64,000 bases of DNA from Variovorax sp. IB41. GTDB taxonomy: Bacteria > Pseudomonadota > Gammaproteobacteria > Burkholderiales > Burkholderiaceae_C. The stretch covers positions 62,001-126,000 of the forward strand of contig NZ_JAEFCB010000002.1 in assembly GCF_016405905.1 (NCBI RefSeq). The letters run 5' to 3'. Every line of letters begins with the position of its first letter. Position 1 is the first letter of the stretch. Below the pieces are notes generated by a model. The model saw nothing but the letters and a program-made list of their open reading frames with translations, ran no database searches and had not been told where the DNA came from. Both the position numbers and the translations under genes were made by a program. Below, in pieces: positions 1 to 64,000 of the stretch.

Positions 1-680
1 CCGATCCAGGTGTCGCTCACGCTCTCCATGAACGCCAGCCCCTCGGCGAGCCGCCCTTCGGTGAGCATCACGTGCGCGAGCGCGTGGTGCGCCCACGGCT
101 CCTTGCGGCACATGGCGATGGCCAGGCGGGCGCTCGCCTCGGCCTCGCGCATCAGGTGGCACTGCTCGTAGCCGAAGGCGGCCATGCCGTGCACGTAGGG
201 CACGTCGGCCGCCGAAGGCAGCACCGCGAGCGCGAGCCGCAGCATGCCGGGGCAGTCGCCGGTGTTGAAGCAGTGGTACTGGCCCAGCTTGACCGAGACG
301 AGATCGCGCGGAAATTCGCGCGCCTGCGCCGCATGCAGTTCGATGGCGCGGGCGATGTCGCCATCGGCCCATGCCTCGATGACCGCGATGTAGCGCTGCT
401 CGCGCGGCGTGGCGCGCGCGGCGCCGGCACGGGCCTTCGCGAGAAACGGCCGCGCATTCGCCACGGCGTCGCGCGATTCGGCGAACAGGTGCAGCGTCGC
501 GCAGTACGCCTGCACGATCGGGCTCTGGTCGGTGTCGGCCAGCGCGATGAGGTTGACGGCGCGCGACTCGGTCGAGACGAAGCCCATGACGAAGTCGTCG
601 ACCAGCGCGAGGCTGGCAGGGTTGTCCAGGGTGAGCGGATTGCCGAGGCTGTCGGCGGCGTACGGGGTGGCGGAGGGCAT
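1..680 (-). CDS. TPR protein, TTC38-like (partial, 3' end off window)
   Basis: The reading frame starts at an ATG at 680 and runs off the left edge, so only the first 226 residues are seen. The sequence is alpha-helical and rich in Ala, Leu and Glu. It carries features I associate with the tetratricopeptide repeat protein 38 family: a 'CFNTGDCPGML' stretch near residue 138 and 'HHALAHVMLTEGRLAEGL' near 198-216, followed by 'MESVSDTW'. Proteins of this family are cytosolic and lack a firmly assigned biochemical role. It lies downstream of the tautomerase gene on the same strand with a 40-base gap, so the two may be cotranscribed. The family call is from pattern memory. Confidence 0.7.
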   Translation of the reverse strand, partial: MPSATPYAADSLGNPLTLDNPASLALVDDFVMGFVSTESRAVNLIALADTDQSPIVQAYCATLHLFAESRDAVANARPFLAKARAGAARATPREQRYIAVIEAWADGDIARAIELHAAQAREFPRDLVSVKLGQYHCFNTGDCPGMLRLALAVLPSAADVPYVHGMAAFGYEQCHLMREAEASARLAIAMCRKEPWAHHALAHVMLTEGRLAEGLAFMESVSDTWI

Positions 681-720
681 GGCGGCATGGTGCCATGCCC
701 CCGGGACACCGTGAAGGGCT

Positions 721-1119
721 TCAGACCCCGGCTTGCTGGTGGCGGTACTCCTGGGTCTTTCCGCCGTAGCCGTAGGCCGCGCCGCGCGCGTCGATCACGT
801 GGATGTACGACACCTCGTGCAGGTCCGGCCGGATCTTCGCCATGGCCGCGTGCACCTCGCGCAGGTAGCGCGCCTTCTCGGCCTTGGTGTTGGTCTCGTC
901 GGTGATGCTGATGTCCAGGTGAAAGGCCGACTTGCCCAGCGACGCCAGCGTCTGGCCGCCGATGAACCACGTGTCGGCGGCGATGTACTGCACCGTGATG
1001 GCGATCACCGGCAGCTGCTTGCCGAGCACGCTCTGGGTGAGCTCGGCGACGGCATCGACCGTCTTGCGGGTGAGGCCGGCGTCGGCTTCGCCGGAGAGGT
1101 GGACAACGATGTGGGGCAT
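721..1119 (-). CDS. Tautomerase family protein
   Basis: A 132-residue protein starting Met-Pro. Removal of Met would expose the N-terminal proline that is the catalytic base of the 4-oxalocrotonate tautomerase superfamily. The length fits the longer members that carry two beta-alpha-beta units rather than the roughly 62-residue 4-OT type. Likely reaction: keto-enol tautomerisation or a related hydration or dehalogenation on a small carboxylate; the substrate is unknown. Residues 2-9 form the first strand and 'YIHVIDARGAAYGYGG' (105-120) lies near the C terminus. The gene is divergent from a LysR gene, a common regulator-target layout. The start is fixed by the Met-Pro motif. Confidence 0.8.
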   Translation of the reverse strand: MPHIVVHLSGEADAGLTRKTVDAVAELTQSVLGKQLPVIAITVQYIAADTWFIGGQTLASLGKSAFHLDISITDETNTKAEKARYLREVHAAMAKIRPDLHEVSYIHVIDARGAAYGYGGKTQEYRHQQAGV

Positions 1120-1218
1120 GGTGGACTCCTGTGGAATGAATGAACGATGGGGTGATTGTGGGAGTCCGATGGTCATCGGAAAAGCGGGAAGATATGATGG
1201 CATCCATCGGTTCAACGG
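1120..1218. promoter_or_regulatory. Divergent tautomerase/LysR control region with inverted repeats
   Basis: This 99-base gap separates two divergent genes. An inverted repeat has arms at 1202-1208 (atccatc) and 1218-1224 (gatggat), and a smaller palindrome gatgg-cat-ccatc overlaps its left arm. LysR-type regulators usually bind dyads in such gaps and autoregulate. Which dyad is the operator is inference. Confidence 0.4.
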
Positions 1219-1230
1219 ATGGATAGCGCC

Positions 1231-2103
1231 ATGCAGACCTTCGACCTCGAACAACTTCGCACCCTGGCCGCGGTGATCGACGCGGGCAGCCTCACGGCCG
1301 CCGCGCCGCGCGTGTTCCTCTCGCAGTCGTCCGTCAGCGAGCAGATGCGCAAGCTCGAGGAGCGCGCGGGCCAGTCGCTGCTCACGCGCAGCAAGGCCGG
1401 CGTCGCGCCCACCGAGGCGGGCACGCGGCTGCTGGCGTATGCGCGGCGCATCCTCGCGCTCAGCGACGAGGCGTTCCGCGACCTGCGCGGCGAAACCCTG
1501 CAGGGCGAACTGCGGCTGGCCGTGACCGACTACTTCCGTCCCGGCGATCTCACGCAGCTGCTCGGGCGCCTGGGCGAGAGCTATCCGCGGGTGCGGCTGA
1601 ACGTGAGCATCCTCAAGAGCGACGCGCTGCGGGCCGCGTATGCGCATGGCGACTTCGATGTGGGCCTGGCGATGGACATCGTGGGTGCGTCGTCGTCGTC
1701 CTCGGCGCAGGGCGCCAAGGCCTCGCTCATCCGGCGTGAATCGCTCGCGTGGCTGGGCGCCACCGGCCTGCGCGTGGCGCGGGGCGAACCGGTGCGGCTG
1801 CTGGCGCTGCCGGACACCTGCTCGCTGCACCAGTTCACCGTGGCGCTCTTGCGGCGGCGGCGCGTGCCGTATGTGCTCGCGCATGTGGCCTCGGGCGTGG
1901 CGGGGTTGCAGTCGGCACTGGCCGCGGGGCTGGGCGTCGCGTGCCTGAACGAATCGGCGGTGTGCGAGGGCGTCGCCCGGCTGGCGGCACCGCACGGCCT
2001 GCCGGCCTTGCCCAAGGTCGCATTCCAGTTCCTGCCCGGGCGCCGGGGCGAGACGGCGTTCGTGACCCGCGCCCGCGAGATGCTGGCCAGCCATCTGGTG
2101 TGA
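1231..2103 (+). CDS. LysR-family transcriptional regulator
   Basis: Typical LysR-type regulator of about 290 residues. The N-terminal winged helix-turn-helix covers roughly residues 1-62 ('FDLEQLRTLAAVIDAGSLT', then 'LSQSSVSEQMRKLE'), followed by the effector-binding fold. The sequence resembles the HrmR/LrhA-like branch. It is transcribed away from the tautomerase gene, its likely target. I chose the ATG at 1231. An in-frame ATG at 1219 would add four residues but lies inside the right arm of an inverted repeat. No strong Shine-Dalgarno sequence decides between them. The inducer is unknown. Confidence 0.88.
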   Translation: MQTFDLEQLRTLAAVIDAGSLTAAAPRVFLSQSSVSEQMRKLEERAGQSLLTRSKAGVAPTEAGTRLLAYARRILALSDEAFRDLRGETLQGELRLAVTDYFRPGDLTQLLGRLGESYPRVRLNVSILKSDALRAAYAHGDFDVGLAMDIVGASSSSSAQGAKASLIRRESLAWLGATGLRVARGEPVRLLALPDTCSLHQFTVALLRRRRVPYVLAHVASGVAGLQSALAAGLGVACLNESAVCEGVARLAAPHGLPALPKVAFQFLPGRRGETAFVTRAREMLASHLV

Positions 2104-2141
2104 AGCCGCCGGGGTGGCGCGGGATTTGCGTCACCCCCGCC

Positions 2142-2768
2142 ATGGACGCGCCACCACCCACCCACCTGCCGGATCTGCTGCGCCATTCCCGTTTCGATGA
2201 CGCGCAGGCCATCTTTTCGGGCACCTTGTTCGTCGCCATCGCGATGATGCTGTTCGGCCAGGCGGGTCTCCTCACGGGCGGCACGGCGGGCGTCGCGTTC
2301 ATCCTGCACTACGCGACCGGCGTGAGCTTCGGCAAGCTGTTCTTCCTGGTGAACCTGCCGTTCTACTGGTTCGCCTGGCGCCACATGGGCCGGGCCTTCA
2401 CGCTCAAGACCTTCTTCGCGATCGCGCTGCTCTCGGTGATGACCGACTGGGCGCCGCGCTACCTGTCGATCGATTCACTGCATCCGGCGTTTGCCGCGGT
2501 GCTCGGCGGCTTGTTGCTGGGCACGGGTTGCCTCTTCCTCGCCCGCCATCGCGCGAGTCTCGGCGGCGCGACGGTGCTGACGCTGTACCTGCAGGAAAAG
2601 CGCGGCTGGCCCGCCGGCAAGGTGCAGATCGGCATCGACTGCACGGTGGTGCTGCTCGCGCTGTTCGTGATTCCGCCGCAGCGCGTGGGGTGGTCGGTGC
2701 TGGCGGCGGTGGTGATGGGGCTCTTCCTGTGGATCAACCACAAGCCGGGGCGTTACGCGGCGACCTGA
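2142..2768 (+). CDS. YitT family membrane protein
   Basis: A 208-residue integral membrane protein with about five or six hydrophobic segments, beginning around residue 25 ('AIFSGTLFVAIAMMLFGQAG') and including a 'GLLTGGTAGVAFIL' stretch typical of the YitT/DUF161 group. Family members have no settled function, though transport has been proposed. It follows the LysR gene by 38 bases on the same strand and may be read from the same transcript. The start at 2142 gives a short polar N terminus; the same frame open further upstream is antisense noise. Immediately downstream are two structured repeats. Confidence 0.82.
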   Translation: MDAPPPTHLPDLLRHSRFDDAQAIFSGTLFVAIAMMLFGQAGLLTGGTAGVAFILHYATGVSFGKLFFLVNLPFYWFAWRHMGRAFTLKTFFAIALLSVMTDWAPRYLSIDSLHPAFAAVLGGLLLGTGCLFLARHRASLGGATVLTLYLQEKRGWPAGKVQIGIDCTVVLLALFVIPPQRVGWSVLAAVVMGLFLWINHKPGRYAAT

Positions 2769-2805
2769 ATTCGAGGGCTCTTGTTCGGGGCGTGTGCACA
2801 GGCCA

Positions 2806-2879
2806 CCGGGTACTCCCCTCCGCGAATGTCCCCCGGGGCTTCGCCCCTCCTCCTTGATTTCGCTGCGGGGAGCACCCGG
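2806..2879. repeat. Structured repeat element A (terminal inverted repeats around a shared core)
   Basis: A 74-base element with terminal inverted repeats at 2806-2818 (ccgggtactcccc) and 2867-2879 (ggggagcacccgg), matching at 12 of 13 positions. The inside carries a roughly 40-base core (2821-2862) that reappears in inverse orientation at 2965-3004. It contains no gene. It sits between the convergent YitT and amidase genes, so it may also fold in both transcripts. Confidence 0.75.
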
Positions 2880-2948
2880 CACCCTGCGCACTTGGGCACG
2901 CTCTGGGTGAACCGCGATCAACGAGCGCACTGAAGCGCTCGCGCTGGC

Positions 2949-3018
2949 GGTGGGCCCTGTTTCGCGAAATCAAGGAGGAGGGCGAAGCCCGGGGGACATT
3001 CGCGAAACAGGGCCCACC
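2949..3018. repeat. Structured repeat element B (inverse copy of core with different ends)
   Basis: A 70-base element with perfect 20-base terminal inverted repeats at 2949-2968 (ggtgggccctgtttcgcgaa) and 2999-3018. Its inside (2965-3004) is the reverse complement of the core of element A apart from two single-base length differences. Together A and B make a large dyad. This looks like a REP- or MITE-like family; copy number elsewhere in the genome cannot be seen here. Confidence 0.78.
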
Positions 3019-3053
3019 GTCGGCGTGAGTGCAGCCCTGAACAACGCGATGTC

Positions 3054-4463
3054 CTAGCCCCCAGGCACCACCGGCCAAGGCCGCTGCGCTTCGCGAATCT
3101 GCTCGAACGCACGCGACACGCGCAGCACGCCGAGGTCATCGAAGCGGTGCCCCGCGATCTGCAGCCCGATCGGCAACCCGCTCGCCGCATACCCGCAGTT
3201 CACCGACGACGCCGGCTGCTCCGACATGTTGAAAGGCACCGTGAAGCCGATGTGTTCCAGCGGCCGCAGCGGATCGTTGGTCGGCGAGGGCGCCTCGGCC
3301 GCCGCGGGCATGTTCGGCGACACCGGCGAGATCACGTAGTCGAAGCGCGCGCACGCCTGCACCGCCGCCACGCGCGTCGCATGGAACTGGCTGAAGCTGC
3401 GAAACACATGCTCGCCGCTGAATTCGGCCGCGCTCTCTGCCCATTCGCGGATGTAGGGCAGCACCTTGGCGCGCTGGTCGGCGCGCAGGGCTTTCATGTC
3501 CACGAGCGAGCGCATGCGCCACAGGTGGTCCATGCCGTCGAGCATGGCCTGCGACATGAAGGGCTGCATGGTCTCGACGACCGCGCCGGCTTTCTCGAAG
3601 AGGCGCGCGGCGTGCTCGACCGCCGTCTGGATCTCCGGCTCGACCGCCAGGCCGCAGCCCGCGTCGAGCAGCAGCCCGATGCGCAGGCCCCGCAGGTGGT
3701 CGGGCGACACGTCGAAGGCCGCCCAGTCGATGTCCTGCGCCGGCAGGCTCATGCTGTCGCGCGCATCGGGTTTCGAGAGCGCCTGCATCATCAGCGCGGC
3801 ATCGCCGACGGTGCGGGTCATCGGCCCGGCGGCGCGGCCCATGTAGGGCGGATCGATCGGGATGCGGCCCAGGCTCGGCTTGAGCGTGAAGATGCCGCAC
3901 CAGCTCGCGGGCAGGCGCAGCGACCCGCCGATGTCGGTGCCCAGGTGCAGCGGACCGTAGCCGGCCGCGGTCGCGGCGCCCGCGCCGGCGCTGGAGCCGC
4001 CCGGCGTCTTGCCCAGGTCCCAGGGGTTGCGCGCCAGCTTGTGGAAGCTCGAGAGCCCCGAGGACAACATGCCGTAGTCCGGCATGGTGGTCTTGCTCAC
4101 GATCACCGCGCCGGCTTCCTTCAGGCGCGCGGCCGGCGGTGCATCGACAGTCGCCGGCTTCAGGTCGACGGCGGCGGTGCCCGCGGGCATCGGGTCGCCG
4201 CGCGTGGCGATGTTTTCCTTGATGGTGGCCGGCACGCCGTCGAGCGGGCCGAGCGCATCGCCGCGCTGCCAGCGGGCCTCCGACGCGCGCGCCTGGTCGA
4301 GCGCGGCCTCCGGGCGAAAGAGCCAGGTGGCCTGCAGGTGCGGCTCCCAGCGCTCGATGTGCGCGATCACAGCTTGCGTGACCTCGACCGGCGAGAGCCG
4401 CTTGTCGCGGTAGGCGGCCGAGAGCTCTTGCGCGGAGAGTTCGTTCAACGGTGAGGAGGACAC
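3054..4463 (-). CDS. Amidase (amidase-signature family)
   Basis: A 469-residue amidase-signature hydrolase. The catalytic triad is visible: Lys82 in 'GVPATIKEN', the cis-serine in 'GGSSAG' (157-158) and nucleophile Ser181 in 'DIGGSLR'. It hydrolyses amide bonds; the substrate is unknown, and the cytosol is likely because no signal peptide is seen. It is the last gene of a minus-strand peptide-type ABC transporter cluster and starts 8 bases after the stop of a binding-protein gene. That suggests the imported compound is an amide or peptide it cleaves. The start is a GTG at 4463, the only one that fits this spacing and the family N terminus 'SSSPLNELSAQEL'. Confidence 0.88.
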   Translation of the reverse strand: MSSSPLNELSAQELSAAYRDKRLSPVEVTQAVIAHIERWEPHLQATWLFRPEAALDQARASEARWQRGDALGPLDGVPATIKENIATRGDPMPAGTAAVDLKPATVDAPPAARLKEAGAVIVSKTTMPDYGMLSSGLSSFHKLARNPWDLGKTPGGSSAGAGAATAAGYGPLHLGTDIGGSLRLPASWCGIFTLKPSLGRIPIDPPYMGRAAGPMTRTVGDAALMMQALSKPDARDSMSLPAQDIDWAAFDVSPDHLRGLRIGLLLDAGCGLAVEPEIQTAVEHAARLFEKAGAVVETMQPFMSQAMLDGMDHLWRMRSLVDMKALRADQRAKVLPYIREWAESAAEFSGEHVFRSFSQFHATRVAAVQACARFDYVISPVSPNMPAAAEAPSPTNDPLRPLEHIGFTVPFNMSEQPASSVNCGYAASGLPIGLQIAGHRFDDLGVLRVSRAFEQIREAQRPWPVVPGG

Positions 4464-4471
4464 GTCGATCC

Positions 4472-5959
4472 CTATCCCCAGGACAGGGCGGAGAGGTCGT
4501 TCACGAAGATCGGGTTCTCCTTCCAGAGGCCCTTGACGTTCTTCTTGGCGATCGTCGGGAACTGCGGCTGGTACAGGAAGCCGTTGGCCGCGTCGGTGGC
4601 CAGCATCTTCTGCGCGTCGCCCAGCAGCTTGTTGCGCTCGGTGGCGTTGGCCGTGGTCTTGATCTTGTCGAACAGCGTGTTGAAGGCCTTCGACTGGTAG
4701 CCCCAGTAGTAGTCCGACTTGGCGTAGTTGCCCAGGTCGAAGGGCTCGACGTGCGAAATGATCGACAGGTCGTAGTCCTTGTTGCCGTAGGTGCCGCTCA
4801 GCCACTGCGCCCACTCGACGTTCTGCACCTTCACCACGATGCCGATCTTGGCGAGCTGGGCCACGATCACCTCGCCGCCCTGGCGCGCGTAGGGCGGCGG
4901 CGGCAGCGTCATCTTGAGTTCGAGCGGCGTCTTCACGCCGGCTTCGGCCAGCAGCTTCTTGGCCTTCTCGATGTCGAAGGGGTTGACGCCCGTGGTGTCC
5001 ACGAAGCCCGCCGCGCCCGGCACGTAGTGGCTGCCGATGGCCACGCCCAGGCCATCGGCGGCGCCCTCGATCACGGCCTTGCGGTCGATGGCCGCGAGGA
5101 TGGCGCGGCGCACGCGCACGTCGTCCAGGGGCTTCTTCTGGTTGTTGATCGACAGGATGGTCTTGGCGCGCGAGCCCGCCAGGATCACCTGGAACTGCGG
5201 GTTGGCCTTGAACTGCGGCACCACGCGCGTGCCGATGCGGGTGAACACATCGACGTCGCCCGCCATCAGCGCGGCGGCTTGCGCGGCGGTGTCGGCGATG
5301 AAGCGGAAGGTCACCTTGTTGATCTTGGCGGTGGCGGGGCTGCGAAAGCCCTCCCATTTGCTCAGCGTGAGCGAGGAGCCCTTGGCCCAGCTGTCCAGCT
5401 TGTAGGGGCCGGTGCCGACGGGCTTGGTGGCGTTGGCGTCGGCGCTCTTGGGCTCGACGATCACGGCCGTGGCCTGGCCCAGCACGAAGGGCAGGTCGGG
5501 GTCGATTTCCTTGTTGATGACCACCACGGTGTAGTCGTCCACCGCCTGCGTGGCGAGGTTGGCGAAGGTGCGCTTGTCCTTGTTGGTGCTCTTCTCGCCG
5601 CCGGCGCGGTCGAACGAGAACTTGACGGTGGCCGCGTTGAAGGGCTCGCCGTTCTGGAACTTGACGCCGCGCCGGAGCTTGAAGGTGTAGGTCTTCAGGT
5701 CGGGCGAGACTTCCCAGCTCTCGGCCAGGAGCGGCGTGACGCTGCCGTCGGCGTTGATCTTGGTGAGCGTCTCCAGGATGTTGTACTGCACGATCTCCGC
5801 GATGGCGGCGGCCGCGCCGGCCGTCGGGTCCAGGCCCGGCGGCTCCAGCGCCATGCCGATCACGATGGCGTCCTTCCGCCCTTGGGCCATGCCGGCCAGC
5901 GGGGTGGCCAGCGCGACGGTGGCGCCGGCGGTGGTGAGGAGGGTGCGACGGTTCAACAT
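4472..5959 (-). CDS. ABC transporter substrate-binding protein (SBP_bac_5), copy 1
   Basis: A 495-residue periplasmic solute-binding protein of the DppA/OppA family (SBP_bac_5). The N terminus 'MLNRRTLLTTAG' followed by a hydrophobic stretch ending 'AGMAQG' is a signal peptide with an Arg-Arg pair, possibly Tat-dependent. The family block 'LLAESWEVSPDLKTYTFKL' lies near residues 78-96. It is strikingly similar over its length to the next gene upstream, so this is a tandem duplication. Its role is to bind a peptide or peptide-like ligand and deliver it to the DppB/DppC permease. The ATG at 5959 is the only start giving a signal peptide. Confidence 0.9.
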   Translation of the reverse strand: MLNRRTLLTTAGATVALATPLAGMAQGRKDAIVIGMALEPPGLDPTAGAAAAIAEIVQYNILETLTKINADGSVTPLLAESWEVSPDLKTYTFKLRRGVKFQNGEPFNAATVKFSFDRAGGEKSTNKDKRTFANLATQAVDDYTVVVINKEIDPDLPFVLGQATAVIVEPKSADANATKPVGTGPYKLDSWAKGSSLTLSKWEGFRSPATAKINKVTFRFIADTAAQAAALMAGDVDVFTRIGTRVVPQFKANPQFQVILAGSRAKTILSINNQKKPLDDVRVRRAILAAIDRKAVIEGAADGLGVAIGSHYVPGAAGFVDTTGVNPFDIEKAKKLLAEAGVKTPLELKMTLPPPPYARQGGEVIVAQLAKIGIVVKVQNVEWAQWLSGTYGNKDYDLSIISHVEPFDLGNYAKSDYYWGYQSKAFNTLFDKIKTTANATERNKLLGDAQKMLATDAANGFLYQPQFPTIAKKNVKGLWKENPIFVNDLSALSWG

Positions 5960-6159
5960 ACTTGGGTATCTCCGGAAAACGGCAAGGGTCGAATGACTGG
6001 TTCGGCGCCCACCGTGCCCCGAAGGGAGGCGCGGCGCCACGAAAGACAAGGCACGCAGCACGAAAGATGCCACGTGCGCGGCGGATCATTCTCTCGCAGC
6101 GGGTGGCCCGGCGAATGGCTCCGGGAGCGGTTTTTCCTCGGGACGTACCCGGATGCCGG

Positions 6160-6186
6160 GGCCTGGCGCATGCCCTTCGCCAGGCC
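6160..6186. repeat. GC-rich stem-loop after binding-protein copy 2
   Basis: Perfect 9-base inverted repeat ggcctggcg / cgccaggcc with a 9-base loop, starting just 6 bases after the stop codon of the upstream binding-protein gene. There is no adjacent T run, so it is not a classic terminator. By position it could stabilise or process the mRNA between the two tandem binding-protein genes. Confidence 0.5.
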
Positions 6187-6192
6187 GTTTCG

Positions 6193-7686
6193 TCAGGCCC
6201 AGTACAGGGCGGCGATGTCGTTCGCGAAGATCGGCGCGTCCTTCCAGAGGCCGCGCAGGTTGCGCCCCGCCACCGTGATGAACTGCGGCTGGAACAGGAA
6301 CACGTTGGCCGCGTCCTCGGCCAGGAGGCGCTGCGCATCGCCGAGGTACCGGAGGCGCTCGGCCGCGCGCGGCGCGTTGCGCGCCTTGTCGAAGGCCTCG
6401 TTGAACTTCGCCGACTGGTAGCCCCAGTAGTACTCGGGCTTGGTGTAGTTCACCAGGTCGAAGGGCTCCACGTGCAGGATCAGCGAGAGGTCGTAGTTCT
6501 TGTTGCCGTAGGTGCCGCTCATCCACTGCGCCCACTCGACGTTCTGGATCTTCGCGACGATGCCCACCTTGGCCAGCTGCGCGGCGATGAGCTCGCCGCC
6601 CTGCCGCGCATAGGGCGGGGGCGGGAGCACCAGCTCCAGTTCGAGCGGCGTCTTCACGCCGGCCTCGGCCAGGAGCCTCTTGGCCTTCTCCACGTCGTAG
6701 GCGTTGATGCCCGTGGTGTCGATGTAGCCCGGCGCGCCCGGCACGTAGTGGCTGCCGATCGGAATGCCGCGCCCGTCCGCTGCCGCCTCGATGACGGCCT
6801 TGCGGTCGATGGCCGCGGAGATGGCGCGGCGCACGCGCACGTCGTCCAGGGGCTTGCGCTTGTTGTTGATGGCCAGGATGGTCTTGCCGCGCGAGGCGTT
6901 GAAGACGACCTGGAAGCGCTTGTCGTTCTGGAACTGCGGAAGGCTCCGCGACACCGAGGCATGCGGGAACAGGTCGACGTCGCCCGCGAGCAGCGCGGTG
7001 GTCTGCGCGGCCGGCTCCGAGATGAATCGGAAGCTCACCTTGCGGATCTGCGCAGCCTCGGCGTGGCGATAGCCGTCCCACCTGGCGAGCACGATGGTCG
7101 AGCCCTTGGCCCAGTTGTCCAGGCGGTAGGGGCCGGTGCCGACGGGCTTGGTGGCGTTGGTCTCCACCGTCCTGGGCTCCACGAGGATGGCCGATGCCTG
7201 GCCGAGCAGGAACAAGAGGTCGGGCTCGATCTCCTTGTTGATCAGCACCACGGTGTGCTCGTCGAGCACCTGCGTCGCGATGTTGGCGAAGGTGCGCTTG
7301 TCCTTGTTGGTGCTGTTGGCCGCGGCTGCGCGGTCGAACGAGAACTTCACGCTCTGCGCGTTGAAGGCCTCGCCGTTCTGGAACTTCACGCCGCGCCTGA
7401 GCTTGAAGGTGTAGGTCTTCAGGTCGGGCGAAACCTCCCAGCTCTCGGCGAGCAGCGGCGTCACGCTGCCGTCGGAGTTGATTTTGGTGAGCGTCTCGAA
7501 GACGTTGTAGAGCACCACCTCGGAGATTTCGGCGCCGGCCTTTGCGGTGGGGTCCAGGCCCGTGGGCTCGAGCGTGAGGCCAATGACCAGCGAATCTTTT
7601 TTCTTTTGCGCGAAGGCATCGAGCGGCAGTGCGAGCGGGGCCAGGGCGGCGGCGCCGGTGGCGAGCAGGGTGCGTCGTTGGAGCAT
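6193..7686 (-). CDS. ABC transporter substrate-binding protein (SBP_bac_5), copy 2
   Basis: A 497-residue SBP_bac_5 periplasmic binding protein, paralogue of the gene at 4472-5959. Shared blocks include 'LLAESWEVSPDLKTYTFKL' and 'VRRAI-AAIDRKAVIE-AADG'. The signal peptide starts 'MLQRRTLLATG' and ends near 'LDAFAQ', with a twin-Arg pair. Differences are concentrated in the second half, which would allow a different ligand preference. It lies 121 bases downstream of the ATPase gene, probably in the same transcript, so one permease may be served by two binding proteins. The start at 7686 is set by the signal peptide. Confidence 0.9.
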   Translation of the reverse strand: MLQRRTLLATGAAALAPLALPLDAFAQKKKDSLVIGLTLEPTGLDPTAKAGAEISEVVLYNVFETLTKINSDGSVTPLLAESWEVSPDLKTYTFKLRRGVKFQNGEAFNAQSVKFSFDRAAAANSTNKDKRTFANIATQVLDEHTVVLINKEIEPDLLFLLGQASAILVEPRTVETNATKPVGTGPYRLDNWAKGSTIVLARWDGYRHAEAAQIRKVSFRFISEPAAQTTALLAGDVDLFPHASVSRSLPQFQNDKRFQVVFNASRGKTILAINNKRKPLDDVRVRRAISAAIDRKAVIEAAADGRGIPIGSHYVPGAPGYIDTTGINAYDVEKAKRLLAEAGVKTPLELELVLPPPPYARQGGELIAAQLAKVGIVAKIQNVEWAQWMSGTYGNKNYDLSLILHVEPFDLVNYTKPEYYWGYQSAKFNEAFDKARNAPRAAERLRYLGDAQRLLAEDAANVFLFQPQFITVAGRNLRGLWKDAPIFANDIAALYWA

Positions 7687-7807
7687 GAAGCGGTGTCCTC
7701 TGTGTCCTCGGGAAGAGGGGGCAAGCATCATCCGCGAGACGGGTGCCATCGCGCAACCAGATGCTTATGACCCACTCATCCTACGAAGAGAGCGCGGCGC
7801 TTCGGTG

Positions 7808-8638
7808 TCAGGCCGCGAGCAGCGTGCCGCCGGTGGGCGTGCGCGGCACCGCGTCCAGCAGCGTGCGCGTGTACGGGTGCTGCGCGTGGCGGAACAGCTC
7901 GCCCGGCGGGCCCTGTTCGACGATGAGGCCCTTCCATACCACGCACACGTCGTCGCACAGCTGGTTGACCACCGCGAGGTCGTGGCTGATGAGCAGGTAG
8001 CTCACGCCGAACTGCTGCTGCAGGTCCTGCATGAGGTTGAGCACCTGGGCCTGCACCGAGACGTCGAGCGCGCTCACGGGCTCGTCGGCGACGATGAGCT
8101 TGGGGCGCGTGATGAGCGCGCGTGCGATCGCGATGCGTTGTCTTTGCCCGCCCGAGAACTCGTGCGGGTACTTGTCCATGTCGGTGGTGCGCAGGCCGAC
8201 GGCTGCGAGCGATTCGGCGGCGCGTTCGCGCTGTTCCTTGCGCGATGCTTCGGCCAATGCTTCGAGCGGTTCGGCAACGATGCGAGCGACGGTCTGGCGC
8301 GGATCGAGCGAACCATACGGGTCTTGAAAGACCATCTGGAAATCGCGACGTGCGGTGCGCAGTTCGCTCTTCGGCAGCGTGTGCAGGTCGCGCCCGAGCA
8401 GCTTCACGTTGCCCGAGGTGGGCGTGTCGAGCGCCATCACGAGGCGCGCGATGGTCGACTTGCCCGAGCCCGATTCGCCGACGATGCCGACGCTGCGGCC
8501 GGCTTCGACCTTGAAGCTCACGCCGTTGAGCGCCTTGACGGTGGGCGGCGGGCCGAAGAGTTTTTCGCGCGGCAGGTCGTAGTGACGCACGAGGTCGGTC
8601 ACCTCCAGCAGCGGCGAGGCGAGGGTGGATTCACTCAT
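7808..8638 (-). CDS. Oligopeptide-type ABC transporter ATPase (DppF/OppF-like)
   Basis: A 276-residue ABC ATPase. Walker A 'GESGSGKS' is at about 54-61, the signature is 'FSGGQRQRIAIARAL' and Walker B 'LIVADEPVSALD' follows. The N-terminal 'DLPREKLFG' insertion before Walker A is typical of the F subunit. It pairs with the DppD-like ATPase to power import through the two permeases. Its ATG at 8638 overlaps the upstream ATPase stop by 4 bases, which supports both the start and translational coupling. The substrate class is peptide, opine or amide-like; the exact ligand is unknown. Confidence 0.92.
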   Translation of the reverse strand: MSESTLASPLLEVTDLVRHYDLPREKLFGPPPTVKALNGVSFKVEAGRSVGIVGESGSGKSTIARLVMALDTPTSGNVKLLGRDLHTLPKSELRTARRDFQMVFQDPYGSLDPRQTVARIVAEPLEALAEASRKEQRERAAESLAAVGLRTTDMDKYPHEFSGGQRQRIAIARALITRPKLIVADEPVSALDVSVQAQVLNLMQDLQQQFGVSYLLISHDLAVVNQLCDDVCVVWKGLIVEQGPPGELFRHAQHPYTRTLLDAVPRTPTGGTLLAA

Positions 8639-9624
8639 GGGGCAACGGCGGCTTCCACCGCGATGTCGTCGAGCCGGATGCAGCGCACCGCATGGTCGTG
8701 CGGCAGCATCGCGGGCGCTGGCCGCGTGATGTGGCACGCGTCGATCGTGTAGCCGCAGCGGCCCGCGAAAGGGCAGCCCCTGGGCAGGTCGACCAGCTCG
8801 GGCACGCTGCCGCGAATGGTGGCCAGGCGCACGCCGCGCGGCGCGCCGAGCGCGGGTCGCGCAGCGAACAGGCCTTGCGTGTAGGGGTGCGCGCGGCGGG
8901 CGAACACAGCTTCGGTCGGGCCGCTCTCGACCACGCTGCCGCCGTACATCACGAGCATCTTGGAGACGGTCTGCGCGATCACGCCCAGGTCGTGCGAGAT
9001 CAGGATCAGCGCCATGCCGCGCTCTTGCACCAGGCTCTGGATGAGCTCGAGGATCTGCTTCTGGATGGTCACGTCGAGCGCGGTGGTGGGCTCGTCGGCG
9101 ATCAGCAGGTCGGGGCCGCAGGCCAGCGCCATCGCGATGCCGATGCGCTGCCGTTGCCCGCCCGAGAACTGGTGTGGGTACGCATCGAGCCGCGAGGCGG
9201 CATCGGGAATGCCCACGCGCTCCAGCAGCGCCAGCACTTCCTTGCGCGCCTCGGCTTTCGAGAGACCGCGGTGCAGCCTGAGCGGCTCGCCGACCTGGCG
9301 CACGATCGTGTGCACCGGGTTGAGCGCCGTCATCGGCTCCTGGAAGATCATGCCGATGCGGTTGCCGCGGATCTGGCACATGTCCTTTTCGGCGCGGCCG
9401 ACGAGCTCGGTGTCGTCGAAGCGGATGCTGCCGGTGACCTTCGCGTTCGAGGGCAAAAGGCCCATGAGCGACATCACGGTGATCGACTTGCCGCAGCCCG
9501 ATTCGCCCACGATGCCGAGCGTTTCGCCGCGCTCCAGCGTGAAGTCGATGCCGCGCACGGCCTCGGCCGGGCCGCGCTGCGTTTGCAGTTCGATGTGCAG
9601 GTCCTTGGCTTGGAGGAGAGGCAT
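8635..9624 (-). CDS. Oligopeptide-type ABC transporter ATPase (DppD/OppD-like)
   Basis: A 329-residue ABC ATPase with Walker A 'GESGCGKS' (40-47), signature 'FSGGQRQRIGIAMAL' and Walker B 'LLIADEPTTALD'. The C-terminal 'CPFAGRCGYTIDACHITRP' is the cysteine-containing tail of oligopeptide/nickel transporter ATPases (oligo_HPY domain). It acts at the inner face of the membrane with the DppF-like partner. The start at 9624 lies 5 bases downstream of the permease stop at 9630. Gene order B-C-D-F followed by two binding proteins is a complete importer. Confidence 0.92.
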   Translation of the reverse strand: MPLLQAKDLHIELQTQRGPAEAVRGIDFTLERGETLGIVGESGCGKSITVMSLMGLLPSNAKVTGSIRFDDTELVGRAEKDMCQIRGNRIGMIFQEPMTALNPVHTIVRQVGEPLRLHRGLSKAEARKEVLALLERVGIPDAASRLDAYPHQFSGGQRQRIGIAMALACGPDLLIADEPTTALDVTIQKQILELIQSLVQERGMALILISHDLGVIAQTVSKMLVMYGGSVVESGPTEAVFARRAHPYTQGLFAARPALGAPRGVRLATIRGSVPELVDLPRGCPFAGRCGYTIDACHITRPAPAMLPHDHAVRCIRLDDIAVEAAVAP

Positions 9625-9629
9625 GTCGC

Positions 9630-10508
9630 TCACCTTGCGCGCGCAAGGCGCGGGTCGAGCAGATCGCGCAGGCCGTCGCCCAGCATGTTCAAGCCCAGCA
9701 CCGCCATCGCGATGGCCATGCCGGGGAACACGGCCAGGAGCGGCGACTGGAACATCATCGTCTGCGCTTCGCTGAGCATGCGGCCCCATGAAGGTTGCGG
9801 CGGCTGCGTGCCCAGGCCCAGGTAGGAGAGGGCGGCTTCGGCGAGGATCGCGATGGCGAAGCGGATCGTGATCTGCACGATCAGCACCGCGGAGATGTTC
9901 GGCAGCACGTGCTGCATCGTGATCGAGAACGCGCCCTTGCCGCAGGCGCGCGCGGCAGCGATGTACTCGCGCGACCAGATCGCGTTGGCCGAGGCGCGCG
10001 TGATGCGCGCGAAGGTCGGGATGTTGTAGATGCCGATCGCCACGATGGCATTGACGATGCCGGCGCCGAACACGGCCGTCATCATGATCGCCGAGAGGAT
10101 CGCGGGGAATGCGAGCGAAAAGTCTGTCAGCCGCATGATGGCTTCCTCGACCCAGCCGCGCTTCGCGGCGGCGAGCAGGCCGAGCGCGGTGCCGACCACG
10201 AGGCCGATGCCCACCGCGATCACGCCCACGAGGATGGACGCGCGCGCGCCCACCAGCAGCAGCGAGGCGACGTCGCGGCCGTAGGTGTCGGTGCCCAGCC
10301 AGTGCGCGCCGGTCGGCGGCTTGAGCTTGTTGGCCATGTCCATCTCGTAGGGCGACCAGGGCGTCCAGACGAGCGAGAGGGCGGCGGCCAGCAGGAGCAG
10401 CAGCGTGAGCACGCCGCCGATGACGAAGCTGCGATGGTGCAGCGCGCGGCGCCAGAAGCCCGGCACCTTGAGCGCGGCGGCGCTCGGGACGGCGACGCTG
10501 CTGCTCAT
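9630..10508 (-). CDS. ABC transporter permease (DppC/OppC-like)
   Basis: A 292-residue inner-membrane permease. An N-terminal hydrophobic segment around residues 30-50 precedes the soluble 'GAHWLGTDTYGRD' motif typical of DppC/OppC. The binding-protein-dependent transport domain follows, with about five membrane segments and the ATPase-contact loop 'EYIAAARACGKG'. It forms the translocation pore with the DppB-like permease. The ATG at 10508 overlaps the stop of the upstream permease gene by 4 bases. Confidence 0.92.
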   Translation of the reverse strand: MSSSVAVPSAAALKVPGFWRRALHHRSFVIGGVLTLLLLLAAALSLVWTPWSPYEMDMANKLKPPTGAHWLGTDTYGRDVASLLLVGARASILVGVIAVGIGLVVGTALGLLAAAKRGWVEEAIMRLTDFSLAFPAILSAIMMTAVFGAGIVNAIVAIGIYNIPTFARITRASANAIWSREYIAAARACGKGAFSITMQHVLPNISAVLIVQITIRFAIAILAEAALSYLGLGTQPPQPSWGRMLSEAQTMMFQSPLLAVFPGMAIAMAVLGLNMLGDGLRDLLDPRLARAR

Positions 10509-11455
10509 ATGTCGCTCGCCTTGATGCGCGGATCGATCACGGCATAGAGCACGTCGACCACGAAGTTAACGATGACCACGAGCGCGGCGAGCAGCATCAC
10601 GCAGTTGCGCACCACGATCAGGTCGCGGTTGCTGATGGCCTGGAAGATGAGGCGGCCGAGACCCGGGAGGTAGAACACGTTCTCCACCACGATGGTGCCG
10701 GCGAGCAGTTCGGAGAACTGCATGCCCATCACCGTGATGACCGGGATCATCGCGTTGCGCAGCACGTGGGTCCACAGCACCATGCGCTGCGACACGCCCT
10801 TGGCGCGCGCGGTGCGCACGAAGTCTTCGCGCATCACCTCGAGCACGGCCGAGCGCGTGATGCGCGCGAGGATCGCCGCCTGCACCACCGCGAGCGACAG
10901 CGCCGGCAGCAGCAACGACTTGAGGCCCGCGAAGATGCCTTCGCCCCAGCCCTCGAAGCCGCCGGCCGAGAACCACTGCAGCTGCACCGAGAAGACCAGG
11001 ATCAGCATGATCGCGAACCAGAAATTCGGGATCGCGATGCCGACCTGCGCCATGCCCATGAGGCCCACGTCGCCCAGCTTGTTGTGGCGCGCGGCCGCGG
11101 TCACGCCCACCAGCAGCGCGATCACCACCGTGAGGGCCATCGCCATCATGGCGAGCGGCACGGTGAGCGCGAGGCGCTCGAGGATGAGGTCGAGCACCGG
11201 CGAGCTGTAGGCGTAGCTGTCGCCCAGGTTGCCGGTGAGAAGGCCCCCGATCCAGTGCCAGTAGCGCGTCCACGCCGGTTGGTCCAGGCCCAGCTTGGTG
11301 GCCAGCGCCGCGACGGCATCGGGCGAGGCGTCGGGGCCCATGAGCATCTGCGCGGCGTTGCCGGGCAGGATCTCCAGAACGAGGAAGACGATGACCGAAG
11401 CGCCGATCAACGTGCCGATCAGCGTGGCGAGGCGCTTGAATAGAAACAGACTCAT
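10505..11455 (-). CDS. ABC transporter permease (DppB/OppB-like)
   Basis: A 316-residue inner-membrane permease and the first gene of this minus-strand transporter operon. The family N terminus 'MSLFLFKRLATLIGTLIGAS' is a membrane segment, followed by the periplasmic block with 'LGLDQPAWTRYWHWI'. The conserved loop 'EDFVRTARAKGVSQRMVLW' contacts the ATPase, and 'ENVFYLPGLGRLIFQAI' is near the C terminus. The ATG at 11455 is chosen because the family starts at this first membrane segment. The promoter should lie in 11456-11559, shared with the divergent ferredoxin gene. Confidence 0.92.
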   Translation of the reverse strand: MSLFLFKRLATLIGTLIGASVIVFLVLEILPGNAAQMLMGPDASPDAVAALATKLGLDQPAWTRYWHWIGGLLTGNLGDSYAYSSPVLDLILERLALTVPLAMMAMALTVVIALLVGVTAAARHNKLGDVGLMGMAQVGIAIPNFWFAIMLILVFSVQLQWFSAGGFEGWGEGIFAGLKSLLLPALSLAVVQAAILARITRSAVLEVMREDFVRTARAKGVSQRMVLWTHVLRNAMIPVITVMGMQFSELLAGTIVVENVFYLPGLGRLIFQAISNRDLIVVRNCVMLLAALVVIVNFVVDVLYAVIDPRIKASDI

Positions 11456-11502
11456 GGGGCGGGGCGCAGCATAACCCGAGTGCTGCAACAAATGTGCCGT
11501 GA

Positions 11503-12324
<822 letters not shown>

Positions 12325-12360
12325 TTTTTATTTCTCTCCCTCCTGCGCTCCGGTTGCCGG

Positions 12361-12993
12361 CTAGGTGGCGGCAGGCGTGCCCCCGTCGCCGGGCTCCCGC
12401 CGCGGCGGTTTGGGCCGGGGCGGTTTGCTCGTGTGGATGACCATGGTCGCTTTCTCCATCTCGCCGGCCACGAGCGCGGGCGCGGCATGCAGCGTGCGGA
12501 CGATGGCGTCCTCGATCAGTTCACGTTGTTCTTTCAGCGGTTTCTTGAGCACCCAGTTGACGACCTCCGACTTCACGCCGGGATGCCCGATGCCCAGGCG
12601 CAGGCGCCAGTAATCGCCGGTGCCCAGTTGCGCGTGGATGTCGCGCAGGCCGTTGTGGCCGGCATGGCTGCCGCCGAACTTGAGCTTGGCCTGGCCGGGC
12701 ACCACGTCGAGCTCGTCGTGCACGACGAGGATTTCCTCGGGCGCGATCTTGAAGAATCGCGCGAGCGATGCCACCGACTTGCCCGAGAGGTTCATGAAGG
12801 TCTGCGGCTCCAGCAGCCAGACGCTCTGGCCGCCGATGCTCGCGCGTGCCGCGAGTCCGTGGTAGCCGCGCTCGGGCACGAGGTTGAGTTTCCAGTCGCG
12901 CGCGAGGGCGTCGATCCACCAGAAGCCCGCGTTGTGGCGCGTGGCTTCGTACTCAGGGCCCGGGTTTCCGAGGCCGACGAACAGCTTGATCAT
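12361..12993 (-). CDS. pth: Peptidyl-tRNA hydrolase
   Basis: A 210-residue enzyme that cleaves the ester bond of peptidyl-tRNA released from stalled ribosomes. The family start '[23 protein letters not shown]' carries Asn10 and catalytic His20. The '[11 protein letters not shown]' block (Asn68 region) and '[12 protein letters not shown]' (catalytic Asp) follow, then 'GHNGLRDI'. The C terminus adds a Pro/Arg-rich tail. It is downstream of rplY on the same strand, a widespread pairing, with a terminator-like hairpin between them. The start at 12993 is fixed by the N-terminal motif. Confidence 0.97.
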
Positions 12994-13022
12994 GGCGGGA
13001 ATTATGTCGCCGCCCCCAAAGC

Positions 13023-13050
13023 AAAAGGCCCGCACGAGGCGGGCCTTTTT
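13023..13050 (-). terminator. Intrinsic terminator after rplY
   Basis: Hairpin with stem ggcccgc / gcgggcc (13027-13033 with 13039-13045), extended by A-T pairs and flanked by A4 and T5. It follows the rplY stop by about 30 bases on the minus strand and precedes pth. The symmetric A/T flanks mean it could work in either direction. Confidence 0.75.
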
Positions 13051-13081
13051 GCAGGGGACGGGAAGAATTACTTCTTCAGAA

Positions 13082-13753
13082 TCACTTCTTGGCGGCGGGC
13101 TTGGCCGTCTTGGCGGCAGGCTTGCCACCGGCAGCCGGTGCGGCGCCTTCGGCAGCAGCTGCGCCTTCGGCGGCGGGTGCTGCTTCTTCGGCGACCAGCG
13201 GCGGCACGGCCGACACGATGACGGGGTTCGTCTTGCCGTGGCTCACGAACTTCACGCCCTTGGGCAGCTTGATGTCGTTGACGTGCAGCGTGGCGTTCTT
13301 CGTGAGACCGGAGAGGTCCACTTCGATGAACTCGGGCAGGTCGGACGGCAGGCAGCTGATTTCCAGCTCGGTGATCACGTGGTTCACCAGGTTGTGCGCG
13401 GTCTTGACGGCTTCGGACTCTTCTTCACCCTTGAAGTGGAGCGGCACCTTCATGTGCAGGCGGGTCTTGGCGTCCACGCGCTGGAAGTCGATGTGTTGCA
13501 CCAGCTGGCGGAACGGGTGGTACTGCACGTCGCGCAGCAGCACTTTGCTGGTGGCGCCGCCGAGTTCCATTTCCAGAATCGACGAGTGGAAGGCTTCCTT
13601 CTTGAGGGCGTGCCACAGCGCGTTGTGATCGATTTCGATCAGCTGGGGCTGGCCTTCACCACCGTAGACGATGCCGGGCGTCTTGCCCGAGATGCGGAGA
13701 CGGCGGCTCGCACCCGTGCCCTGCTTGGCGCGCTCAAAAGCGACGAATTTCAT
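13082..13753 (-). CDS. rplY: 50S ribosomal protein L25/general stress protein Ctc
   Basis: A 223-residue long form (Ctc type) of ribosomal protein L25, which binds 5S rRNA. The N-terminal L25 domain ('[15 protein letters not shown]' through '[10 protein letters not shown]') occupies about residues 6-95. A C-terminal beta domain follows, and then a low-complexity Ala/Pro/Lys tail with repeated 'AAEGAA' and 'KPAAK' blocks. The tail is usual for beta- and alphaproteobacterial homologues. The gene lies between prs and pth, a conserved order. The start at 13753 follows a ggagct ribosome-binding site. Confidence 0.95.
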
Positions 13754-13799
13754 AACTAGCTCCTGTGAGAGTCCACCGCGACCAGTGCGACTCCGGTTC

Positions 13800-13824
13800 A
13801 AAAAGGCCTCTTCGAAAAGAAGCC
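13800..13824 (-). terminator. Intrinsic terminator after prs
   Basis: Read on the minus strand, an 8-base stem ggcttctt / aagaggcc (one G-T pair) with a ttcg loop is followed directly by five T. It lies 19 bases beyond the prs stop and upstream of rplY. This is a classic Rho-independent terminator with a stable tetraloop. Confidence 0.78.
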
Positions 13825-13842
13825 CGCTCTTTGGCTCTCAGG

Positions 13843-14817
13843 TCAGAACAGGTTGTCCTGGTCCGAGAACAAACTCATCACCGACTCGCCCTTGGCAATG
13901 CGCTGGATCGTCTCGGCGATCAGCGGTGCCACGGAGAGCTGGCGGATCTTTCCGCATGCGAGGGCCGCATCGGAAAGGGGGATGGTGTTGGTCACGACCA
14001 CTTCGTCCAGGGCCGTGCCCTTGGTGATGCGCTCGATGGCCGGTCCCGAGAAGATCGGGTGCGTGCAGTAGGCGTAGACGCTCTTGGCGCCGCGCTCCTT
14101 GAGCACTTCGGCCGCTTTGACCAGCGTGCCGGCCGTGTCGATCATGTCGTCCATGATCACGCAGTTGCGGCCGTCGATTTCGCCGATCACATTCATGACC
14201 TCGCTGACGTTGGCCTTCGGGCGGCGCTTGTCGATGATGGCGAGGTCGCAGTTCAGCTGCTTGGCCAGCGCACGGGCGCGAACCACGCCGCCCACGTCGG
14301 GCGAGACCACGATCAGGTCTTCGTAGTTCTTGGCGCGCAGGTCACCGAGGAGCACTGGCGAGGCGTAGATGTTGTCGACCGGAATGTCGAAGAAGCCCTG
14401 GATCTGGTCGGCGTGAAGGTCCATCGTGAGCACGCGCTCGACGCCGACGGTTTCCAGCAGGTTGGCCACCACCTTGGCCGAGATCGGCACGCGGCTCGAG
14501 CGCGGGCGGCGGTCCTGGCGGGCGTAGCCGAAATAGGGAATCACGGCGCTGATCCGCTCGGCCGATGCGCGCTTGAGCGCGTCGACCATGATCAGCAGTT
14601 CCATCAGGTTTTCGTTGGTCGGAGCGCAGGTGGACTGCACCACGAACACGTCGCGTGCGCGGACGTTCTGGTTGATCTCGACAGTGACTTCTCCGTCGGA
14701 GAAGCGACCGACGCGTGCGGCGCCCAGCGAGGTGCCGAGGTTGTGCGCGATTTCCGCGGCGAGGCCAGGATTGGCATTGCCGGTGAAAACCATGAAATCA
14801 GGGTGATTAGCCTGCAT
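13843..14817 (-). CDS. prs: Ribose-phosphate pyrophosphokinase (PRPP synthetase)
   Basis: A 324-residue class I PRPP synthetase. It makes PRPP from ribose 5-phosphate and ATP for nucleotide, His, Trp and NAD synthesis. The family blocks are present: '[12 protein letters not shown]', the regulatory flexible-loop region '[18 protein letters not shown]', '[13 protein letters not shown]', and the PRPP-binding loop '[13 protein letters not shown]'. It is cytosolic. I chose the ATG at 14817. An in-frame ATG at 14862 would add 15 residues lacking family similarity. Confidence 0.97.
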
Positions 14818-14927
14818 GAGCGCGTCCCGGCAGTGCGAAATTGGCTTCGAGGAAGCCGCCAAAAGGTTTTGAGTCGTGGCGGCCCGTGGGCTGCCGATTA
14901 TTGCAGCGGGTGTGCTGCAGAAGAAAC

Positions 14928-15012
14928 ACTGCGGCCATCAGGCCGCAGTTTTTAAAAGCACTGCGGGGGTTAGACCGCAGTTTCAAAAGCACTGCGGGGG
15001 TTAGACCGCAGT
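14928..15012. repeat. Triple stem-loop array downstream of tRNA-Gln
   Basis: Three consecutive hairpins share stem actgcgg / ccgcagt, at 14928-14949 (stem extended to 9 bases), 14960-14981 and 14991-15012. The last two belong to a perfect 31-base tandem duplication (14954-14984 and 14985-15015). On the minus strand hairpins two and three are each followed by gctttt, so the array probably terminates the tRNA-Gln transcript. Three near-identical terminators in a row are unusual. Confidence 0.72.
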
Positions 15013-15023
15013 TTCAATAGATT

Positions 15024-15100
15024 TGGCAGGGGAGAAAGGATTCGAACCTTTGCATGCTGGAATCAAAATCCAGTGCCTTAACCAGCTTGGCGACTCCCCT
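15024..15100 (-). tRNA. tRNA-Gln (UUG)
   Basis: A 77-base cloverleaf including an encoded CCA. The acceptor arms aggggag and ctcccct pair, and the anticodon stem ctgga / tccag closes a loop ttttgat with anticodon TTG. The T arm reads gttcgaat. It lies between ispE and prs, a conserved position in related bacteria. Confidence 0.97.
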
Positions 15101-15171
15101 ACACGGGTCGACGGTTTGCACCATCAACCGATATATGTCGCGTCGGACCGAACAAACGATCCGACCATTTT

Positions 15172-16053
15172 TCAAGCTGCCCAACCTACCAGAGGATGAA
15201 CAGCCAGGTTGCTGCATTGACGAACCTGCCAGCCCGCGGGGGCTTCGACCAGTTCCGCTTCATGCGGCCCTTGCGGCAATTTTGCGAACACCGAACTTCC
15301 GGAGCCGGTCATCCGGGCCTTCAATCCTTGGGCACCGAGCCATTCGATGGCATCGGTGACCGCGGGGCAAAGTCGCTGGGCAACCGGCTGCAGGTCGTTG
15401 TGGCCGAAGTCGAAAACCTGGTTGCCTAGGTTTGGGGCTTCAAGCTGTTCGCTATCTGCAGCAAAGCCCGAGATTATAGCAACAGGAGTTGAGCGTTCAA
15501 GATCATCCGCTGAAAAAATTAAGCGGGTATCCAATCCTTCGGTCGGCTTGACCACGGCGAAGCGCGCCGGCGGCAACGTGACGGACCTGATTTCCTCGCC
15601 GATGCCTTCGACCCACGCATGGCGTCCGCCGAGGAAGAAGGGCACGTCGGCACCCAGCTTCAGCCCGATCTGCGCGAGCCGCGACAGGGGCAGGTTCAGG
15701 TTCCACAGGCGATTGAGCGCCAGCAGGCACGTGGCCGCATCGGACGATCCGCCGCCCATCCCCGCCTGGGCCGGTACATGCTTTGCAACCCCGATGTGCG
15801 CGCCATGTCCGGGCGCGGCGTGCGCCTGCAGCGCGCGCGCGGCGCGCAGGACGAGATCGTCGGCGGGCAGTTCGGTCGTGAGGTCTTCGCGCGTCAGCTG
15901 GCCGTCGCGCCGCAGTTCGACGTGCAGCGTGTCGCACCAGTCGATCAGCATGAAGACCGACTGCAGCAGGTGGTAGCCGTCGTCGCGCCGGCCGGTGATG
16001 TGCAGGAACAGGTTGAGCTTGGCCGGTGCGGGAAGGTCGTAGAGGGCCTTCAT
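15172..16053 (-). CDS. ispE: 4-diphosphocytidyl-2-C-methyl-D-erythritol kinase
   Basis: A 293-residue GHMP-family kinase that phosphorylates CDP-methylerythritol in the MEP isoprenoid pathway. The first motif 'LPAPAKLNLFLHITGRRDDGYH' contains the active-site Lys. The ATP-binding glycine-rich loop is 'PAQAGMGGGSSDAATCLLALN' around residues 93-113, and the third motif 'ARMTGSGSSVFA' is near the C terminus. Its ATG at 16053 overlaps the lolB stop by 4 bases, indicating coupling with the outer-membrane lipoprotein gene upstream. Confidence 0.97.
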   Translation of the reverse strand: MKALYDLPAPAKLNLFLHITGRRDDGYHLLQSVFMLIDWCDTLHVELRRDGQLTREDLTTELPADDLVLRAARALQAHAAPGHGAHIGVAKHVPAQAGMGGGSSDAATCLLALNRLWNLNLPLSRLAQIGLKLGADVPFFLGGRHAWVEGIGEEIRSVTLPPARFAVVKPTEGLDTRLIFSADDLERSTPVAIISGFAADSEQLEAPNLGNQVFDFGHNDLQPVAQRLCPAVTDAIEWLGAQGLKARMTGSGSSVFAKLPQGPHEAELVEAPAGWQVRQCSNLAVHPLVGWAA

Positions 16054-16571
16054 GACCGTTCGAACACGATGCGCAGGTCCGCCCGGGGGCTCGGGGATTC
16101 GCGCGTGGCCTGCAGGCGCCCGTTCGCGAGTTGGCCCAGGTCGGGGCGCCAGCCGGGCACGCTGTCGTTGCGCCCGGCGAGCCAGCCGAACAGCGCGCCG
16201 ACCGGGATCGCCGCGCCGGTGGCGGCTTCGATCAACGCGTCCAGGGAATCGAAGTGGCGCGTGTCGCTGCCGTTCTTCAGCAAGGCCTCACCCGGGGCCC
16301 AGTGCAGCTGGGCCAGGGTGCTGCCGATCGGCGTCGTCAGTGTGAGGTCGCCGGCTTCGGGCGAGCCGCGCAATTCGAACAACGCGGAAAAGGTCTGCAC
16401 CGGTTCGCTGTCGATGCGCAGCGACATGCGGCCGCTCCAGCTGTCCGCGCCTCGCGGCGCCGAGGAGCCGCCCGTCAGCTGGGCGCAGCCCGCTATCAAA
16501 AGAAGAGCCGCTCCGCCCGCCGCCAGAAAAGCGCGGCGACCGGCGGACTGCCCGCAGGCGATAACCGTCAC
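16050..16571 (-). CDS. lolB: Outer-membrane lipoprotein insertion protein LolB
   Basis: A 173-residue lipoprotein with signal sequence and lipobox 'LLLIAGC'. The mature part 'SWSGRMSLRIDSEPVQTFSALFELRG' fits LolB, which receives lipoproteins from LolA and inserts them into the outer membrane. The position between a TPR protein gene and ispE is the usual context for lolB. The start is a GTG at 16571 that overlaps the TGA of the upstream gene (GTGA). Mapping by similarity alone would be weak because LolB diverges quickly, but lipobox plus position makes the call good. Confidence 0.87.
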   Translation of the reverse strand: MTVIACGQSAGRRAFLAAGGAALLLIAGCAQLTGGSSAPRGADSWSGRMSLRIDSEPVQTFSALFELRGSPEAGDLTLTTPIGSTLAQLHWAPGEALLKNGSDTRHFDSLDALIEAATGAAIPVGALFGWLAGRNDSVPGWRPDLGQLANGRLQATRESPSPRADLRIVFERS

Positions 16572-18424
16572 GGTTTGACGCGCAGGCGCTTGAGCGTTTC
16601 CTGCAGGGTTTCGTTCTCGGCGTCGCTCAAGAGCGCTTCCTTCCAGATCGTCACCGCGCGGTCCTTCTGGCCGATGCTCCACAGCACTTCGCCGAAGTGC
16701 GCGCCGATCTCGGGATCGGGCCGCGTCTTGTAGGCCGCCTCGAGGATGCGGATGGCCTCGGCCGTGTTGCCCATCCGGAACTCGACCCAGCCCAGGCTGT
16801 CGGCGATGAACGGGTCTTCCGGCGCCAGCTGCACCGCCTTCTGGATCAGCGTGCGCGCTTCGTCCAGCCGGATCTTGCGATCGGCGAACGAGTAGCCCAG
16901 GGCGTTGTAGGCGTTCTGGCTCTCGGGCTTGAGCTGGATCAGCCGGCGCAGCAGCCGCTCCATGTCGTCCAGGCGGTTGAGTTTCTCGGCCACCATCGCC
17001 TGGTCGTAGACCAGGTCGCTGTCGTCGGGCGCGGCCGTGGAAGCCTGCGCCAGCATGTCGTAGGCGGCCTGGTATTGCTTGGCGTCGCGCAGCAGCTGCA
17101 CTTCGGCAAGGAATTTCTGCTTCTTGTCCTCGGGCGTGCGCTCGGGCAAGGCGCGGATGACTTCGCGTGCCTGCGGCAGCTTGCCCTGGCGCGCCAGCAG
17201 GCCCGCGCGGCGGGTCTGGGCGACGGTGAGATCTTCGGTGCTGTCGATGCGCGCAAGCCAGCGCTCCGCACCCACGAGGTCCTTGCGTCGTTCCGCCAGT
17301 TGCGACAGGGCGAGGTAGGCCTGCGTCACGCCGCGCTGGCGGTCGGAGGCGTCGTCGGCGTTCTTGGCGTCCTTGCCCTGGTTGGCGGAGAGGTCGATGT
17401 ACCGCTTGAAGGAGGTTTCTGCCGCGCCGTCCTGTTTGGCCTGCATCTGCAGGCTGCCCAGCAGCAGCCAGGGCTCGGGCAGTTCGGGCCGCGCCGTGGT
17501 GAGTGCCTGCAACTGGGTCTGGGCGTCGCCGTAGCGCCGGTTCTCGACCAGCACGCGCGCATAGGCGACGCGCAGTTCGGGCGTGGCCTTGGTGTTGCTG
17601 GCCAGGTAGCGCGTGACGATCGGCTCGGCCAGCGGCTGGCCGGGATCGACCATCTCGAGCGCCAGCGCGGGCGGCGCGTCGGAGGCCGGATCGATTTCCT
17701 GCCCCTTGCGCGCGGCCTCCAAGGCGCCGGACGCGTCCCCGGCATTGAGGCGCAGCCGGCCCACGGTGGCCCAGGCCAGGCCGCCGGTCGTCGGGCTCTT
17801 GAGTTCGTCGACCAGTGCCCGCTCGACCACCGAGGCGGCCAGTTTCTTGTCGGAAGCGCGCGAGTAGTTGCGTGCAATCACCGCCATCAGGAGCGGTCGT
17901 TCGATCTGCGAAGTGGCCGCCACCTCGGCGCGCAGCGGCTCGACCGTCTCGCCGATGCGGTTCAGCGCGATCAGGATCTGCAGTTCGATGCGCCGTGCAT
18001 CGCGCGACGTGGGCAGGGTCTCCTGCCAGGCACGCGCGGCTGCCAGGGCGGCATCGCCGGAACGCGATTGCAGCGCGATCTCGACGGCCCGCTGGAACAG
18101 CTTGCCGTCGCGCAGCCGCCGTGCCGAGTTGAGCACCAGCGCATAGCCGGAGCCGGGATCGCCGGAGCGGGCGGTCAGCTCGCCCATCAGGATTTCGTAG
18201 AACAGGTCGGCGGTCAGCGCCGACGGTTGCGCAGCGGGTTCGCTGGCGGGCTTCGGCGGCGTGACCCGGGGCCGGACCGCGGGCCTGGGCGGCGCGTTGC
18301 GCTCGATGATGGGCGCCGGGCTGTTGGGGGCGGCGGGATCGGAGGTTTGCGCGTGCACCGCGCAAGCCAGCAGCACGAGAGATGCGGCCGCCGCAAGGCG
18401 GTGTCGGCGGGGCGATGGAATCAT
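16568..18424 (-). CDS. Large secreted TPR protein
   Basis: A 618-residue protein with a signal peptide (residues 1-25, 'RRHRLAAAASLVLLACAVHAQ') and a Pro/Ala-rich linker to about residue 70. The remainder is a superhelix of tetratricopeptide repeats. The C-terminal units are the clearest ('NAYNALGYSFADRKIRLDEA', 'FIADSLGWVEFRMGNTAEAI'). It is probably periplasmic or attached to the membrane as a scaffold. Proteins in this position upstream of lolB are common in Burkholderiales; an envelope role is inference. It overlaps lolB by 4 bases and is divergent from mutM. Confidence 0.88.
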   Translation of the reverse strand: MIPSPRRHRLAAAASLVLLACAVHAQTSDPAAPNSPAPIIERNAPPRPAVRPRVTPPKPASEPAAQPSALTADLFYEILMGELTARSGDPGSGYALVLNSARRLRDGKLFQRAVEIALQSRSGDAALAAARAWQETLPTSRDARRIELQILIALNRIGETVEPLRAEVAATSQIERPLLMAVIARNYSRASDKKLAASVVERALVDELKSPTTGGLAWATVGRLRLNAGDASGALEAARKGQEIDPASDAPPALALEMVDPGQPLAEPIVTRYLASNTKATPELRVAYARVLVENRRYGDAQTQLQALTTARPELPEPWLLLGSLQMQAKQDGAAETSFKRYIDLSANQGKDAKNADDASDRQRGVTQAYLALSQLAERRKDLVGAERWLARIDSTEDLTVAQTRRAGLLARQGKLPQAREVIRALPERTPEDKKQKFLAEVQLLRDAKQYQAAYDMLAQASTAAPDDSDLVYDQAMVAEKLNRLDDMERLLRRLIQLKPESQNAYNALGYSFADRKIRLDEARTLIQKAVQLAPEDPFIADSLGWVEFRMGNTAEAIRILEAAYKTRPDPEIGAHFGEVLWSIGQKDRAVTIWKEALLSDAENETLQETLKRLRVKP

Positions 18425-18494
18425 CGAATCATGATAATCGAGGCTTTTGAACGAGCGTCGCGTGGGGCTACGTCTTCGCCGGAGTTTTACTTTC

Positions 18495-19307
18495 ATGCCT
18501 GAGTTACCCGAAGTCGAAGTCACCCGCCGCGGTTTTGCCGACCGCATCGCCGGCGCGCGCATCGACGCCGTGCGCATCGGAAAACCATTGCGCTGGGCCC
18601 TGATGGTGGTGCCCGAGGCACTGGTCGGGCGGCATGTGCGCGAGGTGCGGCGGCGCGGTAAATATTTGTTGATCGACCTGGACCGGGGCTTGCTGCTGCT
18701 GCACCTGGGCATGTCGGGCAGCCTGCGCTTCGATGCGGCGCTGCCGCCGCCCGGCACGCACGATCACTTCGACCTCGTCACCGACCGCGGCACCCTGCGG
18801 CTGAACGACCCGCGCCGCTTCGGCGCCGTGGTCTACGTGGACGACGAGGCTGCGCCCTGGGCCATCAAGCTGCTCGGTGGCCTGGGCATGGAGCCGCTGG
18901 GCGACGCCTTCGACCTCGATGCCTTCCACGCGGGCCTGCGCAAGCGCAAGACGGCCGTCAAGCAGGTGCTGCTGGCGGGCGACGTGGTGGTGGGGGTGGG
19001 CAACATCTATGCATCGGAGGCGCTGTTTCAGGCCGGCATCCGCCCGACCCTGTCGGCCGCGCGCATCAGCCGGCCGCGGGCCGCCAAGCTCCATGCCGCG
19101 GTGCGCGAAATTCTCGCCAGGGCGGTCGAGAAGGGCGGCAGCACGTTGCGCGACTTCTCCAACGTGGACGGCCAGAACGGCTATTTCCAGCTCGAAGCCA
19201 CCGTTTACGGGCGGGCCGGCGAGCCGTGTCGGGTCTGCGCAACGCCGATCCGGCTGCTGCGCCAAGGGCAGCGCTCCACTTATTTTTGTCCCAATTGTCA
19301 AAAGTAG
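18495..19307 (+). CDS. mutM: Formamidopyrimidine-DNA glycosylase (Fpg/MutM)
   Basis: A 270-residue bifunctional DNA glycosylase/AP lyase that removes 8-oxoguanine and formamidopyrimidines. After Met removal the catalytic Pro-Glu ('[13 protein letters not shown]') is exposed. The helix-two-turn-helix region includes '[18 protein letters not shown]'. The C-terminal zinc finger has Cys pairs in 'CRVCATP' and 'CPNC'. It is paired within 2.2 kb with mutY, the other enzyme of the 8-oxoG system, with only a dynamin-like gene between. The start at 18495 is fixed by the MPELPEVE motif. Confidence 0.98.
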
Positions 19308-19395
19308 AGGGTTCCGCTTGCGATTGAATGCCCCGAAAACAGGCGCTACGCAGTTTGCGATGCTATATTTGTAAGCTCTTTCTTACATATTTCCC

Positions 19396-21363
19396 TTGAG
19401 CCGCTCTTTCAACCAACAACTCGATCAGCACGGTGCGTGGCGGAGCAACTTCGCCCATCGGCTGCAGTGGCTGTCCCGCTGGCTGACCGAGAACGAGCTG
19501 CTCGACCAGGCCGTGGCCGAGCGCCTGCGGGGCCTGGAACTGCAGATCCGCACCAGCAAGGTGATGGTCGCGTTCGTGGCCGAGTTCTCACGCGGCAAGT
19601 CGGAGCTGATCAATGCGATCTTCTTTGCCGACTACGGGCGCCGCATCATGCCCGCGAGCGCGGGACGCACCACGATGTGTCCGACCGAGCTGGGCTACGA
19701 CCCGGCCATCGCGCCCAAGCTGCGGCTGCTGCCGATCGAAACCCGCCTGGAGCCGCATTCGCTGACGCATTGGCGCGAAAAGTCGACCCGCTGGACCGAG
19801 ATCCCGATCGAGGTCGGCAACGCCGAGCAACTGGCGCAGGCCATGGGCAAGGTGGCCGAAGTGCGCTGGGTGAGCAAGGACGAGGCCCGTGCGCTCGGCT
19901 TCTGGAATCCCGAGACGCCCGACGACAACCCGGTGCAGGACGCCGAAGGCCGCGTCGAAATCCCGCGCTGGCGCCATGCCGTGCTCAACATGCCGCACCC
20001 CTTGCTGGAGCAGGGGCTGGTCATTCTGGACACCCCTGGCCTGAACGCGATCGGCGCCGAGCCCGAACTCACGGTGAGCCTGATTCCGCAGGCGCACGCC
20101 GTGGTCTTCATCCTGGGCGCCGAGACCGGCGTGACGCGTTCCGACCTGTCGATCTGGCGCGAACACCTCATCACCGAGGACGAAGGCGGCGACACGCGCT
20201 TCGTCGTGCTCAACAAGATCGACACGATGTGGGACTCGCTGAGCACCCACGCGCAGATCGAATTGCAGATCGAGCGCCAGCGCGACAGCGCGGCCCGGCT
20301 GCTCGACGTGCCGCTCGCGCAGGTGCTGCCGGTGTCCGCGCAGAAGGGCCTGCAGGCGAAGATCCAGCACGATGCGCGCCTGCTTGAAGCCAGCCGCCTG
20401 CCCGCGCTCGAAGCCCTGCTGGGCGAAGGCGTGCTCGGCAAGCGCGAGACCATGCTGCGCCTGGCCGTCGATGCCGGCATGACCGCGCTGCGCACCGAGG
20501 CCGAACGCATCCTGAAGGTGCGCCAGCGCGACCTGTCGGAGCAGGCGCTCGAGCTGCAGGGCCTCCGCGGCAAGAACGTCTCGGTGATCCGCCACATGCG
20601 CTCGCGCATCGACCAGGAACACGCCGAGTTCGAGGGCAGCAACACCCGCATCCTGGCGTTGCGCTCGGTGCAGGGCAAGCTGCTGCGCGAGGTGTATGCC
20701 GTGCTGGGCCGCACCGCGCTCAAGGCCGACATGGTGCGGCTGTCGGCCGCGCTCAAGCGCCCCGGCATCAAGCTCAATGTGCGTAAGGTGTACGGCGAGA
20801 CTTTCGATTCGCTGCGCAACAACCTGCGCGAAGTGCAGGCGACGACGGCCGAGATCCAGTCGATGCTGCACGCCACCTTCCGCCAGCTCAACGCCGAGCA
20901 GGGCTTCACCCTGCAGGCGCCGGCCGAGCCCGATCTCACGGGCTTCGAGCAGGAGTTGAGCCAGATCGAGCGCAGCCACATTCATTACCTGGGCGTGGGC
21001 AATTTGCTCAAGCTCGCGCAGGCCGATTTCTGCGACAAGCTGGTTCGCGCGCTGGCCAGCCGGCTGCGACTGGTCAACGAGGCCGCGATGACCGAGGTCG
21101 AGCGCTGGAGCAAGGGCGCGAGCGCGCAAATCGATGCGCAGCTCAAGGAGCGTCGCCGCAACTTCAGCAAGCGCATCGAGGCGATCGAGCGCATCCAGAA
21201 CGCGGCAGGCAATCTTGACGAGCGGCTGCTCGAGTTGGCGGCGCAGGAAACCAACCTCGCCGAGCTGCATGCCCGCCTGCGTGAATTCACCTCGCTGATC
21301 ACGCAGCAAGGCAAGCCGCAGGCCGTTGCTGCGACCCCCTTCAGCGAGTTGCGTGCGGCCTGA
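19396..21363 (+). CDS. Dynamin-like GTPase (orphan)
   Basis: A 655-residue dynamin-family protein. The GTPase domain has a P loop 'AEFSRGKSEL' (about 62-71), a switch region 'AGRTTMCPTEL', the G3 motif 'ILDTPGLNAIG' (about 213-223) and G4 'LNKID'. Long helical segments after about residue 350 fit the stalk of bacterial dynamins. Such proteins remodel or protect membranes; the specific role is unknown. It occurs singly rather than as the tandem pair seen in many bacteria. The start appears to be TTG at 19396, since no ATG or GTG lies upstream in frame and the first ATG (M57) would remove the region before the P loop. The end overlaps the region before mutY. Confidence 0.85.
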   Translation: MSRSFNQQLDQHGAWRSNFAHRLQWLSRWLTENELLDQAVAERLRGLELQIRTSKVMVAFVAEFSRGKSELINAIFFADYGRRIMPASAGRTTMCPTELGYDPAIAPKLRLLPIETRLEPHSLTHWREKSTRWTEIPIEVGNAEQLAQAMGKVAEVRWVSKDEARALGFWNPETPDDNPVQDAEGRVEIPRWRHAVLNMPHPLLEQGLVILDTPGLNAIGAEPELTVSLIPQAHAVVFILGAETGVTRSDLSIWREHLITEDEGGDTRFVVLNKIDTMWDSLSTHAQIELQIERQRDSAARLLDVPLAQVLPVSAQKGLQAKIQHDARLLEASRLPALEALLGEGVLGKRETMLRLAVDAGMTALRTEAERILKVRQRDLSEQALELQGLRGKNVSVIRHMRSRIDQEHAEFEGSNTRILALRSVQGKLLREVYAVLGRTALKADMVRLSAALKRPGIKLNVRKVYGETFDSLRNNLREVQATTAEIQSMLHATFRQLNAEQGFTLQAPAEPDLTGFEQELSQIERSHIHYLGVGNLLKLAQADFCDKLVRALASRLRLVNEAAMTEVERWSKGASAQIDAQLKERRRNFSKRIEAIERIQNAAGNLDERLLELAAQETNLAELHARLREFTSLITQQGKPQAVAATPFSELRAA

Positions 21364-21397
21364 GCGTTCCGCTTCCACGGCGGCAGCCGCTTTGCAG

Positions 21398-22435
21398 ATG
21401 CCGCCCGATTTCGCCGCGCAGATCGTCAGCTGGCAGCGCAGCCACGGGCGCAGCGCGCTGCCGTGGCAGAACACGCGCGATCCGTACCGCGTCTGGCTGT
21501 CGGAGGTGATGCTCCAGCAGACGCAGGTCACGACGGTGCTGGGCTACTTCGCGCGCTTTCTCGAACGTTTTCCCGATGTGAAGGCACTGGCCGCGGGCAC
21601 CGAGGACGAGGTGTTCGGGCTCTGGAGCGGCCTCGGCTACTACAGTCGCGCGCGCAACATGCACCGCTGCGCGCAGGAAGTCGTCGAGCGATTCGGCGGC
21701 GAATTTCCGCACACCGCGGCGGAGCTGGTGACCTTGCCCGGCATCGGCCGCTCCACCGCGGCGGCGATCGCTGCGTTCTGCTTCGGCGAGCGTGTGGCGA
21801 TCCTCGATGGCAATGTGAAGCGCGTGCTGACGCGCGTGCTCGGATTCGGCGGCGACATGTCTTCTTCCGCGCAGGAGCGCGCGCTGTGGGACCAGGCAAC
21901 GCAGCTGCTGCCGCCCGCCGAAGAGCGCGAAGCGATCGCGAGCTACACGCAGGGGGTGATGGACCTCGGCGCCACCGTCTGCCTGCCGCGCAAGCCCAGC
22001 TGCATGATCTGCCCGGTCAACAAGACCTGCGTGGGCCTGCGCGAAGGATCGCCCGAGCGCTATCCCGTCAAGACCCGCAAGCTCAAGCGCAGCGCGCAGT
22101 CGCTCTGGGTGCTGCTGGCGCGCGATGCAAAGGGGCGCGTCTGGCTGGAGAAGCGGCCGGCCAAGGGCATCTGGGCCGGGCTGCATTGCCTGCCGGTGTT
22201 CGACAGTCGCGACGACCTGCTCGCGGCGCTGCCACCCGCCGCACAGCGCAGCGCGGAAGATCTCCCGCCCTTCGTGCATGTGCTGACCCACAAGGACCTG
22301 CACCTGCATCCGGTGCTGCTGCAAGGCGTGCAACCTCAGGGCGACGTTGCGCGCTGGGTCGAGGCAGAGGAGTGGGGCCGGCTCGGCCTGCCCGCGCCCG
22401 TGCGCAAGCTGCTGGAGAACAGCGGCGCGGCCTAG
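21398..22435 (+). CDS. mutY: A/G-specific adenine glycosylase
   Basis: A 345-residue glycosylase that removes adenine mispaired with 8-oxoguanine. The catalytic Glu region 'SEVMLQQTQVTTV' (Glu near residue 36), the helix-hairpin-helix 'TLPGIGRSTAAAI' with the following Asp in 'ILDGNVKRVLTRVLG', and a 4Fe-4S cluster loop ('CLPRKPSCMICPVNKTC') are all present. The C-terminal NUDIX-like 8-oxoG recognition domain runs to the end. The frame is open back to 21326 inside the dynamin gene; I chose 21398, just before the family start 'FAAQIVSWQ'. Confidence 0.96.
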   Translation: MPPDFAAQIVSWQRSHGRSALPWQNTRDPYRVWLSEVMLQQTQVTTVLGYFARFLERFPDVKALAAGTEDEVFGLWSGLGYYSRARNMHRCAQEVVERFGGEFPHTAAELVTLPGIGRSTAAAIAAFCFGERVAILDGNVKRVLTRVLGFGGDMSSSAQERALWDQATQLLPPAEEREAIASYTQGVMDLGATVCLPRKPSCMICPVNKTCVGLREGSPERYPVKTRKLKRSAQSLWVLLARDAKGRVWLEKRPAKGIWAGLHCLPVFDSRDDLLAALPPAAQRSAEDLPPFVHVLTHKDLHLHPVLLQGVQPQGDVARWVEAEEWGRLGLPAPVRKLLENSGAA

Positions 22436-22452
22436 CGCCGAGGGCCTAGGGC

Positions 22453-23328
22453 CTAGTTCGCGTCGAGCTCGCGGTGCCGCTTGAGCGAACCCCAGCGTGC
22501 GCCGAAGGTGTGCGCCAGTTGCTCGACAAGAAACACCGAGCGATGCTGCCCACCGGTGCAGCCGATGGCCACCGTGACGTAGCTGCGATGGTCTCGCGCC
22601 AATGCGTCGAGCCAGTGCGACAGGAACTGCTCGATGTCGTCGTACATGCGCGCCACGTCTTCGTGCTCCCGCAGCCATTCGATCACCGGCGCGTCGCGGC
22701 CCGTGAGCGGACGCAGCGCGGGCACGTAGTGCGGGTTGGGCAGCATGCGCACGTCGAACACGTAGTCCGCATCGAGCGGCACGCCACGCTTGAAGGCGAA
22801 CGATTCGAAGACCAGCGTGAGCGCGCTCTGCGGCGCGGAAATCAGCGCCTTGATGTAGCTCTGCAGCTGCGCCGGGCGGATGAGGCTGGTGTCGATCACG
22901 TCGGCGCCGTCGCGCAGGTCGGCCAGCAGTTCGCGCTCCAGTTCGATGGCCTGCACCAGCACGCGGTGCTGCTCGGGCACGTCGGTGCGGCCTTCCTGGC
23001 GCGACAGCGGATGGCGGCGGCGGGTTTCCGAATAGCGGCGCAGCAGCGCGTCGGTGGTCGCATCGAGGAACAGCGAGCGCAGCGAGACGCCATCGCGGCG
23101 CAGCGCCTCGAGCTGCTGTGGAACGATCGGCAGCGACACGCCGCTGCGCACGTCCATCGCGATGGCCACGCGCGTGGCCTGCTGCTCGTGCTGCAGCGCG
23201 ATGAACGAGGTCAGCAGTTCGGGCGGCAGGTTGTCGACGCAGTAGTAGCCGGCGTCTTCCAGCGCATGCAGCGCCACGGACTTTCCCGACCCCGACATGC
23301 CGGTGATGAGCACGAGGTCCAGGTTCAT
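22453..23328 (-). CDS. rapZ: RNase adapter protein RapZ
   Basis: A 291-residue P-loop protein. Walker A '[16 protein letters not shown]' occupies about residues 10-25, followed by the family signature '[13 protein letters not shown]'. The C-terminal domain contains '[11 protein letters not shown]', the RNA- and metabolite-binding half. In enterobacteria RapZ directs RNase E to the small RNA GlmZ and so controls amino-sugar synthesis. In betaproteobacteria the partner RNA is not defined. The ATG at 23328 overlaps the recN stop by 4 bases. Confidence 0.95.
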
Positions 23329-25007
23329 GGCGCGGTCGCCGAGGTCTTGTGGCCGAGCATCTCGCGGGCGTGCGCCAGCGAGGTCTGCGAGACCTTCTCG
23401 CCGCCCAGCATGCGGGCGATTTCGTTGGCGCGGGTGTCGTCGTCGAGGCGCGACACGCCGCTCTCGGTGCGCGGGCCGTCCTTGCCGGCACCGGCCGTCT
23501 GGCGCTTGGCCACGACGAGGTGATGGTCGGCGCAGGCGGCCACCTGCGGCAGGTGGGTCACGGCCAGCACCTGGCGGTCGCGACCGAGCTGCTTCATGAG
23601 GCGGCCGACGGTTTCGGCGACCGCGCCACCGACGCCGGCATCGACCTCGTCGAAGATCAGCGTCTGCGCGGCGCCGAGCTGGCTGGTCGTCACGGCAATC
23701 GCCAGCGCGATGCGGGAGAGCTCGCCGCCCGAGGCCACCTTGCCGATCGCGCGCGGCGTGCTGCCGGTGTGGCCGGCCACGAGGAAGGCGATGTCTTCCA
23801 GGCCCGCGCGGCTGGGCTGCGCCAGCGGCTGCAGTTCGACCTCGAAGCGCCCGCCCTGCATGCCGAGGCCCTGCATGGCTTGCGTGACGGCCTGGGCCAG
23901 ACGCGGCGCGGCCTGCTTGCGGGCCTTGCCGAGCGCCTTGGCTTCTTTGAGGTAGGCCTGCTGCGCGTTCTGCTCGGCGCGCTCCAGGCCATCGAGATCG
24001 CTCTGCGCATCGAGCGCCTGCAGCTCGGCCTGCCAGCCGGCCAGCAGCGCGGGCAGCTCGCCCGGCGTGCGCTTGTAGCGGCGCGCGAGCGACATCCACA
24101 GGCCCATGCGCTCGTCCAGTTCGGCCAGGCGCTGCGGATCGGCCTCGGCGTCGCGGAGGTACCCGTGCAGGGTGTGGGCGGCGTCCGAGGCCTGCGCCAC
24201 GCAGGAGGCGAGCACCTCGCCCAGCGCGCGGAATTCGGGTTCGATGTGCTCGCAGTTCTGCAGCAGCGTCGCCGCGCGCGAGAGTGCGGAGAGGGCGCCG
24301 TTGTCGTCGTCCTCGAGCGCCTGGCTCGCGCCCTGCGCCGCGTCGATCAGCGCCTGGGCGTTGGAGATGCGTGAATGGTTGGTCGAGAGCTCTTCCCACT
24401 CGTCGGCGCCGGGCGCGAGCTTGGCGACCTCGGAGATCTGCCACTGCAGTCGCTCGCGTTCGCGCTGCAGCGAGTCTTGCGCCGAGCGCGCGTGTTCGAG
24501 CGCGGAGAGGGCCTGGCGCCAGCCTTGCCAGGCGGCGTCGAGCGCGTCGGTGCGCACGCCCGCGTAGGCGTCGAGCAGGCCGCGCACGGCCTCGGGGCGC
24601 GTCAAGCTCTGCCAGGCATGCTGGCCATGGATGTCAAGCAGGCGGTCGCCCAGTTCGCGCAACTGCGTGGCGGTGGCCGGGCTGCCGTTGATCCAGCCGC
24701 GGCTGCGGCCCTGCAGGTCGACGGTGCGGCGCAGCAGCAGCGCGTCGCCGGCTTCGAAGCCGCCTTCGTCGAGCCAGCTGTCCAGGGCCGGGTCGGCGTC
24801 GAATTCGGCGCTCACGTCCAGGCGCTCGGCGCCTTCGCGCACGGCGCCTGCGTCGGCCCGGTTGCCCAGCGCCAGTTGCAGCGCATCGATCAGGATGGAT
24901 TTGCCCGCGCCGGTTTCACCGGTCAACACCGTGAACCCGCCGGACAGGTCCAGTTCGAGTGATCGCACGATCACGAAGTCGCGCAGTGCGATGCGTCGCA
25001 GCGCCAT
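23325..25007 (-). CDS. recN: DNA repair protein RecN
   Basis: A 560-residue SMC-like ATPase in recombinational repair of double-strand breaks. The N terminus '[21 protein letters not shown]' leads to Walker A '[14 protein letters not shown]' (about 30-43). A long coiled-coil region occupies the middle. The C-terminal half carries signature '[12 protein letters not shown]' and Walker B '[12 protein letters not shown]'. It is followed by rapZ with a 4-base overlap and preceded by nadK after one base, so nadK-recN-rapZ form one operon. No LexA box was identified. Confidence 0.97.
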
Positions 25008-25008
25008 G

Positions 25009-25920
25009 TCAGGAGCCCCCTTCGTTCCAATGAAGTTTCTTGCGCAGCGTGTCGAAATAGCTCCAGCCCCTCGGGTGCAGGAAGCGCACGCGGAAGTCGG
25101 AGCGGCGCACCACCACGCGATCGCCGATCGCCAGCGAGGCCAGTGACTGCATGTCGAAATTGGCGCTGGCGTCGCGCCCGCCGACCAGCTCGATCACGAT
25201 CTCGTCGGCATCGGGCAGCAGCACGGGGCGGTTCGAGAGCGTGTGCGGCGCGATCGGCACCAGCACCCATCCGGGCACGGCCGGATGAAGCAAGGGCCCG
25301 CCGGCCGACAGCGCGTAGGCGGTCGATCCGGTGGGCGTGGCGATGATCAGGCCATCGGCGCGCTGGTTGGCCACGAAGTGGCGGCCGACCGACACGCGCA
25401 GTTCGACCATGCCGGAGGTGGCGCCGCGGTTGACCACCACGTCGTTCATGGCGAGCGCATCGAACACCGAGACGCCGTCGCGCATGACCTGCGCGTGCAT
25501 CAGGCTGCGATGGTCTTCCTCGTATTCGCCGGCCAGCATCGGGATGAGCGTGGCCTGGTAGTTGTCCAGCGGGATGTCGGTGATGAAGCCCAGCCGGCCG
25601 CGGTTGATGCCGATCAGCGGGATGCCGTAGCTGGCGAGCTGGCGGCCGATGCCGAGCATGGTGCCGTCGCCGCCGACCACCAGGCCGAGGTCGCAGCGCT
25701 GGCCGATTTCCTCGACCGAGAGGGCCTCGTAGCGCGCATGGGCGGGGGCGCCGGCGTCTTCCTCTTCGCAGGTCGAGCGCTCGACGAAGACCTTGCAGCC
25801 CTGCGATTCCAGGAAGGTGCCGATGGTCTCCATGACGCCGTCGCGCGCATCGGCCTGCGCTCTGGCGCCGGAAGCCTGGTATTTGCCGATCAGGGCGACG
25901 TGACGGAAGCGGGAGGTCAT
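25009..25920 (-). CDS. nadK: NAD kinase
   Basis: A 303-residue NAD+ kinase that makes NADP+ from NAD+ and ATP or polyphosphate. The catalytic motif '[13 protein letters not shown]' lies near residues 81-93, the conserved 'MNDVVVNRG' near 161-169, and the glycine-rich '[15 protein letters not shown]' near 197-211. It is cytosolic and the first gene of the nadK-recN-rapZ operon. It is divergent from hrcA with a 31-base gap, so the two promoters must overlap. Confidence 0.96.
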
Positions 25921-25951
25921 ATCTCACAAATTACAACACTAAAATCTTTCA

Positions 25952-26959
25952 ATGCTGGACGACCGTGCCAAGTTGCTGCTCAAGACGCTCGTCGAGCGCT
26001 ACATCGCCGACGGGCAACCCGTCGGGTCACGCACGCTGTCGCGTTCCGCGGGGCTGGATCTGTCGCCCGCGACCATCCGCAACGTCATGTCGGACCTTGA
26101 GGGGCTGGGGCTGATCGCCAGCCCGCACACCTCGGCCGGGCGCATTCCGACCCACCGCGGCTACCGCCTGTTCGTGGACACCATGCTGACCGCGCAGCGC
26201 GAGCAGATGAGCACGCCGAGTCTCGCGCCCGACCAGCCGCAGAAGGTGATCGCCAATGCGGCGAACATCCTGTCGAACCTGTCGCAGTTCGTCGGCGTGG
26301 TGATGGCGCCGCGCCGCGCCTCGGTGTTCAAGCAGATCGAGTTCCTGCGGCTGTCCGAGAACCGGCTGCTGGTGATCATCGTCTCGCCCGATGGCGACGT
26401 GCAGAACCGGGTGATCTTTCCGGAGGCCGACTATTCGCAGTCGCAACTGGTCGAAGCCTCCAACTACATCAACGCGCACTACGCGGGCCTGACGATCGAG
26501 CAGGTGCGCGATCGTCTGCGGTCCGAAGTCGAGAAACTGCGCGGCGAAATTGCCGCGCTCATGCAGGCGGCGGTCCAGGTGAGTTCCGAAGTGCTGACCG
26601 AGGCGCAGGAAGACGACGTCGTGATCTCCGGCGAACGCAACCTGCTCGCGGTGACGGACTTCTCCAGCGACATGGGCCAGCTGCGCCGCGCCTTCGAGCT
26701 CTTCGAACAGAAGGCGCAGCTGATGCGATTGCTCGACGTGTCGAGCAAGGCCGAGGGCGTGCGCATCTTCATCGGCGGCGAAAGCCAGGTGGTGCCGTTC
26801 GAGGAGCTCTCCATCGTCAGCGCCAACTATGAAGTCGACGGGCAGGTGGTGGGCACGCTGGGCGTGATCGGGCCGACACGCATGCCCTACGAGCGCATGA
26901 TCCAGATCGTCGACATCACGTCGCGGTTGGTGAGCAATGCGCTGAGCCACCGCAAGTAG
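25952..26959 (+). CDS. hrcA: Heat-inducible transcription repressor HrcA
   Basis: A 335-residue repressor of class I heat-shock genes that binds CIRCE elements. The winged-helix N terminus '[43 protein letters not shown]' is diagnostic, followed by the GAF-like dimerisation and insertion domains ending near '[18 protein letters not shown]'. No CIRCE element is present beside the gene, so its targets lie elsewhere. A taaaat hexamer at 25940-25945 sits only 6 bases before the ATG, which hints at a leaderless or very short leader transcript. Confidence 0.96.
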
Positions 26960-26990
26960 GCTGCCGCGGCGAATAGAATCGTGGCCCAGT

Positions 26991-27067
<77 letters not shown>

Positions 27068-27120
27068 ACACTGCATTTTCAACTTTCGATCATGCAGGCC
27101 CAGAAGGCGTGAAAAACGCA

Positions 27121-27129
27121 TGCTATAAT
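27121..27129 (+). promoter_or_regulatory. Extended -10 promoter for tRNA-Arg
   Basis: The sequence tgctataat is a consensus extended -10 element (TGnTATAAT) ending 10 bases before the tRNA-Arg gene. No good -35 hexamer is seen at 17 bases, which the extended -10 would compensate. Confidence 0.65.
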
Positions 27130-27139
27130 TGCAAGCTGT

Positions 27140-27216
27140 GCGGCTGTAGCTCAGTTGGATAGAGTACTTGGCTACGAACCAAGGGGTCGTGGGTTCAATT
27201 CCTGCCAGCCGCACCA
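27140..27216 (+). tRNA. tRNA-Arg (ACG)
   Basis: A 77-base cloverleaf with encoded CCA. Acceptor gcggctg pairs with cagccgc, and anticodon stem cttgg / ccaag closes loop ctacgaa with anticodon ACG (A34 normally modified to inosine). It has its own promoter and terminator. Confidence 0.97.
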
Positions 27217-27225
27217 CTCTCTTGA

Positions 27226-27262
27226 TGGCCTAGAAGGTTTACCTTCTAGGCCATTTTCTTTT
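27226..27262 (+). terminator. Intrinsic terminator after tRNA-Arg
   Basis: Perfect 12-base stem tggcctagaagg / ccttctaggcca with a ttta loop, followed by ttttctttt. It begins 10 bases after the tRNA-Arg CCA end. One of the clearest Rho-independent terminators in the window. Confidence 0.92.
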
Positions 27263-27348
27263 GGGGCGCCGCCTGCCCGAGTTCAGATCAAGAGTCGATG
27301 CGCGCTTGGCTGCTGTTGCCCCAGCGTCGGGGCGCTAAAGTCCCGGTC

Positions 27349-27792
27349 ATGAACACTCGAATCACGCGGCTCGCATGCCAACTGCTCCTGCTGCTGTCGG
27401 CAGCGGGCTCAGCGGCTGCGGGGACCATTGCATGTGTGCCGAGCCCGGGCGGCGCGGCCGGCTCTTTCCATTGGATTCGCCGCATCGCCATCGACGAGCA
27501 CTCGCGAACCGTCAACATGGACATCGTGCGCTCCAGGACGAAGGACTCCGAGACCATGGGCAAGATGCGCGCCGAGCTGGTGAACATGGAGGGGACATCC
27601 TCCGGCGAGCCCGTCTATCTCTTCAACTCCATTCCCGCAGCCGGGGAGGAGGTCACGAGCCTCTTCAAGCTTTTCAAGGCCGGCGAGTGGCAACTGGCCA
27701 GGGTGGGGGTTGTCTTCGTCAACAAGGTGCCTGCCTTGCGAAGTGTCGAGCCGACCCTGTCGTTCGACTGCAAGCGGTCGGACCTGGGTTGA
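27349..27792 (+). CDS. Small secreted hypothetical protein
   Basis: A 147-residue protein not recognised as a known family. The N terminus 'TRLACQLLLLLSAAGSAAAG' is a good signal peptide with cleavage near residue 24-25. The mature part has only two Cys, one near the start ('IACVPSP') and one at the end ('FDCKRSD'), which could form a disulfide. The sequence suggests a small beta-rich periplasmic domain. It lies between the tRNA-Arg terminator and greB with a 43-base gap to greB. The frame is open upstream to 27298; the ATG at 27349 is preferred because it starts at the signal peptide. Confidence 0.7.
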   Translation: MNTRITRLACQLLLLLSAAGSAAAGTIACVPSPGGAAGSFHWIRRIAIDEHSRTVNMDIVRSRTKDSETMGKMRAELVNMEGTSSGEPVYLFNSIPAAGEEVTSLFKLFKAGEWQLARVGVVFVNKVPALRSVEPTLSFDCKRSDLG

Positions 27793-27835
27793 TGCCGCAC
27801 CGACAAACCGCATTTCCTCTTCAAAGGGCTCTTCG

Positions 27836-28414
27836 TTGAACAAGGCATTCACCAAGGAAACCGACAACGACGCGGATGACGACGGTGCCGACGGCGCGGC
27901 GCCGCCACTGCCGGCCGGCAGCAAGAACTACATCACGCCGTCGGGCTACGCACGGCTGCGCGACGAGTTGCTCCAGCTGATGGACGAGGAGCGCCCGAAG
28001 GTCGTCGAGGCGGTGCACTGGGCCGCCAAGAACGGCGACCGCTCGGAAAACGGCGACTATCTCTACGGCAAGAAGCGCCTGCGCGAGATCGACCGGCGCA
28101 TTCGCTTTCTCACCAAGCGCCTCGAAATCGCCGAGGTCACGGATCCATCGGTGCACCATGGCAGCGACCAGATCTTCTTCGGCGCCACGGTCCGCTATGT
28201 CGACGAGACGGGCGACGACGAGCGCACCATCACGATCCTGGGCATCGACGAAGCGGACAGCGCCCAGTCGCAGGTCAGCTGGATCTCTCCGATCGCGCGC
28301 GCCTTGCTCAAGTCACGCGAAGGCGACGTGGTGAAGCTCGTGACACCGGGCGGAGCGCATGAGGTGGAAATACTGTCGGTGAGTTATCCGGCGCCGCGTC
28401 CGACCGCGGACTGA
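27836..28414 (+). CDS. greB: Transcription elongation factor GreB
   Basis: A 192-residue Gre factor that stimulates transcript cleavage in backtracked RNA polymerase. After an acidic N-terminal extension (about 30 residues, 'DNDADDDGADG'), the coiled-coil domain begins at 'NYITPSGYARLRDELLQL'. It carries the acidic tip 'ENGDYLYGKKRLREIDRRI', typical of GreB rather than GreA. The C-terminal FKBP-like domain ends 'VSYPAPRP'. The start is a TTG at 27836, giving 'NKAFTKETD', the usual betaproteobacterial GreB N terminus; there is no suitable ATG. Confidence 0.93.
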   Translation: MNKAFTKETDNDADDDGADGAAPPLPAGSKNYITPSGYARLRDELLQLMDEERPKVVEAVHWAAKNGDRSENGDYLYGKKRLREIDRRIRFLTKRLEIAEVTDPSVHHGSDQIFFGATVRYVDETGDDERTITILGIDEADSAQSQVSWISPIARALLKSREGDVVKLVTPGGAHEVEILSVSYPAPRPTAD

Positions 28415-28421
28415 TCGACGC

Positions 28422-28438
28422 CGGGCGCAGCCCGCTTT
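28422..28438 (+). terminator. Weak terminator between convergent greB and spoT
   Basis: Short stem cgggc / gcccg with a 3-base loop, followed by ctttt, in the 27-base gap between the greB and spoT stop codons. Position is right; the stem is only 5 bases, so confidence is moderate. Confidence 0.45.
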
Positions 28439-28441
28439 TCT

Positions 28442-30697
28442 TCAGGGCGCTGGAACGGTCCGCGCCGCGGTCAGCACTGACGCGGTCCGCCGCGCGGCGC
28501 GCAGCACGGCGTCGAGGTGCGTGCGATCGCGCACGGCGATCACGAAGCGAAGGTCCGTCGAGTCCTGCGGGGTCTCGTCGGCCATTTCCACGTGTGTGAT
28601 GTCTGCTTCCGCATCCGCCAGCGTGGCCGCCACGCGCGCCAGCACGCCCTTGTCGTTGCGCACGGTGATCACGACGCCGGTCTCGAAGGCGCGTGTGGGC
28701 TCGTCCGCCCATTCGACGGCGAAGAACCGTTCGCTGTCCTTGTGGCGCAGCCGTTGGCCGACGCCACAGTCCTCGGTGTGCACCACCAGGCCTTCGCCAT
28801 GGCCGAGGTAGCCGACGATCTGGTCGCCCGGAATCGGGCGGCAGCACAGCGCAAAGCGCACTGAGGAGTTCTCGCTGCCGTCCAGCGTGACCGCGCCCTG
28901 CGACACGGTTTCGTGCGAGATGAAGCGCTCACGGCTCAACAGCAGGGCGTCGGGGCGCTCGCCCAGTTCGGCGAGCAGCGCCATGAGCCGCTTGGCGACG
29001 ATGCTCGCGATGCGCTTGCCCAGGCCGATGTCGGTCAGCAATTCCGCGCGATTGCGGTTGCCGGTGAAGCGCAGCAGCTTTTCCCACAGCGCCTGGTGCT
29101 CCTCGTCGTCGTCGGGCAGCTTGCCGAGGCCTTCGGCACGCAGCGCTTGCGCGAGCAGCTTTTCGCCGAGGCCTTCGGACTCGGCATGCGCCAGCGTCTT
29201 GAGGTAATGACGAATCTTCGAGCGCGCCCGGCCCGTTCGGACGAAGCCGAGCCAGGCGGGGTTGGGGGTCGACACCGGTGCGGTGATCACCTCGACCACA
29301 TCGCCGTTCTTGAGCTCGGTGCGCAGCGGCACCTGGTCGCCGTTGATGCGCGCGGCCGAGGTGTGGTCGCCGATGTTGCTGTGGATGGCGTAGGCGAAGT
29401 CGACCACCGTCGCGCCGCGCGGCAGCGCCATGATCTGGCTCTTGGGCGTGAAGACGTAGACGGCATCGGGGAACAGGTCGACCTTGACGTGGTCCCAGAA
29501 CTCCGCGGCGTCGCGCGTCTCGTCCTGGATGTCGAGCAGGGACTGCAGCCACTTGGTGCCCAGCCGATCGTTGCTCGCGCCGTTCGGCTCGGCCGCCTTG
29601 TAGAGCCAGTGCGCCGCCACGCCGGATTCGGCCACGACGTGCATCGCCTCGGTGCGCAGCTGGAACTCGACGCTCACGCCGGCCGGACCCACCAGCGTGG
29701 TGTGCAGCGACTGGTAGCCATTGAGCTTGGCGATCGCGATGTGGTCCTTGAACTTGCCGGGCAGCGGCTTGTACATCTGGTGAAGGATGCCCAGGCCCGT
29801 GTAGCAGGCGATCACGTTCGGCACGATCAGGCGAAAGCCATAGATGTCGGTCACCTGGGCGAAGCTCAGGTGTTTTTCTTCCATCTTGCGGTAGATGGAA
29901 TAGAGCGTCTTCTCGCGCCCCGCGATTCGCAGCGTCATGCCGGCAGAGGAGAAGGCGCCTTCGACTTCTTTCTGCACCTTCTGGATCAAGTCTCGTCGTC
30001 GCCCGCGTGCCTTCGCCACCGCTTTCGATAGCGTCGCGTAGCGCCAAGGCTTGAGGTGCCGGAACGACAGTTCCTGCAGTTCGCGGTAGGTCTGGTTCAG
30101 GCCGAGGCGGTGCGCGATGGGCGCGTAGATCTCGAGCGTTTCGCGCGAGATGCGAGCCCACTTTTCACGCGGCGCGTCGGCCAGCGTGCGCATGTTGTGC
30201 GTGCGGTCGGCCAGCTTCACGAGGATGACGCGCACATCGCGCGCCATGGCCAGCAGCATCTTGCGGAATGACTCGGCCTGGTTTTCTTCGCGGGTGTTGA
30301 ACTGCAGCTTGTCGAGCTTGGTGAGCCCGTCGACCAGTTCGGCCACCGGGGCGCCGAAGCGCTCGATCAGCTCGGGCTTGGTCACGCCGCAGTCTTCGAT
30401 GGCGTCGTGCAGCAGCGCCGCCATCAGCGCCTGGGCATCGAGCTTCCATTCGGCGCATTGCGCCGCCACGGCGATGGGATGGGTGATGTACGGCTCGCCG
30501 CTGTTGCGCAACTGGCCCAGGTGGGCTTCGTCGGCGAAGCGGTAGGCGCGGCGTACGAGTTCGGTGTCTTCGGCGCCCAGATAGTCCAGGCGCGCGGTCA
30601 ATGCAGCGAAGCTTGCGGCAGCCGCATTCAGTGCCGCCGGGCTCGGCTTCGGCACGCCCGTGGGGGCTTGGGACTGATGTTTGGCAACCGCGCTCAT
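28442..30697 (-). CDS. spoT: Bifunctional (p)ppGpp synthetase/hydrolase, RelA/SpoT family
   Basis: A 751-residue Rsh protein. The HD hydrolase domain is intact ('ALLHDAIEDCG' near residues 89-99; 'LVKLADRTHNMRTL'), so degradation of ppGpp is likely retained. The synthetase domain has 'VTDIYGFRLIV' and 'NGYQSLHTTLVGP'. Next come the TGS domain 'VYVFTPKSQIMALPRGATVVDFAY' and, at the C terminus, a zinc-finger/helical region and an ACT domain. It neighbours rpoZ and gmk, as spoT does in many proteobacteria. I chose ATG 30697 (MSAVAKH); a GTG at 30706 would add three residues. Confidence 0.94.
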   Translation of the reverse strand: MSAVAKHQSQAPTGVPKPSPAALNAAAASFAALTARLDYLGAEDTELVRRAYRFADEAHLGQLRNSGEPYITHPIAVAAQCAEWKLDAQALMAALLHDAIEDCGVTKPELIERFGAPVAELVDGLTKLDKLQFNTREENQAESFRKMLLAMARDVRVILVKLADRTHNMRTLADAPREKWARISRETLEIYAPIAHRLGLNQTYRELQELSFRHLKPWRYATLSKAVAKARGRRRDLIQKVQKEVEGAFSSAGMTLRIAGREKTLYSIYRKMEEKHLSFAQVTDIYGFRLIVPNVIACYTGLGILHQMYKPLPGKFKDHIAIAKLNGYQSLHTTLVGPAGVSVEFQLRTEAMHVVAESGVAAHWLYKAAEPNGASNDRLGTKWLQSLLDIQDETRDAAEFWDHVKVDLFPDAVYVFTPKSQIMALPRGATVVDFAYAIHSNIGDHTSAARINGDQVPLRTELKNGDVVEVITAPVSTPNPAWLGFVRTGRARSKIRHYLKTLAHAESEGLGEKLLAQALRAEGLGKLPDDDEEHQALWEKLLRFTGNRNRAELLTDIGLGKRIASIVAKRLMALLAELGERPDALLLSRERFISHETVSQGAVTLDGSENSSVRFALCCRPIPGDQIVGYLGHGEGLVVHTEDCGVGQRLRHKDSERFFAVEWADEPTRAFETGVVITVRNDKGVLARVAATLADAEADITHVEMADETPQDSTDLRFVIAVRDRTHLDAVLRAARRTASVLTAARTVPAP

Positions 30698-30740
30698 GGC
30701 TACCACTTTAGCGTGACCGCTCTGTAGACGCGTCCAGGCA

Positions 30741-30765
30741 TAAAAAAAGCACCGCTTTGCGGTGC
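30741..30765 (-). terminator. Intrinsic terminator after rpoZ
   Basis: Read on the minus strand, a 7-base stem gcaccgc / gcggtgc with a short loop is followed by seven T. It lies 25 bases past the rpoZ stop and ahead of spoT, so spoT probably has its own promoter in the interval 30698-30740 or depends on read-through. Confidence 0.85.
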
Positions 30766-30790
30766 CTTTTCGTTGCAGGGCTGCGTCAGA

Positions 30791-30994
30791 TCAGCCCGGC
30801 ACCTTCTTGAGCATTTCGATGCCGATCTTGCCTTCCGCGATTTCGCGCAGGGCCGTGACGGCGGGCTTGTTCTTGCTCTCGATCTTGGGCGCGTGGCCCT
30901 GGCTCAGCATGCGCGCACGGTACGTGGCAGCCAGCACGAGCTGGAAGCGGTTCGGAATCTGAAGCAGACAGTCTTCGACGGTGATGCGGGCCAT
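30791..30994 (-). CDS. rpoZ: RNA polymerase omega subunit
   Basis: A 67-residue omega subunit that helps assemble the beta' subunit and mediates ppGpp effects. The sequence '[28 protein letters not shown]' is diagnostic, and the Lys-rich second half '[20 protein letters not shown]' fits the family. Length is normal for betaproteobacteria, which have a shorter tail than E. coli. It is downstream of gmk with a 31-base gap. Confidence 0.97.
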
Positions 30995-31025
30995 GATGAG
31001 TATCTTTCGGTCGGTGAGCAGGAGA

Positions 31026-31670
31026 TCAGGGGATGTTCAGTGCGGCAAAGGTGTCGGCACGTGCACGGCGCTGTGCGGAATACCGAAGCCGCTGAGCGTG
31101 GACAATCGCCTTGAGATCAAAAAGCGCCCGCTCGAATAACTCGTTGATTATAACGAAGTCGAATTCCCCGGCCCTGGCCATCTCTTCGGCGGCGTTTTTC
31201 AGCCGCAATTCGATGACCGAGGCGCTGTCTTCGCCGCGCCGCTCGAGCCGGGAGCGCAATTCTTCCCAGCTGGGCGGCAGGATGAAGATCATCACCGCGT
31301 TGGCAAAGGTCTTTCGGATCTGCAGCGCGCCCTGGAAGTCGATCTCGAGGATCACGTCCGCCCCCTGGGCGATCCGCTCCTCGATGGCCTTCTTGGAGGT
31401 GCCGTACCGGTGCCCGTGCACATGGGCCCATTCCACGAAGCCGTCGGCCGCGATCAGCGCGTCGAATTCGGGCGGCGAGGCAAAAAAGTACTCGCGGCCG
31501 TGCTTTTCCTGCCCGCGCGGCGGCCGCGTGGTGTGCGACACCGACGGCTGGACCGCCGAGTCGAGCTCCATGAGCGCCTTGACCAAGCTCGATTTGCCGG
31601 CCCCGCTGGGCGCGGCGACCACGAAGATGTTGCCGGGGTAATCCATTCTTTCGCTTGTCTTCTTCGTCAT
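31026..31670 (-). CDS. gmk: Guanylate kinase
   Basis: A 214-residue enzyme that phosphorylates GMP to GDP. The P loop '[14 protein letters not shown]' lies near residues 18-31, followed by the GMP-binding '[21 protein letters not shown]'. The ATG at 31670 overlaps the stop of yicC by 4 bases (ATGA). That supports this start over an internal ATG at 31646 that would drop the first eight residues. gmk-rpoZ-spoT order is conserved across proteobacteria. Confidence 0.96.
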
Positions 31671-32590
31671 TCGATGTTCTGGACCTGTTCGCGCATCTGC
31701 TCGATCAGCACCTTCATGTCCACGCCGATGCGCGTGAGCTCCAGGGCCGCCGACTTGGAGCCCAGGGTGTTGGCCTCGCGGTGCAGTTCCTGGATCAGGA
31801 AGTCCAGGCGCTTGCCGATCTCGCCGCCCTTCTTGAGCAGCCGCTCGATCTCGTCCAGGTGCGAATTCAGCCGGGTGAGCTCTTCGGCCACGTCGATGCG
31901 GATCGCGAAGGCGGTGGCTTCGGTCAGCGCGCGATCCTGGGCGGCTTCGGGCAGCGTGCCGCCCGTGCCGGCGGTCAGGCCCATGGCCTCCTGCCAGCGC
32001 TCCAGGAAGCGGTTGCGCTGCTGTTCGACCAGCTGGGGCACGAGTGGCCCGGCCTGCTGCACCAGGGTGCGCAGCTGGGCCAGGTGCGCCTCGAGCATCT
32101 TGGCGAGCCGGGCGCCTTCGCGCTGGCGGGCCGACATCAGCGCCTCGAGCGCCTTGCCCGCCACCTCGATGAGGTCGGGGCCCCAGTCGCCGCGGGTGGC
32201 GCCGTCGCCACCGGCCAGGCGGATCACATCCGCCACGCTCAGTTCGCGTGCCCCGGGCAACCAGGCCTTGATGCCGTCCTGCACCCCGTTGAGCCGCTGA
32301 AGCAGCTTCACGGAAGGCTCGACGACGCCCGCCTGGGCGGTGTTCTCGATGGCCGCGCGCACCTCGACCTTGCCGCGCTTGAGCTTGCCCGTGAGCAGCT
32401 CGCGCAGCGCCGTCTCATGCTGGCGCAGCTCCTCGGGCAACTTGAAGGTGAGGTCGAGGAAACGGCTGTTGACCGAGCGGATTTCTACCCCGAGCCGGCC
32501 TGCGGCGGAAGGCCGTGCTTCGGCTTCGGAGTGGCTGCCTGCGGACCCGTTTTGGCCGCTGGCGTAGCCGGTCATGCTGTAAACTGGCAT
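31667..32590 (-). CDS. yicC: YicC family endoribonuclease
   Basis: A 307-residue YicC protein. The diagnostic start '[12 protein letters not shown]' and '[20 protein letters not shown]' (near 36-55) are clear, and the C-terminal DUF1732 half includes '[21 protein letters not shown]'. Homologues act as metal-dependent endoribonucleases linked to stationary-phase RNA turnover. An insertion rich in Ser/Gly/Ala (about residues 12-32) separates the first strand from the rest. Coupled to gmk by overlap; divergent from the kinase gene. Confidence 0.93.
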
Positions 32591-32681
32591 TGCGCCTCAC
32601 TGTGGTTTTGCTTGCATGCACCGAGGCGTCGGTACAGCGTTCGCTTGCCGCACCATCGCCTTCGGGCGAAACTCCCGGATT

Positions 32682-33689
32682 ATGTCAAAGGTCAAGCCTT
32701 CGCCCCTGTTGCCCGATACGGTCATTGGCGGTTACCGCGTTGTTCGCCGGCTTTCGGCGGGTGGTTTTGGCGTTGTCTATCTCGCCATCGACCCCAGCGG
32801 ACAGCAGGTGGCCATCAAGGAATACCTGCCTTCCTCGCTGGCCACCCGCGGGCCCGGCGAGCTGCATCCGCAGGTGCCGCCCGAAAAACTGTCCCTCTAC
32901 CGGCTGGGGCTCAAGAGCTTCTTCGAAGAGGGCCGCTCCCTCGCGCAGATCTCGCACGCCTCGGTGGTGAGCGTGCTCAATTTCTTTCGCGAGAACGAGA
33001 CCGTCTACATGGTCATGAACTACCTGGAGGGCGCGACCCTGCAGGACTTCGTGGTCACCGCGCGCGACCTGAAGCGCCAGAAGGTCTTTCGCGAATCGAC
33101 CATCCGCTCGCTCTTCGACGAGATCCTGCGGGGCCTTCGCATCGTGCACCAGTACAAGATGCTGCACCTGGACATCAAGCCGGCCAACATCTTCGTCACC
33201 GACGACGACCGCGCCGTGCTGATCGACTTCGGCGCCGCGCGCGAAGTGCTCAGCAAGGAGGGCATCTTCATCCGACCCATGTACACCCCGGGCTTCGCCG
33301 CCCCCGAGATGTACCGGCGCGATTCGTCGATGGGCCCCTGGACCGACATCTACGCCATCGGCGCCTGCATCTACGCCTGCATGCAGGGCTATCCGCCCAA
33401 CGACGCGCCGCGCCGCATCGAGAAAGACCGCCTGAGCCTGTCGCTCTCGCGCCTTCGCGGCGTGTATTCCGACAACCTCATCGAGGTGGTCGAGTGGTGC
33501 ATGTCGCTCGATCCGCTCTCGCGCCCCCAGTCGGTCTTCGCGCTGCAGAAAGAACTCAGCCGCGAAGGCGAGCGCCGCTACACCAAGCTCACCGTCGGCG
33601 AGAAGGTGCGGCTGTCGATCGACAACATCCGCTCCTTCGACAAGAAGAGTCTGCCCCGGGCTGCGGCCCCCACCACGCGCCCCGCTTGA
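32682..33689 (+). CDS. Hanks-type Ser/Thr protein kinase
   Basis: A 335-residue eukaryotic-like kinase. Gly-rich loop 'RLSAGGFGVVYLA' (23-35), ATP-anchoring Lys46 in 'VAIKEY', catalytic loop 'HLDIKPANIF' with Asp164, Lys166 and Asn169 (HLD instead of HRD), and 'DFGAARE' at 182-188. The activation segment has 'GFAAPEMYRR'. No transmembrane segment or sensor domain follows, so it is a soluble cytosolic kinase. One base separates its stop from a PP2C phosphatase gene, a classic reversible-phosphorylation pair. Substrates are unknown. Confidence 0.93.
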   Translation: MSKVKPSPLLPDTVIGGYRVVRRLSAGGFGVVYLAIDPSGQQVAIKEYLPSSLATRGPGELHPQVPPEKLSLYRLGLKSFFEEGRSLAQISHASVVSVLNFFRENETVYMVMNYLEGATLQDFVVTARDLKRQKVFRESTIRSLFDEILRGLRIVHQYKMLHLDIKPANIFVTDDDRAVLIDFGAAREVLSKEGIFIRPMYTPGFAAPEMYRRDSSMGPWTDIYAIGACIYACMQGYPPNDAPRRIEKDRLSLSLSRLRGVYSDNLIEVVEWCMSLDPLSRPQSVFALQKELSREGERRYTKLTVGEKVRLSIDNIRSFDKKSLPRAAAPTTRPA

Positions 33690-33690
33690 C

Positions 33691-34596
33691 ATGAAATTCT
33701 CTGTCTTCCAGGTCAGCCGCAAAGGCGGACGTCTCAAGAACGAAGACCGCATGGGCTATTGCTACACGCGGGAATCGGGCCTCTTCGTGCTGGCCGACGG
33801 CATGGGCGGTCACCCCGAGGGCGAGGTCGCGGCGCAGCTGGCCCTGCAGACCATCGCCGCGCTCTACCAGCGCGAGGCGCGCCCCACGGTGAAGGACGTC
33901 AAGGGGTTCCTCGCCGAATCGGCCATGGCCGCGCACCAGCAGATCATGCGGTACGCGAGCCACAAGGCGATGCTCGACACGCCCCGCACCACCGTCGTCG
34001 CGGCGCTGCTGCAGGGCACGACCGCCACCTGGATGCACTGCGGCGATTCGCGCCTGTACGTCGTGCGCGACGGCCGCCTGCTGACCCGCACGCGCGACCA
34101 CTCGCACGCCGAGCGCCCCAAGCCCCACGGCTCGGACATGCCGGTCAACCGCAACCTGCTTTTGACCTGCCTCGGTTCGCCGACCACGCCGCTGTTCGAC
34201 ATCGCGCCCCCGCTGCAACTGCAGCGCGGCGACCGCATCATGCTGTGCTCGGACGGCGTGTGGGGCGTGCTGGACGATGCGCTCATCGTGCACACGCTCT
34301 CCTCCGGCAAGCCCGTGTCCGATGCGGCCCCCGACCTCGCCGAGATGGCGCTGCGCAAGGGCGGCGCCCACAGCGACAACGTGACGCTCATCGCGCTGGA
34401 GTGGGAGATGTCCGAGACCCCGGGCGAAGACCGCGGCATTTCCACCGAGACCATCGACGACGGCGTGTTCGCCTCGACCATCCAGGCCGGCATGCCCTCG
34501 GACAGCGAGATCGACGACATGGACGAAGACGCCATCGAGCGCTCGATCGCCGAGATCAACGAAGCCATCCGCCGTTCAGCCGCCCGTAAAAGCTAG
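33691..34596 (+). CDS. PP2C-type Ser/Thr phosphatase
   Basis: A 301-residue PPM/PP2C phosphatase. Metal-binding residues are visible in 'KNEDRMG' (Asp19), 'LADGMGGH' (Asp36), 'SDGVWGVL' and 'HSDNVTLI', and 'MHCGDSRLYVV' is the core strand. The catalytic domain ends near residue 240. The final roughly 60 residues are acidic ('SDSEIDDMDEDAIE') with no known domain and could be a regulatory tail. It is translated almost directly after the kinase gene, so it probably reverses the kinase's action. Metal: Mn2+ or Mg2+ by family. Confidence 0.93.
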   Translation: MKFSVFQVSRKGGRLKNEDRMGYCYTRESGLFVLADGMGGHPEGEVAAQLALQTIAALYQREARPTVKDVKGFLAESAMAAHQQIMRYASHKAMLDTPRTTVVAALLQGTTATWMHCGDSRLYVVRDGRLLTRTRDHSHAERPKPHGSDMPVNRNLLLTCLGSPTTPLFDIAPPLQLQRGDRIMLCSDGVWGVLDDALIVHTLSSGKPVSDAAPDLAEMALRKGGAHSDNVTLIALEWEMSETPGEDRGISTETIDDGVFASTIQAGMPSDSEIDDMDEDAIERSIAEINEAIRRSAARKS

Positions 34597-34607
34597 ATGA
34601 CCCCCAG

Positions 34608-34692
34608 TCTTCGCGCACTTCGTGTCGCTGCGCCAACCCCCTTCCAGGGGGCAACACCTGCGGCCCGGCAAAGCCGGTTCCGCGGTGTTCCC
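34608..34692. repeat. Comamonadaceae-type intergenic GC-rich repeat
   Basis: A gene-free stretch with nested short dyads: ccccc-ttcca-ggggg and a larger ggcaac/gcggtgttcc-rich segment around a cggc-aaag-ccgg hairpin. From memory this sort of sequence recurs between genes in Variovorax and Acidovorax relatives, but copy number cannot be checked here. Confidence 0.45.
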
Positions 34693-34699
34693 CGAACAT

Positions 34700-34727
34700 G
34701 CCGCTGAAGAGCGGCTGGCTTTTTTTC
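34700..34727 (+). terminator. Probable terminator after the PP2C gene
   Basis: Stem gccgct / agcggc with a gaag tetraloop, then tggc and seven T. It lies about 100 bases after the phosphatase stop and before rph. The short spacer between stem and T run makes it slightly atypical. Confidence 0.55.
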
Positions 34728-34744
34728 CTTTTCGAGTTTCCACA

Positions 34745-35476
34745 ATGACTGCTTTCACCCGAAGCGGCGGCCGTGCCGCCAACCAGTTGCGCCCCGTTCG
34801 CATGACCCGCGGCTTCACCATCCATGCCGAGGGCTCGGTGCTCATCGAATTCGGCCAGACCCGCGTGCTCTGCACCGCCTCGGTCGAAGAGCGCGTGCCC
34901 CCGCACAAGAAGGGCAGCGGCGAAGGCTGGGTCACGGCCGAATACGGCATGCTGCCGCGCGCCACCCACACCCGCAGCAGCCGCGAAGCCGCCAAGGGCA
35001 AGCAGACCGGCCGCACGCAGGAAATCCAGCGCCTCATCGGCCGCTCGATGCGCGCGGTGTTCGACCTCGCCGTGCTCGGCGAACGCACCATCCACCTGGA
35101 CTGCGACGTGCTGCAGGCCGACGGCGGCACGCGCACCGCGGCCATCACCGGCGCCTTTGTCGCTGCGCAAGATGCCGTCAACAAGCTCCTCGCGGCCGGC
35201 ACGCTGAAGGCCTCGCCGATCAAGGGCCACGTGGCCGCCATCTCTGTGGGCATCGTCGGTGGCACGCCGCTGCTGGACCTCGAATACACCGAGGACTCCA
35301 GCTGCGACACCGACATGAACGTCGTCATGACCGGCGCCGGCCACTTCGTCGAAGTGCAGGGCACGGCCGAAGGCGTGGCGTTCACGCGCGAAGAAATGAA
35401 CTTGCTGCTCGGCCTGGCCGAGAAGGGCATCGGCGAGCTCGTGACGCTGCAACAGCAAGCGCTTCTCTCGAACTGA
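34745..35476 (+). CDS. rph: Ribonuclease PH
   Basis: A 243-residue phosphorolytic 3'-5' exoribonuclease that trims tRNA 3' ends. Family blocks '[13 protein letters not shown]' and '[23 protein letters not shown]', then '[19 protein letters not shown]', '[14 protein letters not shown]' and '[19 protein letters not shown]'. The ATG at 34745 follows a short cac spacer and matches the family N terminus. First of three tightly linked genes rph-rdgB-hemW. Confidence 0.97.
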
Positions 35477-35537
35477 AATTCCACAGCTACTGACGCTCGC
35501 CAGCCCCGCCGGGCGTCACAGCCACTTTGATCGATCC

Positions 35538-36137
35538 ATGAAACTGGTCCTGGCCTCCAACAACCAAGGCAAGCTCGCCGAACTCCAGCAACTGTTCGCG
35601 GCGCTGTCCGTCACCCTGGTGCCGCAGTCGGCACTGGGCGTGGGCGAGGCTGAAGAACCCTTCCGCACCTTCGTCGAAAACGCGCTCACCAAGGCGCGCC
35701 ACGCGAGCGCCGCCACGGGCCTCGCGGCCATCGCCGACGACGCGGGCCTGTGCGTCGATGCCTTCGGCGGCCTGCCGGGCGTCGACACCGCCTACTACGC
35801 CACGCAATTCGGCTACGCCAAGGGCGACGCCAACAACGTGAAGGCGCTGCTCGAACAACTCGACGGCGTCGTCAACCGCCGTGCCGCGCTGGTCAGCACG
35901 CTGGTCGCGCTGCGCAGCCACGACGACCCCGAGCCGCTCATCGCCGTCGGCCGCGTGGTCGGCGAGATCGCGTTCGCGCCCATCGGCGACAACGGCTTCG
36001 GCTTCGATCCGGTGATGTACCTGCCCGCCTTCGGCAAGACCTTCGCGCAGCTCACGCCCGAGGTCAAGAACGCCAACAGCCACCGCGGCCGCGCCGCGCA
36101 GGCGATGCTCGCGCTGATGCGCGAGCGCTGGCTTTAG
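35538..36137 (+). CDS. rdgB: XTP/dITP pyrophosphatase (RdgB/HAM1)
   Basis: A 199-residue nucleotide pyrophosphatase that cleanses dITP, XTP and related non-canonical purine nucleotides. Starts 'MKLVLASNNQGKLAELQQL', the substrate-binding SNN-K motif. It continues with 'EPFRTFVENALTKARHA', 'IADDAGLCVDAFGGLPGV' (catalytic Asp) and 'FGFDPVMYLP'. It follows rph by 61 bases and is followed by hemW after 7 bases. Confidence 0.97.
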   Translation: MKLVLASNNQGKLAELQQLFAALSVTLVPQSALGVGEAEEPFRTFVENALTKARHASAATGLAAIADDAGLCVDAFGGLPGVDTAYYATQFGYAKGDANNVKALLEQLDGVVNRRAALVSTLVALRSHDDPEPLIAVGRVVGEIAFAPIGDNGFGFDPVMYLPAFGKTFAQLTPEVKNANSHRGRAAQAMLALMRERWL

Positions 36138-36144
36138 GCCGCAG

Positions 36145-37407
36145 ATGGCCACTGTCTTCCCGATCCAGCCGGCGCAGTCCACAGGTGCGCCGCAGGCCAA
36201 CGACGTGCTGCACTGGATGCGGCCCGGCCCGCTGCAGCTCGCGGCGCTGCCGCCACTGTCGCTCTACATCCACCTGCCGTGGTGCCTGCGCAAGTGCCCG
36301 TACTGCGACTTCAATTCGCACGAATGGCGCGCCACGAGCGCGGCCGATGCCGATGGCATCCCAGAGGCCGCGTACATCGATGCGCTCGTGGCCGACCTCG
36401 ACGCGGCGCTGCCGCTGATCTGGGGCCGCACCGTCCATACCATCTTCATCGGCGGCGGCACGCCCAGCCTGTTCTCGCCGCAGGCCATCGACCGCCTGCT
36501 GGGCGATGTGCGCGCGCGCCTGAAGCTCGCGCCCGATTGCGAGATCACGCTCGAAGCCAACCCCGGCACCTTCGAGCGCAACCGCTTTCGCGCGTACCGC
36601 GCGGCGGGCGTCACGCGCCTGTCGGTGGGCGTGCAGAGCTTCAACGACGAGCACCTGACGGCGCTCGGCCGCGTGCACGACCGCGCCCAGGCCATCGCCG
36701 CGGTGGAGGAGGCCGCGAGCGCCTTCGACACCTTCAACCTCGACCTGATGTACGCGCTCCCCGGCCAGACGCTGGAGCACCTGGAGGCCGACCTCTCGCA
36801 GGCGCTGGCGCTCGCGCCGCCGCACCTCTCGGTCTATCACCTCACCATCGAGCCCAACACCTGGTTCGCGAAGTTTCCGCCGACGCTGCCCGAAGACGAC
36901 ATCGCCTACGCCATGCTCGACCGCATCACCGAGCGGACCGGCGAGCTCGGCATGTCGCGCTACGAGGTGTCGGCCTATGCGCGCGAGGGGCACCAGTGCG
37001 CGCACAACCTCAATTACTGGCAGTTCGGCGACTACCTGGGCATCGGCGCCGGCGCGCACAGCAAGTTGAGCTTTGCGCACCGCATCGTGCGGCAGGTGCG
37101 CTACCGCGAGCCCCGGCTGTACATGGAGAACGCGCGCGCGGGCGCGGCCGTGTCGCAGAGCGACGAGGTGTCGCTGGCCGACCTGCCGTTCGAGTTCATG
37201 CTCAATGCGCTGCGATTGAAGGCGGGCTTCACGCTGCCTCAGTTCAGCGAACGCACGGGGCTCGCAATGACGTCGATCCAGCGCGGGCTCGAAGAAGCCG
37301 AGCGCAAGGGGCTCGTGGCGCGCGACCTGTTCCGCGTGTGGCCGACCGAGCGCGGGCTGGATTTTCTGAGCGACCTGCAGACGCTGTTCCTGCCCGATGG
37401 CGATTGA
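36145..37407 (+). CDS. hemW: Radical SAM heme chaperone HemW
   Basis: A 420-residue radical SAM protein. The cluster motif CxxxCxxC is Cys47-Cys51-Cys54 in 'PWCLRKCPYCDF', the spacing and following Phe typical of HemW rather than HemN. 'FIGGGTPSLFSP' binds SAM, and 'LSVGVQSFNDEHLTALGR' is the second family block. The C-terminal HemN domain ends in 'TERGLDFLSDLQTLFLP'. The family hands heme to respiratory enzymes rather than catalysing coproporphyrinogen oxidation. A 38-residue N-terminal extension precedes the barrel. Confidence 0.95.
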   Translation: MATVFPIQPAQSTGAPQANDVLHWMRPGPLQLAALPPLSLYIHLPWCLRKCPYCDFNSHEWRATSAADADGIPEAAYIDALVADLDAALPLIWGRTVHTIFIGGGTPSLFSPQAIDRLLGDVRARLKLAPDCEITLEANPGTFERNRFRAYRAAGVTRLSVGVQSFNDEHLTALGRVHDRAQAIAAVEEAASAFDTFNLDLMYALPGQTLEHLEADLSQALALAPPHLSVYHLTIEPNTWFAKFPPTLPEDDIAYAMLDRITERTGELGMSRYEVSAYAREGHQCAHNLNYWQFGDYLGIGAGAHSKLSFAHRIVRQVRYREPRLYMENARAGAAVSQSDEVSLADLPFEFMLNALRLKAGFTLPQFSERTGLAMTSIQRGLEEAERKGLVARDLFRVWPTERGLDFLSDLQTLFLPDGD

Positions 37408-37448
37408 ACGGATCGAGGCCTCGGCCTCGGCATAAAATCGACGGTTCC

Positions 37449-37537
37449 GGAGAGTTGGGTGAGTGGTTTAAACCAGCAGTCTTGAAAACTGCCGACGTGA
37501 AAGCGTCCGTGAGTTCGAATCTCACACTCTCCGCCAG
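37449..37537 (+). tRNA. tRNA-Ser (UGA)
   Basis: An 89-base class II tRNA with encoded CCA. Acceptor ggagagt pairs with actctcc, the anticodon stem gcagt / actgc closes loop cttgaaa with anticodon TGA, and the long variable arm is typical of Ser. It marks the change from conserved core genes to catabolic genes. Confidence 0.96.
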
Positions 37538-37735
37538 CAGGCCGCCTATCCGCTCGGCAATGCGCGCAGGGCAAGGCCTTGCCTCTTTATTGAATTCCCT
37601 CGGTATCTGACCCGGTCCACCTCGAACGTCTTGGGGTGCACAGACTCGCGGTCAGTTGAATTGCCTTGGTTCGGACAGACCGAAGATCGAATCGGCCCGG
37701 CGCCATCGCCGCCAATCAGTCCGGTCCCCCCAAAT

Positions 37736-39013
37736 TCAGCGCACCAAATCCTGAAACCGGTAATAAGCCCCCACGATCGGAAGAAACCATGGCTTGCCGA
37801 AATGCCCCGGAATCGCGGGCCAGTCGAAATCGCGCCAGGGGTTCAGGTCGGCGCGGCCGTCCATCACCTCGGCCATGATCGCGCCCATGTAGGTCGACAT
37901 GTGGGTTCCGTGCCCGCTGTAGCCCATGGAATAGAAAAGGCCGTTGCGCTCGCCGGCGCGTGGCAATCGGTCGCGTGTCATGTCGACCATGCCGCCCCAG
38001 CAATAGTCGATGCGCGTGTCTCCGAGCTCCGGGAAAACCTCTACCAGCGAGCGCTGCAGGATGGCGCCGCTCTTCATGTCCGACGCCGGGTTGGATGCCG
38101 CGAAGCGCGCGCGGCCGCCGAACAGCAAGCGGTTGTCGGGCGTGACGCGAAAGTAATTGACGAAGTTCTTCGTGTCCGTCGTCATTCGGCGCCGCGGCGT
38201 GAGGCGGTCGAGGACTTCGACCGGCAGCGGCTCGGTCACGATGATGAATGCGCCCACGGGCACGATGCGGCGGCGAAACCATGCCAGCGGTCCGATGGCC
38301 GATGTACCGGTCGCTAGCAGCACCTGCCTGGCGCGGACGCTGCCACCGGGCGTTTCGACCTGATGCGCCGATCCGGCCTGGCGCTTGAGGCCGACGACCG
38401 GCGCGTTCTCGTAGATGCGCACACCGCGCCTGGCCGCCGCAACGGCGAGGCCGTGGCCATAGCGGCCCACGTGCATGCCGGCGCTCTTGCCGAAGACCAT
38501 GCCGCCGAAATACCGGTCGGACCCGATCTCGCTGCGCAGGTCTGCCCGCGTGACCATGTGGGTGTCCGGATCGCATTCCTTCGCCATCAGCGCCTGCGAG
38601 CGGGCCAGCTTGTCGTAGTGTTCCGGCTTGGCGGCGAGCTTGAGCTTGCCGACCCGTTTGAAGTCGCAGTCGATGCCTTCTTCGGCGATCAGCGACTCCA
38701 CCTTGCACACGCCTGCGTCGAACGCGCGATAGAGCATGTTGGCGCGCTCCCGGCCGAGCCTCCCCGACAACGCGGCGTAGTCCTGCGCGAAACCGTTGTT
38801 GCACATGCCGCCGTTGCGGCCGGAGGCGGCACTGCCGATGGCGTCCGCATCGAACACCGCCACGCTCGCGCCTTTTTTGGCCAGCGCGATCGCTGCGGAC
38901 AAGCCGGTAAAGCCTGCGCCGACCACCGCCACATCGACATCGCCGCTCGGCGCTTCGGTCTGCGCGGCGGTGAATTTGGGGGCGGTATCGAGCCAGTAGG
39001 GCATCAATTTCAT
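37736..39013 (-). CDS. FAD-dependent amine oxidoreductase (PuuB-like), copy 1
   Basis: A 425-residue DAO-family flavoenzyme. The dinucleotide-binding motif 'VAVVGAGFTGLSAAIALAKKGASVAVFDAD' (about 28-57) and the following 'ASGRNGGMCNNGF' are typical of gamma-glutamylputrescine oxidase/glycine oxidase relatives. It would oxidise a C-N bond to an imine, giving an aldehyde or keto acid; the electron acceptor may be oxygen. The substrate is not known. It is clearly related to the enzyme at 51338-52630, sharing the N-terminal 'YWxDxAPxF' start and the C-terminal 'WPAIPGHFGKPWFLP' block. It lies downstream of a double-GNAT gene on the same strand. Confidence 0.85.
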   Translation of the reverse strand: MKLMPYWLDTAPKFTAAQTEAPSGDVDVAVVGAGFTGLSAAIALAKKGASVAVFDADAIGSAASGRNGGMCNNGFAQDYAALSGRLGRERANMLYRAFDAGVCKVESLIAEEGIDCDFKRVGKLKLAAKPEHYDKLARSQALMAKECDPDTHMVTRADLRSEIGSDRYFGGMVFGKSAGMHVGRYGHGLAVAAARRGVRIYENAPVVGLKRQAGSAHQVETPGGSVRARQVLLATGTSAIGPLAWFRRRIVPVGAFIIVTEPLPVEVLDRLTPRRRMTTDTKNFVNYFRVTPDNRLLFGGRARFAASNPASDMKSGAILQRSLVEVFPELGDTRIDYCWGGMVDMTRDRLPRAGERNGLFYSMGYSGHGTHMSTYMGAIMAEVMDGRADLNPWRDFDWPAIPGHFGKPWFLPIVGAYYRFQDLVR

Positions 39014-39062
39014 GGCGTGGAGTCCATCGTCTCTGCGACGTGTGGGTGGGGAGGGCCGGGCG

Positions 39063-39962
39063 TCAGCCGAACGACTGGTTGGAAAGGGCGAACAGGCGCG
39101 CGTCCGCATCCGGATCGATCGAACGTGCCTGTGGGTTGCGCACCATGGGCACCGCGTGGCCGACGCAGGGCAGCCCCATTTCCGTGAGCCAGGCCGAAAG
39201 ACCGCTGTCCCCGGTCACGTCGATGCGAAGGAACCGGCCGCGGGCTCGGGCGGCGAGTGCGGCGACGAGGCCCATCGCATCGGCGGCACTGCGCGCGCCC
39301 GATGCGACCACCGGGCCGATCACCACGCCGTGCCCGAACTCTCTCGCGCAGGCGTAGGCCGACACACCGTCGCCGCGCTCGACGACCATCGCCGTTCCGG
39401 TCGCGAACAACGCATCCAGCAATGCAGTCCGGTCCATGCCCGTGGCGGCCAGGTCCAGCCGGCGCACGCGCGCGTCGTCTGCTGCGCGCAGGGGCCGCAC
39501 GCTCGCGGGCGTCGCGGCACGAAGGGCTTCCGCGGGCAGCACGGCCTGGTGCTGGAACACCTGTCCGCGTGCGACGAACCCGAGCTGCGCATAGAGCGCA
39601 AGCCCTTCCTCGGTGGCGTTCAGGAACACCGTGCGGTCGCGCGCCTCTTCGAGCAGCTTCCCCATCAAGGCCCGGCCCAGGCCTTGCCCCTGCATGCCGG
39701 GCTCGACGATGACCATGCCCACTGAGGCATGGCTGTCGCCATAGGGCCACCACATCGCCGTGCCCACCAGGCGGCTCGCGACTTCCGCCGCGAAGCCGCT
39801 GCCCAGACCGAAGGCGAAGCGCCAGTCGGCCTCGCGGTAGGGCCAGCCGAGCGCTGCGGATTGCCTGACCGCGTCCGGCAGGTGATGGCCGCGCAGCGCG
39901 GTCAGCTGCGGCGCCGTCTTCTGTGTCGAAGCGCTCGGGCCGCGCGGAGGTGCGAACGTCAT
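39063..39962 (-). CDS. Tandem-GNAT acetyltransferase, copy 1
   Basis: A 299-residue protein with an N-terminal GNAT fold, whose acetyl-CoA pyrophosphate loop is 'VEPGMQGQGLGRALMGKLLE' (near 87-106), and a second GNAT-like half after about residue 150 without a clear loop. This layout of active plus degenerate half is common in such double-GNAT proteins. The acceptor substrate is unknown; an amine or amino acid is plausible from the neighbouring amine oxidoreductases. It is related to 53850-54728. The start at 39962 is chosen as the first ATG before the conserved region. Confidence 0.8.
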   Translation of the reverse strand: MTFAPPRGPSASTQKTAPQLTALRGHHLPDAVRQSAALGWPYREADWRFAFGLGSGFAAEVASRLVGTAMWWPYGDSHASVGMVIVEPGMQGQGLGRALMGKLLEEARDRTVFLNATEEGLALYAQLGFVARGQVFQHQAVLPAEALRAATPASVRPLRAADDARVRRLDLAATGMDRTALLDALFATGTAMVVERGDGVSAYACAREFGHGVVIGPVVASGARSAADAMGLVAALAARARGRFLRIDVTGDSGLSAWLTEMGLPCVGHAVPMVRNPQARSIDPDADARLFALSNQSFG

Positions 39963-39976
39963 GGCAACGCCTGGGC

Positions 39977-41302
39977 CTAGAAGTCCGAGACCTTGCCCCA
40001 CGCCGACGACAGGAACCTGTCCGGGTGGTAGGGGCGCGGGTCCACGAGCGGTTCGGCGCCGCTCACGATGTCGGCGATCAGGTGGCCGGCCCCGGGGCCG
40101 ATACCGAAGCCATGGCCGCTGAACCCTGCCGCCAGCACGAGCCCGGGCAGGTTCGTGATCTCGCCGATGCCCGGAACGCCGTCGGGCGTGCTGTCCACGT
40201 AGCCCGCCCAGGTCGCGGTGACTGTGCTGTCCGCCAGCGCCGGCATCAGTTCGACGGCGCGCTTGTACGTGAGGCGAACGGCCGATGCGTCCACCTTCGG
40301 ATCGAGAACGCGCATGCGCTCCATCGGCGTGGGCTGGTCGAGCCGCCAGCGCGCGCGGCCTTCATGGCCCGAGCGAACGCCTTCCAGGCCGCCGGGTGCG
40401 AGGTTGCGCCATCGCCGCTGGAACATCGGCAGGAACTGCGTTGCAAAACGCAGAAGCTGCGGCGTCGGGTCCACGCGGCCGCGGCCGCTGATGGCCAGCG
40501 CGTACCGGCCGTCCTGGCGCCGCGTCATGGAGACGCCGGTCGTGTGCAGCGCAGGCGGAAGCTCCTTGCTGGCGGTGGTGACCGACAGCATCGTCTGCCG
40601 GATCGCCGCCTGCGGAAACCGGATGCCGTATTGGCGGCAGAACGAGGATGCCCACGCGCCACCCGCGAGCACCGCGACCTTGGTGCGGATGGTGCCGCGC
40701 TCGGTGACCACGGCCGAGAGCCGCCCGCCCTCGGTCTCCAGGCCGCGCGCGGCGCAGCCCTGGTGAATCGTGCCGCCCAGCTTCATCAAGGCGCGCGCCA
40801 CGGCAGGGGCCGCGAGCGAGGGGTCCGCGGTGCCGTCGGTCGGCGAAAAGACACCGCCCTTCCACGGCTTGCCGGTCGCCCGGCCGTGGCGAGCGGCCTC
40901 CTGGGCGGTCAGCATGTGGGTCTTCACGTCGACGGTGCGCGCGAATTCTCCCCAGCGGGCCCAGCCGGCCAGTTCCTTTTCGCTGTTGCTCAGGTAGAGC
41001 AGGCCGCATCGGCGGAACCCGGTCATCTCGCCGGTTTCGGCGGTGAACTGTTCCCACAGGTCCAGGCTCCTGGTGGCCATCGGCAATTCGCGCGCGTCGC
41101 GGTTCTGTTGGCGGCACCAGCCCCAGTTGCGGCTCGACTGCTCGGCGCCCACGCGCCCTTTTTCGACCAGCGCCACCTTCAGCCCGCGCCTTGCCATGTA
41201 GTACGCGGCAAAGACGCCGATGATGCCGCCGCCGATCACGACGACGTCGGCGTGCGTGGGCAGCTCGGGGCTCGATTCGACGGGAACTAGAGGTACAGGC
41301 AT
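39977..41302 (-). CDS. FAD-dependent oxidoreductase (DAO family, opine/amino-acid oxidase-like)
   Basis: A 441-residue DAO-fold flavoenzyme. FAD motif 'VVVIGGGIIGVFAAYYMARRGLKVALVEKG' (about 20-49), then 'EQSSRNWGWCRQQNRDARELPM', a stretch I associate with opine-oxidase-like and D-amino-acid dehydrogenase-like enzymes. The C terminus 'AAGFSGHGFGIGPGAGHLIAD' is the second FAD contact. Likely oxidative removal of an amino substituent; substrate unknown. It is distinct from the two PuuB-like enzymes of the cluster. It lies 14 bases upstream of the GNAT gene, so they are probably cotranscribed. Confidence 0.82.
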   Translation of the reverse strand: MPVPLVPVESSPELPTHADVVVIGGGIIGVFAAYYMARRGLKVALVEKGRVGAEQSSRNWGWCRQQNRDARELPMATRSLDLWEQFTAETGEMTGFRRCGLLYLSNSEKELAGWARWGEFARTVDVKTHMLTAQEAARHGRATGKPWKGGVFSPTDGTADPSLAAPAVARALMKLGGTIHQGCAARGLETEGGRLSAVVTERGTIRTKVAVLAGGAWASSFCRQYGIRFPQAAIRQTMLSVTTASKELPPALHTTGVSMTRRQDGRYALAISGRGRVDPTPQLLRFATQFLPMFQRRWRNLAPGGLEGVRSGHEGRARWRLDQPTPMERMRVLDPKVDASAVRLTYKRAVELMPALADSTVTATWAGYVDSTPDGVPGIGEITNLPGLVLAAGFSGHGFGIGPGAGHLIADIVSGAEPLVDPRPYHPDRFLSSAWGKVSDF

Positions 41303-41379
41303 GGAGATATCCGTAAGGGCTTCAGTGAAAGGCTGCAAGACAGCGGGGTTCCGCGCGTCCATCGTTCCCGGCGGCAAGC

Positions 41380-42819
41380 TCAGTCACCGAGGACTGCCTT
41401 GGTCTCCAGATATTCCTCGAGCCCGTGCACGCCGTATTCGCGGCCGTTGCCCGAGCGCTTGTAGCCGCCGAACGGCGCGCGGCTGTTCCACGCCGGGTAG
41501 TTGATGTGCACCTGGCCGGCGCGCAGTCGCGACGCCACGCGCCGTGCCCGCCCGGGGTCGCCCGACTGCACATGGGCGCTGAGCCCATAGACCGTGTCGT
41601 TGGCCATCGCGATGGCCTCGTGCTCGTTTTGGTAGGGCATGAGCACCAGCACGGGGCCGAAGATCTCTTCGCGCGCCACCCGCATCGCGGGCGTCACGTC
41701 GGACAGCACCGTCGGCCGCGCAAAGAAGCCGTGCGCGAGGCCCGCGGGCCTGCCGGGACCGCCGCAGACCAGCCTGGCGCCTTCCTCGATGCCGCTGGCG
41801 ATCAGCGCCTGCACCCGCGCGTACTGCGCGGCGTTGGCGATCGGGCCCATCGATGTCTTCTCGTCGCGCGGGTCGCCCACCGCGATGCCCCCCGCCGCCG
41901 CCAGTGCCAATGCCTCGACCTCGGCCAGCCGCGATGCGGGCACCAGCATGCGCGTGGGCGCGCTGCACGACTGGCCCGCGTTGCGCATGCCCGCCAACAC
42001 GCCCTTGGCCACGCCTTGCTCGAAATCGGCATCGTCCAGAAAGAGGTTCGGCGACTTGCCGCCCAGTTCCTGCACCACGCGCTTGACCGTCACCGCGGCC
42101 GCCTGGGCCACGAGCACGCCGGCGCGCGTCGATCCGGTGATGGAGATCATGTCCACATCGGGGTGCGCCGCCAGCGCCGCACCGACCACTTCGCCCGTGC
42201 CGCCGACCAGGTTGAAGACCCCGGCGGGCGTGCCCGCATCGTGCATCACCTGCGCGAACAGCTGCGCGCTGTAGGGCGACAGCTCGCTGGGCTTGAGCAC
42301 GACCGTGCAGCCGGCGGCGATGGCCGGCGCGACCTTGGCGGTGATCTGGTACAGCGGCCAGTTCCATGGCGTGATCAGCGCGCACACGCCGATCGGTTCC
42401 TTCGAAATGGCGATGCCGTCTTTGCGGGACAGAAAGCTGTAGTGCGCAAGCACTTCCATCTGGGTGCGAACATGCGCGATGCCGAAGGGCACGTGGGCAG
42501 AGCGGGCGAACGCGATCGGCGCGCCCATCTCCGCGACGATGGCTTGCGCGAACCATTCCGCGCGCTCCTCCAGCAGCGCGAGGATTCGGCCCAGCAGCGC
42601 CAGCCGATCCTGGACGGTGCTTCGAGAAAACGTCTCGAACGCGCGCCGTGCCGCGGCGACGGCCAGGTCGACGTCGGCCGAGGAACCCGCCGCGACATGC
42701 CCGATGACCTCTTCGGAAAACGGATCGACGACCGCGATGCTTGCGGCACCGGCGCGGTCCTGCCAGCCCCCATCGATGTAGAGCCGGGTGTCGTCGCGCC
42801 TGAGGTGGTTAACTGCCAT
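41380..42819 (-). CDS. Aldehyde dehydrogenase
   Basis: A 479-residue NAD(P)-dependent aldehyde dehydrogenase. Coenzyme motif 'TPWNWPLYQITAKVAPAIAAG' (about 150-170), 'SITGSTRAG', catalytic Glu251 in 'VQELGGKSP' and nucleophile Cys285 in 'GQSCSAPTR' are all present. The final block 'PFGGYKRSGNGREYGVHGLEEYLETK' is typical. It would oxidise the aldehyde made by the neighbouring amine oxidoreductases to an acid. The specific aldehyde is not determined. The gene is 51 bases downstream of the Cupin_3 gene and likely in one operon with it. Confidence 0.93.
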   Translation of the reverse strand: MAVNHLRRDDTRLYIDGGWQDRAGAASIAVVDPFSEEVIGHVAAGSSADVDLAVAAARRAFETFSRSTVQDRLALLGRILALLEERAEWFAQAIVAEMGAPIAFARSAHVPFGIAHVRTQMEVLAHYSFLSRKDGIAISKEPIGVCALITPWNWPLYQITAKVAPAIAAGCTVVLKPSELSPYSAQLFAQVMHDAGTPAGVFNLVGGTGEVVGAALAAHPDVDMISITGSTRAGVLVAQAAAVTVKRVVQELGGKSPNLFLDDADFEQGVAKGVLAGMRNAGQSCSAPTRMLVPASRLAEVEALALAAAGGIAVGDPRDEKTSMGPIANAAQYARVQALIASGIEEGARLVCGGPGRPAGLAHGFFARPTVLSDVTPAMRVAREEIFGPVLVLMPYQNEHEAIAMANDTVYGLSAHVQSGDPGRARRVASRLRAGQVHINYPAWNSRAPFGGYKRSGNGREYGVHGLEEYLETKAVLGD

Positions 42820-42870
42820 GCCAAACTTTCATTCGATGGAGCGTCCGGCCGCGGCCGGACAAACTTCGGT

Positions 42871-43224
42871 TCAAGCGATAACCCATACCTTGCGCACCGT
42901 CTCGATGGTGCGCCAGGTCCCGACATAGCCCGGCTTCATGATGAAGCAGTCGCCCGCCTTGAAGGTCGAGGGCGGCTGGCCCTGCTCGGTGATTTCCACC
43001 ACGCCCGAAAGGATCAGGCAGAACTCCCACGCCTCTCCCTTGATGGAATGGTTCACGCCCACGCTCGACTCGAACACGCCCGCGCGCACCTTGCCGTCCT
43101 TGGCGCTGTCCACGTCCCAGTTGCGGCATACGACATCGCCCTCGATCACGCGTTCTGCCGGCGGGCGGTATTCGCGCGGCTCGCCGAGTTCGTCGAAGTT
43201 GAAAGGCACAAGAAGTCTGGACAT
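42871..43224 (-). CDS. Cupin_3 domain protein
   Basis: A 117-residue single-domain cupin of the Cupin_3/DUF861 type. The pattern 'WEFCLILSGVVEIT' followed by 'FKAGDCFIMKPGYVGTWRTIETVRKVWVI' is close to the family consensus. The usual metal-binding His residues are largely absent ('SIKGEAWEFCL'), so a sensory or binding role may be as likely as catalysis. It lacks a DNA-binding domain. It is the first gene of the minus-strand run into the aldehyde dehydrogenase. The ATG at 43224 fits the family start; two in-frame residues upstream add only 'MRTRFL'. Confidence 0.82.
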   Translation of the reverse strand: MSRLLVPFNFDELGEPREYRPPAERVIEGDVVCRNWDVDSAKDGKVRAGVFESSVGVNHSIKGEAWEFCLILSGVVEITEQGQPPSTFKAGDCFIMKPGYVGTWRTIETVRKVWVIA

Positions 43225-43475
43225 GAGGAACCTTGTTCGCATGGATCGGATGGTGGCTCCATGCTAGAGAAAGCACTGCCGCGTTGGTGCTGAACCATGT
43301 ACCCCGAAAAGCGTGAAATGCGTGTTTGCGAGTGCCCATCGGTGGATCGTGCCGGCACCGGAAAACGGGTGGCGTGTTCGCATGGCAAGGCACGCGGGCT
43401 CAGGCGATTTCACTGGCTTGCGCGGTCTTGTCGAACACGAGGCCGAATGAACGCCGATGGCCGACTCGAGCGCGC

Positions 43476-44954
43476 CTACAACCCGCCCTGGCACAGGTAC
43501 TTGATGTGCATGTAGTCGTCCAGGCCGTGCACCGAGCCCTCGCGGCCATAGCCCGATTCCTTGACCCCGCCGAAGGGCGCCGCCTCGGCGGCCAGCGCGC
43601 CTTCGTTGATGCCCACGATGCCCGATTCGAGGGCCTCGGCCACGCGCCAGATGCGGCGCACGTCGCTCGAATAGAAGTACGCGGCAAGACCGAAGGGCGT
43701 GTCGTTGGCGGCGGCGATCACCTCGGCCTCGGTCTCGAAGCGCGTGACCGGAACCACGGGCCCGAAGGTTTCCTCGCAGCTGCATTCCATGCTGGCGTCG
43801 GCATTCACCAGCACGGTCGGCGCGTAGTAGTTGGGACCGTCGCAGCGCGCCGAACGCAGCCGCTCGCCGCCGACCGCGATGCGCGCGCCCCGGGCCACGG
43901 CATCGCGCACGTGGCGCTCGATCTTGTCGACGGCGCGCGCGTTGATCATCGGGCCGATCTGCGAGTCGGGCTCGCCGGCGGGGCCGACCTTCAGTGCGCC
44001 GACGCGCGCCGCCAGCTTGTCGACGAAGGCGTCGTGCACCTTGGCCTGCACGAACACGCGGTTCGGGCACACGCAGGTCTGGCCGCCGTTGCGGAACTTG
44101 GCGGCCATCAGGCCTTCCACCGCGGCGTCGATGTCGGCGTCCTCGAACACGATGAAGGGCGCATTGCCGCCCAGCTCGAGCGAGAGCTTCTTGAGCGTAT
44201 CGGCCGAGGCGCGCGCGAGGTGCTTGCCCACCGGCGTGGAACCGGTGAAGCTGATCTTGCGCACGCGCGCATCGGCCAGCCACACGTCGACCACGTCGGG
44301 CGTGCGTTCGCGCGAAGCCGTCACGATGTTGAGCACGCCCGCCGGCACGCCCGCTTCCTGCGCGAGCTTCACGAGCGCGAGCGAAGTGAGCGGCGTGTCC
44401 TCGGCCGGCTTGCAGACCACGGTGCAGCCCGCGGCCAGCGCGGGGGCGATCTTGCGGGCGATCATCGCGGCCGGAAAATTCCACGGCGTGATGGCAGCCA
44501 CAACGCCCACCGGTTCTTTCAGCGCGAGCATGCGACGGCCGCTCACCGGTGCGGGAATCACCTCGCCATTGGCGCGCGTGGCCTCCTCGGCGAACCATTC
44601 GACATAGCTGGCCGCATAGGCCACTTCGCCGCGGCCCTCGGCCAGCGGCTTGCCCTGTTCGCGCGAGATGAGGCGGCCCAGGTCCTCCTGGTGCGCGAGC
44701 ATCAGGTCGTTCCAGCGCTTGAGGATCTGCGCGCGCTGCTTGGCGGGCACGGCGCGCCAGGCGGGGAAGGCGGCATGTGCCGCATCGACCGCGGCGCGCG
44801 CATCGGCGGCGGTGCCGTCGGGCACGCTCGCGAACACGGCGTCGGTGGCGGGATCGGTCACGTCGAGCCGGCGGGCATCGCTGGCGTCGCGCCATTCGGC
44901 GCCGATGAGATGGCGGCCCGGCAGCAGGTCCTGGCGTTGGAGAGTGAGTGGCAT
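43476..44954 (-). CDS. NAD(P)-dependent succinate-semialdehyde dehydrogenase-like (GabD type)
   Basis: A 492-residue aldehyde dehydrogenase. It carries 'GVVAAITPWNFPAAMIARKIAPALAAGCT' (about 150-178), 'ISFTGSTPVGK', catalytic Glu260 in 'SLELGGNAP' and Cys294 in 'GQTCVCPNR'. The second Cys two residues later is typical of GabD-type enzymes. The C-terminal 'GREGSVHGLDDYMHIKYLC' is also GabD-like. Likely converts succinate semialdehyde or a close analogue (for example glutarate semialdehyde) to the dicarboxylate. The start at 44954 is preceded by a 40-base gap from the dehydrogenase gene upstream. Confidence 0.88.
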   Translation of the reverse strand: MPLTLQRQDLLPGRHLIGAEWRDASDARRLDVTDPATDAVFASVPDGTAADARAAVDAAHAAFPAWRAVPAKQRAQILKRWNDLMLAHQEDLGRLISREQGKPLAEGRGEVAYAASYVEWFAEEATRANGEVIPAPVSGRRMLALKEPVGVVAAITPWNFPAAMIARKIAPALAAGCTVVCKPAEDTPLTSLALVKLAQEAGVPAGVLNIVTASRERTPDVVDVWLADARVRKISFTGSTPVGKHLARASADTLKKLSLELGGNAPFIVFEDADIDAAVEGLMAAKFRNGGQTCVCPNRVFVQAKVHDAFVDKLAARVGALKVGPAGEPDSQIGPMINARAVDKIERHVRDAVARGARIAVGGERLRSARCDGPNYYAPTVLVNADASMECSCEETFGPVVPVTRFETEAEVIAAANDTPFGLAAYFYSSDVRRIWRVAEALESGIVGINEGALAAEAAPFGGVKESGYGREGSVHGLDDYMHIKYLCQGGL

Positions 44955-44994
44955 GGAATGAAGAGGTCGGTGAGGAGTTGGAGCAAGAAACGCT

Positions 44995-46098
44995 TCAGGC
45001 CGCGGCCACGCGCTCGGCAATGGCGATGCCCAGTTCCGTCGTGGAAGCCGTGCCGCCCAGATCGCGCGTGCGCGGCCCGTCGCGCAGCACCGCCTCGATG
45101 GCGCCCAGGATCGCGTCATGCGCGGCGCGGCCCGCGCCCTGGCCCTGCGTGAGAAAGTCCAGCATCAGCGCGCCGGACCAGATCATCGCGATCGGGTTGG
45201 CGATGTTCTGGCCGTAGATGTCGGGCGCCGAGCCGTGCACCGGCTCGAAGAGCGACGGAAACTTGCGCTCCGGATTGAGGTTGGCCGAGGGCGCGAGACC
45301 GATGGTGCCGGTGGTCGCGGGCCCCAGGTCCGAGAGGATGTCGCCGAACAGGTTGCTCGCCACCACCACGTCGAAGCGCGTGGGCTGCAGCACGAAGCGG
45401 GCCGAGAGGATGTCGATGTGCTGCTTGTCGATCGTCACTTCGGGGTACTCGCGGCCGATGGCATCGGCGCGGCCGTCCCACCACGGCATGCTGATCGCGA
45501 TGCCGTTGCTCTTGGTGGCCACCGTCAGGTGCTTGCGTGCGCGGCCGCGGGCCAGCTCGCAGGCGTAGCGCAGCACGCGGTCGGTGCCGTGGCGCGAGAA
45601 CACCGACTCCTGCACCACGATCTCGCGCTCGGTGCCTTCGTACATCACGCCGCCCAGCGACGTGTATTCGCCCTCGGTGTTCTCGCGCACCACCAGGTAG
45701 TCGATGTCGCCGGGCTTGCGGCCGGCCAGCGGGCAGGGCACGCCCTCGAAGAGGCGCACCGGGCGCAGGTTGATGTACTGGTCGAACTCGCGCCGGAACT
45801 TCAGCAGCGACCCCCAGAGCGACACATGGTCGGGCACGGTCGCGGGCCAGCCGACGGCGCCGAAGAAGAGCGCATCGACGCCCTTGAGCTGCGCCTTCCA
45901 GTCGTCCGGCATCATCTGGCCGTGCGCGGCGTGGTAGTCCGCGCTGGCCCAGTCGAAGGTGCGGCAGTCCAGCTCGAAGCCGAAGCGCTCGGCCGCGGCC
46001 AGCACCACGCGCAGGCCCTCGGGCATCACTTCCTTGCCGATGCCGTCGCCGGCGATCAGCGCAATGCGAAAGGTCGGGGTCATCTCGGTCCTTGTCAT
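44995..46098 (-). CDS. Tartrate dehydrogenase/D-malate dehydrogenase-like (TtuC family)
   Basis: A 367-residue member of the isocitrate/isopropylmalate dehydrogenase family, subfamily TtuC/DmlA. The start 'FRIALIAGDGIGKEVMPEGLRVV', the 'FFGAVGWPATVPDHVSLWG' block, the 'VRENTEGEYTSLGG' substrate-binding segment and 'GSAPDIYGQNIANPIAM' metal/cofactor segment are clear. It oxidises a 2-hydroxy diacid such as D-malate or tartrate with NAD+, usually with decarboxylation. The ATG at 46098 overlaps the stop of the fused ATPase gene by 4 bases; an alternative ATG at 46083 would remove five residues. Confidence 0.9.
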   Translation of the reverse strand: MTRTEMTPTFRIALIAGDGIGKEVMPEGLRVVLAAAERFGFELDCRTFDWASADYHAAHGQMMPDDWKAQLKGVDALFFGAVGWPATVPDHVSLWGSLLKFRREFDQYINLRPVRLFEGVPCPLAGRKPGDIDYLVVRENTEGEYTSLGGVMYEGTEREIVVQESVFSRHGTDRVLRYACELARGRARKHLTVATKSNGIAISMPWWDGRADAIGREYPEVTIDKQHIDILSARFVLQPTRFDVVVASNLFGDILSDLGPATTGTIGLAPSANLNPERKFPSLFEPVHGSAPDIYGQNIANPIAMIWSGALMLDFLTQGQGAGRAAHDAILGAIEAVLRDGPRTRDLGGTASTTELGIAIAERVAAA

Positions 46099-47723
46099 GG
46101 TGTGGCGGTCGCCGCGCGGTCCATCTCGTCGAGCCACCCGCAGCGCAGTTCGGGAACGGAGCGCGCCAGCAGCTCGTAGTAGGGGTGGTGCGGGCCGCGG
46201 TCGTAGTCGGCGCGCGCCACCTGCGCGAGCTTCTTGCCGTGCTGCATCACCACGATCTCGTCGCACACCGCGCGCACCGTGTGCAGGTCGTGGCTGATGA
46301 AGAGGTACGACACGCCCAGCTCGCGCCGGAGGTCCGCCATCAGGTCCAGCACCGCCGCGCCGACCACCGTGTCCAGCGCGGAAGTGACCTCGTCGCAGAG
46401 GATCAGGTCCGGATCGGCCGCCAGTGCGCGCGCCAGGTTCACGCGCTGTTTCTGCCCGCCCGAGAGGCCGCCCGGCAGGCGCCCGGCCACCGTCTGCGGC
46501 AGCTTCACCAGGTCCAGCAGCTCGCGGATGCGCTTGCGCAGCGGCTCGCCGCGCAGGCCCTTGTAGAACTGCAGCGGCCGCGCCAGGATGCGCTCGATGG
46601 TCTGCGACGGGTTGAGTGCCGTGTCGGCCATCTGGAACACGATCTGGATGCGGCGCAGCTCGTCGCGCTCGCGCTGCCGCAGCGTCGGCTTCAGTTCGCG
46701 GCCATGAAACAGCACGCTGCCATGGCTGGGCTCCAGCAGGCCCGCCACCGCGCGCGCGAGCGTGGTCTTGCCCGAGCCCGATTCGCCGATCACCCCGATG
46801 GCCTGCCCGCGGTAGAGCTTCAGGTCGATGCTTTCCAGGATCGGCTTGGCCGGACGCCCCTGCGCGTCCACTGGGCCGTAGCCGGCCGAGAGCTGGCGCA
46901 CCTCGAGCAGCAGCTCGGGATCGTCGCTCGCGGCCTGGGCCGGTGCGCGCACCGCCGGCCGGGCGGCGGCCAGCAGACTCTTGGTGTAGTCGTCGACCGG
47001 CGCGGCCAGCAACTGCGCGGTCGCGTTCAGCTCCCGCATGGCGCCGTTGCGCAGCACCAGCACGTGGTCCGCCATTTGCGCCACCACCGCGAGGTCGTGG
47101 CTCACGTACACCGCGGTCGCGCGGCGCTCGCGCACCACGCGGCGAAAGGCGCGCAGCACCTCGATCTGCGTGGTCACGTCCAGCGCGGTGGTCGGCTCGT
47201 CCAGGATCACCAGGTCGGGGTCGCCGATCAGTGCCATCGCCGCCATCAGCCGCTGCAGCTGGCCGCCCGATACCTGGTGCGGATAGCGCGCGCCGATGCC
47301 TTCCGGGTCGGGCAGCGCGAGCTCGCGGAACAGCTGCACCGCCTTGGCCTCGGCCTCGGCCCGTTTGCACAGGCCGTGGATCACCGTGGGCTCGACCACC
47401 TGGTCCATGATCGTGCGCGAAGGGTTGAACGATGCGGCCGCGCTCTGCGCGATGTAGGCGACGGTGCGGCCGCGCAATGCGCGCTGCGCACGGGCATCGA
47501 GCGCCAGCACGTCGATGTCGCCGATCTGCACGCGGCCGGCCGCGATGCGGCAGCCGCTTCGCGCATGGCCCATGAGCGCGAGGGCGGTGGTGGTCTTGCC
47601 CGAGCCCGATTCGCCGATCAGCGCCAGCACTTCGCCGGGCCGCACCGAGAAGCTCAAGGAGTCGACCAGCGTGCTGCCGCCGGCCACGATGCACAGGCCT
47701 TCGACGGTGAGTGGGGCGCCCAT
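46095..47723 (-). CDS. Fused double ABC ATPase (DppD-DppF type)
   Basis: A 542-residue protein with two complete ATPase modules in one chain. The first has Walker A 'GESGSGKT' at 37-44, signature 'VSGGQLQRLMAAMAL' and Walker B 'LVILDEPTTALD'. The second has Walker A 'GESGSGKT' near residue 311, signature 'LSGGQKQRVNLARAL' and 'LILCDEVTSALD'. This is the GsiA/YejF arrangement seen in some peptide or glutathione importers. It energises the permeases encoded just upstream. The ATG at 47723 shares one base with the upstream permease stop (TGATG), a translational-coupling signal. Confidence 0.93.
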   Translation of the reverse strand: MGAPLTVEGLCIVAGGSTLVDSLSFSVRPGEVLALIGESGSGKTTTALALMGHARSGCRIAAGRVQIGDIDVLALDARAQRALRGRTVAYIAQSAAASFNPSRTIMDQVVEPTVIHGLCKRAEAEAKAVQLFRELALPDPEGIGARYPHQVSGGQLQRLMAAMALIGDPDLVILDEPTTALDVTTQIEVLRAFRRVVRERRATAVYVSHDLAVVAQMADHVLVLRNGAMRELNATAQLLAAPVDDYTKSLLAAARPAVRAPAQAASDDPELLLEVRQLSAGYGPVDAQGRPAKPILESIDLKLYRGQAIGVIGESGSGKTTLARAVAGLLEPSHGSVLFHGRELKPTLRQRERDELRRIQIVFQMADTALNPSQTIERILARPLQFYKGLRGEPLRKRIRELLDLVKLPQTVAGRLPGGLSGGQKQRVNLARALAADPDLILCDEVTSALDTVVGAAVLDLMADLRRELGVSYLFISHDLHTVRAVCDEIVVMQHGKKLAQVARADYDRGPHHPYYELLARSVPELRCGWLDEMDRAATATP

Positions 47724-48646
47724 CAGCGTGCTCCTCGTTCGCGCGCGGCACGGCCGGGCAGGTTGTCGATGACCAGGTTCACCGCGATGGTCAGGCTCGC
47801 GATGGCAAGCGCCGGCACGATCACCGAGGCGCCGCCCATGGCCAGCGCGCCGATGTTCTCGCGCACCAGCGACCCCCAGTCGGCCGCCGGCGGCTGGATG
47901 CCCAGCCCGAGGAAGCTCAGGCTCGCCAGCAGCAGCACGACGTAGACAAAGCGCAGCCCGAGGTCGGCCAGCATCGGGCCCAGGATGTTGGGCAGGATCT
48001 CGCGCAGCATGATGTAGAGCGTGCCTTCGCCACGCGTGCGCGCCACGGTCACGTAGTCCAGCGCATTGATGTTCACGGCCAGCGAGCGCGCCATGCGGTA
48101 GGCGCCCGGCACGTAGATGATGGCCGCGGTGACCACCAGCATCGCCACCGACGAGCCGAAGCCCGCCACCATGATGAGCGCGAACATCTTGCTCGGGATC
48201 GCGGTCAGCGTGTCCAGGCCGCGGCTGAGCAAGGTGTCGGTCCAGCGGCCGCTGGCGGCGGCCAGCAGCGCGAGCGTGGTGCCGGTGCCGCTGGCCAGCA
48301 GCGTGGCCAGCAGCGCGACGCCGATCGTGTAGCGCGCACCTTCGATGATGAGCGCCAGCATGTCGCGGCCCAGGTAGTCGGTGCCGAGCCAGTGCGCCGC
48401 GCTCATCGGCTCGAAGACGTTGGAAGTGCCCATCGCCGCCGTGCCGTGCGAGAGCAGCCACGGCCCCAGCAGCGCCGCGAGCAGCCAGAACAGCAGGACC
48501 GCCAGGCCCAGCAGGCCCGAGACGCCGAAGCCGCCGAGCCACGGCAGCATGCGGCGCCTGCGTTCCTGCGATGCGGGCACCACTGGCACCAGGGGCACCA
48601 CGGGCGCCGCGGCACTCGCGGCGGCTGAAGAGGTGGAGGTTTCCAT
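47723..48646 (-). CDS. ABC transporter permease (DppC-like), second system
   Basis: A 307-residue inner-membrane permease. An unusually Ala/Val/Pro-rich N-terminal segment (residues 8-25, 'AASAAAPVVPLVPVVP') precedes the first membrane segment near residues 40-60. Family blocks include 'AAHWLGTDYLGRDML' and the ATPase-contact loop 'ALDYVTVARTRGEG'. About six membrane segments in all. It works with the DppB-like permease upstream and the double ATPase downstream, overlapping the latter by one base. The substrate class is inferred as amine- or opine-type only from cluster content. Confidence 0.92.
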   Translation of the reverse strand: METSTSSAAASAAAPVVPLVPVVPASQERRRRMLPWLGGFGVSGLLGLAVLLFWLLAALLGPWLLSHGTAAMGTSNVFEPMSAAHWLGTDYLGRDMLALIIEGARYTIGVALLATLLASGTGTTLALLAAASGRWTDTLLSRGLDTLTAIPSKMFALIMVAGFGSSVAMLVVTAAIIYVPGAYRMARSLAVNINALDYVTVARTRGEGTLYIMLREILPNILGPMLADLGLRFVYVVLLLASLSFLGLGIQPPAADWGSLVRENIGALAMGGASVIVPALAIASLTIAVNLVIDNLPGRAARERGAR

Positions 48647-48656
48647 GAGGTTTCCT

Positions 48657-49613
48657 TCAGCGATGCCGCAGCCGCGGGTTGGCCAGGATGCCGAAGATGT
48701 CGGCCGTCGTCACCAGGATCAGGTAGGCGCAGCAAAAGATCATGGCGCAGGTCTGCACCAGCGGCATGTCGCGCTGCGAGACGCCGTCGACCATGAGCTT
48801 GGCGATGCCCGGATAGTTGAAGATCGTCTCCACGATGATCACGCCGCCCAGCAGGTACGACAGGCTCAGCGCCACCGCATTGGCGATCGGCCCCACCGCA
48901 TTGGGCAACGCATGCGCGAGCACCATGCGCATCGGCGAGGCGCCCTTCAGGCGCACCATCTCGATGTAGGGCGCCTCCAGCTGGTCGATCACCGCGGCGC
49001 GCGTCATGCGCATCATCTGCGCGACGATCACGCAGCACAGCACCAGCACCGGCATCGCGAAGGCGCGCAGCAGCTGGCCCAGCGACTCGATGTCGTTGAC
49101 GAACGAAAGCGCCGGCAGCCAGCGCAGCTTGACCGCGAACACCAGCACCGCCAGCGTCGCGACCAGGAACTCCGGCACCGACACCACCGCCACCGCGCTG
49201 GTGGAGGCGGCGCGGTCGAACCACGAGCCGCGCCACACCGCCGAGGCGATGCCCAGCGCCAGCGCGATCGGCACCGAGAACAGCGCCGTGACCGCCGCCA
49301 GCAGCAGCGAGTTGGGCAGGCGGCTCGCGATCAGCTCGGCCACCGGCATCTGCGTGGTGGCCGAGAGACCGGGGTCGCCCTTGAGCATGCCCAGGAGCCA
49401 CTTCGCGTAGCGCCGGGGCGCCGGCACGTCCAGGCCCATCTGGGCCCGCAGCGCGGCCACCGCCTCGGGCGTGGCGTCCTGGCCCAGCTGCTCCTGCGCC
49501 GCATCGCCGGGCAGCACCGCGGTGATCGCGAACACGATCACCGACACCGCCAGCAGCGACACGAGCGCGAGCGCGATGCGCTGGCCCAGGAGCTTGAGGA
49601 TCACGCGGTTCAT
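48657..49613 (-). CDS. ABC transporter permease (DppB-like), second system
   Basis: A 318-residue inner-membrane permease of the DppB type. First membrane segment 'IALALVSLLAVSVIVFAITAVLPGDAA' (about 11-38), the periplasmic 'QMGLDVPAPRRYAKWLLG', the transport domain, and the ATPase-contact loop 'APYIEMVRLKGAS'. The C-terminal 'ETIFNYPGIAKLMVDG' is typical. I chose ATG 49613 ('MNRVILKLLGQR'); an ATG at 49622 would add 'MFA'. It follows the binding-protein gene by 34 bases. Confidence 0.92.
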   Translation of the reverse strand: MNRVILKLLGQRIALALVSLLAVSVIVFAITAVLPGDAAQEQLGQDATPEAVAALRAQMGLDVPAPRRYAKWLLGMLKGDPGLSATTQMPVAELIASRLPNSLLLAAVTALFSVPIALALGIASAVWRGSWFDRAASTSAVAVVSVPEFLVATLAVLVFAVKLRWLPALSFVNDIESLGQLLRAFAMPVLVLCCVIVAQMMRMTRAAVIDQLEAPYIEMVRLKGASPMRMVLAHALPNAVGPIANAVALSLSYLLGGVIIVETIFNYPGIAKLMVDGVSQRDMPLVQTCAMIFCCAYLILVTTADIFGILANPRLRHR

Positions 49614-49647
49614 GGCGAACATCCGATCGAGCGACGGCCCGCGCGGC

Positions 49648-51270
49648 TCATGCCTCGAGCCACACGTTCTCGGCGAAGTTGTAGCCCATGAGCCCGCCCA
49701 GCGGAATGGGCGCGAGGCCCTTGAGCTTGGCGCTGTGGCCGTCGATGCTCGCCAGGAACAGCGGGATGCCGATGCCCGCGTCCTGGTGGATCATGGTCTG
49801 CATGTCGGCATACATCTGCTTGCGCTTGGCCAGGTCGGTCTCGGCGCGCGAGGCCAGCAGCAGCTGGTCGAACTTCTCGCTCTTCCAGCGCGACTCGTTC
49901 CATGCCGCGCCCGACTGGAAGAACTGCGTGAGCAGCACGTCGGCGCTCGGGCGCGGGTTCACGTTGCCGAAGCCGACGTGGCTGTTGAGCCAGTGGTTGG
50001 ACCAGTAGCCGTCGGCCGGCATGCGCTTGATGTCGAGCTCCAGGCCCGCGCGCTGCGCCGTCTGCTGCAGCAACAGGGACATCTCCACCGAGTACAGCGC
50101 CGCCGGCGATGCCACCATCGGCACCTTGCCGGTGATGCCGGCCTTCTGCAGGTGGAACTTGGCCTTGTCCAGGTCGAAGGGGCGCTGCGGCAGGCCGGCG
50201 AAGTGGAAGCGGTTGGTCGGGTCGATGGGCTGGTCGTTGCCGATCACCGCGTAGTCCAGCGCGATGGTCTTTTTCATCTGCTCGCGGTCGAACAGGTGCT
50301 TCATGCCGAGCACGAAATCAGGGTTGGCGCCCGGGCCCACGTCCTTGCGCATCACCAGGTCGGAGTACTGGCCCGACTGGGTGACGAAGATGCCGAAGCC
50401 GGGCGTTCCCTTCACGCGGTCCACCGAGCGCGGGTTGACCGAGCCCACCAGGTCCATGCCGCCGGAGAGCAAGGCGTTCACGCGCGCGCTCTCGTCGCCG
50501 ATGCCCACGAATTCGATCTCGTCCAGGTAGGGCCTGCCCGGTTTCCAGTAGGCGTCGTTGCGCACCACCAGCGAGCGGATGCCGGGCTTGAATTCCTTGA
50601 GCTTGTAGGGGCCGGTGCCGATGCCCGCGTTGAAGTCGGTGGTGCCCTCCTTGACGATCTGGAAGTGCGAGGTGCCCAGGATCACCGGCAGGTCGGCGTT
50701 CGGTGCGCTGAGCACGAAGGTCACCTCGTTCGCGCCCGTGGCCTTGGCGCTCTCGATCTGGTCGGCCAGCACCTTGGCCTTGGACGCGGTGGCCGGGTCC
50801 TTGTGGCGCATCACCGAGAACACCACGTCGGCCGGCGAGAGCGCCTTGCCGTCGTGAAAGGTAACGCCCTTGCGCAGGGTGAAGACCCAGGTCTTGGCGT
50901 CCTTGGTGCTGAACGATTCGGCCAGCGCGGGCTGCGGCGTGAGGCTGCCGTCCAGCGAGGTCAGGCCGTTGTAGACCATGTTGCAGCGCGAGTAGTCGGT
51001 CTGGTTCGACTGCTTGGCCGGATCGAGCGTGTCGGTGGCCGCGGCCGTGGCGCCCGCCACCCGGATGCGCCCGCCGCGCCGCGGCGTCTGCGCATGGGCC
51101 GACACCGCCATGCCCGCCAGGCTGCCGGCCAGCGTGGCCTGCATGCCGCCGGCCACGAGCATCGCCAGGATGTCGCGCCGCGAGGCGCCGCGCTGCAGCG
51201 ACCCCATCATGCGAAGGCTTTCGCCGGGGCCGACGAGTTGTTCGAGGCTCTTGTTCTTGCTGTCGCTCAT
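49648..51270 (-). CDS. ABC transporter substrate-binding protein (SBP_bac_5), second system
   Basis: A 540-residue periplasmic binding protein. The twin-arginine signal is clear: a long polar N region, then 'ASRRDILAMLVAGG' and a hydrophobic run to 'AVSAHAQ' near residue 61. The SBP_bac_5 domain follows ('GLTSLDGSLTPQPALAESF', 'GTGPYKLKEFKPG'). Tat export implies folding before transport, as in related binding proteins of opine-, putrescine- or nickel-type importers. It is quite unlike the pair at 4472-7686, so the two transporters have different ligands. The ATG at 51270 is chosen by the Tat signal. Confidence 0.9.
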   Translation of the reverse strand: MSDSKNKSLEQLVGPGESLRMMGSLQRGASRRDILAMLVAGGMQATLAGSLAGMAVSAHAQTPRRGGRIRVAGATAAATDTLDPAKQSNQTDYSRCNMVYNGLTSLDGSLTPQPALAESFSTKDAKTWVFTLRKGVTFHDGKALSPADVVFSVMRHKDPATASKAKVLADQIESAKATGANEVTFVLSAPNADLPVILGTSHFQIVKEGTTDFNAGIGTGPYKLKEFKPGIRSLVVRNDAYWKPGRPYLDEIEFVGIGDESARVNALLSGGMDLVGSVNPRSVDRVKGTPGFGIFVTQSGQYSDLVMRKDVGPGANPDFVLGMKHLFDREQMKKTIALDYAVIGNDQPIDPTNRFHFAGLPQRPFDLDKAKFHLQKAGITGKVPMVASPAALYSVEMSLLLQQTAQRAGLELDIKRMPADGYWSNHWLNSHVGFGNVNPRPSADVLLTQFFQSGAAWNESRWKSEKFDQLLLASRAETDLAKRKQMYADMQTMIHQDAGIGIPLFLASIDGHSAKLKGLAPIPLGGLMGYNFAENVWLEA

Positions 51271-51337
51271 GGTGGGTACTCCTGGGAGGCCGTGGGGTGG
51301 AAGAAATCGAGGGGGAACGCAGATCGGGCGGCGGCGC

Positions 51338-52630
51338 TCAGGCCAGCCTGTCCTTGAGCCGGTAGTACATGCCCACCGCCGGCAGGAACCAGGGCGGGCC
51401 GAAGTGACCGGGAATGGCGGGCCAGTCGCGGCCCTGCCAGGGGTTCGCGCGCGCATCGCCGCCCATCGCCGCGGCCATGCGCGCGCCCATGTGGACCGAC
51501 ATTTGCGTGCCGTGGCCGCTGTAGCCCATGGCGTAGTAGAGGCCGTCGCGCTCGCCGGCGTGGGGTAGGCGGTCCTGCGTCATGTCCACGAGGCCGCCCC
51601 AGCAGTAGTCCAGCCGCACGGCGCCCAGCTGCGGAAAGGTCTGGGCCAGCCCCGCGCGCAGGACCTCGCCGCTCGCCGCATCCGACTGCGGGCTGGAGAC
51701 GGCGAAGCGCGCCCGCCCGCCGAACACCAGCCGGTGATCGGCCGTGAGGCGGAAGTAGTGATGGATGTTCGCCACCGTCGTGTAGGTGCGCCGCGCCGCC
51801 AGCAGCGCCTGCGCGCGCTCGGCGCCCAGCGGCTCGGTCACCACGATGAAGCTGCCGATCGGCACGATGCGCCGGCGCAGCCAGCCGAAGCTGCCGTAGC
51901 CGCCATGGCGCGTGGCGCCGGTGGCCAGCAGCACCTGCTGCGCGGTGACGGTGCCGCGCGCGGTGTGCAGCCGGTGCGCATGGCCCTGGCCGATGCGCTC
52001 GATGCGTTCCACGGCGGTGGCGGTGTGGATCTGCGCGCCGTGGCGCTGCGCGGCGGTGGCCAGGCCGTGGGCGAAGCGGCCCATGTGCATCTGGCCGCTG
52101 CGCTTGTAGAGCAGCCCGCCGTGGAAACGCTCGCTCTGCACCTCGGCGCGCACCTGTGCCGCGTCCAGCACTTCGACATCGGTGTCCACGCCGTCGTCGG
52201 CCAGGCGCTGCGCGCTGCGTTCGAGCGCGGCCATCTGGTTGGCCCGCGTGGCGAGCTTGAGCTTGCCGTGGCGCAGGAAGTCGCAGTCGATCTCCTCCTC
52301 GCGCACCAGCCGCGCCACGCTGTCCACCGCGGCGTCGTAGGCGTGGTACCAGGCGCGGGCTTTCTCGATGCCGACCTTGGCCGCCACATCGGCGTAGTCC
52401 ATGGCCAGCCCGTTGTTCACGTGCCCGCCGTTGCGGCCCGATGCTTCGGCCGCCACCCGCGCGCCGGCCTCCAGCACCGCCACGCGGGCGCCGCGCCGTG
52501 CGAATGCCAGCGCCGCCGACAGGCCCGTGAAGCCGCCGCCCACGATCGCGACGTCGACCTGCCCCGGCAGCGCGTGCGCCGCGGGCGAGAAGGCCGGTGC
52601 CGAATCGGTCCAGTAGGAATCGAGCTTCAT
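51338..52630 (-). CDS. FAD-dependent amine oxidoreductase (PuuB-like), copy 2
   Basis: A 430-residue DAO-family flavoenzyme with FAD motif 'VDVAIVGGGFTGLSAALAFARRGARVAVLEAG' (about 25-56) and 'ASGRNGGHVNNGLAMDYADV'. The C terminus has 'GYSGHGTQMSVHMGARMAAAMGG' and 'WPAIPGHFGPPWFLP', shared with the enzyme at 37736-39013. The His-for-Met change in 'SGRNGGHVNNG' beside the flavin is a visible difference between the two. Likely oxidises a primary or secondary amine; substrate unknown. It is upstream of and in line with the importer genes. Confidence 0.86.
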   Translation of the reverse strand: MKLDSYWTDSAPAFSPAAHALPGQVDVAIVGGGFTGLSAALAFARRGARVAVLEAGARVAAEASGRNGGHVNNGLAMDYADVAAKVGIEKARAWYHAYDAAVDSVARLVREEEIDCDFLRHGKLKLATRANQMAALERSAQRLADDGVDTDVEVLDAAQVRAEVQSERFHGGLLYKRSGQMHMGRFAHGLATAAQRHGAQIHTATAVERIERIGQGHAHRLHTARGTVTAQQVLLATGATRHGGYGSFGWLRRRIVPIGSFIVVTEPLGAERAQALLAARRTYTTVANIHHYFRLTADHRLVFGGRARFAVSSPQSDAASGEVLRAGLAQTFPQLGAVRLDYCWGGLVDMTQDRLPHAGERDGLYYAMGYSGHGTQMSVHMGARMAAAMGGDARANPWQGRDWPAIPGHFGPPWFLPAVGMYYRLKDRLA

Positions 52631-52661
52631 GGCATGAAGAGAAGAGCGGACCGCTGGCGGA

Positions 52662-53327
52662 TCAGAGGCCCACGACGCCGGGAAGTCCGCCGATGTCCTT
52701 GATCTCCGTGTAGCGGTAGGCCGGGTTGCCCGGGCCGTGGCCGCGGTTCACGAACACCTTGTTGACGATGCCCATGTCGTCCGCCGACATGAGGTCGTAG
52801 CGCAGGCTGGACGACACGTGCAGCACGTCTTCCGGGTTGCAGCCGAGCGAATCGAGCATGTACTCGAAGGCCTGCAGCCGCGGCTTGTACGCCTGCGCCT
52901 GCTGCGCGGTGTAGACGCGGTGAAAGGGCGCGCCGAGCATGGCCACGTTCTTCTGGATCTGGTCGTCCGAGGCGTTCGAGAGAATCACCAGCGGGATCTC
53001 CTTGGCCACCTTGGCCAGGCCCGCTGCCACGTCGGCGTGCGGGCCCCAGGTGGGCACCGCGTCGTAGTACTTCTGCGCGTCGCTGTCCAGGTACTGGATC
53101 TTCCATTTCCTGCACAGGCGCCGCACCGCGTTCTTGAGCACCACCTCGTAGGGCTTCCAGGCGCCCAGCACCTCGTCGAAGCGATAGGCGGTGAAGTTGG
53201 CGACGAACTCGGCCATGCGCTCGGTCGGAATGCGGTCGGCGAAGAGGTCGGCGGTCATCTCGTCCATGCGGAACCGGGTGAGGGTGCCGTAGCAGTCGAA
53301 GGTGACGTATTTGGGACGGAAGGTCAT
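52662..53327 (-). CDS. Haloacid dehalogenase-like protein, type II subfamily
   Basis: A 221-residue HAD hydrolase. Motif I 'VTFDCYGTLTRF' has nucleophile Asp11 and Thr15, motif II 'LVILSNASDDQI' carries the Ser/Asn, and Lys in 'AYKPRLQAFEYML' is motif III. The fold is that of L-2-haloacid dehalogenases (type II). True dehalogenase activity would need a specific Arg/Asn set that I cannot confirm, so another small carboxylate substrate is possible. It is the first gene of the minus-strand cluster and is followed by the PuuB-like gene after 31 bases. The start matches 'MTFRPKYVTFDCYGTLTRF'. Confidence 0.88.
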   Translation of the reverse strand: MTFRPKYVTFDCYGTLTRFRMDEMTADLFADRIPTERMAEFVANFTAYRFDEVLGAWKPYEVVLKNAVRRLCRKWKIQYLDSDAQKYYDAVPTWGPHADVAAGLAKVAKEIPLVILSNASDDQIQKNVAMLGAPFHRVYTAQQAQAYKPRLQAFEYMLDSLGCNPEDVLHVSSSLRYDLMSADDMGIVNKVFVNRGHGPGNPAYRYTEIKDIGGLPGVVGL

Positions 53328-53849
53328 GGTCTCGAATCCTTTTTCAACGGTGGCGGAAAGATGGTGATTGCGACAAGCTCATTACGAAGTGATTGCAGCA
53401 CGCAGCCGCTTGGGGGATGTAGGGAAAAACGGCGTCCGCCGCAACGAAGCTGCGGTTTGCAGGGCCGATGACGGCATGCCGTGCGGTCTGCCCTTTGTGC
53501 GTGCGGCCATGCACCTCGGTGCGCCGCGCCAAAGCCGGCGAGCACGCTTTTGAAGCGCGGGCCGGCGCCGGCTGCTGGATGTGTCGTGGCGCGAAGCGTT
53601 GCATGGCGATGGAGCGATGGAGCGATGGAGCGAAGAGAAGCGGCATGTGGGGAATGGCGATCGATGCTAGGCAGGTTGGCGCAGCATTTGTGTGCGTATG
53701 CGGGCGCGCCACCGCAGCGAATTGCAAAACCGGGGCGCGCGGCGGGCGAAGCTTGCGAGTTGCGGCGCAGGCCCGATTCGCTCTGGTGCGGCGCGGCGAT
53801 GTCGTCCAAGATGGACGCGCAATTTCCACCGCCACAGAGAGTTTTTCCG
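53328..53849. other. 522-base divergent control region without a gene
   Basis: The gap between the minus-strand HAD gene and the plus-strand GNAT gene contains no convincing gene in any frame; the frames open here do not carry family motifs or signal peptides. It holds three exact tandem copies of gcgatgga at 53606-53629. Promoters for the two opposite operons must lie here, but I could not pick a confident -10/-35 pair. Confidence 0.6.
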
Positions 53850-54728
53850 ATGCCCGAACCCACTTCGAACGCACCCGCCATGGACGGCGTGGTGCTCAGG
53901 CCGATGACGCCCGCGGACCTGCCGCGCGCGCATGCGCTGTCCGCCGAACTGCGCTGGCCGCATCGCCCCGCGGACTGGGCGCAGACATTCGCGCATGCCG
54001 AGGGCATCGCCGCCGAGCGCGACGGCGAGATCGTCGCGACCGGCCAGCGCTGGCTCTGGGGCGAGGGCCACGCCACCATCGGGCTGGTGATCGTTTCGCC
54101 CGCGTGCCAGGGCCGCCGCATCGGGCACCGGCTGATGAGTGCGCTGCTCGAAGGCCTGGAAGAGCGCACCGTGCTGCTGCACGCGACCGCCGAGGGGCGC
54201 GGCCTTTATGAGCGGCTGGGTTTCGTGCGCACCGGCGAGATGCGCCAGCACCAGGGCATCGCGTTGCCGCCGCCGCTGGTCGCGCTGAAGCCGGGCTGGC
54301 GCCTGCGCCCGGCGGGCCTGAACGAATTGCCCGCGCTGCAGGCGCTCGATGCGGCGGCGCGCGGCATGCGGCGCGATGCGCTGATCGCCGATCTGCTGCA
54401 GAGCGCCGATGCCTGCGTGGTGCTCGATCGCGACAACGAACCGGTCGGCTTCGCGATGCTGCGGCGCTTCGGTCGCGGGCATTCGATCGGCCCGGTGGTC
54501 GCCCCCGATGCCGAAGGCGCGAAGGCGCTGATCGCGCACCTCGCGGGACTGAATGCCGGCCAGTTCACGCGCATCGACATCGACTTCGCAAGCGGCCTGG
54601 CCGAGTGGCTCGAGAGCATCGGCCTCTTGCGCGTGGACGCGCCCACGACAATGGTGCGCGGCACGCCGCTGGCCGTGCCGCCGGCGGGACCGACGCTGTT
54701 CGCGATCGTCACGCAGGCCGTGGGCTGA
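53850..54728 (+). CDS. Tandem-GNAT acetyltransferase, copy 2
   Basis: A 292-residue double-GNAT protein. The N-terminal half has the acetyl-CoA loop 'SPACQGRRIGHRLMSALLE' (about 91-109). The second half after about residue 150 is a degenerate GNAT ending 'PAGPTLFAIVTQAVG'. It resembles the protein at 39063-39962 in length, in the 'RTVLLHATAEGRGLYERLGFV' block and at the C terminus ('LFALSNQSFG' versus 'LFAIVTQAVG'). The acceptor is unknown. First gene of the plus-strand operon leading to the reductase, aminotransferase and Lrp genes. The frame is open upstream; 53850 is the first ATG near the family start. Confidence 0.8.
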   Translation: MPEPTSNAPAMDGVVLRPMTPADLPRAHALSAELRWPHRPADWAQTFAHAEGIAAERDGEIVATGQRWLWGEGHATIGLVIVSPACQGRRIGHRLMSALLEGLEERTVLLHATAEGRGLYERLGFVRTGEMRQHQGIALPPPLVALKPGWRLRPAGLNELPALQALDAAARGMRRDALIADLLQSADACVVLDRDNEPVGFAMLRRFGRGHSIGPVVAPDAEGAKALIAHLAGLNAGQFTRIDIDFASGLAEWLESIGLLRVDAPTTMVRGTPLAVPPAGPTLFAIVTQAVG

Positions 54729-54739
54729 AGGGGCGATCC

Positions 54740-55693
54740 ATGGGCACCACCACCACCATCACCACCACCACATTCCTCTACAAGTCGGACCCCGTGCGCG
54801 GGCGCCAGTGGGCCGAGGTGTTCGCCCGCCGCCGGCCCGACATCGACTTTCGCATCTGGCCCGACATCGGCGATCCGGCGCAGGTGCGTTTTCTTGCCGC
54901 CTGGGAGCCGCCGGCAGACATGGCGGCGCGCTTCCCGAACCTGCAGGTGCTGTTTTCCTCGGGCGCGGGCGTCGACCAGTTCGACTTCGCGGCACTGCCG
55001 CCCGCGCTGCCGGTGGTGCGCATGGTCGAGCCCGGCATCGTGCGCGGCATGGTGGAGTACGTGACGCATGCGGTGCTCGGCCTGCACCGCAACATGCCGC
55101 AGTACGAGCGCCAGCAGGCGGAGGGCCTGTGGAAGCCGCTGCCGGTGCTGCCCGCCGGCGAGCGGCGCATCGGCGTGCTGGGGCTGGGCTCGCTCGGGCA
55201 GGCCGCGCTGGCGCAGCTCGTCGCGCTGGGCTTCGACTGCGCCGGTTGGAGCCGCTCGCGGCACGCGGTCGAGGGCGTGCGGTGCCATGCCGGCGCCGAT
55301 GAACTGCCGGGCTTCCTCGCGCGCACCGACATCCTCGTGTGCCTGTTGCCGCTGACCGATTCGACGCGCGGCTTCCTCGATGCGCGGCTCTTCTCGCTGC
55401 TGCCCGCGGGCGCGGGGCTGGTGCACGTGGGGCGCGGGCCGCAACTGGTGGACGCGCACCTGCTCGCGGCGCTGGCCAGCGGGCAGATCGGCGATGCGGT
55501 GCTCGATGTGACCGACCCCGAGCCGTTGCCGCCGGCGCACGCCTTCTGGGGCCATCCGCGCATCCGGCTCACGCCGCACATCGCGAGCATGACGCAGCCG
55601 CTGAGCGCCGCGCAGGCGCTGCTGGACAACCTCGCGCGCTTCGAATCCGGCGAGCCGATGGTCGGCCTGGTCGATCGTGCGCGCGGGTATTGA
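54740..55693 (+). CDS. Glyoxylate/hydroxypyruvate reductase A-like (D-2-hydroxyacid dehydrogenase)
   Basis: A 317-residue D-isomer-specific 2-hydroxyacid dehydrogenase of the GhrA type. Conserved parts include 'LFSSGAGVDQFDF', the NAD(P) motif 'GVLGLGSLGQAAL', the catalytic Arg in 'VHVGRGPQLVDAHLL', Glu in 'VTDPEPLPPAHAFW' and His in 'LTPHIASMTQP'. It would reduce glyoxylate, hydroxypyruvate or a similar 2-oxo acid. The family normally starts at 'FLYKSDP'. Here it is preceded by a Thr-rich stretch (TTTTITTTT) coded by a run of acc and atc triplets, so the extreme N terminus is likely a repeat-driven extension. Starts 11 bases after the GNAT stop. Confidence 0.9.
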   Translation: MGTTTTITTTTFLYKSDPVRGRQWAEVFARRRPDIDFRIWPDIGDPAQVRFLAAWEPPADMAARFPNLQVLFSSGAGVDQFDFAALPPALPVVRMVEPGIVRGMVEYVTHAVLGLHRNMPQYERQQAEGLWKPLPVLPAGERRIGVLGLGSLGQAALAQLVALGFDCAGWSRSRHAVEGVRCHAGADELPGFLARTDILVCLLPLTDSTRGFLDARLFSLLPAGAGLVHVGRGPQLVDAHLLAALASGQIGDAVLDVTDPEPLPPAHAFWGHPRIRLTPHIASMTQPLSAAQALLDNLARFESGEPMVGLVDRARGY

Positions 55694-55866
55694 GGGGCGC
55701 GATCGGTCGGCTTGAAAAGACGACCGCACGATCTGCTGAGCGCGCCGCACACAACCGCAGCCTGCTGCGCGCAGCACCCCCAAAGCAGCACCACCTCGCG
55801 CGATGCGCCGCCTAAGCTGAGGGCACCGAAAGCCTTCTTCGCTCTCGCTTCCACACACACACCGTC

Positions 55867-57270
55867 ATGACGCATCCCACCGCATTGCCCCACCATGCCG
55901 CGCTCGACGCGATCGACCGCGCGCACCTCATCCACCCCGTCTCGCCCTGGCGCGTGCACGAGCAGCGCGGCCCGACCGTGCTGGCCTCGGGCCGCGGCGC
56001 CTGGTTGACCGACGGCAGCGGCCACGAATTGCTCGATGCCTTCGCGGGCCTGTGGTGCGTGAACGTGGGCTACGGGCAGGAGAGCGTGGTGCAGGCCGCC
56101 GCCGAGCAGATGCGCCGGTTGCCGTACGCGACCGGCTACTTCCACTTCAGCAGCGAGCCGGCCATTCGCCTGGCGGAGAAGCTGGTGCAGATCACCCCCG
56201 CGTCGCTGACCCGCGTGTACCTGACGCTGGGCGGCTCCGATTCGGTCGATGCGGCGGTGCGCTTCATCGTGCAGTACTACAACGCGACCGGCCGGCCCGC
56301 CAAGAAGCAGTTCATTGCGCTGGAGCGCGGCTACCACGGCTCCTCGTCCACCGGCGCGGGCCTCACGGCGCTGCCGGCCTTTCACCGAGGCTTCGACCTG
56401 CCGCTGCCCACGCAGCACTACATCGCCTCGCCCTACGCCTACCGCCGCGCCGACGGCGGCGACCCGCAGGCGCTGATCGCGGCGTCGGTCGCGGCGCTGC
56501 GCGCCAAGGTGGCCGAGCTGGGCGCCGACAACGTGGCCGCCTTCTTCTGCGAACCCATCCAGGGCTCGGGCGGCGTCATCGTGCCGCCCGTGGGCTGGCT
56601 CAAGGCCATGCGCGAGGCCGCGCGCGAGCTGGACATCCTCTTCGTCGTGGACGAGGTCATCACCGGCTTCGGGCGCACCGGCCCCATGTTCGCGTGCGAG
56701 GCCGAAGGGGTGGAACCCGACCTCATGACCATGGCAAAGGGGCTGACCGCCGGCTATGTGCCGATGGGCGCCACGCTGATGTCCGAGAAGGTGTACGCCG
56801 GCATCGCCGACGGCGCACCCGCCGGCGCGTCGATCGGCCACGGCGCCACCTATTCGGCGCACCCCGTGGGCGCCGCGGTCGCGCTGGAAGTGCTGCGGCT
56901 CTACGAAGAAGGCGGCGTGCTGGCCAACGGACAGCGCGGCGCCGCGCATTTCGCGGCCGGGCTCGATGCGCTGCGCGGCCATCCGCTGGTGGGCGATGCG
57001 CGCCACCGCGGCCTGCTGGGCGCGCTGGAGCTGGTGAGCGACAAGGCGAGCAAGCGCGGTTTCGATCCGGCGCTCGGACTGTCCGAGCGCATCTTCGCCG
57101 CCGGCTATCGCAACGGGCTGGTGTTCCGCTCCTTCGGCGACCACATCCTGGGCTTTGCGCCCGCGCTCACCTTCACCGAGGACGAATTCGCGCAGCTGTT
57201 CACGCGGCTCGCGAAGACGCTGGACGACGTGCTCGACGCGCCCGACGTGCGCGCCGCACTGGCTGCCTGA
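55867..57270 (+). CDS. Class III aminotransferase, SpuC-like (amine:pyruvate type)
   Basis: A 467-residue PLP enzyme. 'DAFAGLWCVNVGYGQ' (about 57-71) and 'EPIQGSGGVIVPPVGW' resemble polyamine-pyruvate aminotransferases of the SpuC group. The 'DEVITGFGRTG' motif binds the cofactor ring, and the Schiff-base Lys is Lys291 in 'MTMAKGLTAGYVPMG'. It would move an amino group from an amine or omega-amino acid to pyruvate. Together with the amine oxidases and GabD-like enzyme this fits amine breakdown. Followed by an Lrp gene after 78 bases. Confidence 0.88.
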   Translation: MTHPTALPHHAALDAIDRAHLIHPVSPWRVHEQRGPTVLASGRGAWLTDGSGHELLDAFAGLWCVNVGYGQESVVQAAAEQMRRLPYATGYFHFSSEPAIRLAEKLVQITPASLTRVYLTLGGSDSVDAAVRFIVQYYNATGRPAKKQFIALERGYHGSSSTGAGLTALPAFHRGFDLPLPTQHYIASPYAYRRADGGDPQALIAASVAALRAKVAELGADNVAAFFCEPIQGSGGVIVPPVGWLKAMREAARELDILFVVDEVITGFGRTGPMFACEAEGVEPDLMTMAKGLTAGYVPMGATLMSEKVYAGIADGAPAGASIGHGATYSAHPVGAAVALEVLRLYEEGGVLANGQRGAAHFAAGLDALRGHPLVGDARHRGLLGALELVSDKASKRGFDPALGLSERIFAAGYRNGLVFRSFGDHILGFAPALTFTEDEFAQLFTRLAKTLDDVLDAPDVRAALAA

Positions 57271-57348
57271 ACGGGCCGGCGCGCAAAAGCCCCCGGCATC
57301 ACCGGGCGACGACGCAGAATCGGACCTTTCCCGTTATCAGGCACCGCC

Positions 57349-57843
57349 ATGTCAGAAGCTTTCAAGATCGACCGCCTGGACCTGCGCATCCTGGCCCAGT
57401 TGCAGAAGAACGGGCGCATGACCAACGTGGACCTGGCGGACGCAGTCGGACTGTCGCCCAGCCCGTGCCTGATCCGCGTCAAGCGGCTGGAGCAGGCCGG
57501 CTACATCGCCGGCTACGGCGCGCACCTGCGCCTGGAGAAGCTCGGCGACACGCTGACGGTGTTCACCGAGGTCACGCTGCAGGACCACCACCGCGAGGAC
57601 TTCGTGCGCTTCGAGGCCGCGATCCGCGAGGTGGACGAGGTGCTGGAGTGCCACCTGGTGAGCGGCGGCTACGACTACCTGCTGCGCTTTCTCACGCGGG
57701 GCGTGAACCATTACCAGGAAGTGATCGAGGGCCTGCTGGAGCGCAACATCGGCATCTCGAAGTACTTCAGCTACATCGTCATCAAGTCGCCGTTCATCAA
57801 GACGCACTGCCCGATCGAACGGCTCTTTCCTCACGAGCATTGA
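57349..57843 (+). CDS. Lrp/AsnC family transcriptional regulator
   Basis: A 164-residue regulator with an N-terminal winged helix-turn-helix ('DRLDLRILAQLQKNGRMTNVDLADAVGLSPSPCLIRVKRLE', about 9-49) and a C-terminal RAM ligand-binding domain ('GGYDYLLRFLTRGVNHYQEVI'). The 'SPFIKTHCPIERLFP' end is typical of the branch that controls amino-acid breakdown. It is likely to regulate the aminotransferase operon in response to an amino acid or amine. Start at 57349 gives the usual short lead before the helix-turn-helix. Confidence 0.92.
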   Translation: MSEAFKIDRLDLRILAQLQKNGRMTNVDLADAVGLSPSPCLIRVKRLEQAGYIAGYGAHLRLEKLGDTLTVFTEVTLQDHHREDFVRFEAAIREVDEVLECHLVSGGYDYLLRFLTRGVNHYQEVIEGLLERNIGISKYFSYIVIKSPFIKTHCPIERLFPHEH

Positions 57844-57876
57844 CCGGGCTTTGGACGCGGCGAACGCCGCGCATCC

Positions 57877-59430
57877 TCAGACGGCGGAAATGGAAGCAGA
57901 GGCCGCGGTTCCGCCGCCGCCCCGCAACACCGGCGGTGTCCTGACGATCGAAGTCAGCGCGGGTTCGGCCGCGCGCAGCGACGCCAGGTCGGGCCGCGGG
58001 CGGCGCAGCTGCGCGTGGGCCGCGAAGGCTTTTTCCATCGCCGATGCCGCGCCCAGCACCTGGTGGTCGGCCCGAAAGCCGCCCACGACCTGCAGGCCGA
58101 ACGGCATGCCGGCGTGGTCCAGCCCGCAGGGCAGCGAGATGGCCGGATGCGTGGTGAGCGTGACCACGTAGGTGAGCGCCAGCCAGCGGTAGTAGTTGGC
58201 CTGCGGCTCGCCGTTGATGTGGGCGGCATACAGCTGCGTCCATGGAAAGGGCGACACCGGCGTGGTGGGCGAGAGCACCAGGTCGTAGTCGGCGAAGGTC
58301 GCCTGGAAGCGCTGGATGAGCCGCGTCTGCTCGGCCTGCGCCCAGGCGCTGTCCAGCAGGCTCATGCGCGCGCCCATTTCGTAGTTCGCGCGCGGGTTGG
58401 GCCCCAGGCTCTCGGGGTCGCGCTCGTAGGCCGCCTGCATGCCCGCCACGAAGGCTTCCGCGCGCAGCACGTCGAAGCAGCGGTGCGCCTCGCCCATCTC
58501 GAAGTCGACGCGGTCGCAGCGGCGAAACAGGTGCCGCATCGCCTCGATCTTCTGGCGGAAGACGGCGCGGATGCGCTCGTCCACGGCGCAGGTGCCGAAG
58601 TCTTCGGTCCACGCCACGCGCAGGCCGGCCAGGTCGACCTGCTGGGGCGCGAGAAAGGACATCGGATCGAGCGGATAGCTCAGCGGGTCGCCCGCGTGCG
58701 GGCCGGCCGAGGCGGCCAGCTGCAGGCAGGCGTCTTCCACGGTGCGGCCCATGGGGCCGACGACTGAAATGGGCGTCCAGCCCAGGGGCTTGCGCACGCT
58801 GGGCACGATGCCCGGCGAGGGCCGGAAGCCCACCACGCCGCACTTGGCCGCCGGAATGCGCAGCGACCCGCCGGTGTCCGAGCCCGTGCACACCGGCAGC
58901 ATGTCGCAGGCCAGCGCGGCCGCCGAACCGCCGGAGGAACCGCCGGCATTGAGGTTCGGATCGAAGGGGTTGCCCGTGGCGCCCCACACGTCGTTGCGCG
59001 AGTTGGCGCCCGCGCCCATCTCGGGCACGTTGGTCTTGCCCGCCACGATGGCGCCCGCGCGGCGCAGGCGCGCCACCAGCTCGATGTCCTGCGTGGGCAC
59101 GTGGTCGCGGTAGATCGCCGAGCCCCAGGTCGTGAGCAGGCCTTCGGTGGGCTCCAGGTCCTTCACGCCCAGCGGCAGGCCGTGCAGCAGGCCGAGCGTG
59201 TCGCCGCGCATCACCGCGCTTTCGGCCGCCGCGGCCTCGGCGCGCGCGCGCTCGAAGCACGTCGCGGTCACCGCGTTGACGAAGGGGTTCACGCGCTCGA
59301 TCCGCGCAATGCACGCCTGCAGCAGCTCGACGGGCGAGATGGCCTTGCTGCCGATCAGGCGGCGCAATTCGACGGCGGATTTCTCCACGAGCTCGCAGCC
59401 CGCGGTGTGAGAGGTGGTGTTCGGCTTCAT
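57877..59430 (-). CDS. Amidase (amidase-signature family), second
   Basis: A 517-residue amidase with catalytic Lys90 in 'GLPLGVKD', the cis-serine in 'GGSSGGSA' (165-166) and nucleophile Ser189 in 'TGSDTGGSLR'. Distinct from the amidase at 3054-4463. A low-complexity Gly/Ala/Ser C-terminal stretch ('GGGGTAASAS') follows the catalytic fold. Its ATG at 59430 shares a base with the stop of the Bug protein gene upstream (TGATG). It is therefore cotranslated with a periplasmic binding protein, which may bring in its substrate. Substrate unknown. Confidence 0.9.
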   Translation of the reverse strand: MKPNTTSHTAGCELVEKSAVELRRLIGSKAISPVELLQACIARIERVNPFVNAVTATCFERARAEAAAAESAVMRGDTLGLLHGLPLGVKDLEPTEGLLTTWGSAIYRDHVPTQDIELVARLRRAGAIVAGKTNVPEMGAGANSRNDVWGATGNPFDPNLNAGGSSGGSAAALACDMLPVCTGSDTGGSLRIPAAKCGVVGFRPSPGIVPSVRKPLGWTPISVVGPMGRTVEDACLQLAASAGPHAGDPLSYPLDPMSFLAPQQVDLAGLRVAWTEDFGTCAVDERIRAVFRQKIEAMRHLFRRCDRVDFEMGEAHRCFDVLRAEAFVAGMQAAYERDPESLGPNPRANYEMGARMSLLDSAWAQAEQTRLIQRFQATFADYDLVLSPTTPVSPFPWTQLYAAHINGEPQANYYRWLALTYVVTLTTHPAISLPCGLDHAGMPFGLQVVGGFRADHQVLGAASAMEKAFAAHAQLRRPRPDLASLRAAEPALTSIVRTPPVLRGGGGTAASASISAV

Positions 59431-60431
59431 CAGTCGGCGGTGATGTTCGCGCGCGCCGCAACGGCGCGCATCAGGGGCAGTTCCCGGTTGATGAGTTCGC
59501 TCGACGCGGCGGCGTTGCTGAAGGCCGGCTCGAGCCCCTGGCCCAGCAGCTTGGCGCGCGTGTCGGGGTCGGCGATGGTCGCGACCAGCGCTTTCTCCAG
59601 CCTGGCCTTCACATCGGCGGGCAGGCCCTTGGGCGCTGCCAGCAGCAGCCACGAATCCATGTCCACGCCGGCGTAGCCGCTCTCTGCGAACGTGGGCACG
59701 TCGGGCAGCAGCGCCGAGCGCCTGGCCGTGGTCAGCGCAATGGCCTTGATCTTTCCGCTCTTGAGCTGGGGCATCGCGGCGCTCACCGTGTCGATGCTGA
59801 ACTGGATCTGGCCGCCCATGAGGTCGGTCATCGCGGGGGCGCTGCCCTTGTAGGGCACGTGCGTCATCTTCAGGCCGGTCGCATGCAGCACGCTTTCGCC
59901 GGCGAACTGCGCGGTGGTGCCAGTGCCGAAGGAGCCGTACGAATACTTGCCCGGCGCGGCCTTCACGTAGTCCACGAACTGCTGGACCGTCTGCACCGGC
60001 ACCTCGCTGTTGGCCAGGAGGATCAGCGCGACGCGCCCCGCGATGCCGATCGGCTCGAAGCTCTTGACCGGGTCATAGGGCAGGTTGGGGCGGATCGCCG
60101 GGTTGACGGTGAAGGTGGAGCCCGAACTGAGCAGCAGCGTGTAGCCGTCGGGCGCGGCCTTGGACACATAGCTTGCGCCGACCACCGTGCCGGCGCCCGC
60201 GCGGTTCTCGATCACCACGGGCTGGCCGAGCTCCTTGCCCAGGCGCTGCGCGATCACCCGCCCGTTGACGTCGGTCGCGCCGCCCGGCGGGAACGGAATG
60301 ACCAGCGTGACCGGATGCGAGGGAAAGTCGGCTGCGGCGGCCGGCGCGACGGCGCAGAGCCCGAGCCCCAAGCCGAGGCCGCACAGCAGCGCCGTGCGCG
60401 TCATGCGCTCGATGCGCGAGAAATGATTCAT
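59430..60431 (-). CDS. Bug family tripartite tricarboxylate transporter substrate-binding protein
   Basis: A 333-residue periplasmic binding protein of the large Bug (TctC) family common in Burkholderiales. Signal peptide to about residue 34 ('LGLGLCAVAPAAAA'), then the family pattern 'FPSHPVTLVIPFPPGGATDVNGR' and 'GQPVVIENRAGAGTVVGA', and 'DVPTFAESGYAGVD' later. No TctA/TctB permease lies nearby, so either a distant permease is used or it acts as a sensor. It is divergent from a LysR gene and overlaps the amidase start by one base. Confidence 0.94.
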   Translation of the reverse strand: MNHFSRIERMTRTALLCGLGLGLGLCAVAPAAAADFPSHPVTLVIPFPPGGATDVNGRVIAQRLGKELGQPVVIENRAGAGTVVGASYVSKAAPDGYTLLLSSGSTFTVNPAIRPNLPYDPVKSFEPIGIAGRVALILLANSEVPVQTVQQFVDYVKAAPGKYSYGSFGTGTTAQFAGESVLHATGLKMTHVPYKGSAPAMTDLMGGQIQFSIDTVSAAMPQLKSGKIKAIALTTARRSALLPDVPTFAESGYAGVDMDSWLLLAAPKGLPADVKARLEKALVATIADPDTRAKLLGQGLEPAFSNAAASSELINRELPLMRAVAARANITAD

Positions 60432-60542
60432 CGTGAACTCCTGGGATTTCGACGGGGAATTTCGGCGGGGACTTCAGGGGCCGGCGGATTCATCCTAGGA
60501 GCGCCAGGCCGGTGCCACAAGCGCAATGTTTAGAATTTTTCG

Positions 60543-60557
60543 TTGCCGAATCGGCAA
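60543..60557. promoter_or_regulatory. Palindromic LysR operator candidate
   Basis: A perfect 7-1-7 inverted repeat ttgccga-a-tcggcaa containing a T-N11-A spacing, in the 166-base gap between the divergent Bug and LysR genes. It lies 40 bases upstream of the LysR ATG. It is the best operator candidate in the window for controlling the Bug-amidase operon and the regulator itself. Confidence 0.65.
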
Positions 60558-60597
60558 TCGATGCAGGCCGCATCGCCTCGCGTCACAGGAGAGATTC

Positions 60598-61509
60598 ATG
60601 CCGCTTCGTGCCTTGCAGGAAACCGCCGTTCGCTACTTTCTCGAGGTCGTGAAAACCGGCTCGGTGAAAGAGGCCGCGCTCAAGCTCAACGTGGCGCCCT
60701 CGGCGGTGAGCCGGCAGGTGGCGCGGCTGGAGCGCGAGCTGGACACGCTGCTCTTCGAGCGCCATGCGCGCGGCATGCAGCCCAATGCCGCGGGCGAGCT
60801 GCTGGCGGCGCATGCCAAGCGGGCGCAGCAGGACATCGAGCGGGTCGCGAACGACATCGCCAGCCTGCGCGGGCTGCGCAGCGGGCATGTGCGCGTGGCG
60901 AGCACCGAGGGCTTCGCCTTCGATTTCGTGCCCACGCTGATCGCGCACTTTCGCCGCAAGCACGAGGGCATTCGCTTTCACCTGGAGGTCTGCTCGCTCG
61001 CCGATATTTCCAGGCGGGTTCGCGATGGCGAAGCGGACGTGGGCATCACCCTGAGCGCCGTGCCCGAGCCCGGCATCGAGATCGAGCTGCGGCACCCGAG
61101 CCCCATCCTGGCCGTGATGGCCAGGGCCCATCCGCTGGCCTCGCAGCGGCAGCTGTCGCTGCGCCAGGTGGTGGGCTACCCGCTCGGGCTTCCGCAGGAG
61201 GACAGCTCGATACGCCGCCTGCTGGACGCCAGCTGCACCCGGCAGGGCCTGCACTATGTGCAGGCCATGTCCAGCAATCACGCGAATGCGCTGCTGAGCT
61301 TTGCGGCGGCCGGCGGCGGCATCGCCTTCTACGGTGCGCTGTCGATACGCACGTTGCTGCAGAGCAAGGCGCTGGTGGCCATCCCGTTGAAGGACCGCGA
61401 AATGAACGCGCGGCACCTGGAGATCGAGACCATGGCCGGCCGGTCGCTCCCCGATGCGTCCAAGGCCTTCGTGCGGTATCTGGTGGACGCGATCAAGGCC
61501 AGCGGCTGA
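60598..61509 (+). CDS. LysR-family transcriptional regulator
   Basis: A 303-residue LysR-type regulator. Helix-turn-helix 'LQETAVRYFLEVVKTGSVKEAALKLNVAPSAVSRQVARLE' is in residues 5-44, followed by the effector domain with 'VRVASTEGFAFDFVPTLI'. The ATG at 60598 follows a good ggagag ribosome-binding site. Its divergent partners are the Bug binding protein and amidase genes, with an excellent palindrome in between, so it probably controls them. The inducer is unknown. Confidence 0.92.
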   Translation: MPLRALQETAVRYFLEVVKTGSVKEAALKLNVAPSAVSRQVARLERELDTLLFERHARGMQPNAAGELLAAHAKRAQQDIERVANDIASLRGLRSGHVRVASTEGFAFDFVPTLIAHFRRKHEGIRFHLEVCSLADISRRVRDGEADVGITLSAVPEPGIEIELRHPSPILAVMARAHPLASQRQLSLRQVVGYPLGLPQEDSSIRRLLDASCTRQGLHYVQAMSSNHANALLSFAAAGGGIAFYGALSIRTLLQSKALVAIPLKDREMNARHLEIETMAGRSLPDASKAFVRYLVDAIKASG

Positions 61510-61698
61510 CGATCGCGCGGCCTCGCACGGCTCGCGCGGCCTCGCGTTGCAAGCGCCGGCGCGCGGAATGCAGGGCCTCGGACGCCGTACCGGCCCCCGT
61601 CGAGGCGGCCTTTGATGTCCGAAGAGCATCGGCTTGCCAGGCCGGCAGTCTGGCTCCGCATTGCTTCGCCGCGCCTGCGCGAGTGCTCGCGCGCCGCT

Positions 61699-62721
61699 TC
61701 AAAGGCCTCGAGATACCCGCGTTTCGGACGGCCGCTCCCCGAAGCGCGCACGGTATTGCGCCGCGAAGTGCCCCATGTGAAGAAATCCGTATTTCTGGGC
61801 CGCCTCGCGCACGCCGCTCCCTGCGGCGCCGGCCGAGGCCTGCAATTCGGCGCGGACCCTCTCCAGCCGCATCTCGCGCAGGAACTCCATGGGCCCTTGC
61901 CCCGCATGCGCGCGAAACGCCATCTGCAACGCCCGCGCACTGCACCCGACTTCCCGGCACACATCGGCCAGCGACAGCGGCTCCTGCGCATGCGCCGCCA
62001 TGTATTCCTGCGCCCTGCGCACCACCCGCGGCAACAGCCGCCGCTGCGCATCCCCCGCAAGTGCCCGCGAGTAGTTGTGCCCCGCCGACATCAACAGGCT
62101 GGACATCAGATAAGCCTCCGCATGCTCCCCCAGCGCGCTGCCAGTCTGCAGCGCATTCCCCGCATCGAGCGTCAGCCGCAGGTAGTCGATGAAGTGCACC
62201 AGCGGCGCCAGCGCGGGGTTGTCCAGCGGCACGCCGAGATCGAACACCAGCGCCTGCCCGACAGGCGCCTGCAGCAATGATTCGAGCCGCGTGAGCAGCG
62301 CCGAGCGCGCCAGCTGCACGATCAGGTGCGGGCTGTCGTCGGCCCAGCGCATCGAGAGCGGCTCGGTCGGCGAGGGGAGCGACGCGAGCCGCGGCGTCGC
62401 ATCCACCTGCTGCGCGCCGCAACGGATCTCCGCACCGCCGCGCAGCGGAATCTGGAGCAGGAAAAAGTCCTGCAGATACCCCGGATCGATCTGCACGCCC
62501 GGCCCGTACTGCACGTAATTGAGGCTCACGTCCCGGTGCAGCCGCGCGCTGTGGTGGCAGGCGTCCAGTTCGGTGCGGGGCTTGAGCATCACCAGCCCGT
62601 GCGGGCAGAACACGCGCGCGACGCTTTCGCGCGCCTCGTCCATGTCGTGGCTCTCGAACAGCCGGTAGCGCTGCAGCGGCAGGGCCTGCAGAGGCAGCGT
62701 GGGGGTGGTGACGGTTTCCAT
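61699..62721 (-). CDS. AraC-family transcriptional regulator
   Basis: A 340-residue AraC/XylS regulator. The N-terminal part resembles the AraC_binding_2 cupin-like domain. The C-terminal double helix-turn-helix starts near 'RRAQEYMAAHAQEPLSLADVCREVGCSARALQMAFRAHAGQGPMEFL' and ends 'FLHMGHFAAQYRARFGERPSET'. It is divergent from the SDR and flavin monooxygenase genes, so it likely activates that operon. It converges with the LysR gene across a 189-base gap. The C-terminal tail after the domain is short ('RVSRGL'). Confidence 0.9.
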   Translation of the reverse strand: METVTTPTLPLQALPLQRYRLFESHDMDEARESVARVFCPHGLVMLKPRTELDACHHSARLHRDVSLNYVQYGPGVQIDPGYLQDFFLLQIPLRGGAEIRCGAQQVDATPRLASLPSPTEPLSMRWADDSPHLIVQLARSALLTRLESLLQAPVGQALVFDLGVPLDNPALAPLVHFIDYLRLTLDAGNALQTGSALGEHAEAYLMSSLLMSAGHNYSRALAGDAQRRLLPRVVRRAQEYMAAHAQEPLSLADVCREVGCSARALQMAFRAHAGQGPMEFLREMRLERVRAELQASAGAAGSGVREAAQKYGFLHMGHFAAQYRARFGERPSETRVSRGL

Positions 62722-62917
62722 GGGGGCGAGGGCACCGTAGCAAAAACCATCCCCGCCCACAATTCGGACCTCCCCTCGGCAAAAACCTGCGCACCAGGGA
62801 CAGCGCCTGCGTTTGCGGGACGCTTCCAACGCCCGCCCCCTCGTAACGTTCGCCCCACAGGCCAGCCCGGCCTGCGTGATCAATCCATCGATCGACCTAC
62901 CGAGGAGAGCCAACGTC

Positions 62918-63709
62918 ATGTTCAAGGGACTCGCAGGCAAGAGCGCCATCGTCACCGGCGGCGCCACATTGATAGGCGTGGGGCTCGTGCGCGCGCTGCA
63001 TGCGGCCGGCGTGAAGGTCGTGGTCGCCGACATCGACGCCGGCAACGGCCAGGCGCTGGCCGATTCGCTGGGCGCGGGCGTGCGCTTCGTGCGCACCGAC
63101 ATCACGGACGACGCGCAGGTGAAGGCGTGCGTCGCCGAGGCGGCGGCGCAGCACGGCGGGGTGCACTTTCTCGTCAACCTCGCGTGCTCGTACGTGGACG
63201 ACGGCTTCAAGTCGCCGCGCGCCGACTGGCTCACCTCGTTCAACGTGAACGTGGCGAGCGCGGTGGCGATGCTGCAGGCCGCGCACCCGCACATGGTGGC
63301 GGCCGGGGGCGGGGCGGTGGTCAATTTCACGAGCATCTCGGCGCGCGTGGCGCAGACGGGGCGCTGGCTCTATCCGGTGAGCAAGGCCGCGATGGCGCAG
63401 CTCACCCGCAACATGGCGATGGACCTCGCGCAGGACAACATCCGGGTGAACAGCGTCTCGCCCGGCTGGACGTGGTCGGCCGTGACGGAGCGCCTGAGCG
63501 GCGGCGACCGCGCCAAGACCGATCGCGTGGCCGCGCCCTTTCACCTGCTCGGGCGCGTGGGCGATCCGGACGAGGTGGCGCAGGTGGTGCTCTTCCTGTG
63601 CTCGGACCACGCGAGCTTCGTGACCGGCGCCGACTACGCGGTGGACGGCGGCTACGCCGCCATGGGCCCCGAGCAGGCCGTGCCCGCCATTCCCCAGCTG
63701 ATGGACTGA
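62918..63709 (+). CDS. Short-chain dehydrogenase/reductase
   Basis: A 263-residue SDR. Cofactor motif 'IVTGGATLIGVGLVRAL' (11-27, a variant of TGxxxGxG) and the acidic 'ADID' after the second strand point to NAD(H). The usual NNAG is replaced by 'VNLACSY' (86-92). Catalytic Ser139, Tyr152 and Lys156 ('YPVSK') are intact. The C-terminal 'DYAVDGGYAAMGPEQ' is typical. A ggagag site precedes the ATG. It is 35 bases upstream of the flavin monooxygenase gene, so a shared pathway such as oxidation of an aromatic or vinyl-type substrate is plausible. Confidence 0.92.
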   Translation: MFKGLAGKSAIVTGGATLIGVGLVRALHAAGVKVVVADIDAGNGQALADSLGAGVRFVRTDITDDAQVKACVAEAAAQHGGVHFLVNLACSYVDDGFKSPRADWLTSFNVNVASAVAMLQAAHPHMVAAGGGAVVNFTSISARVAQTGRWLYPVSKAAMAQLTRNMAMDLAQDNIRVNSVSPGWTWSAVTERLSGGDRAKTDRVAAPFHLLGRVGDPDEVAQVVLFLCSDHASFVTGADYAVDGGYAAMGPEQAVPAIPQLMD

Positions 63710-63744
63710 ACAGCGCTCTGCGCAGAACACCAAGGAGAAATGAA

Positions 63745-64000
63745 ATGAAGCGAATCGCCATCGTCGGCGCGGGCCAGTCGGGCCTGCAACTGGGGCTCGG
63801 CCTGCTCGCGGCAGGCTACGAGGTCACGATGTTCAGCAACCGCACGGGGGAAGACATCCGCCGCGGCAAGGTGATGTCGAGCCAGTGCATGTTCGACACC
63901 TCGCTGCAGATCGAGCGCGACCTGGGCCTGGACCACTGGGCGAGCGTTTGCCCCACGGTGGACGGCATCGGCCTGGCCGTGCCGCATCCCGAGCAGAAGG
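63745..64000 (+). CDS. StyA-like flavin monooxygenase (partial, 5' part only)
   Basis: Only the first 85 residues are in the window. 'KRIAIVGAGQSGLQLGLGLLAAGYEVTMFSNRTGEDI' is an FAD-binding fold resembling the styrene/indole monooxygenase oxygenase subunit (StyA), which works with a separate flavin reductase. 'GKVMSSQCMFDTSLQIERDLGLDHW' also fits that group. A ggag ribosome-binding site precedes the ATG. The gene continues beyond the right edge, so active-site residues and length cannot be judged. Confidence 0.75.
   Translation, partial: MKRIAIVGAGQSGLQLGLGLLAAGYEVTMFSNRTGEDIRRGKVMSSQCMFDTSLQIERDLGLDHWASVCPTVDGIGLAVPHPEQK

Follow-up and report, generated by a model that had tools for sequence, protein, structure and literature searches.

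A two-hairpin intergenic repeat with a near-invariant core and a strand-biased predicted fold

Between two convergent genes of a 64-kb window (the whole stretch of DNA analyzed here), we find a composite repeat of two hairpins that share one nearly invariant core, lie in divergent orientation (A on the minus strand, B on the plus strand), and recur together in the same genome and in other genera, mostly behind genes. Base changes in their stems are compensated, and wobble pairs favor one particular strand of each half over its complement. We read this repeat as a REPIN-like, nonautonomous element that would fold as one specific strand and be mobilized by a factor other than the Y1 transposase of the genus, a reading to which we give an even chance of being right.

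The family is a clean case for asking how bacterial palindromic repeats spread without a co-traveling transposase, combining a near-fixed recognition core and free stems with a strand bias that would be a built-in sign of single-strand folding. It also offers useful contrasts, namely, between genomes of the genus with and without the family (49 versus 12 of 61) and between versions of one orthologous site with and without the element, and the near-fixed core means that its binder can be fished for directly. We recognized no description of the repeat in the literature, most subscription journals lying outside the search, so that its novelty is unproven.

Results and Discussion

Anatomy of the composite element

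A first-pass annotation of this DNA had picked out hairpins A and B (Table 1) as two elements with an inverted common core, each bounded by terminal repeats of its own. Alignment bears out their positions, their arms (12 of 13 matches in A and 20 of 20 in B), and the shared core, whose copies in A (43 nt) and B (41 nt) run in opposite orientations and align with no mismatch and two gaps. Pairing of the B arms reaches 34 nt at 88% identity (2935-2968 with 2999-3032); no other perfect pair of 20-bp arms whose loop is 60 or shorter exists in the window (this one appears in two overlapping registers), and 20 first-order Markov resamples contained none, so these arms are not a product of chance. 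The paired arms are thus real, but they are the outer stems of the hairpins and not the ends of an element: A and B are the halves of one composite repeat of about 260 bp that recurs as a unit in the genome. Its ends are likely marked by the terminal inverted repeat GTTCRGGGC/GCCCYGAAC, which is 9 bp long and imperfect in the flank profile of aligned copies from this genome.

Beyond the terminal repeat (2769-2782 and 3043-3053 here; loci L002, L229, L230, and L232), some copies carry degenerate tandem units like GCGCCCYGAACARC, and inverted-repeat similarity decays gradually outward with no sharp end. Both core patterns are absent, at up to three mismatches, from the remainder of the window; a weak model match on the minus strand at 21247-21323 (15.1 bits, E 0.23) is a stem without the core and probably due to chance.

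Table 1. Coordinates of the element, its parts, and the flanking genes in the window
Feature	Position	Strand	Basis and remarks
Upstream gene, membrane protein (presumably YitT-like)	2100-2768	+	Codon-usage gene call; ends 14 bp before the element
Composite two-hairpin element	2783-3042		About 260 bp; unit recurs in the genome; bounded by GTTCGGGGC / GCCCTGAAC
Left terminal inverted repeat GTTCGGGGC	2783-2791	+	Alignment of own-genome copies, flank profile; position verified
Hairpin A, stem type A, sense strand minus	2788-2895	-	Covariance model R2, 91.7 bits; fold z -5.5 for 2800-2885 on the minus strand
A arm, within the outer stem of hairpin A (3' side in sense orientation)	2806-2818	-	12 of 13 with 2867-2879
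Constant core of A: GCGAAATCAAGGAGGAG - inner hairpin GGGCGAAGCCC - CGGGGGACATTCGCG	2821-2863	-	
A arm, within the outer stem of hairpin A (5' side in sense orientation)	2867-2879	-	12 of 13 with 2806-2818
Central spacer, about 35 bp	2896-2930		Separates the R2 matches; moderate conservation among copies
Hairpin B, stem type B1, sense strand plus	2931-3037	+	R2, 89.8 bits; fold z -10.1 for 2935-3032 on the plus strand
B 5' arm	2949-2968	+	20 of 20 with 2999-3018; extends to 2935 at 88%
Constant core of B	2964-3004	+	
B 3' arm	2999-3018	+	20 of 20 with 2949-2968; extends to 3032 at 88%
Right terminal inverted repeat GCCCTGAAC	3034-3042	+	Alignment of own-genome copies, flank profile; position verified
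Convergent gene (product taken to be amidase-like)	3054-4448	-	Codon-usage gene call; ends 11 bp after the element

Copies, pairing of halves, and distribution

The genome holds 29 divergent pairs and 18 single halves, counted at exact and near-exact positions of the left core part (up to two mismatches) with chance matches removed by eye, a count that misses more decayed copies. Three of the single halves (L265, L266, and L276) sit at the ends of contigs C12, C32, and C13, and because these contigs end inside the repeat, some singles may be cut pairs. Three stem types occur (A, B1, and B2), and 28 of the 29 pairs join a type A half to a type B half, 13 as A+B1 and 15 as A+B2; the sole A+A pair is probably L019, whose B half is degenerate in the right arm and of type B2 in the left. 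The idea of a modular, multicopy family like REPs or MITEs, whose single core is set in several stem frames, to be given up had there been no further copies or only copies lacking the terminal repeats, is upheld by these pairs, singles, and stem types and by copies in other genera: paired arms are kept from copy to copy, with arm sequences that differ.

Across this and other genomes, 91 of 93 neighboring cores with a separation below 400 bp are divergent, and none of 91 pairs has partner arms (20 nt, ungapped) that are at least 80% alike. Within this genome, the mean likeness of partner arms is 0.43, whereas likeness to the closest half from a different pair is 0.84. Elsewhere the two values lie close together (0.46 and 0.51), so that the argument from unlike partners rests on this genome. 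The codon-usage gene caller placed no copy within a gene.

At the level of the family, the repeat was found in 70 of 150 genomes (66 of 141 genera), in a second family from another order in 21 of 149 (7 of 54 genera), and in a class-wide sample of low sensitivity in 4 of 369; these counts include the window's own genome where sampled, and since up to 64 candidates were scored per genome in the genus, 10 in the class, and 24 in each family, copy numbers are lower bounds. Among the matches listed (80 loci of 117 stretches), the genera are Variovorax, Ramlibacter, Rhodoferax, Hydrogenophaga, Pseudorhodoferax, Xylophilus, and a Brachymonas metagenome-assembled genome (MAG) and, outside that group, Lysobacter, Luteimonas, Stenotrophomonas, and MAGs assigned to Thermomonas, Xanthomonas, and Stagnimonas, with the reservation that bins can be wrong; we infer that the second family is the Xanthomonas group. 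Three Variovorax replicons of 1.2 to 1.3 Mb in a plasmid collection carry the repeat, and it was found neither in viral contigs (strict pattern) nor in a phage collection (window copy as the query). In one gammaproteobacterial genome, a 5S rRNA gene is followed about 430 bp later by a copy (L397, 954-1620).

Predicted fold and strand bias

Each half is predicted to form a long stem, with more than 20 pairs in its outer part and an inner helix of 5 bp, broken by an internal loop that bears a small inner hairpin. Compensatory change on both sides affects 16 of the 26 predicted pairs in an ordinary alignment of 49 of the 72 distinct halves of this genome and 25 of 26 among 87 halves from many genera, where 96.2% of cells pair and the covariation score is 0.721, compared to 0.187 after shuffling and at most 0.109 after sliding; with many halves related by descent, these counts do not stand for independent events. 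Since the 87-half alignment (A3) was fitted to the structure model, the ordinary alignment of own halves and ungapped anchored arms served as controls, and the latter show pairing over about 30 positions, including the inner helix, with a usual mismatched stretch of 3 nt.

The stems are biased toward one strand. In 270 halves, gathered by their core with up to four substitutions (more divergent cores are therefore underrepresented) and read on the strand with GAAATMAAGG, G·T outnumbers A·C at 22 of 22 outer stem positions, by 556 to 55. With one half taken per locus (57 loci), G·T and A·C number 105 and 13, and by pairs, G·T is ahead in 14 of 18, behind in 2, and tied in 2. Because the two halves of a pair are oppositely oriented, a mutation, replication, or transcription bias of one strand cannot explain this excess. 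Wobble pairs as such cannot discriminate between folding as DNA and folding as RNA.

Taken as a whole, the element works most like a REPIN, that is, as paired, strand-specific hairpins spread within genomes. On our preferred reading, the object of selection would be a folded single strand of DNA, each half forming on its own sense strand a long stem, the internal loop RTMAAGGRGGAG/CGGRGGACA, and the inner hairpin. The two halves would serve as left and right ends and, as their stems are unlike, would fold locally instead of pairing with each other. A trans-acting factor that processes single-stranded DNA, other than the Y1 transposase of the genus, may recognize the purine internal loop, and cutting of the sense hairpin as single-stranded DNA on one strand is a step at which only the strand bias hints. 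Copies would survive mainly behind genes, where they are tolerated, and an effect on mRNA 3' ends may follow as a by-product.

Genomic placement and history of the site

The convergent gene next to the element adjoins two similar proteins encoded in tandem (4472-5959 and 6193-7686), which we take to be of the extracellular solute-binding type. Gene orientations were called with a home-made program based on codon usage and trained on this genome, and 29 of 129 copies without two called neighbors were excluded; of the remaining 100, 35 lie between convergent, 60 between tandem, and 5 between divergent genes. The corresponding numbers are 19, 22, and 1 for the 42 such copies of this genome and 6, 32, and 8 for the window's other 46 gaps of at least 10 bp (Fisher P = 0.025 for divergent gaps). 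For 77 of the 100 copies, the distance from the hairpin edge to a gene 3' end is at most 60 bp.

At the site itself, the gap between gene ends is 285 bp here, compared to 5 and 9 bp in relatives G016 and G009, which lack the element. It is present at the same site in relatives G020, G011, and G004, and we read G018 and G017 (41 and 92 bp) as carrying scars of it. No new insertion was seen at this one site, compared across four species with the element (including this one) and two with apparent scars, and the history fits a fixed, a functional, or a merely relict feature equally well, a point against our preferred reading.

The closeness of gene 3' ends and the scarcity of copies in divergent-gene gaps raise the alternative of a structured RNA at mRNA 3' ends that would stop transcription, protect the end, or bind a protein at the AAGGAGGA loop. 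A wobble bias and a near-fixed internal loop are typical of RNA, and the hairpins at the orthologous site have been kept intact while the flanks outside them have drifted until they hardly align (judged by eye). With Rfam RNA families the repeat shares a fold-first, core-invariant architecture; it differs in that no family of Rfam 15 reaches its gathering score at the element, and nine loci from other genera give only sub-threshold matches of the miRNA type at the hairpins. Near one further copy (L401, 1850-1928), there is an RsmY-like match of 25.9 bits, below the threshold of 57.

Several results speak against such an RNA. A consensus scan of 2600-3200 found no intrinsic terminator with a U-run (0.4 sites expected by chance), which, together with the 19 of 42 own-genome copies that are convergent and a strand bias independent of transcription, leaves the bidirectional terminator between convergent genes proposed in the first-pass annotation unproven. 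Within a pair, each transcript reaches the antisense hairpin first. Moreover, halves lying antisense to the adjacent genes are biased in the same way: across 38 tandem copies, the halves in sense and antisense to the upstream gene have 57 and 68 G·T and 1 and 3 A·C, respectively. Such a like bias argues against read-through mRNA as the place of selection and is more in keeping with strand-specific DNA than with mRNA, even if the comparison could be blurred where copies inherited their bias from a source copy. Finally, the same placement behind genes is reported for REPs in the accessible part of reference PMC3733652. We consider an RNA of this kind rather unlikely.

Search for a mobilizing enzyme

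The published accounts of REPINs and BIMEs, as far as their accessible parts go (PMC3116915, PMC2817692, and PMC3733652), describe much that we see here: paired inverted units separated by a spacer, present in dozens of intergenic copies that mainly follow genes, with compensatory changes preserving the stems and single units read as remnants. The repeat might then be a true REPIN, moved by the single-copy, RAYT-like Y1 transposase found in the genus or by a RAYT that has since disappeared, and its layout, copy number, place behind genes, and strand-specific hairpins do match those of REPINs in the portions available of PMC3116915 and PMC3733652. A Y1_Tnp gene is present once in this genome and in 58 of the 61 genomes of the genus (one copy in 57 and two hits in G055), and, judged by eye, genomes rich in the element tend to give it a higher score. 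The tetranucleotide before the inner helix is GCAG in 209 and GTAG in 10 of 270 halves (others, 51), so that 219 halves have a faint likeness to a GTAG head there, and loss of REPtrons by deletion is on record in the available part of PMC3733652.

The linkage itself, proposed in the first-pass annotation as an association with a REP-associated tyrosine transposase, is absent. According to the accessible text of PMC2817692, RAYT genes are always flanked by two inverted REPs; here, none of the 58 Y1 loci of the genus has the repeat beside it (about 4 kb per side where the contig allowed), nor has any of the 79 Y1 places scanned in 54 further genomes that bear the repeat (30 with about 1.5 kb per side and 49 with about 3 kb per side where the contig allowed). 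The second, partial Y1 locus of G055 (L331), outside the 58, likewise had no core, and the same covariance model finds the window copy at 91.7 bits, which serves as the positive control for these scans. With no repeat at 137 Y1 places, we reject a simple RAYT linkage. Furthermore, all 12 element-free genomes of the genus retain the Y1 gene, and no Y1 match was found in 17 of 71 element-bearing genomes of the two families (21 of 21 from the second family and 50 of 70 from the first, the 20 omitted being mostly low-copy). As for the tetranucleotide, its position is internal to the stem, and 13 of the 72 own halves have TTCG there. A REPIN in this strict sense is distinctly unlikely. Kept as one gene per genome in nearly all of the 58, the Y1 gene looks domesticated to us; the copy in this genome (G000:C13:35301-35636; L061 and L062) encodes NHFHLL and NPVRAG and has no hairpin repeat beside it.

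Thus, while the inverted doublet and the many extragenic copies typical of REPs and REPINs are there, we see neither a rayt gene flanked by cognate REPs nor, at the foot of the outer stem, a GT(A/G)G or CGTC head, and since both the transposase link and the head motif were looked for, we do not file the repeat as a REPIN. Other differences from REPINs and BIMEs are a half of about 105 nt, compared to 20 to 40 nt in the available parts of the published descriptions; unlike stems in the two halves (in this genome); a constant part that is an internal loop and not, as in those descriptions, a GTAG head at the foot; no RAYT adjoining the repeat at any of the 137 Y1 places scanned; and one core common to two families of different orders.

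Because of the motif GGGGWSAS, the repeats of TIRtrons (TIRYT) are the nearest published lead. The core GGGGACAT matches seven of the eight positions of this motif, by which alone the two were compared, as given in the accessible parts of PMC3733652 and PMC6006769; the full motif occurs in 12 of 87 diverse halves and, without its last letter, in 73, and being short and degenerate, it may be matched by chance. TIRYT repeats differ in flanking a Y1 gene as inverted repeats, a position that our repeat occupies at none of the 137 places, and the Y1 locus of this genome has one GGGGWSAS site where 2.35 are expected by chance. CGTC-tagged REPs resemble our family in being mostly dimers without a linked transposase and differ in their stems of 8 to 9 bp and their CGTC tag, neither of which is found here (PMC3733652, in the part available).

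An autonomous version, with a gene between the halves, was sought as well; the candidate, in G026, has cores about 640 bp apart that enclose an apparently ordinary small gene, and we rejected it. Among 542 genes near 186 loci, no single family recurs as a neighbor, the gene families common to most loci being presumably common transporters and the like. That no mobilizing enzyme was found and that the neighboring genes look ordinary both count against our preferred reading of an element mobilized in trans.

Gene conversion and transposition as a MITE

Compensation in palindromes can also arise when one arm is repaired from the other by template switching, so that the copies might be old, immobile repeats homogenized by gene conversion, with their hairpins corrected in this way. 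The orthologous site gives this some purchase, as hairpin B is of type B2 in G020, G011, and G004 and of type B1 here, with both arms exchanged together. Neither the excess of G·T over A·C nor the exchange of A/G for G/A in the loop, seen in several genera, is explained by such a process, and we hold it to be very unlikely. A MITE of a classical DDE insertion sequence, for which the terminal inverted repeat and the moderate copy number would speak, is an already strained reading and scarcely credible, since target-site duplications, which the first-pass annotation had raised, are no commoner than in shuffled flanks (37 pairs in which both ends were recognized, 3 to 9 bp, offsets of up to 4), and a double-stranded substrate would not predict a strand-specific stem.

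The constant core

Going beyond our preferred reading of a REPIN-like element, the repeat may belong to a superfamily of hairpin elements with two ends that has spread across two orders of proteobacteria and in which the purine loop would be a folded non-Watson-Crick module recognized on one DNA strand by an enzyme unrelated to RAYTs. We offer this tentatively and think it somewhat less probable than its opposite. The module would comprise an A·G contact that flips to G·A, a switch of the stem to tandem G·A pairs, and possibly a GG-R-GG stack or a two-layer quadruplex; that the core forms a quadruplex or purine stack of this kind is speculation.

The evidence bearing on this module lies in how the core varies. 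Variation falls on the outer stem and the inner hairpin; the core RTMAAGGRGGAG..CGGRGGACA itself is almost invariant, and two loop positions, one per side, swap in concert, with A/G in 243, G/A in 22, A/A in 4, and G/G in 1 of the 270 halves, and A/G in 76, G/A in 9, and other combinations in 2 of the 87 diverse halves. Together with a variant of the inner helix, we take this loop exchange as a sign of a putative non-Watson-Crick module. The helix variant, found in 13 of the 87 halves, changes GCGAA/TTCGC to a form like GCGAA/TGAGC, with A to G at the next loop base, and reads as tandem G·A pairs.
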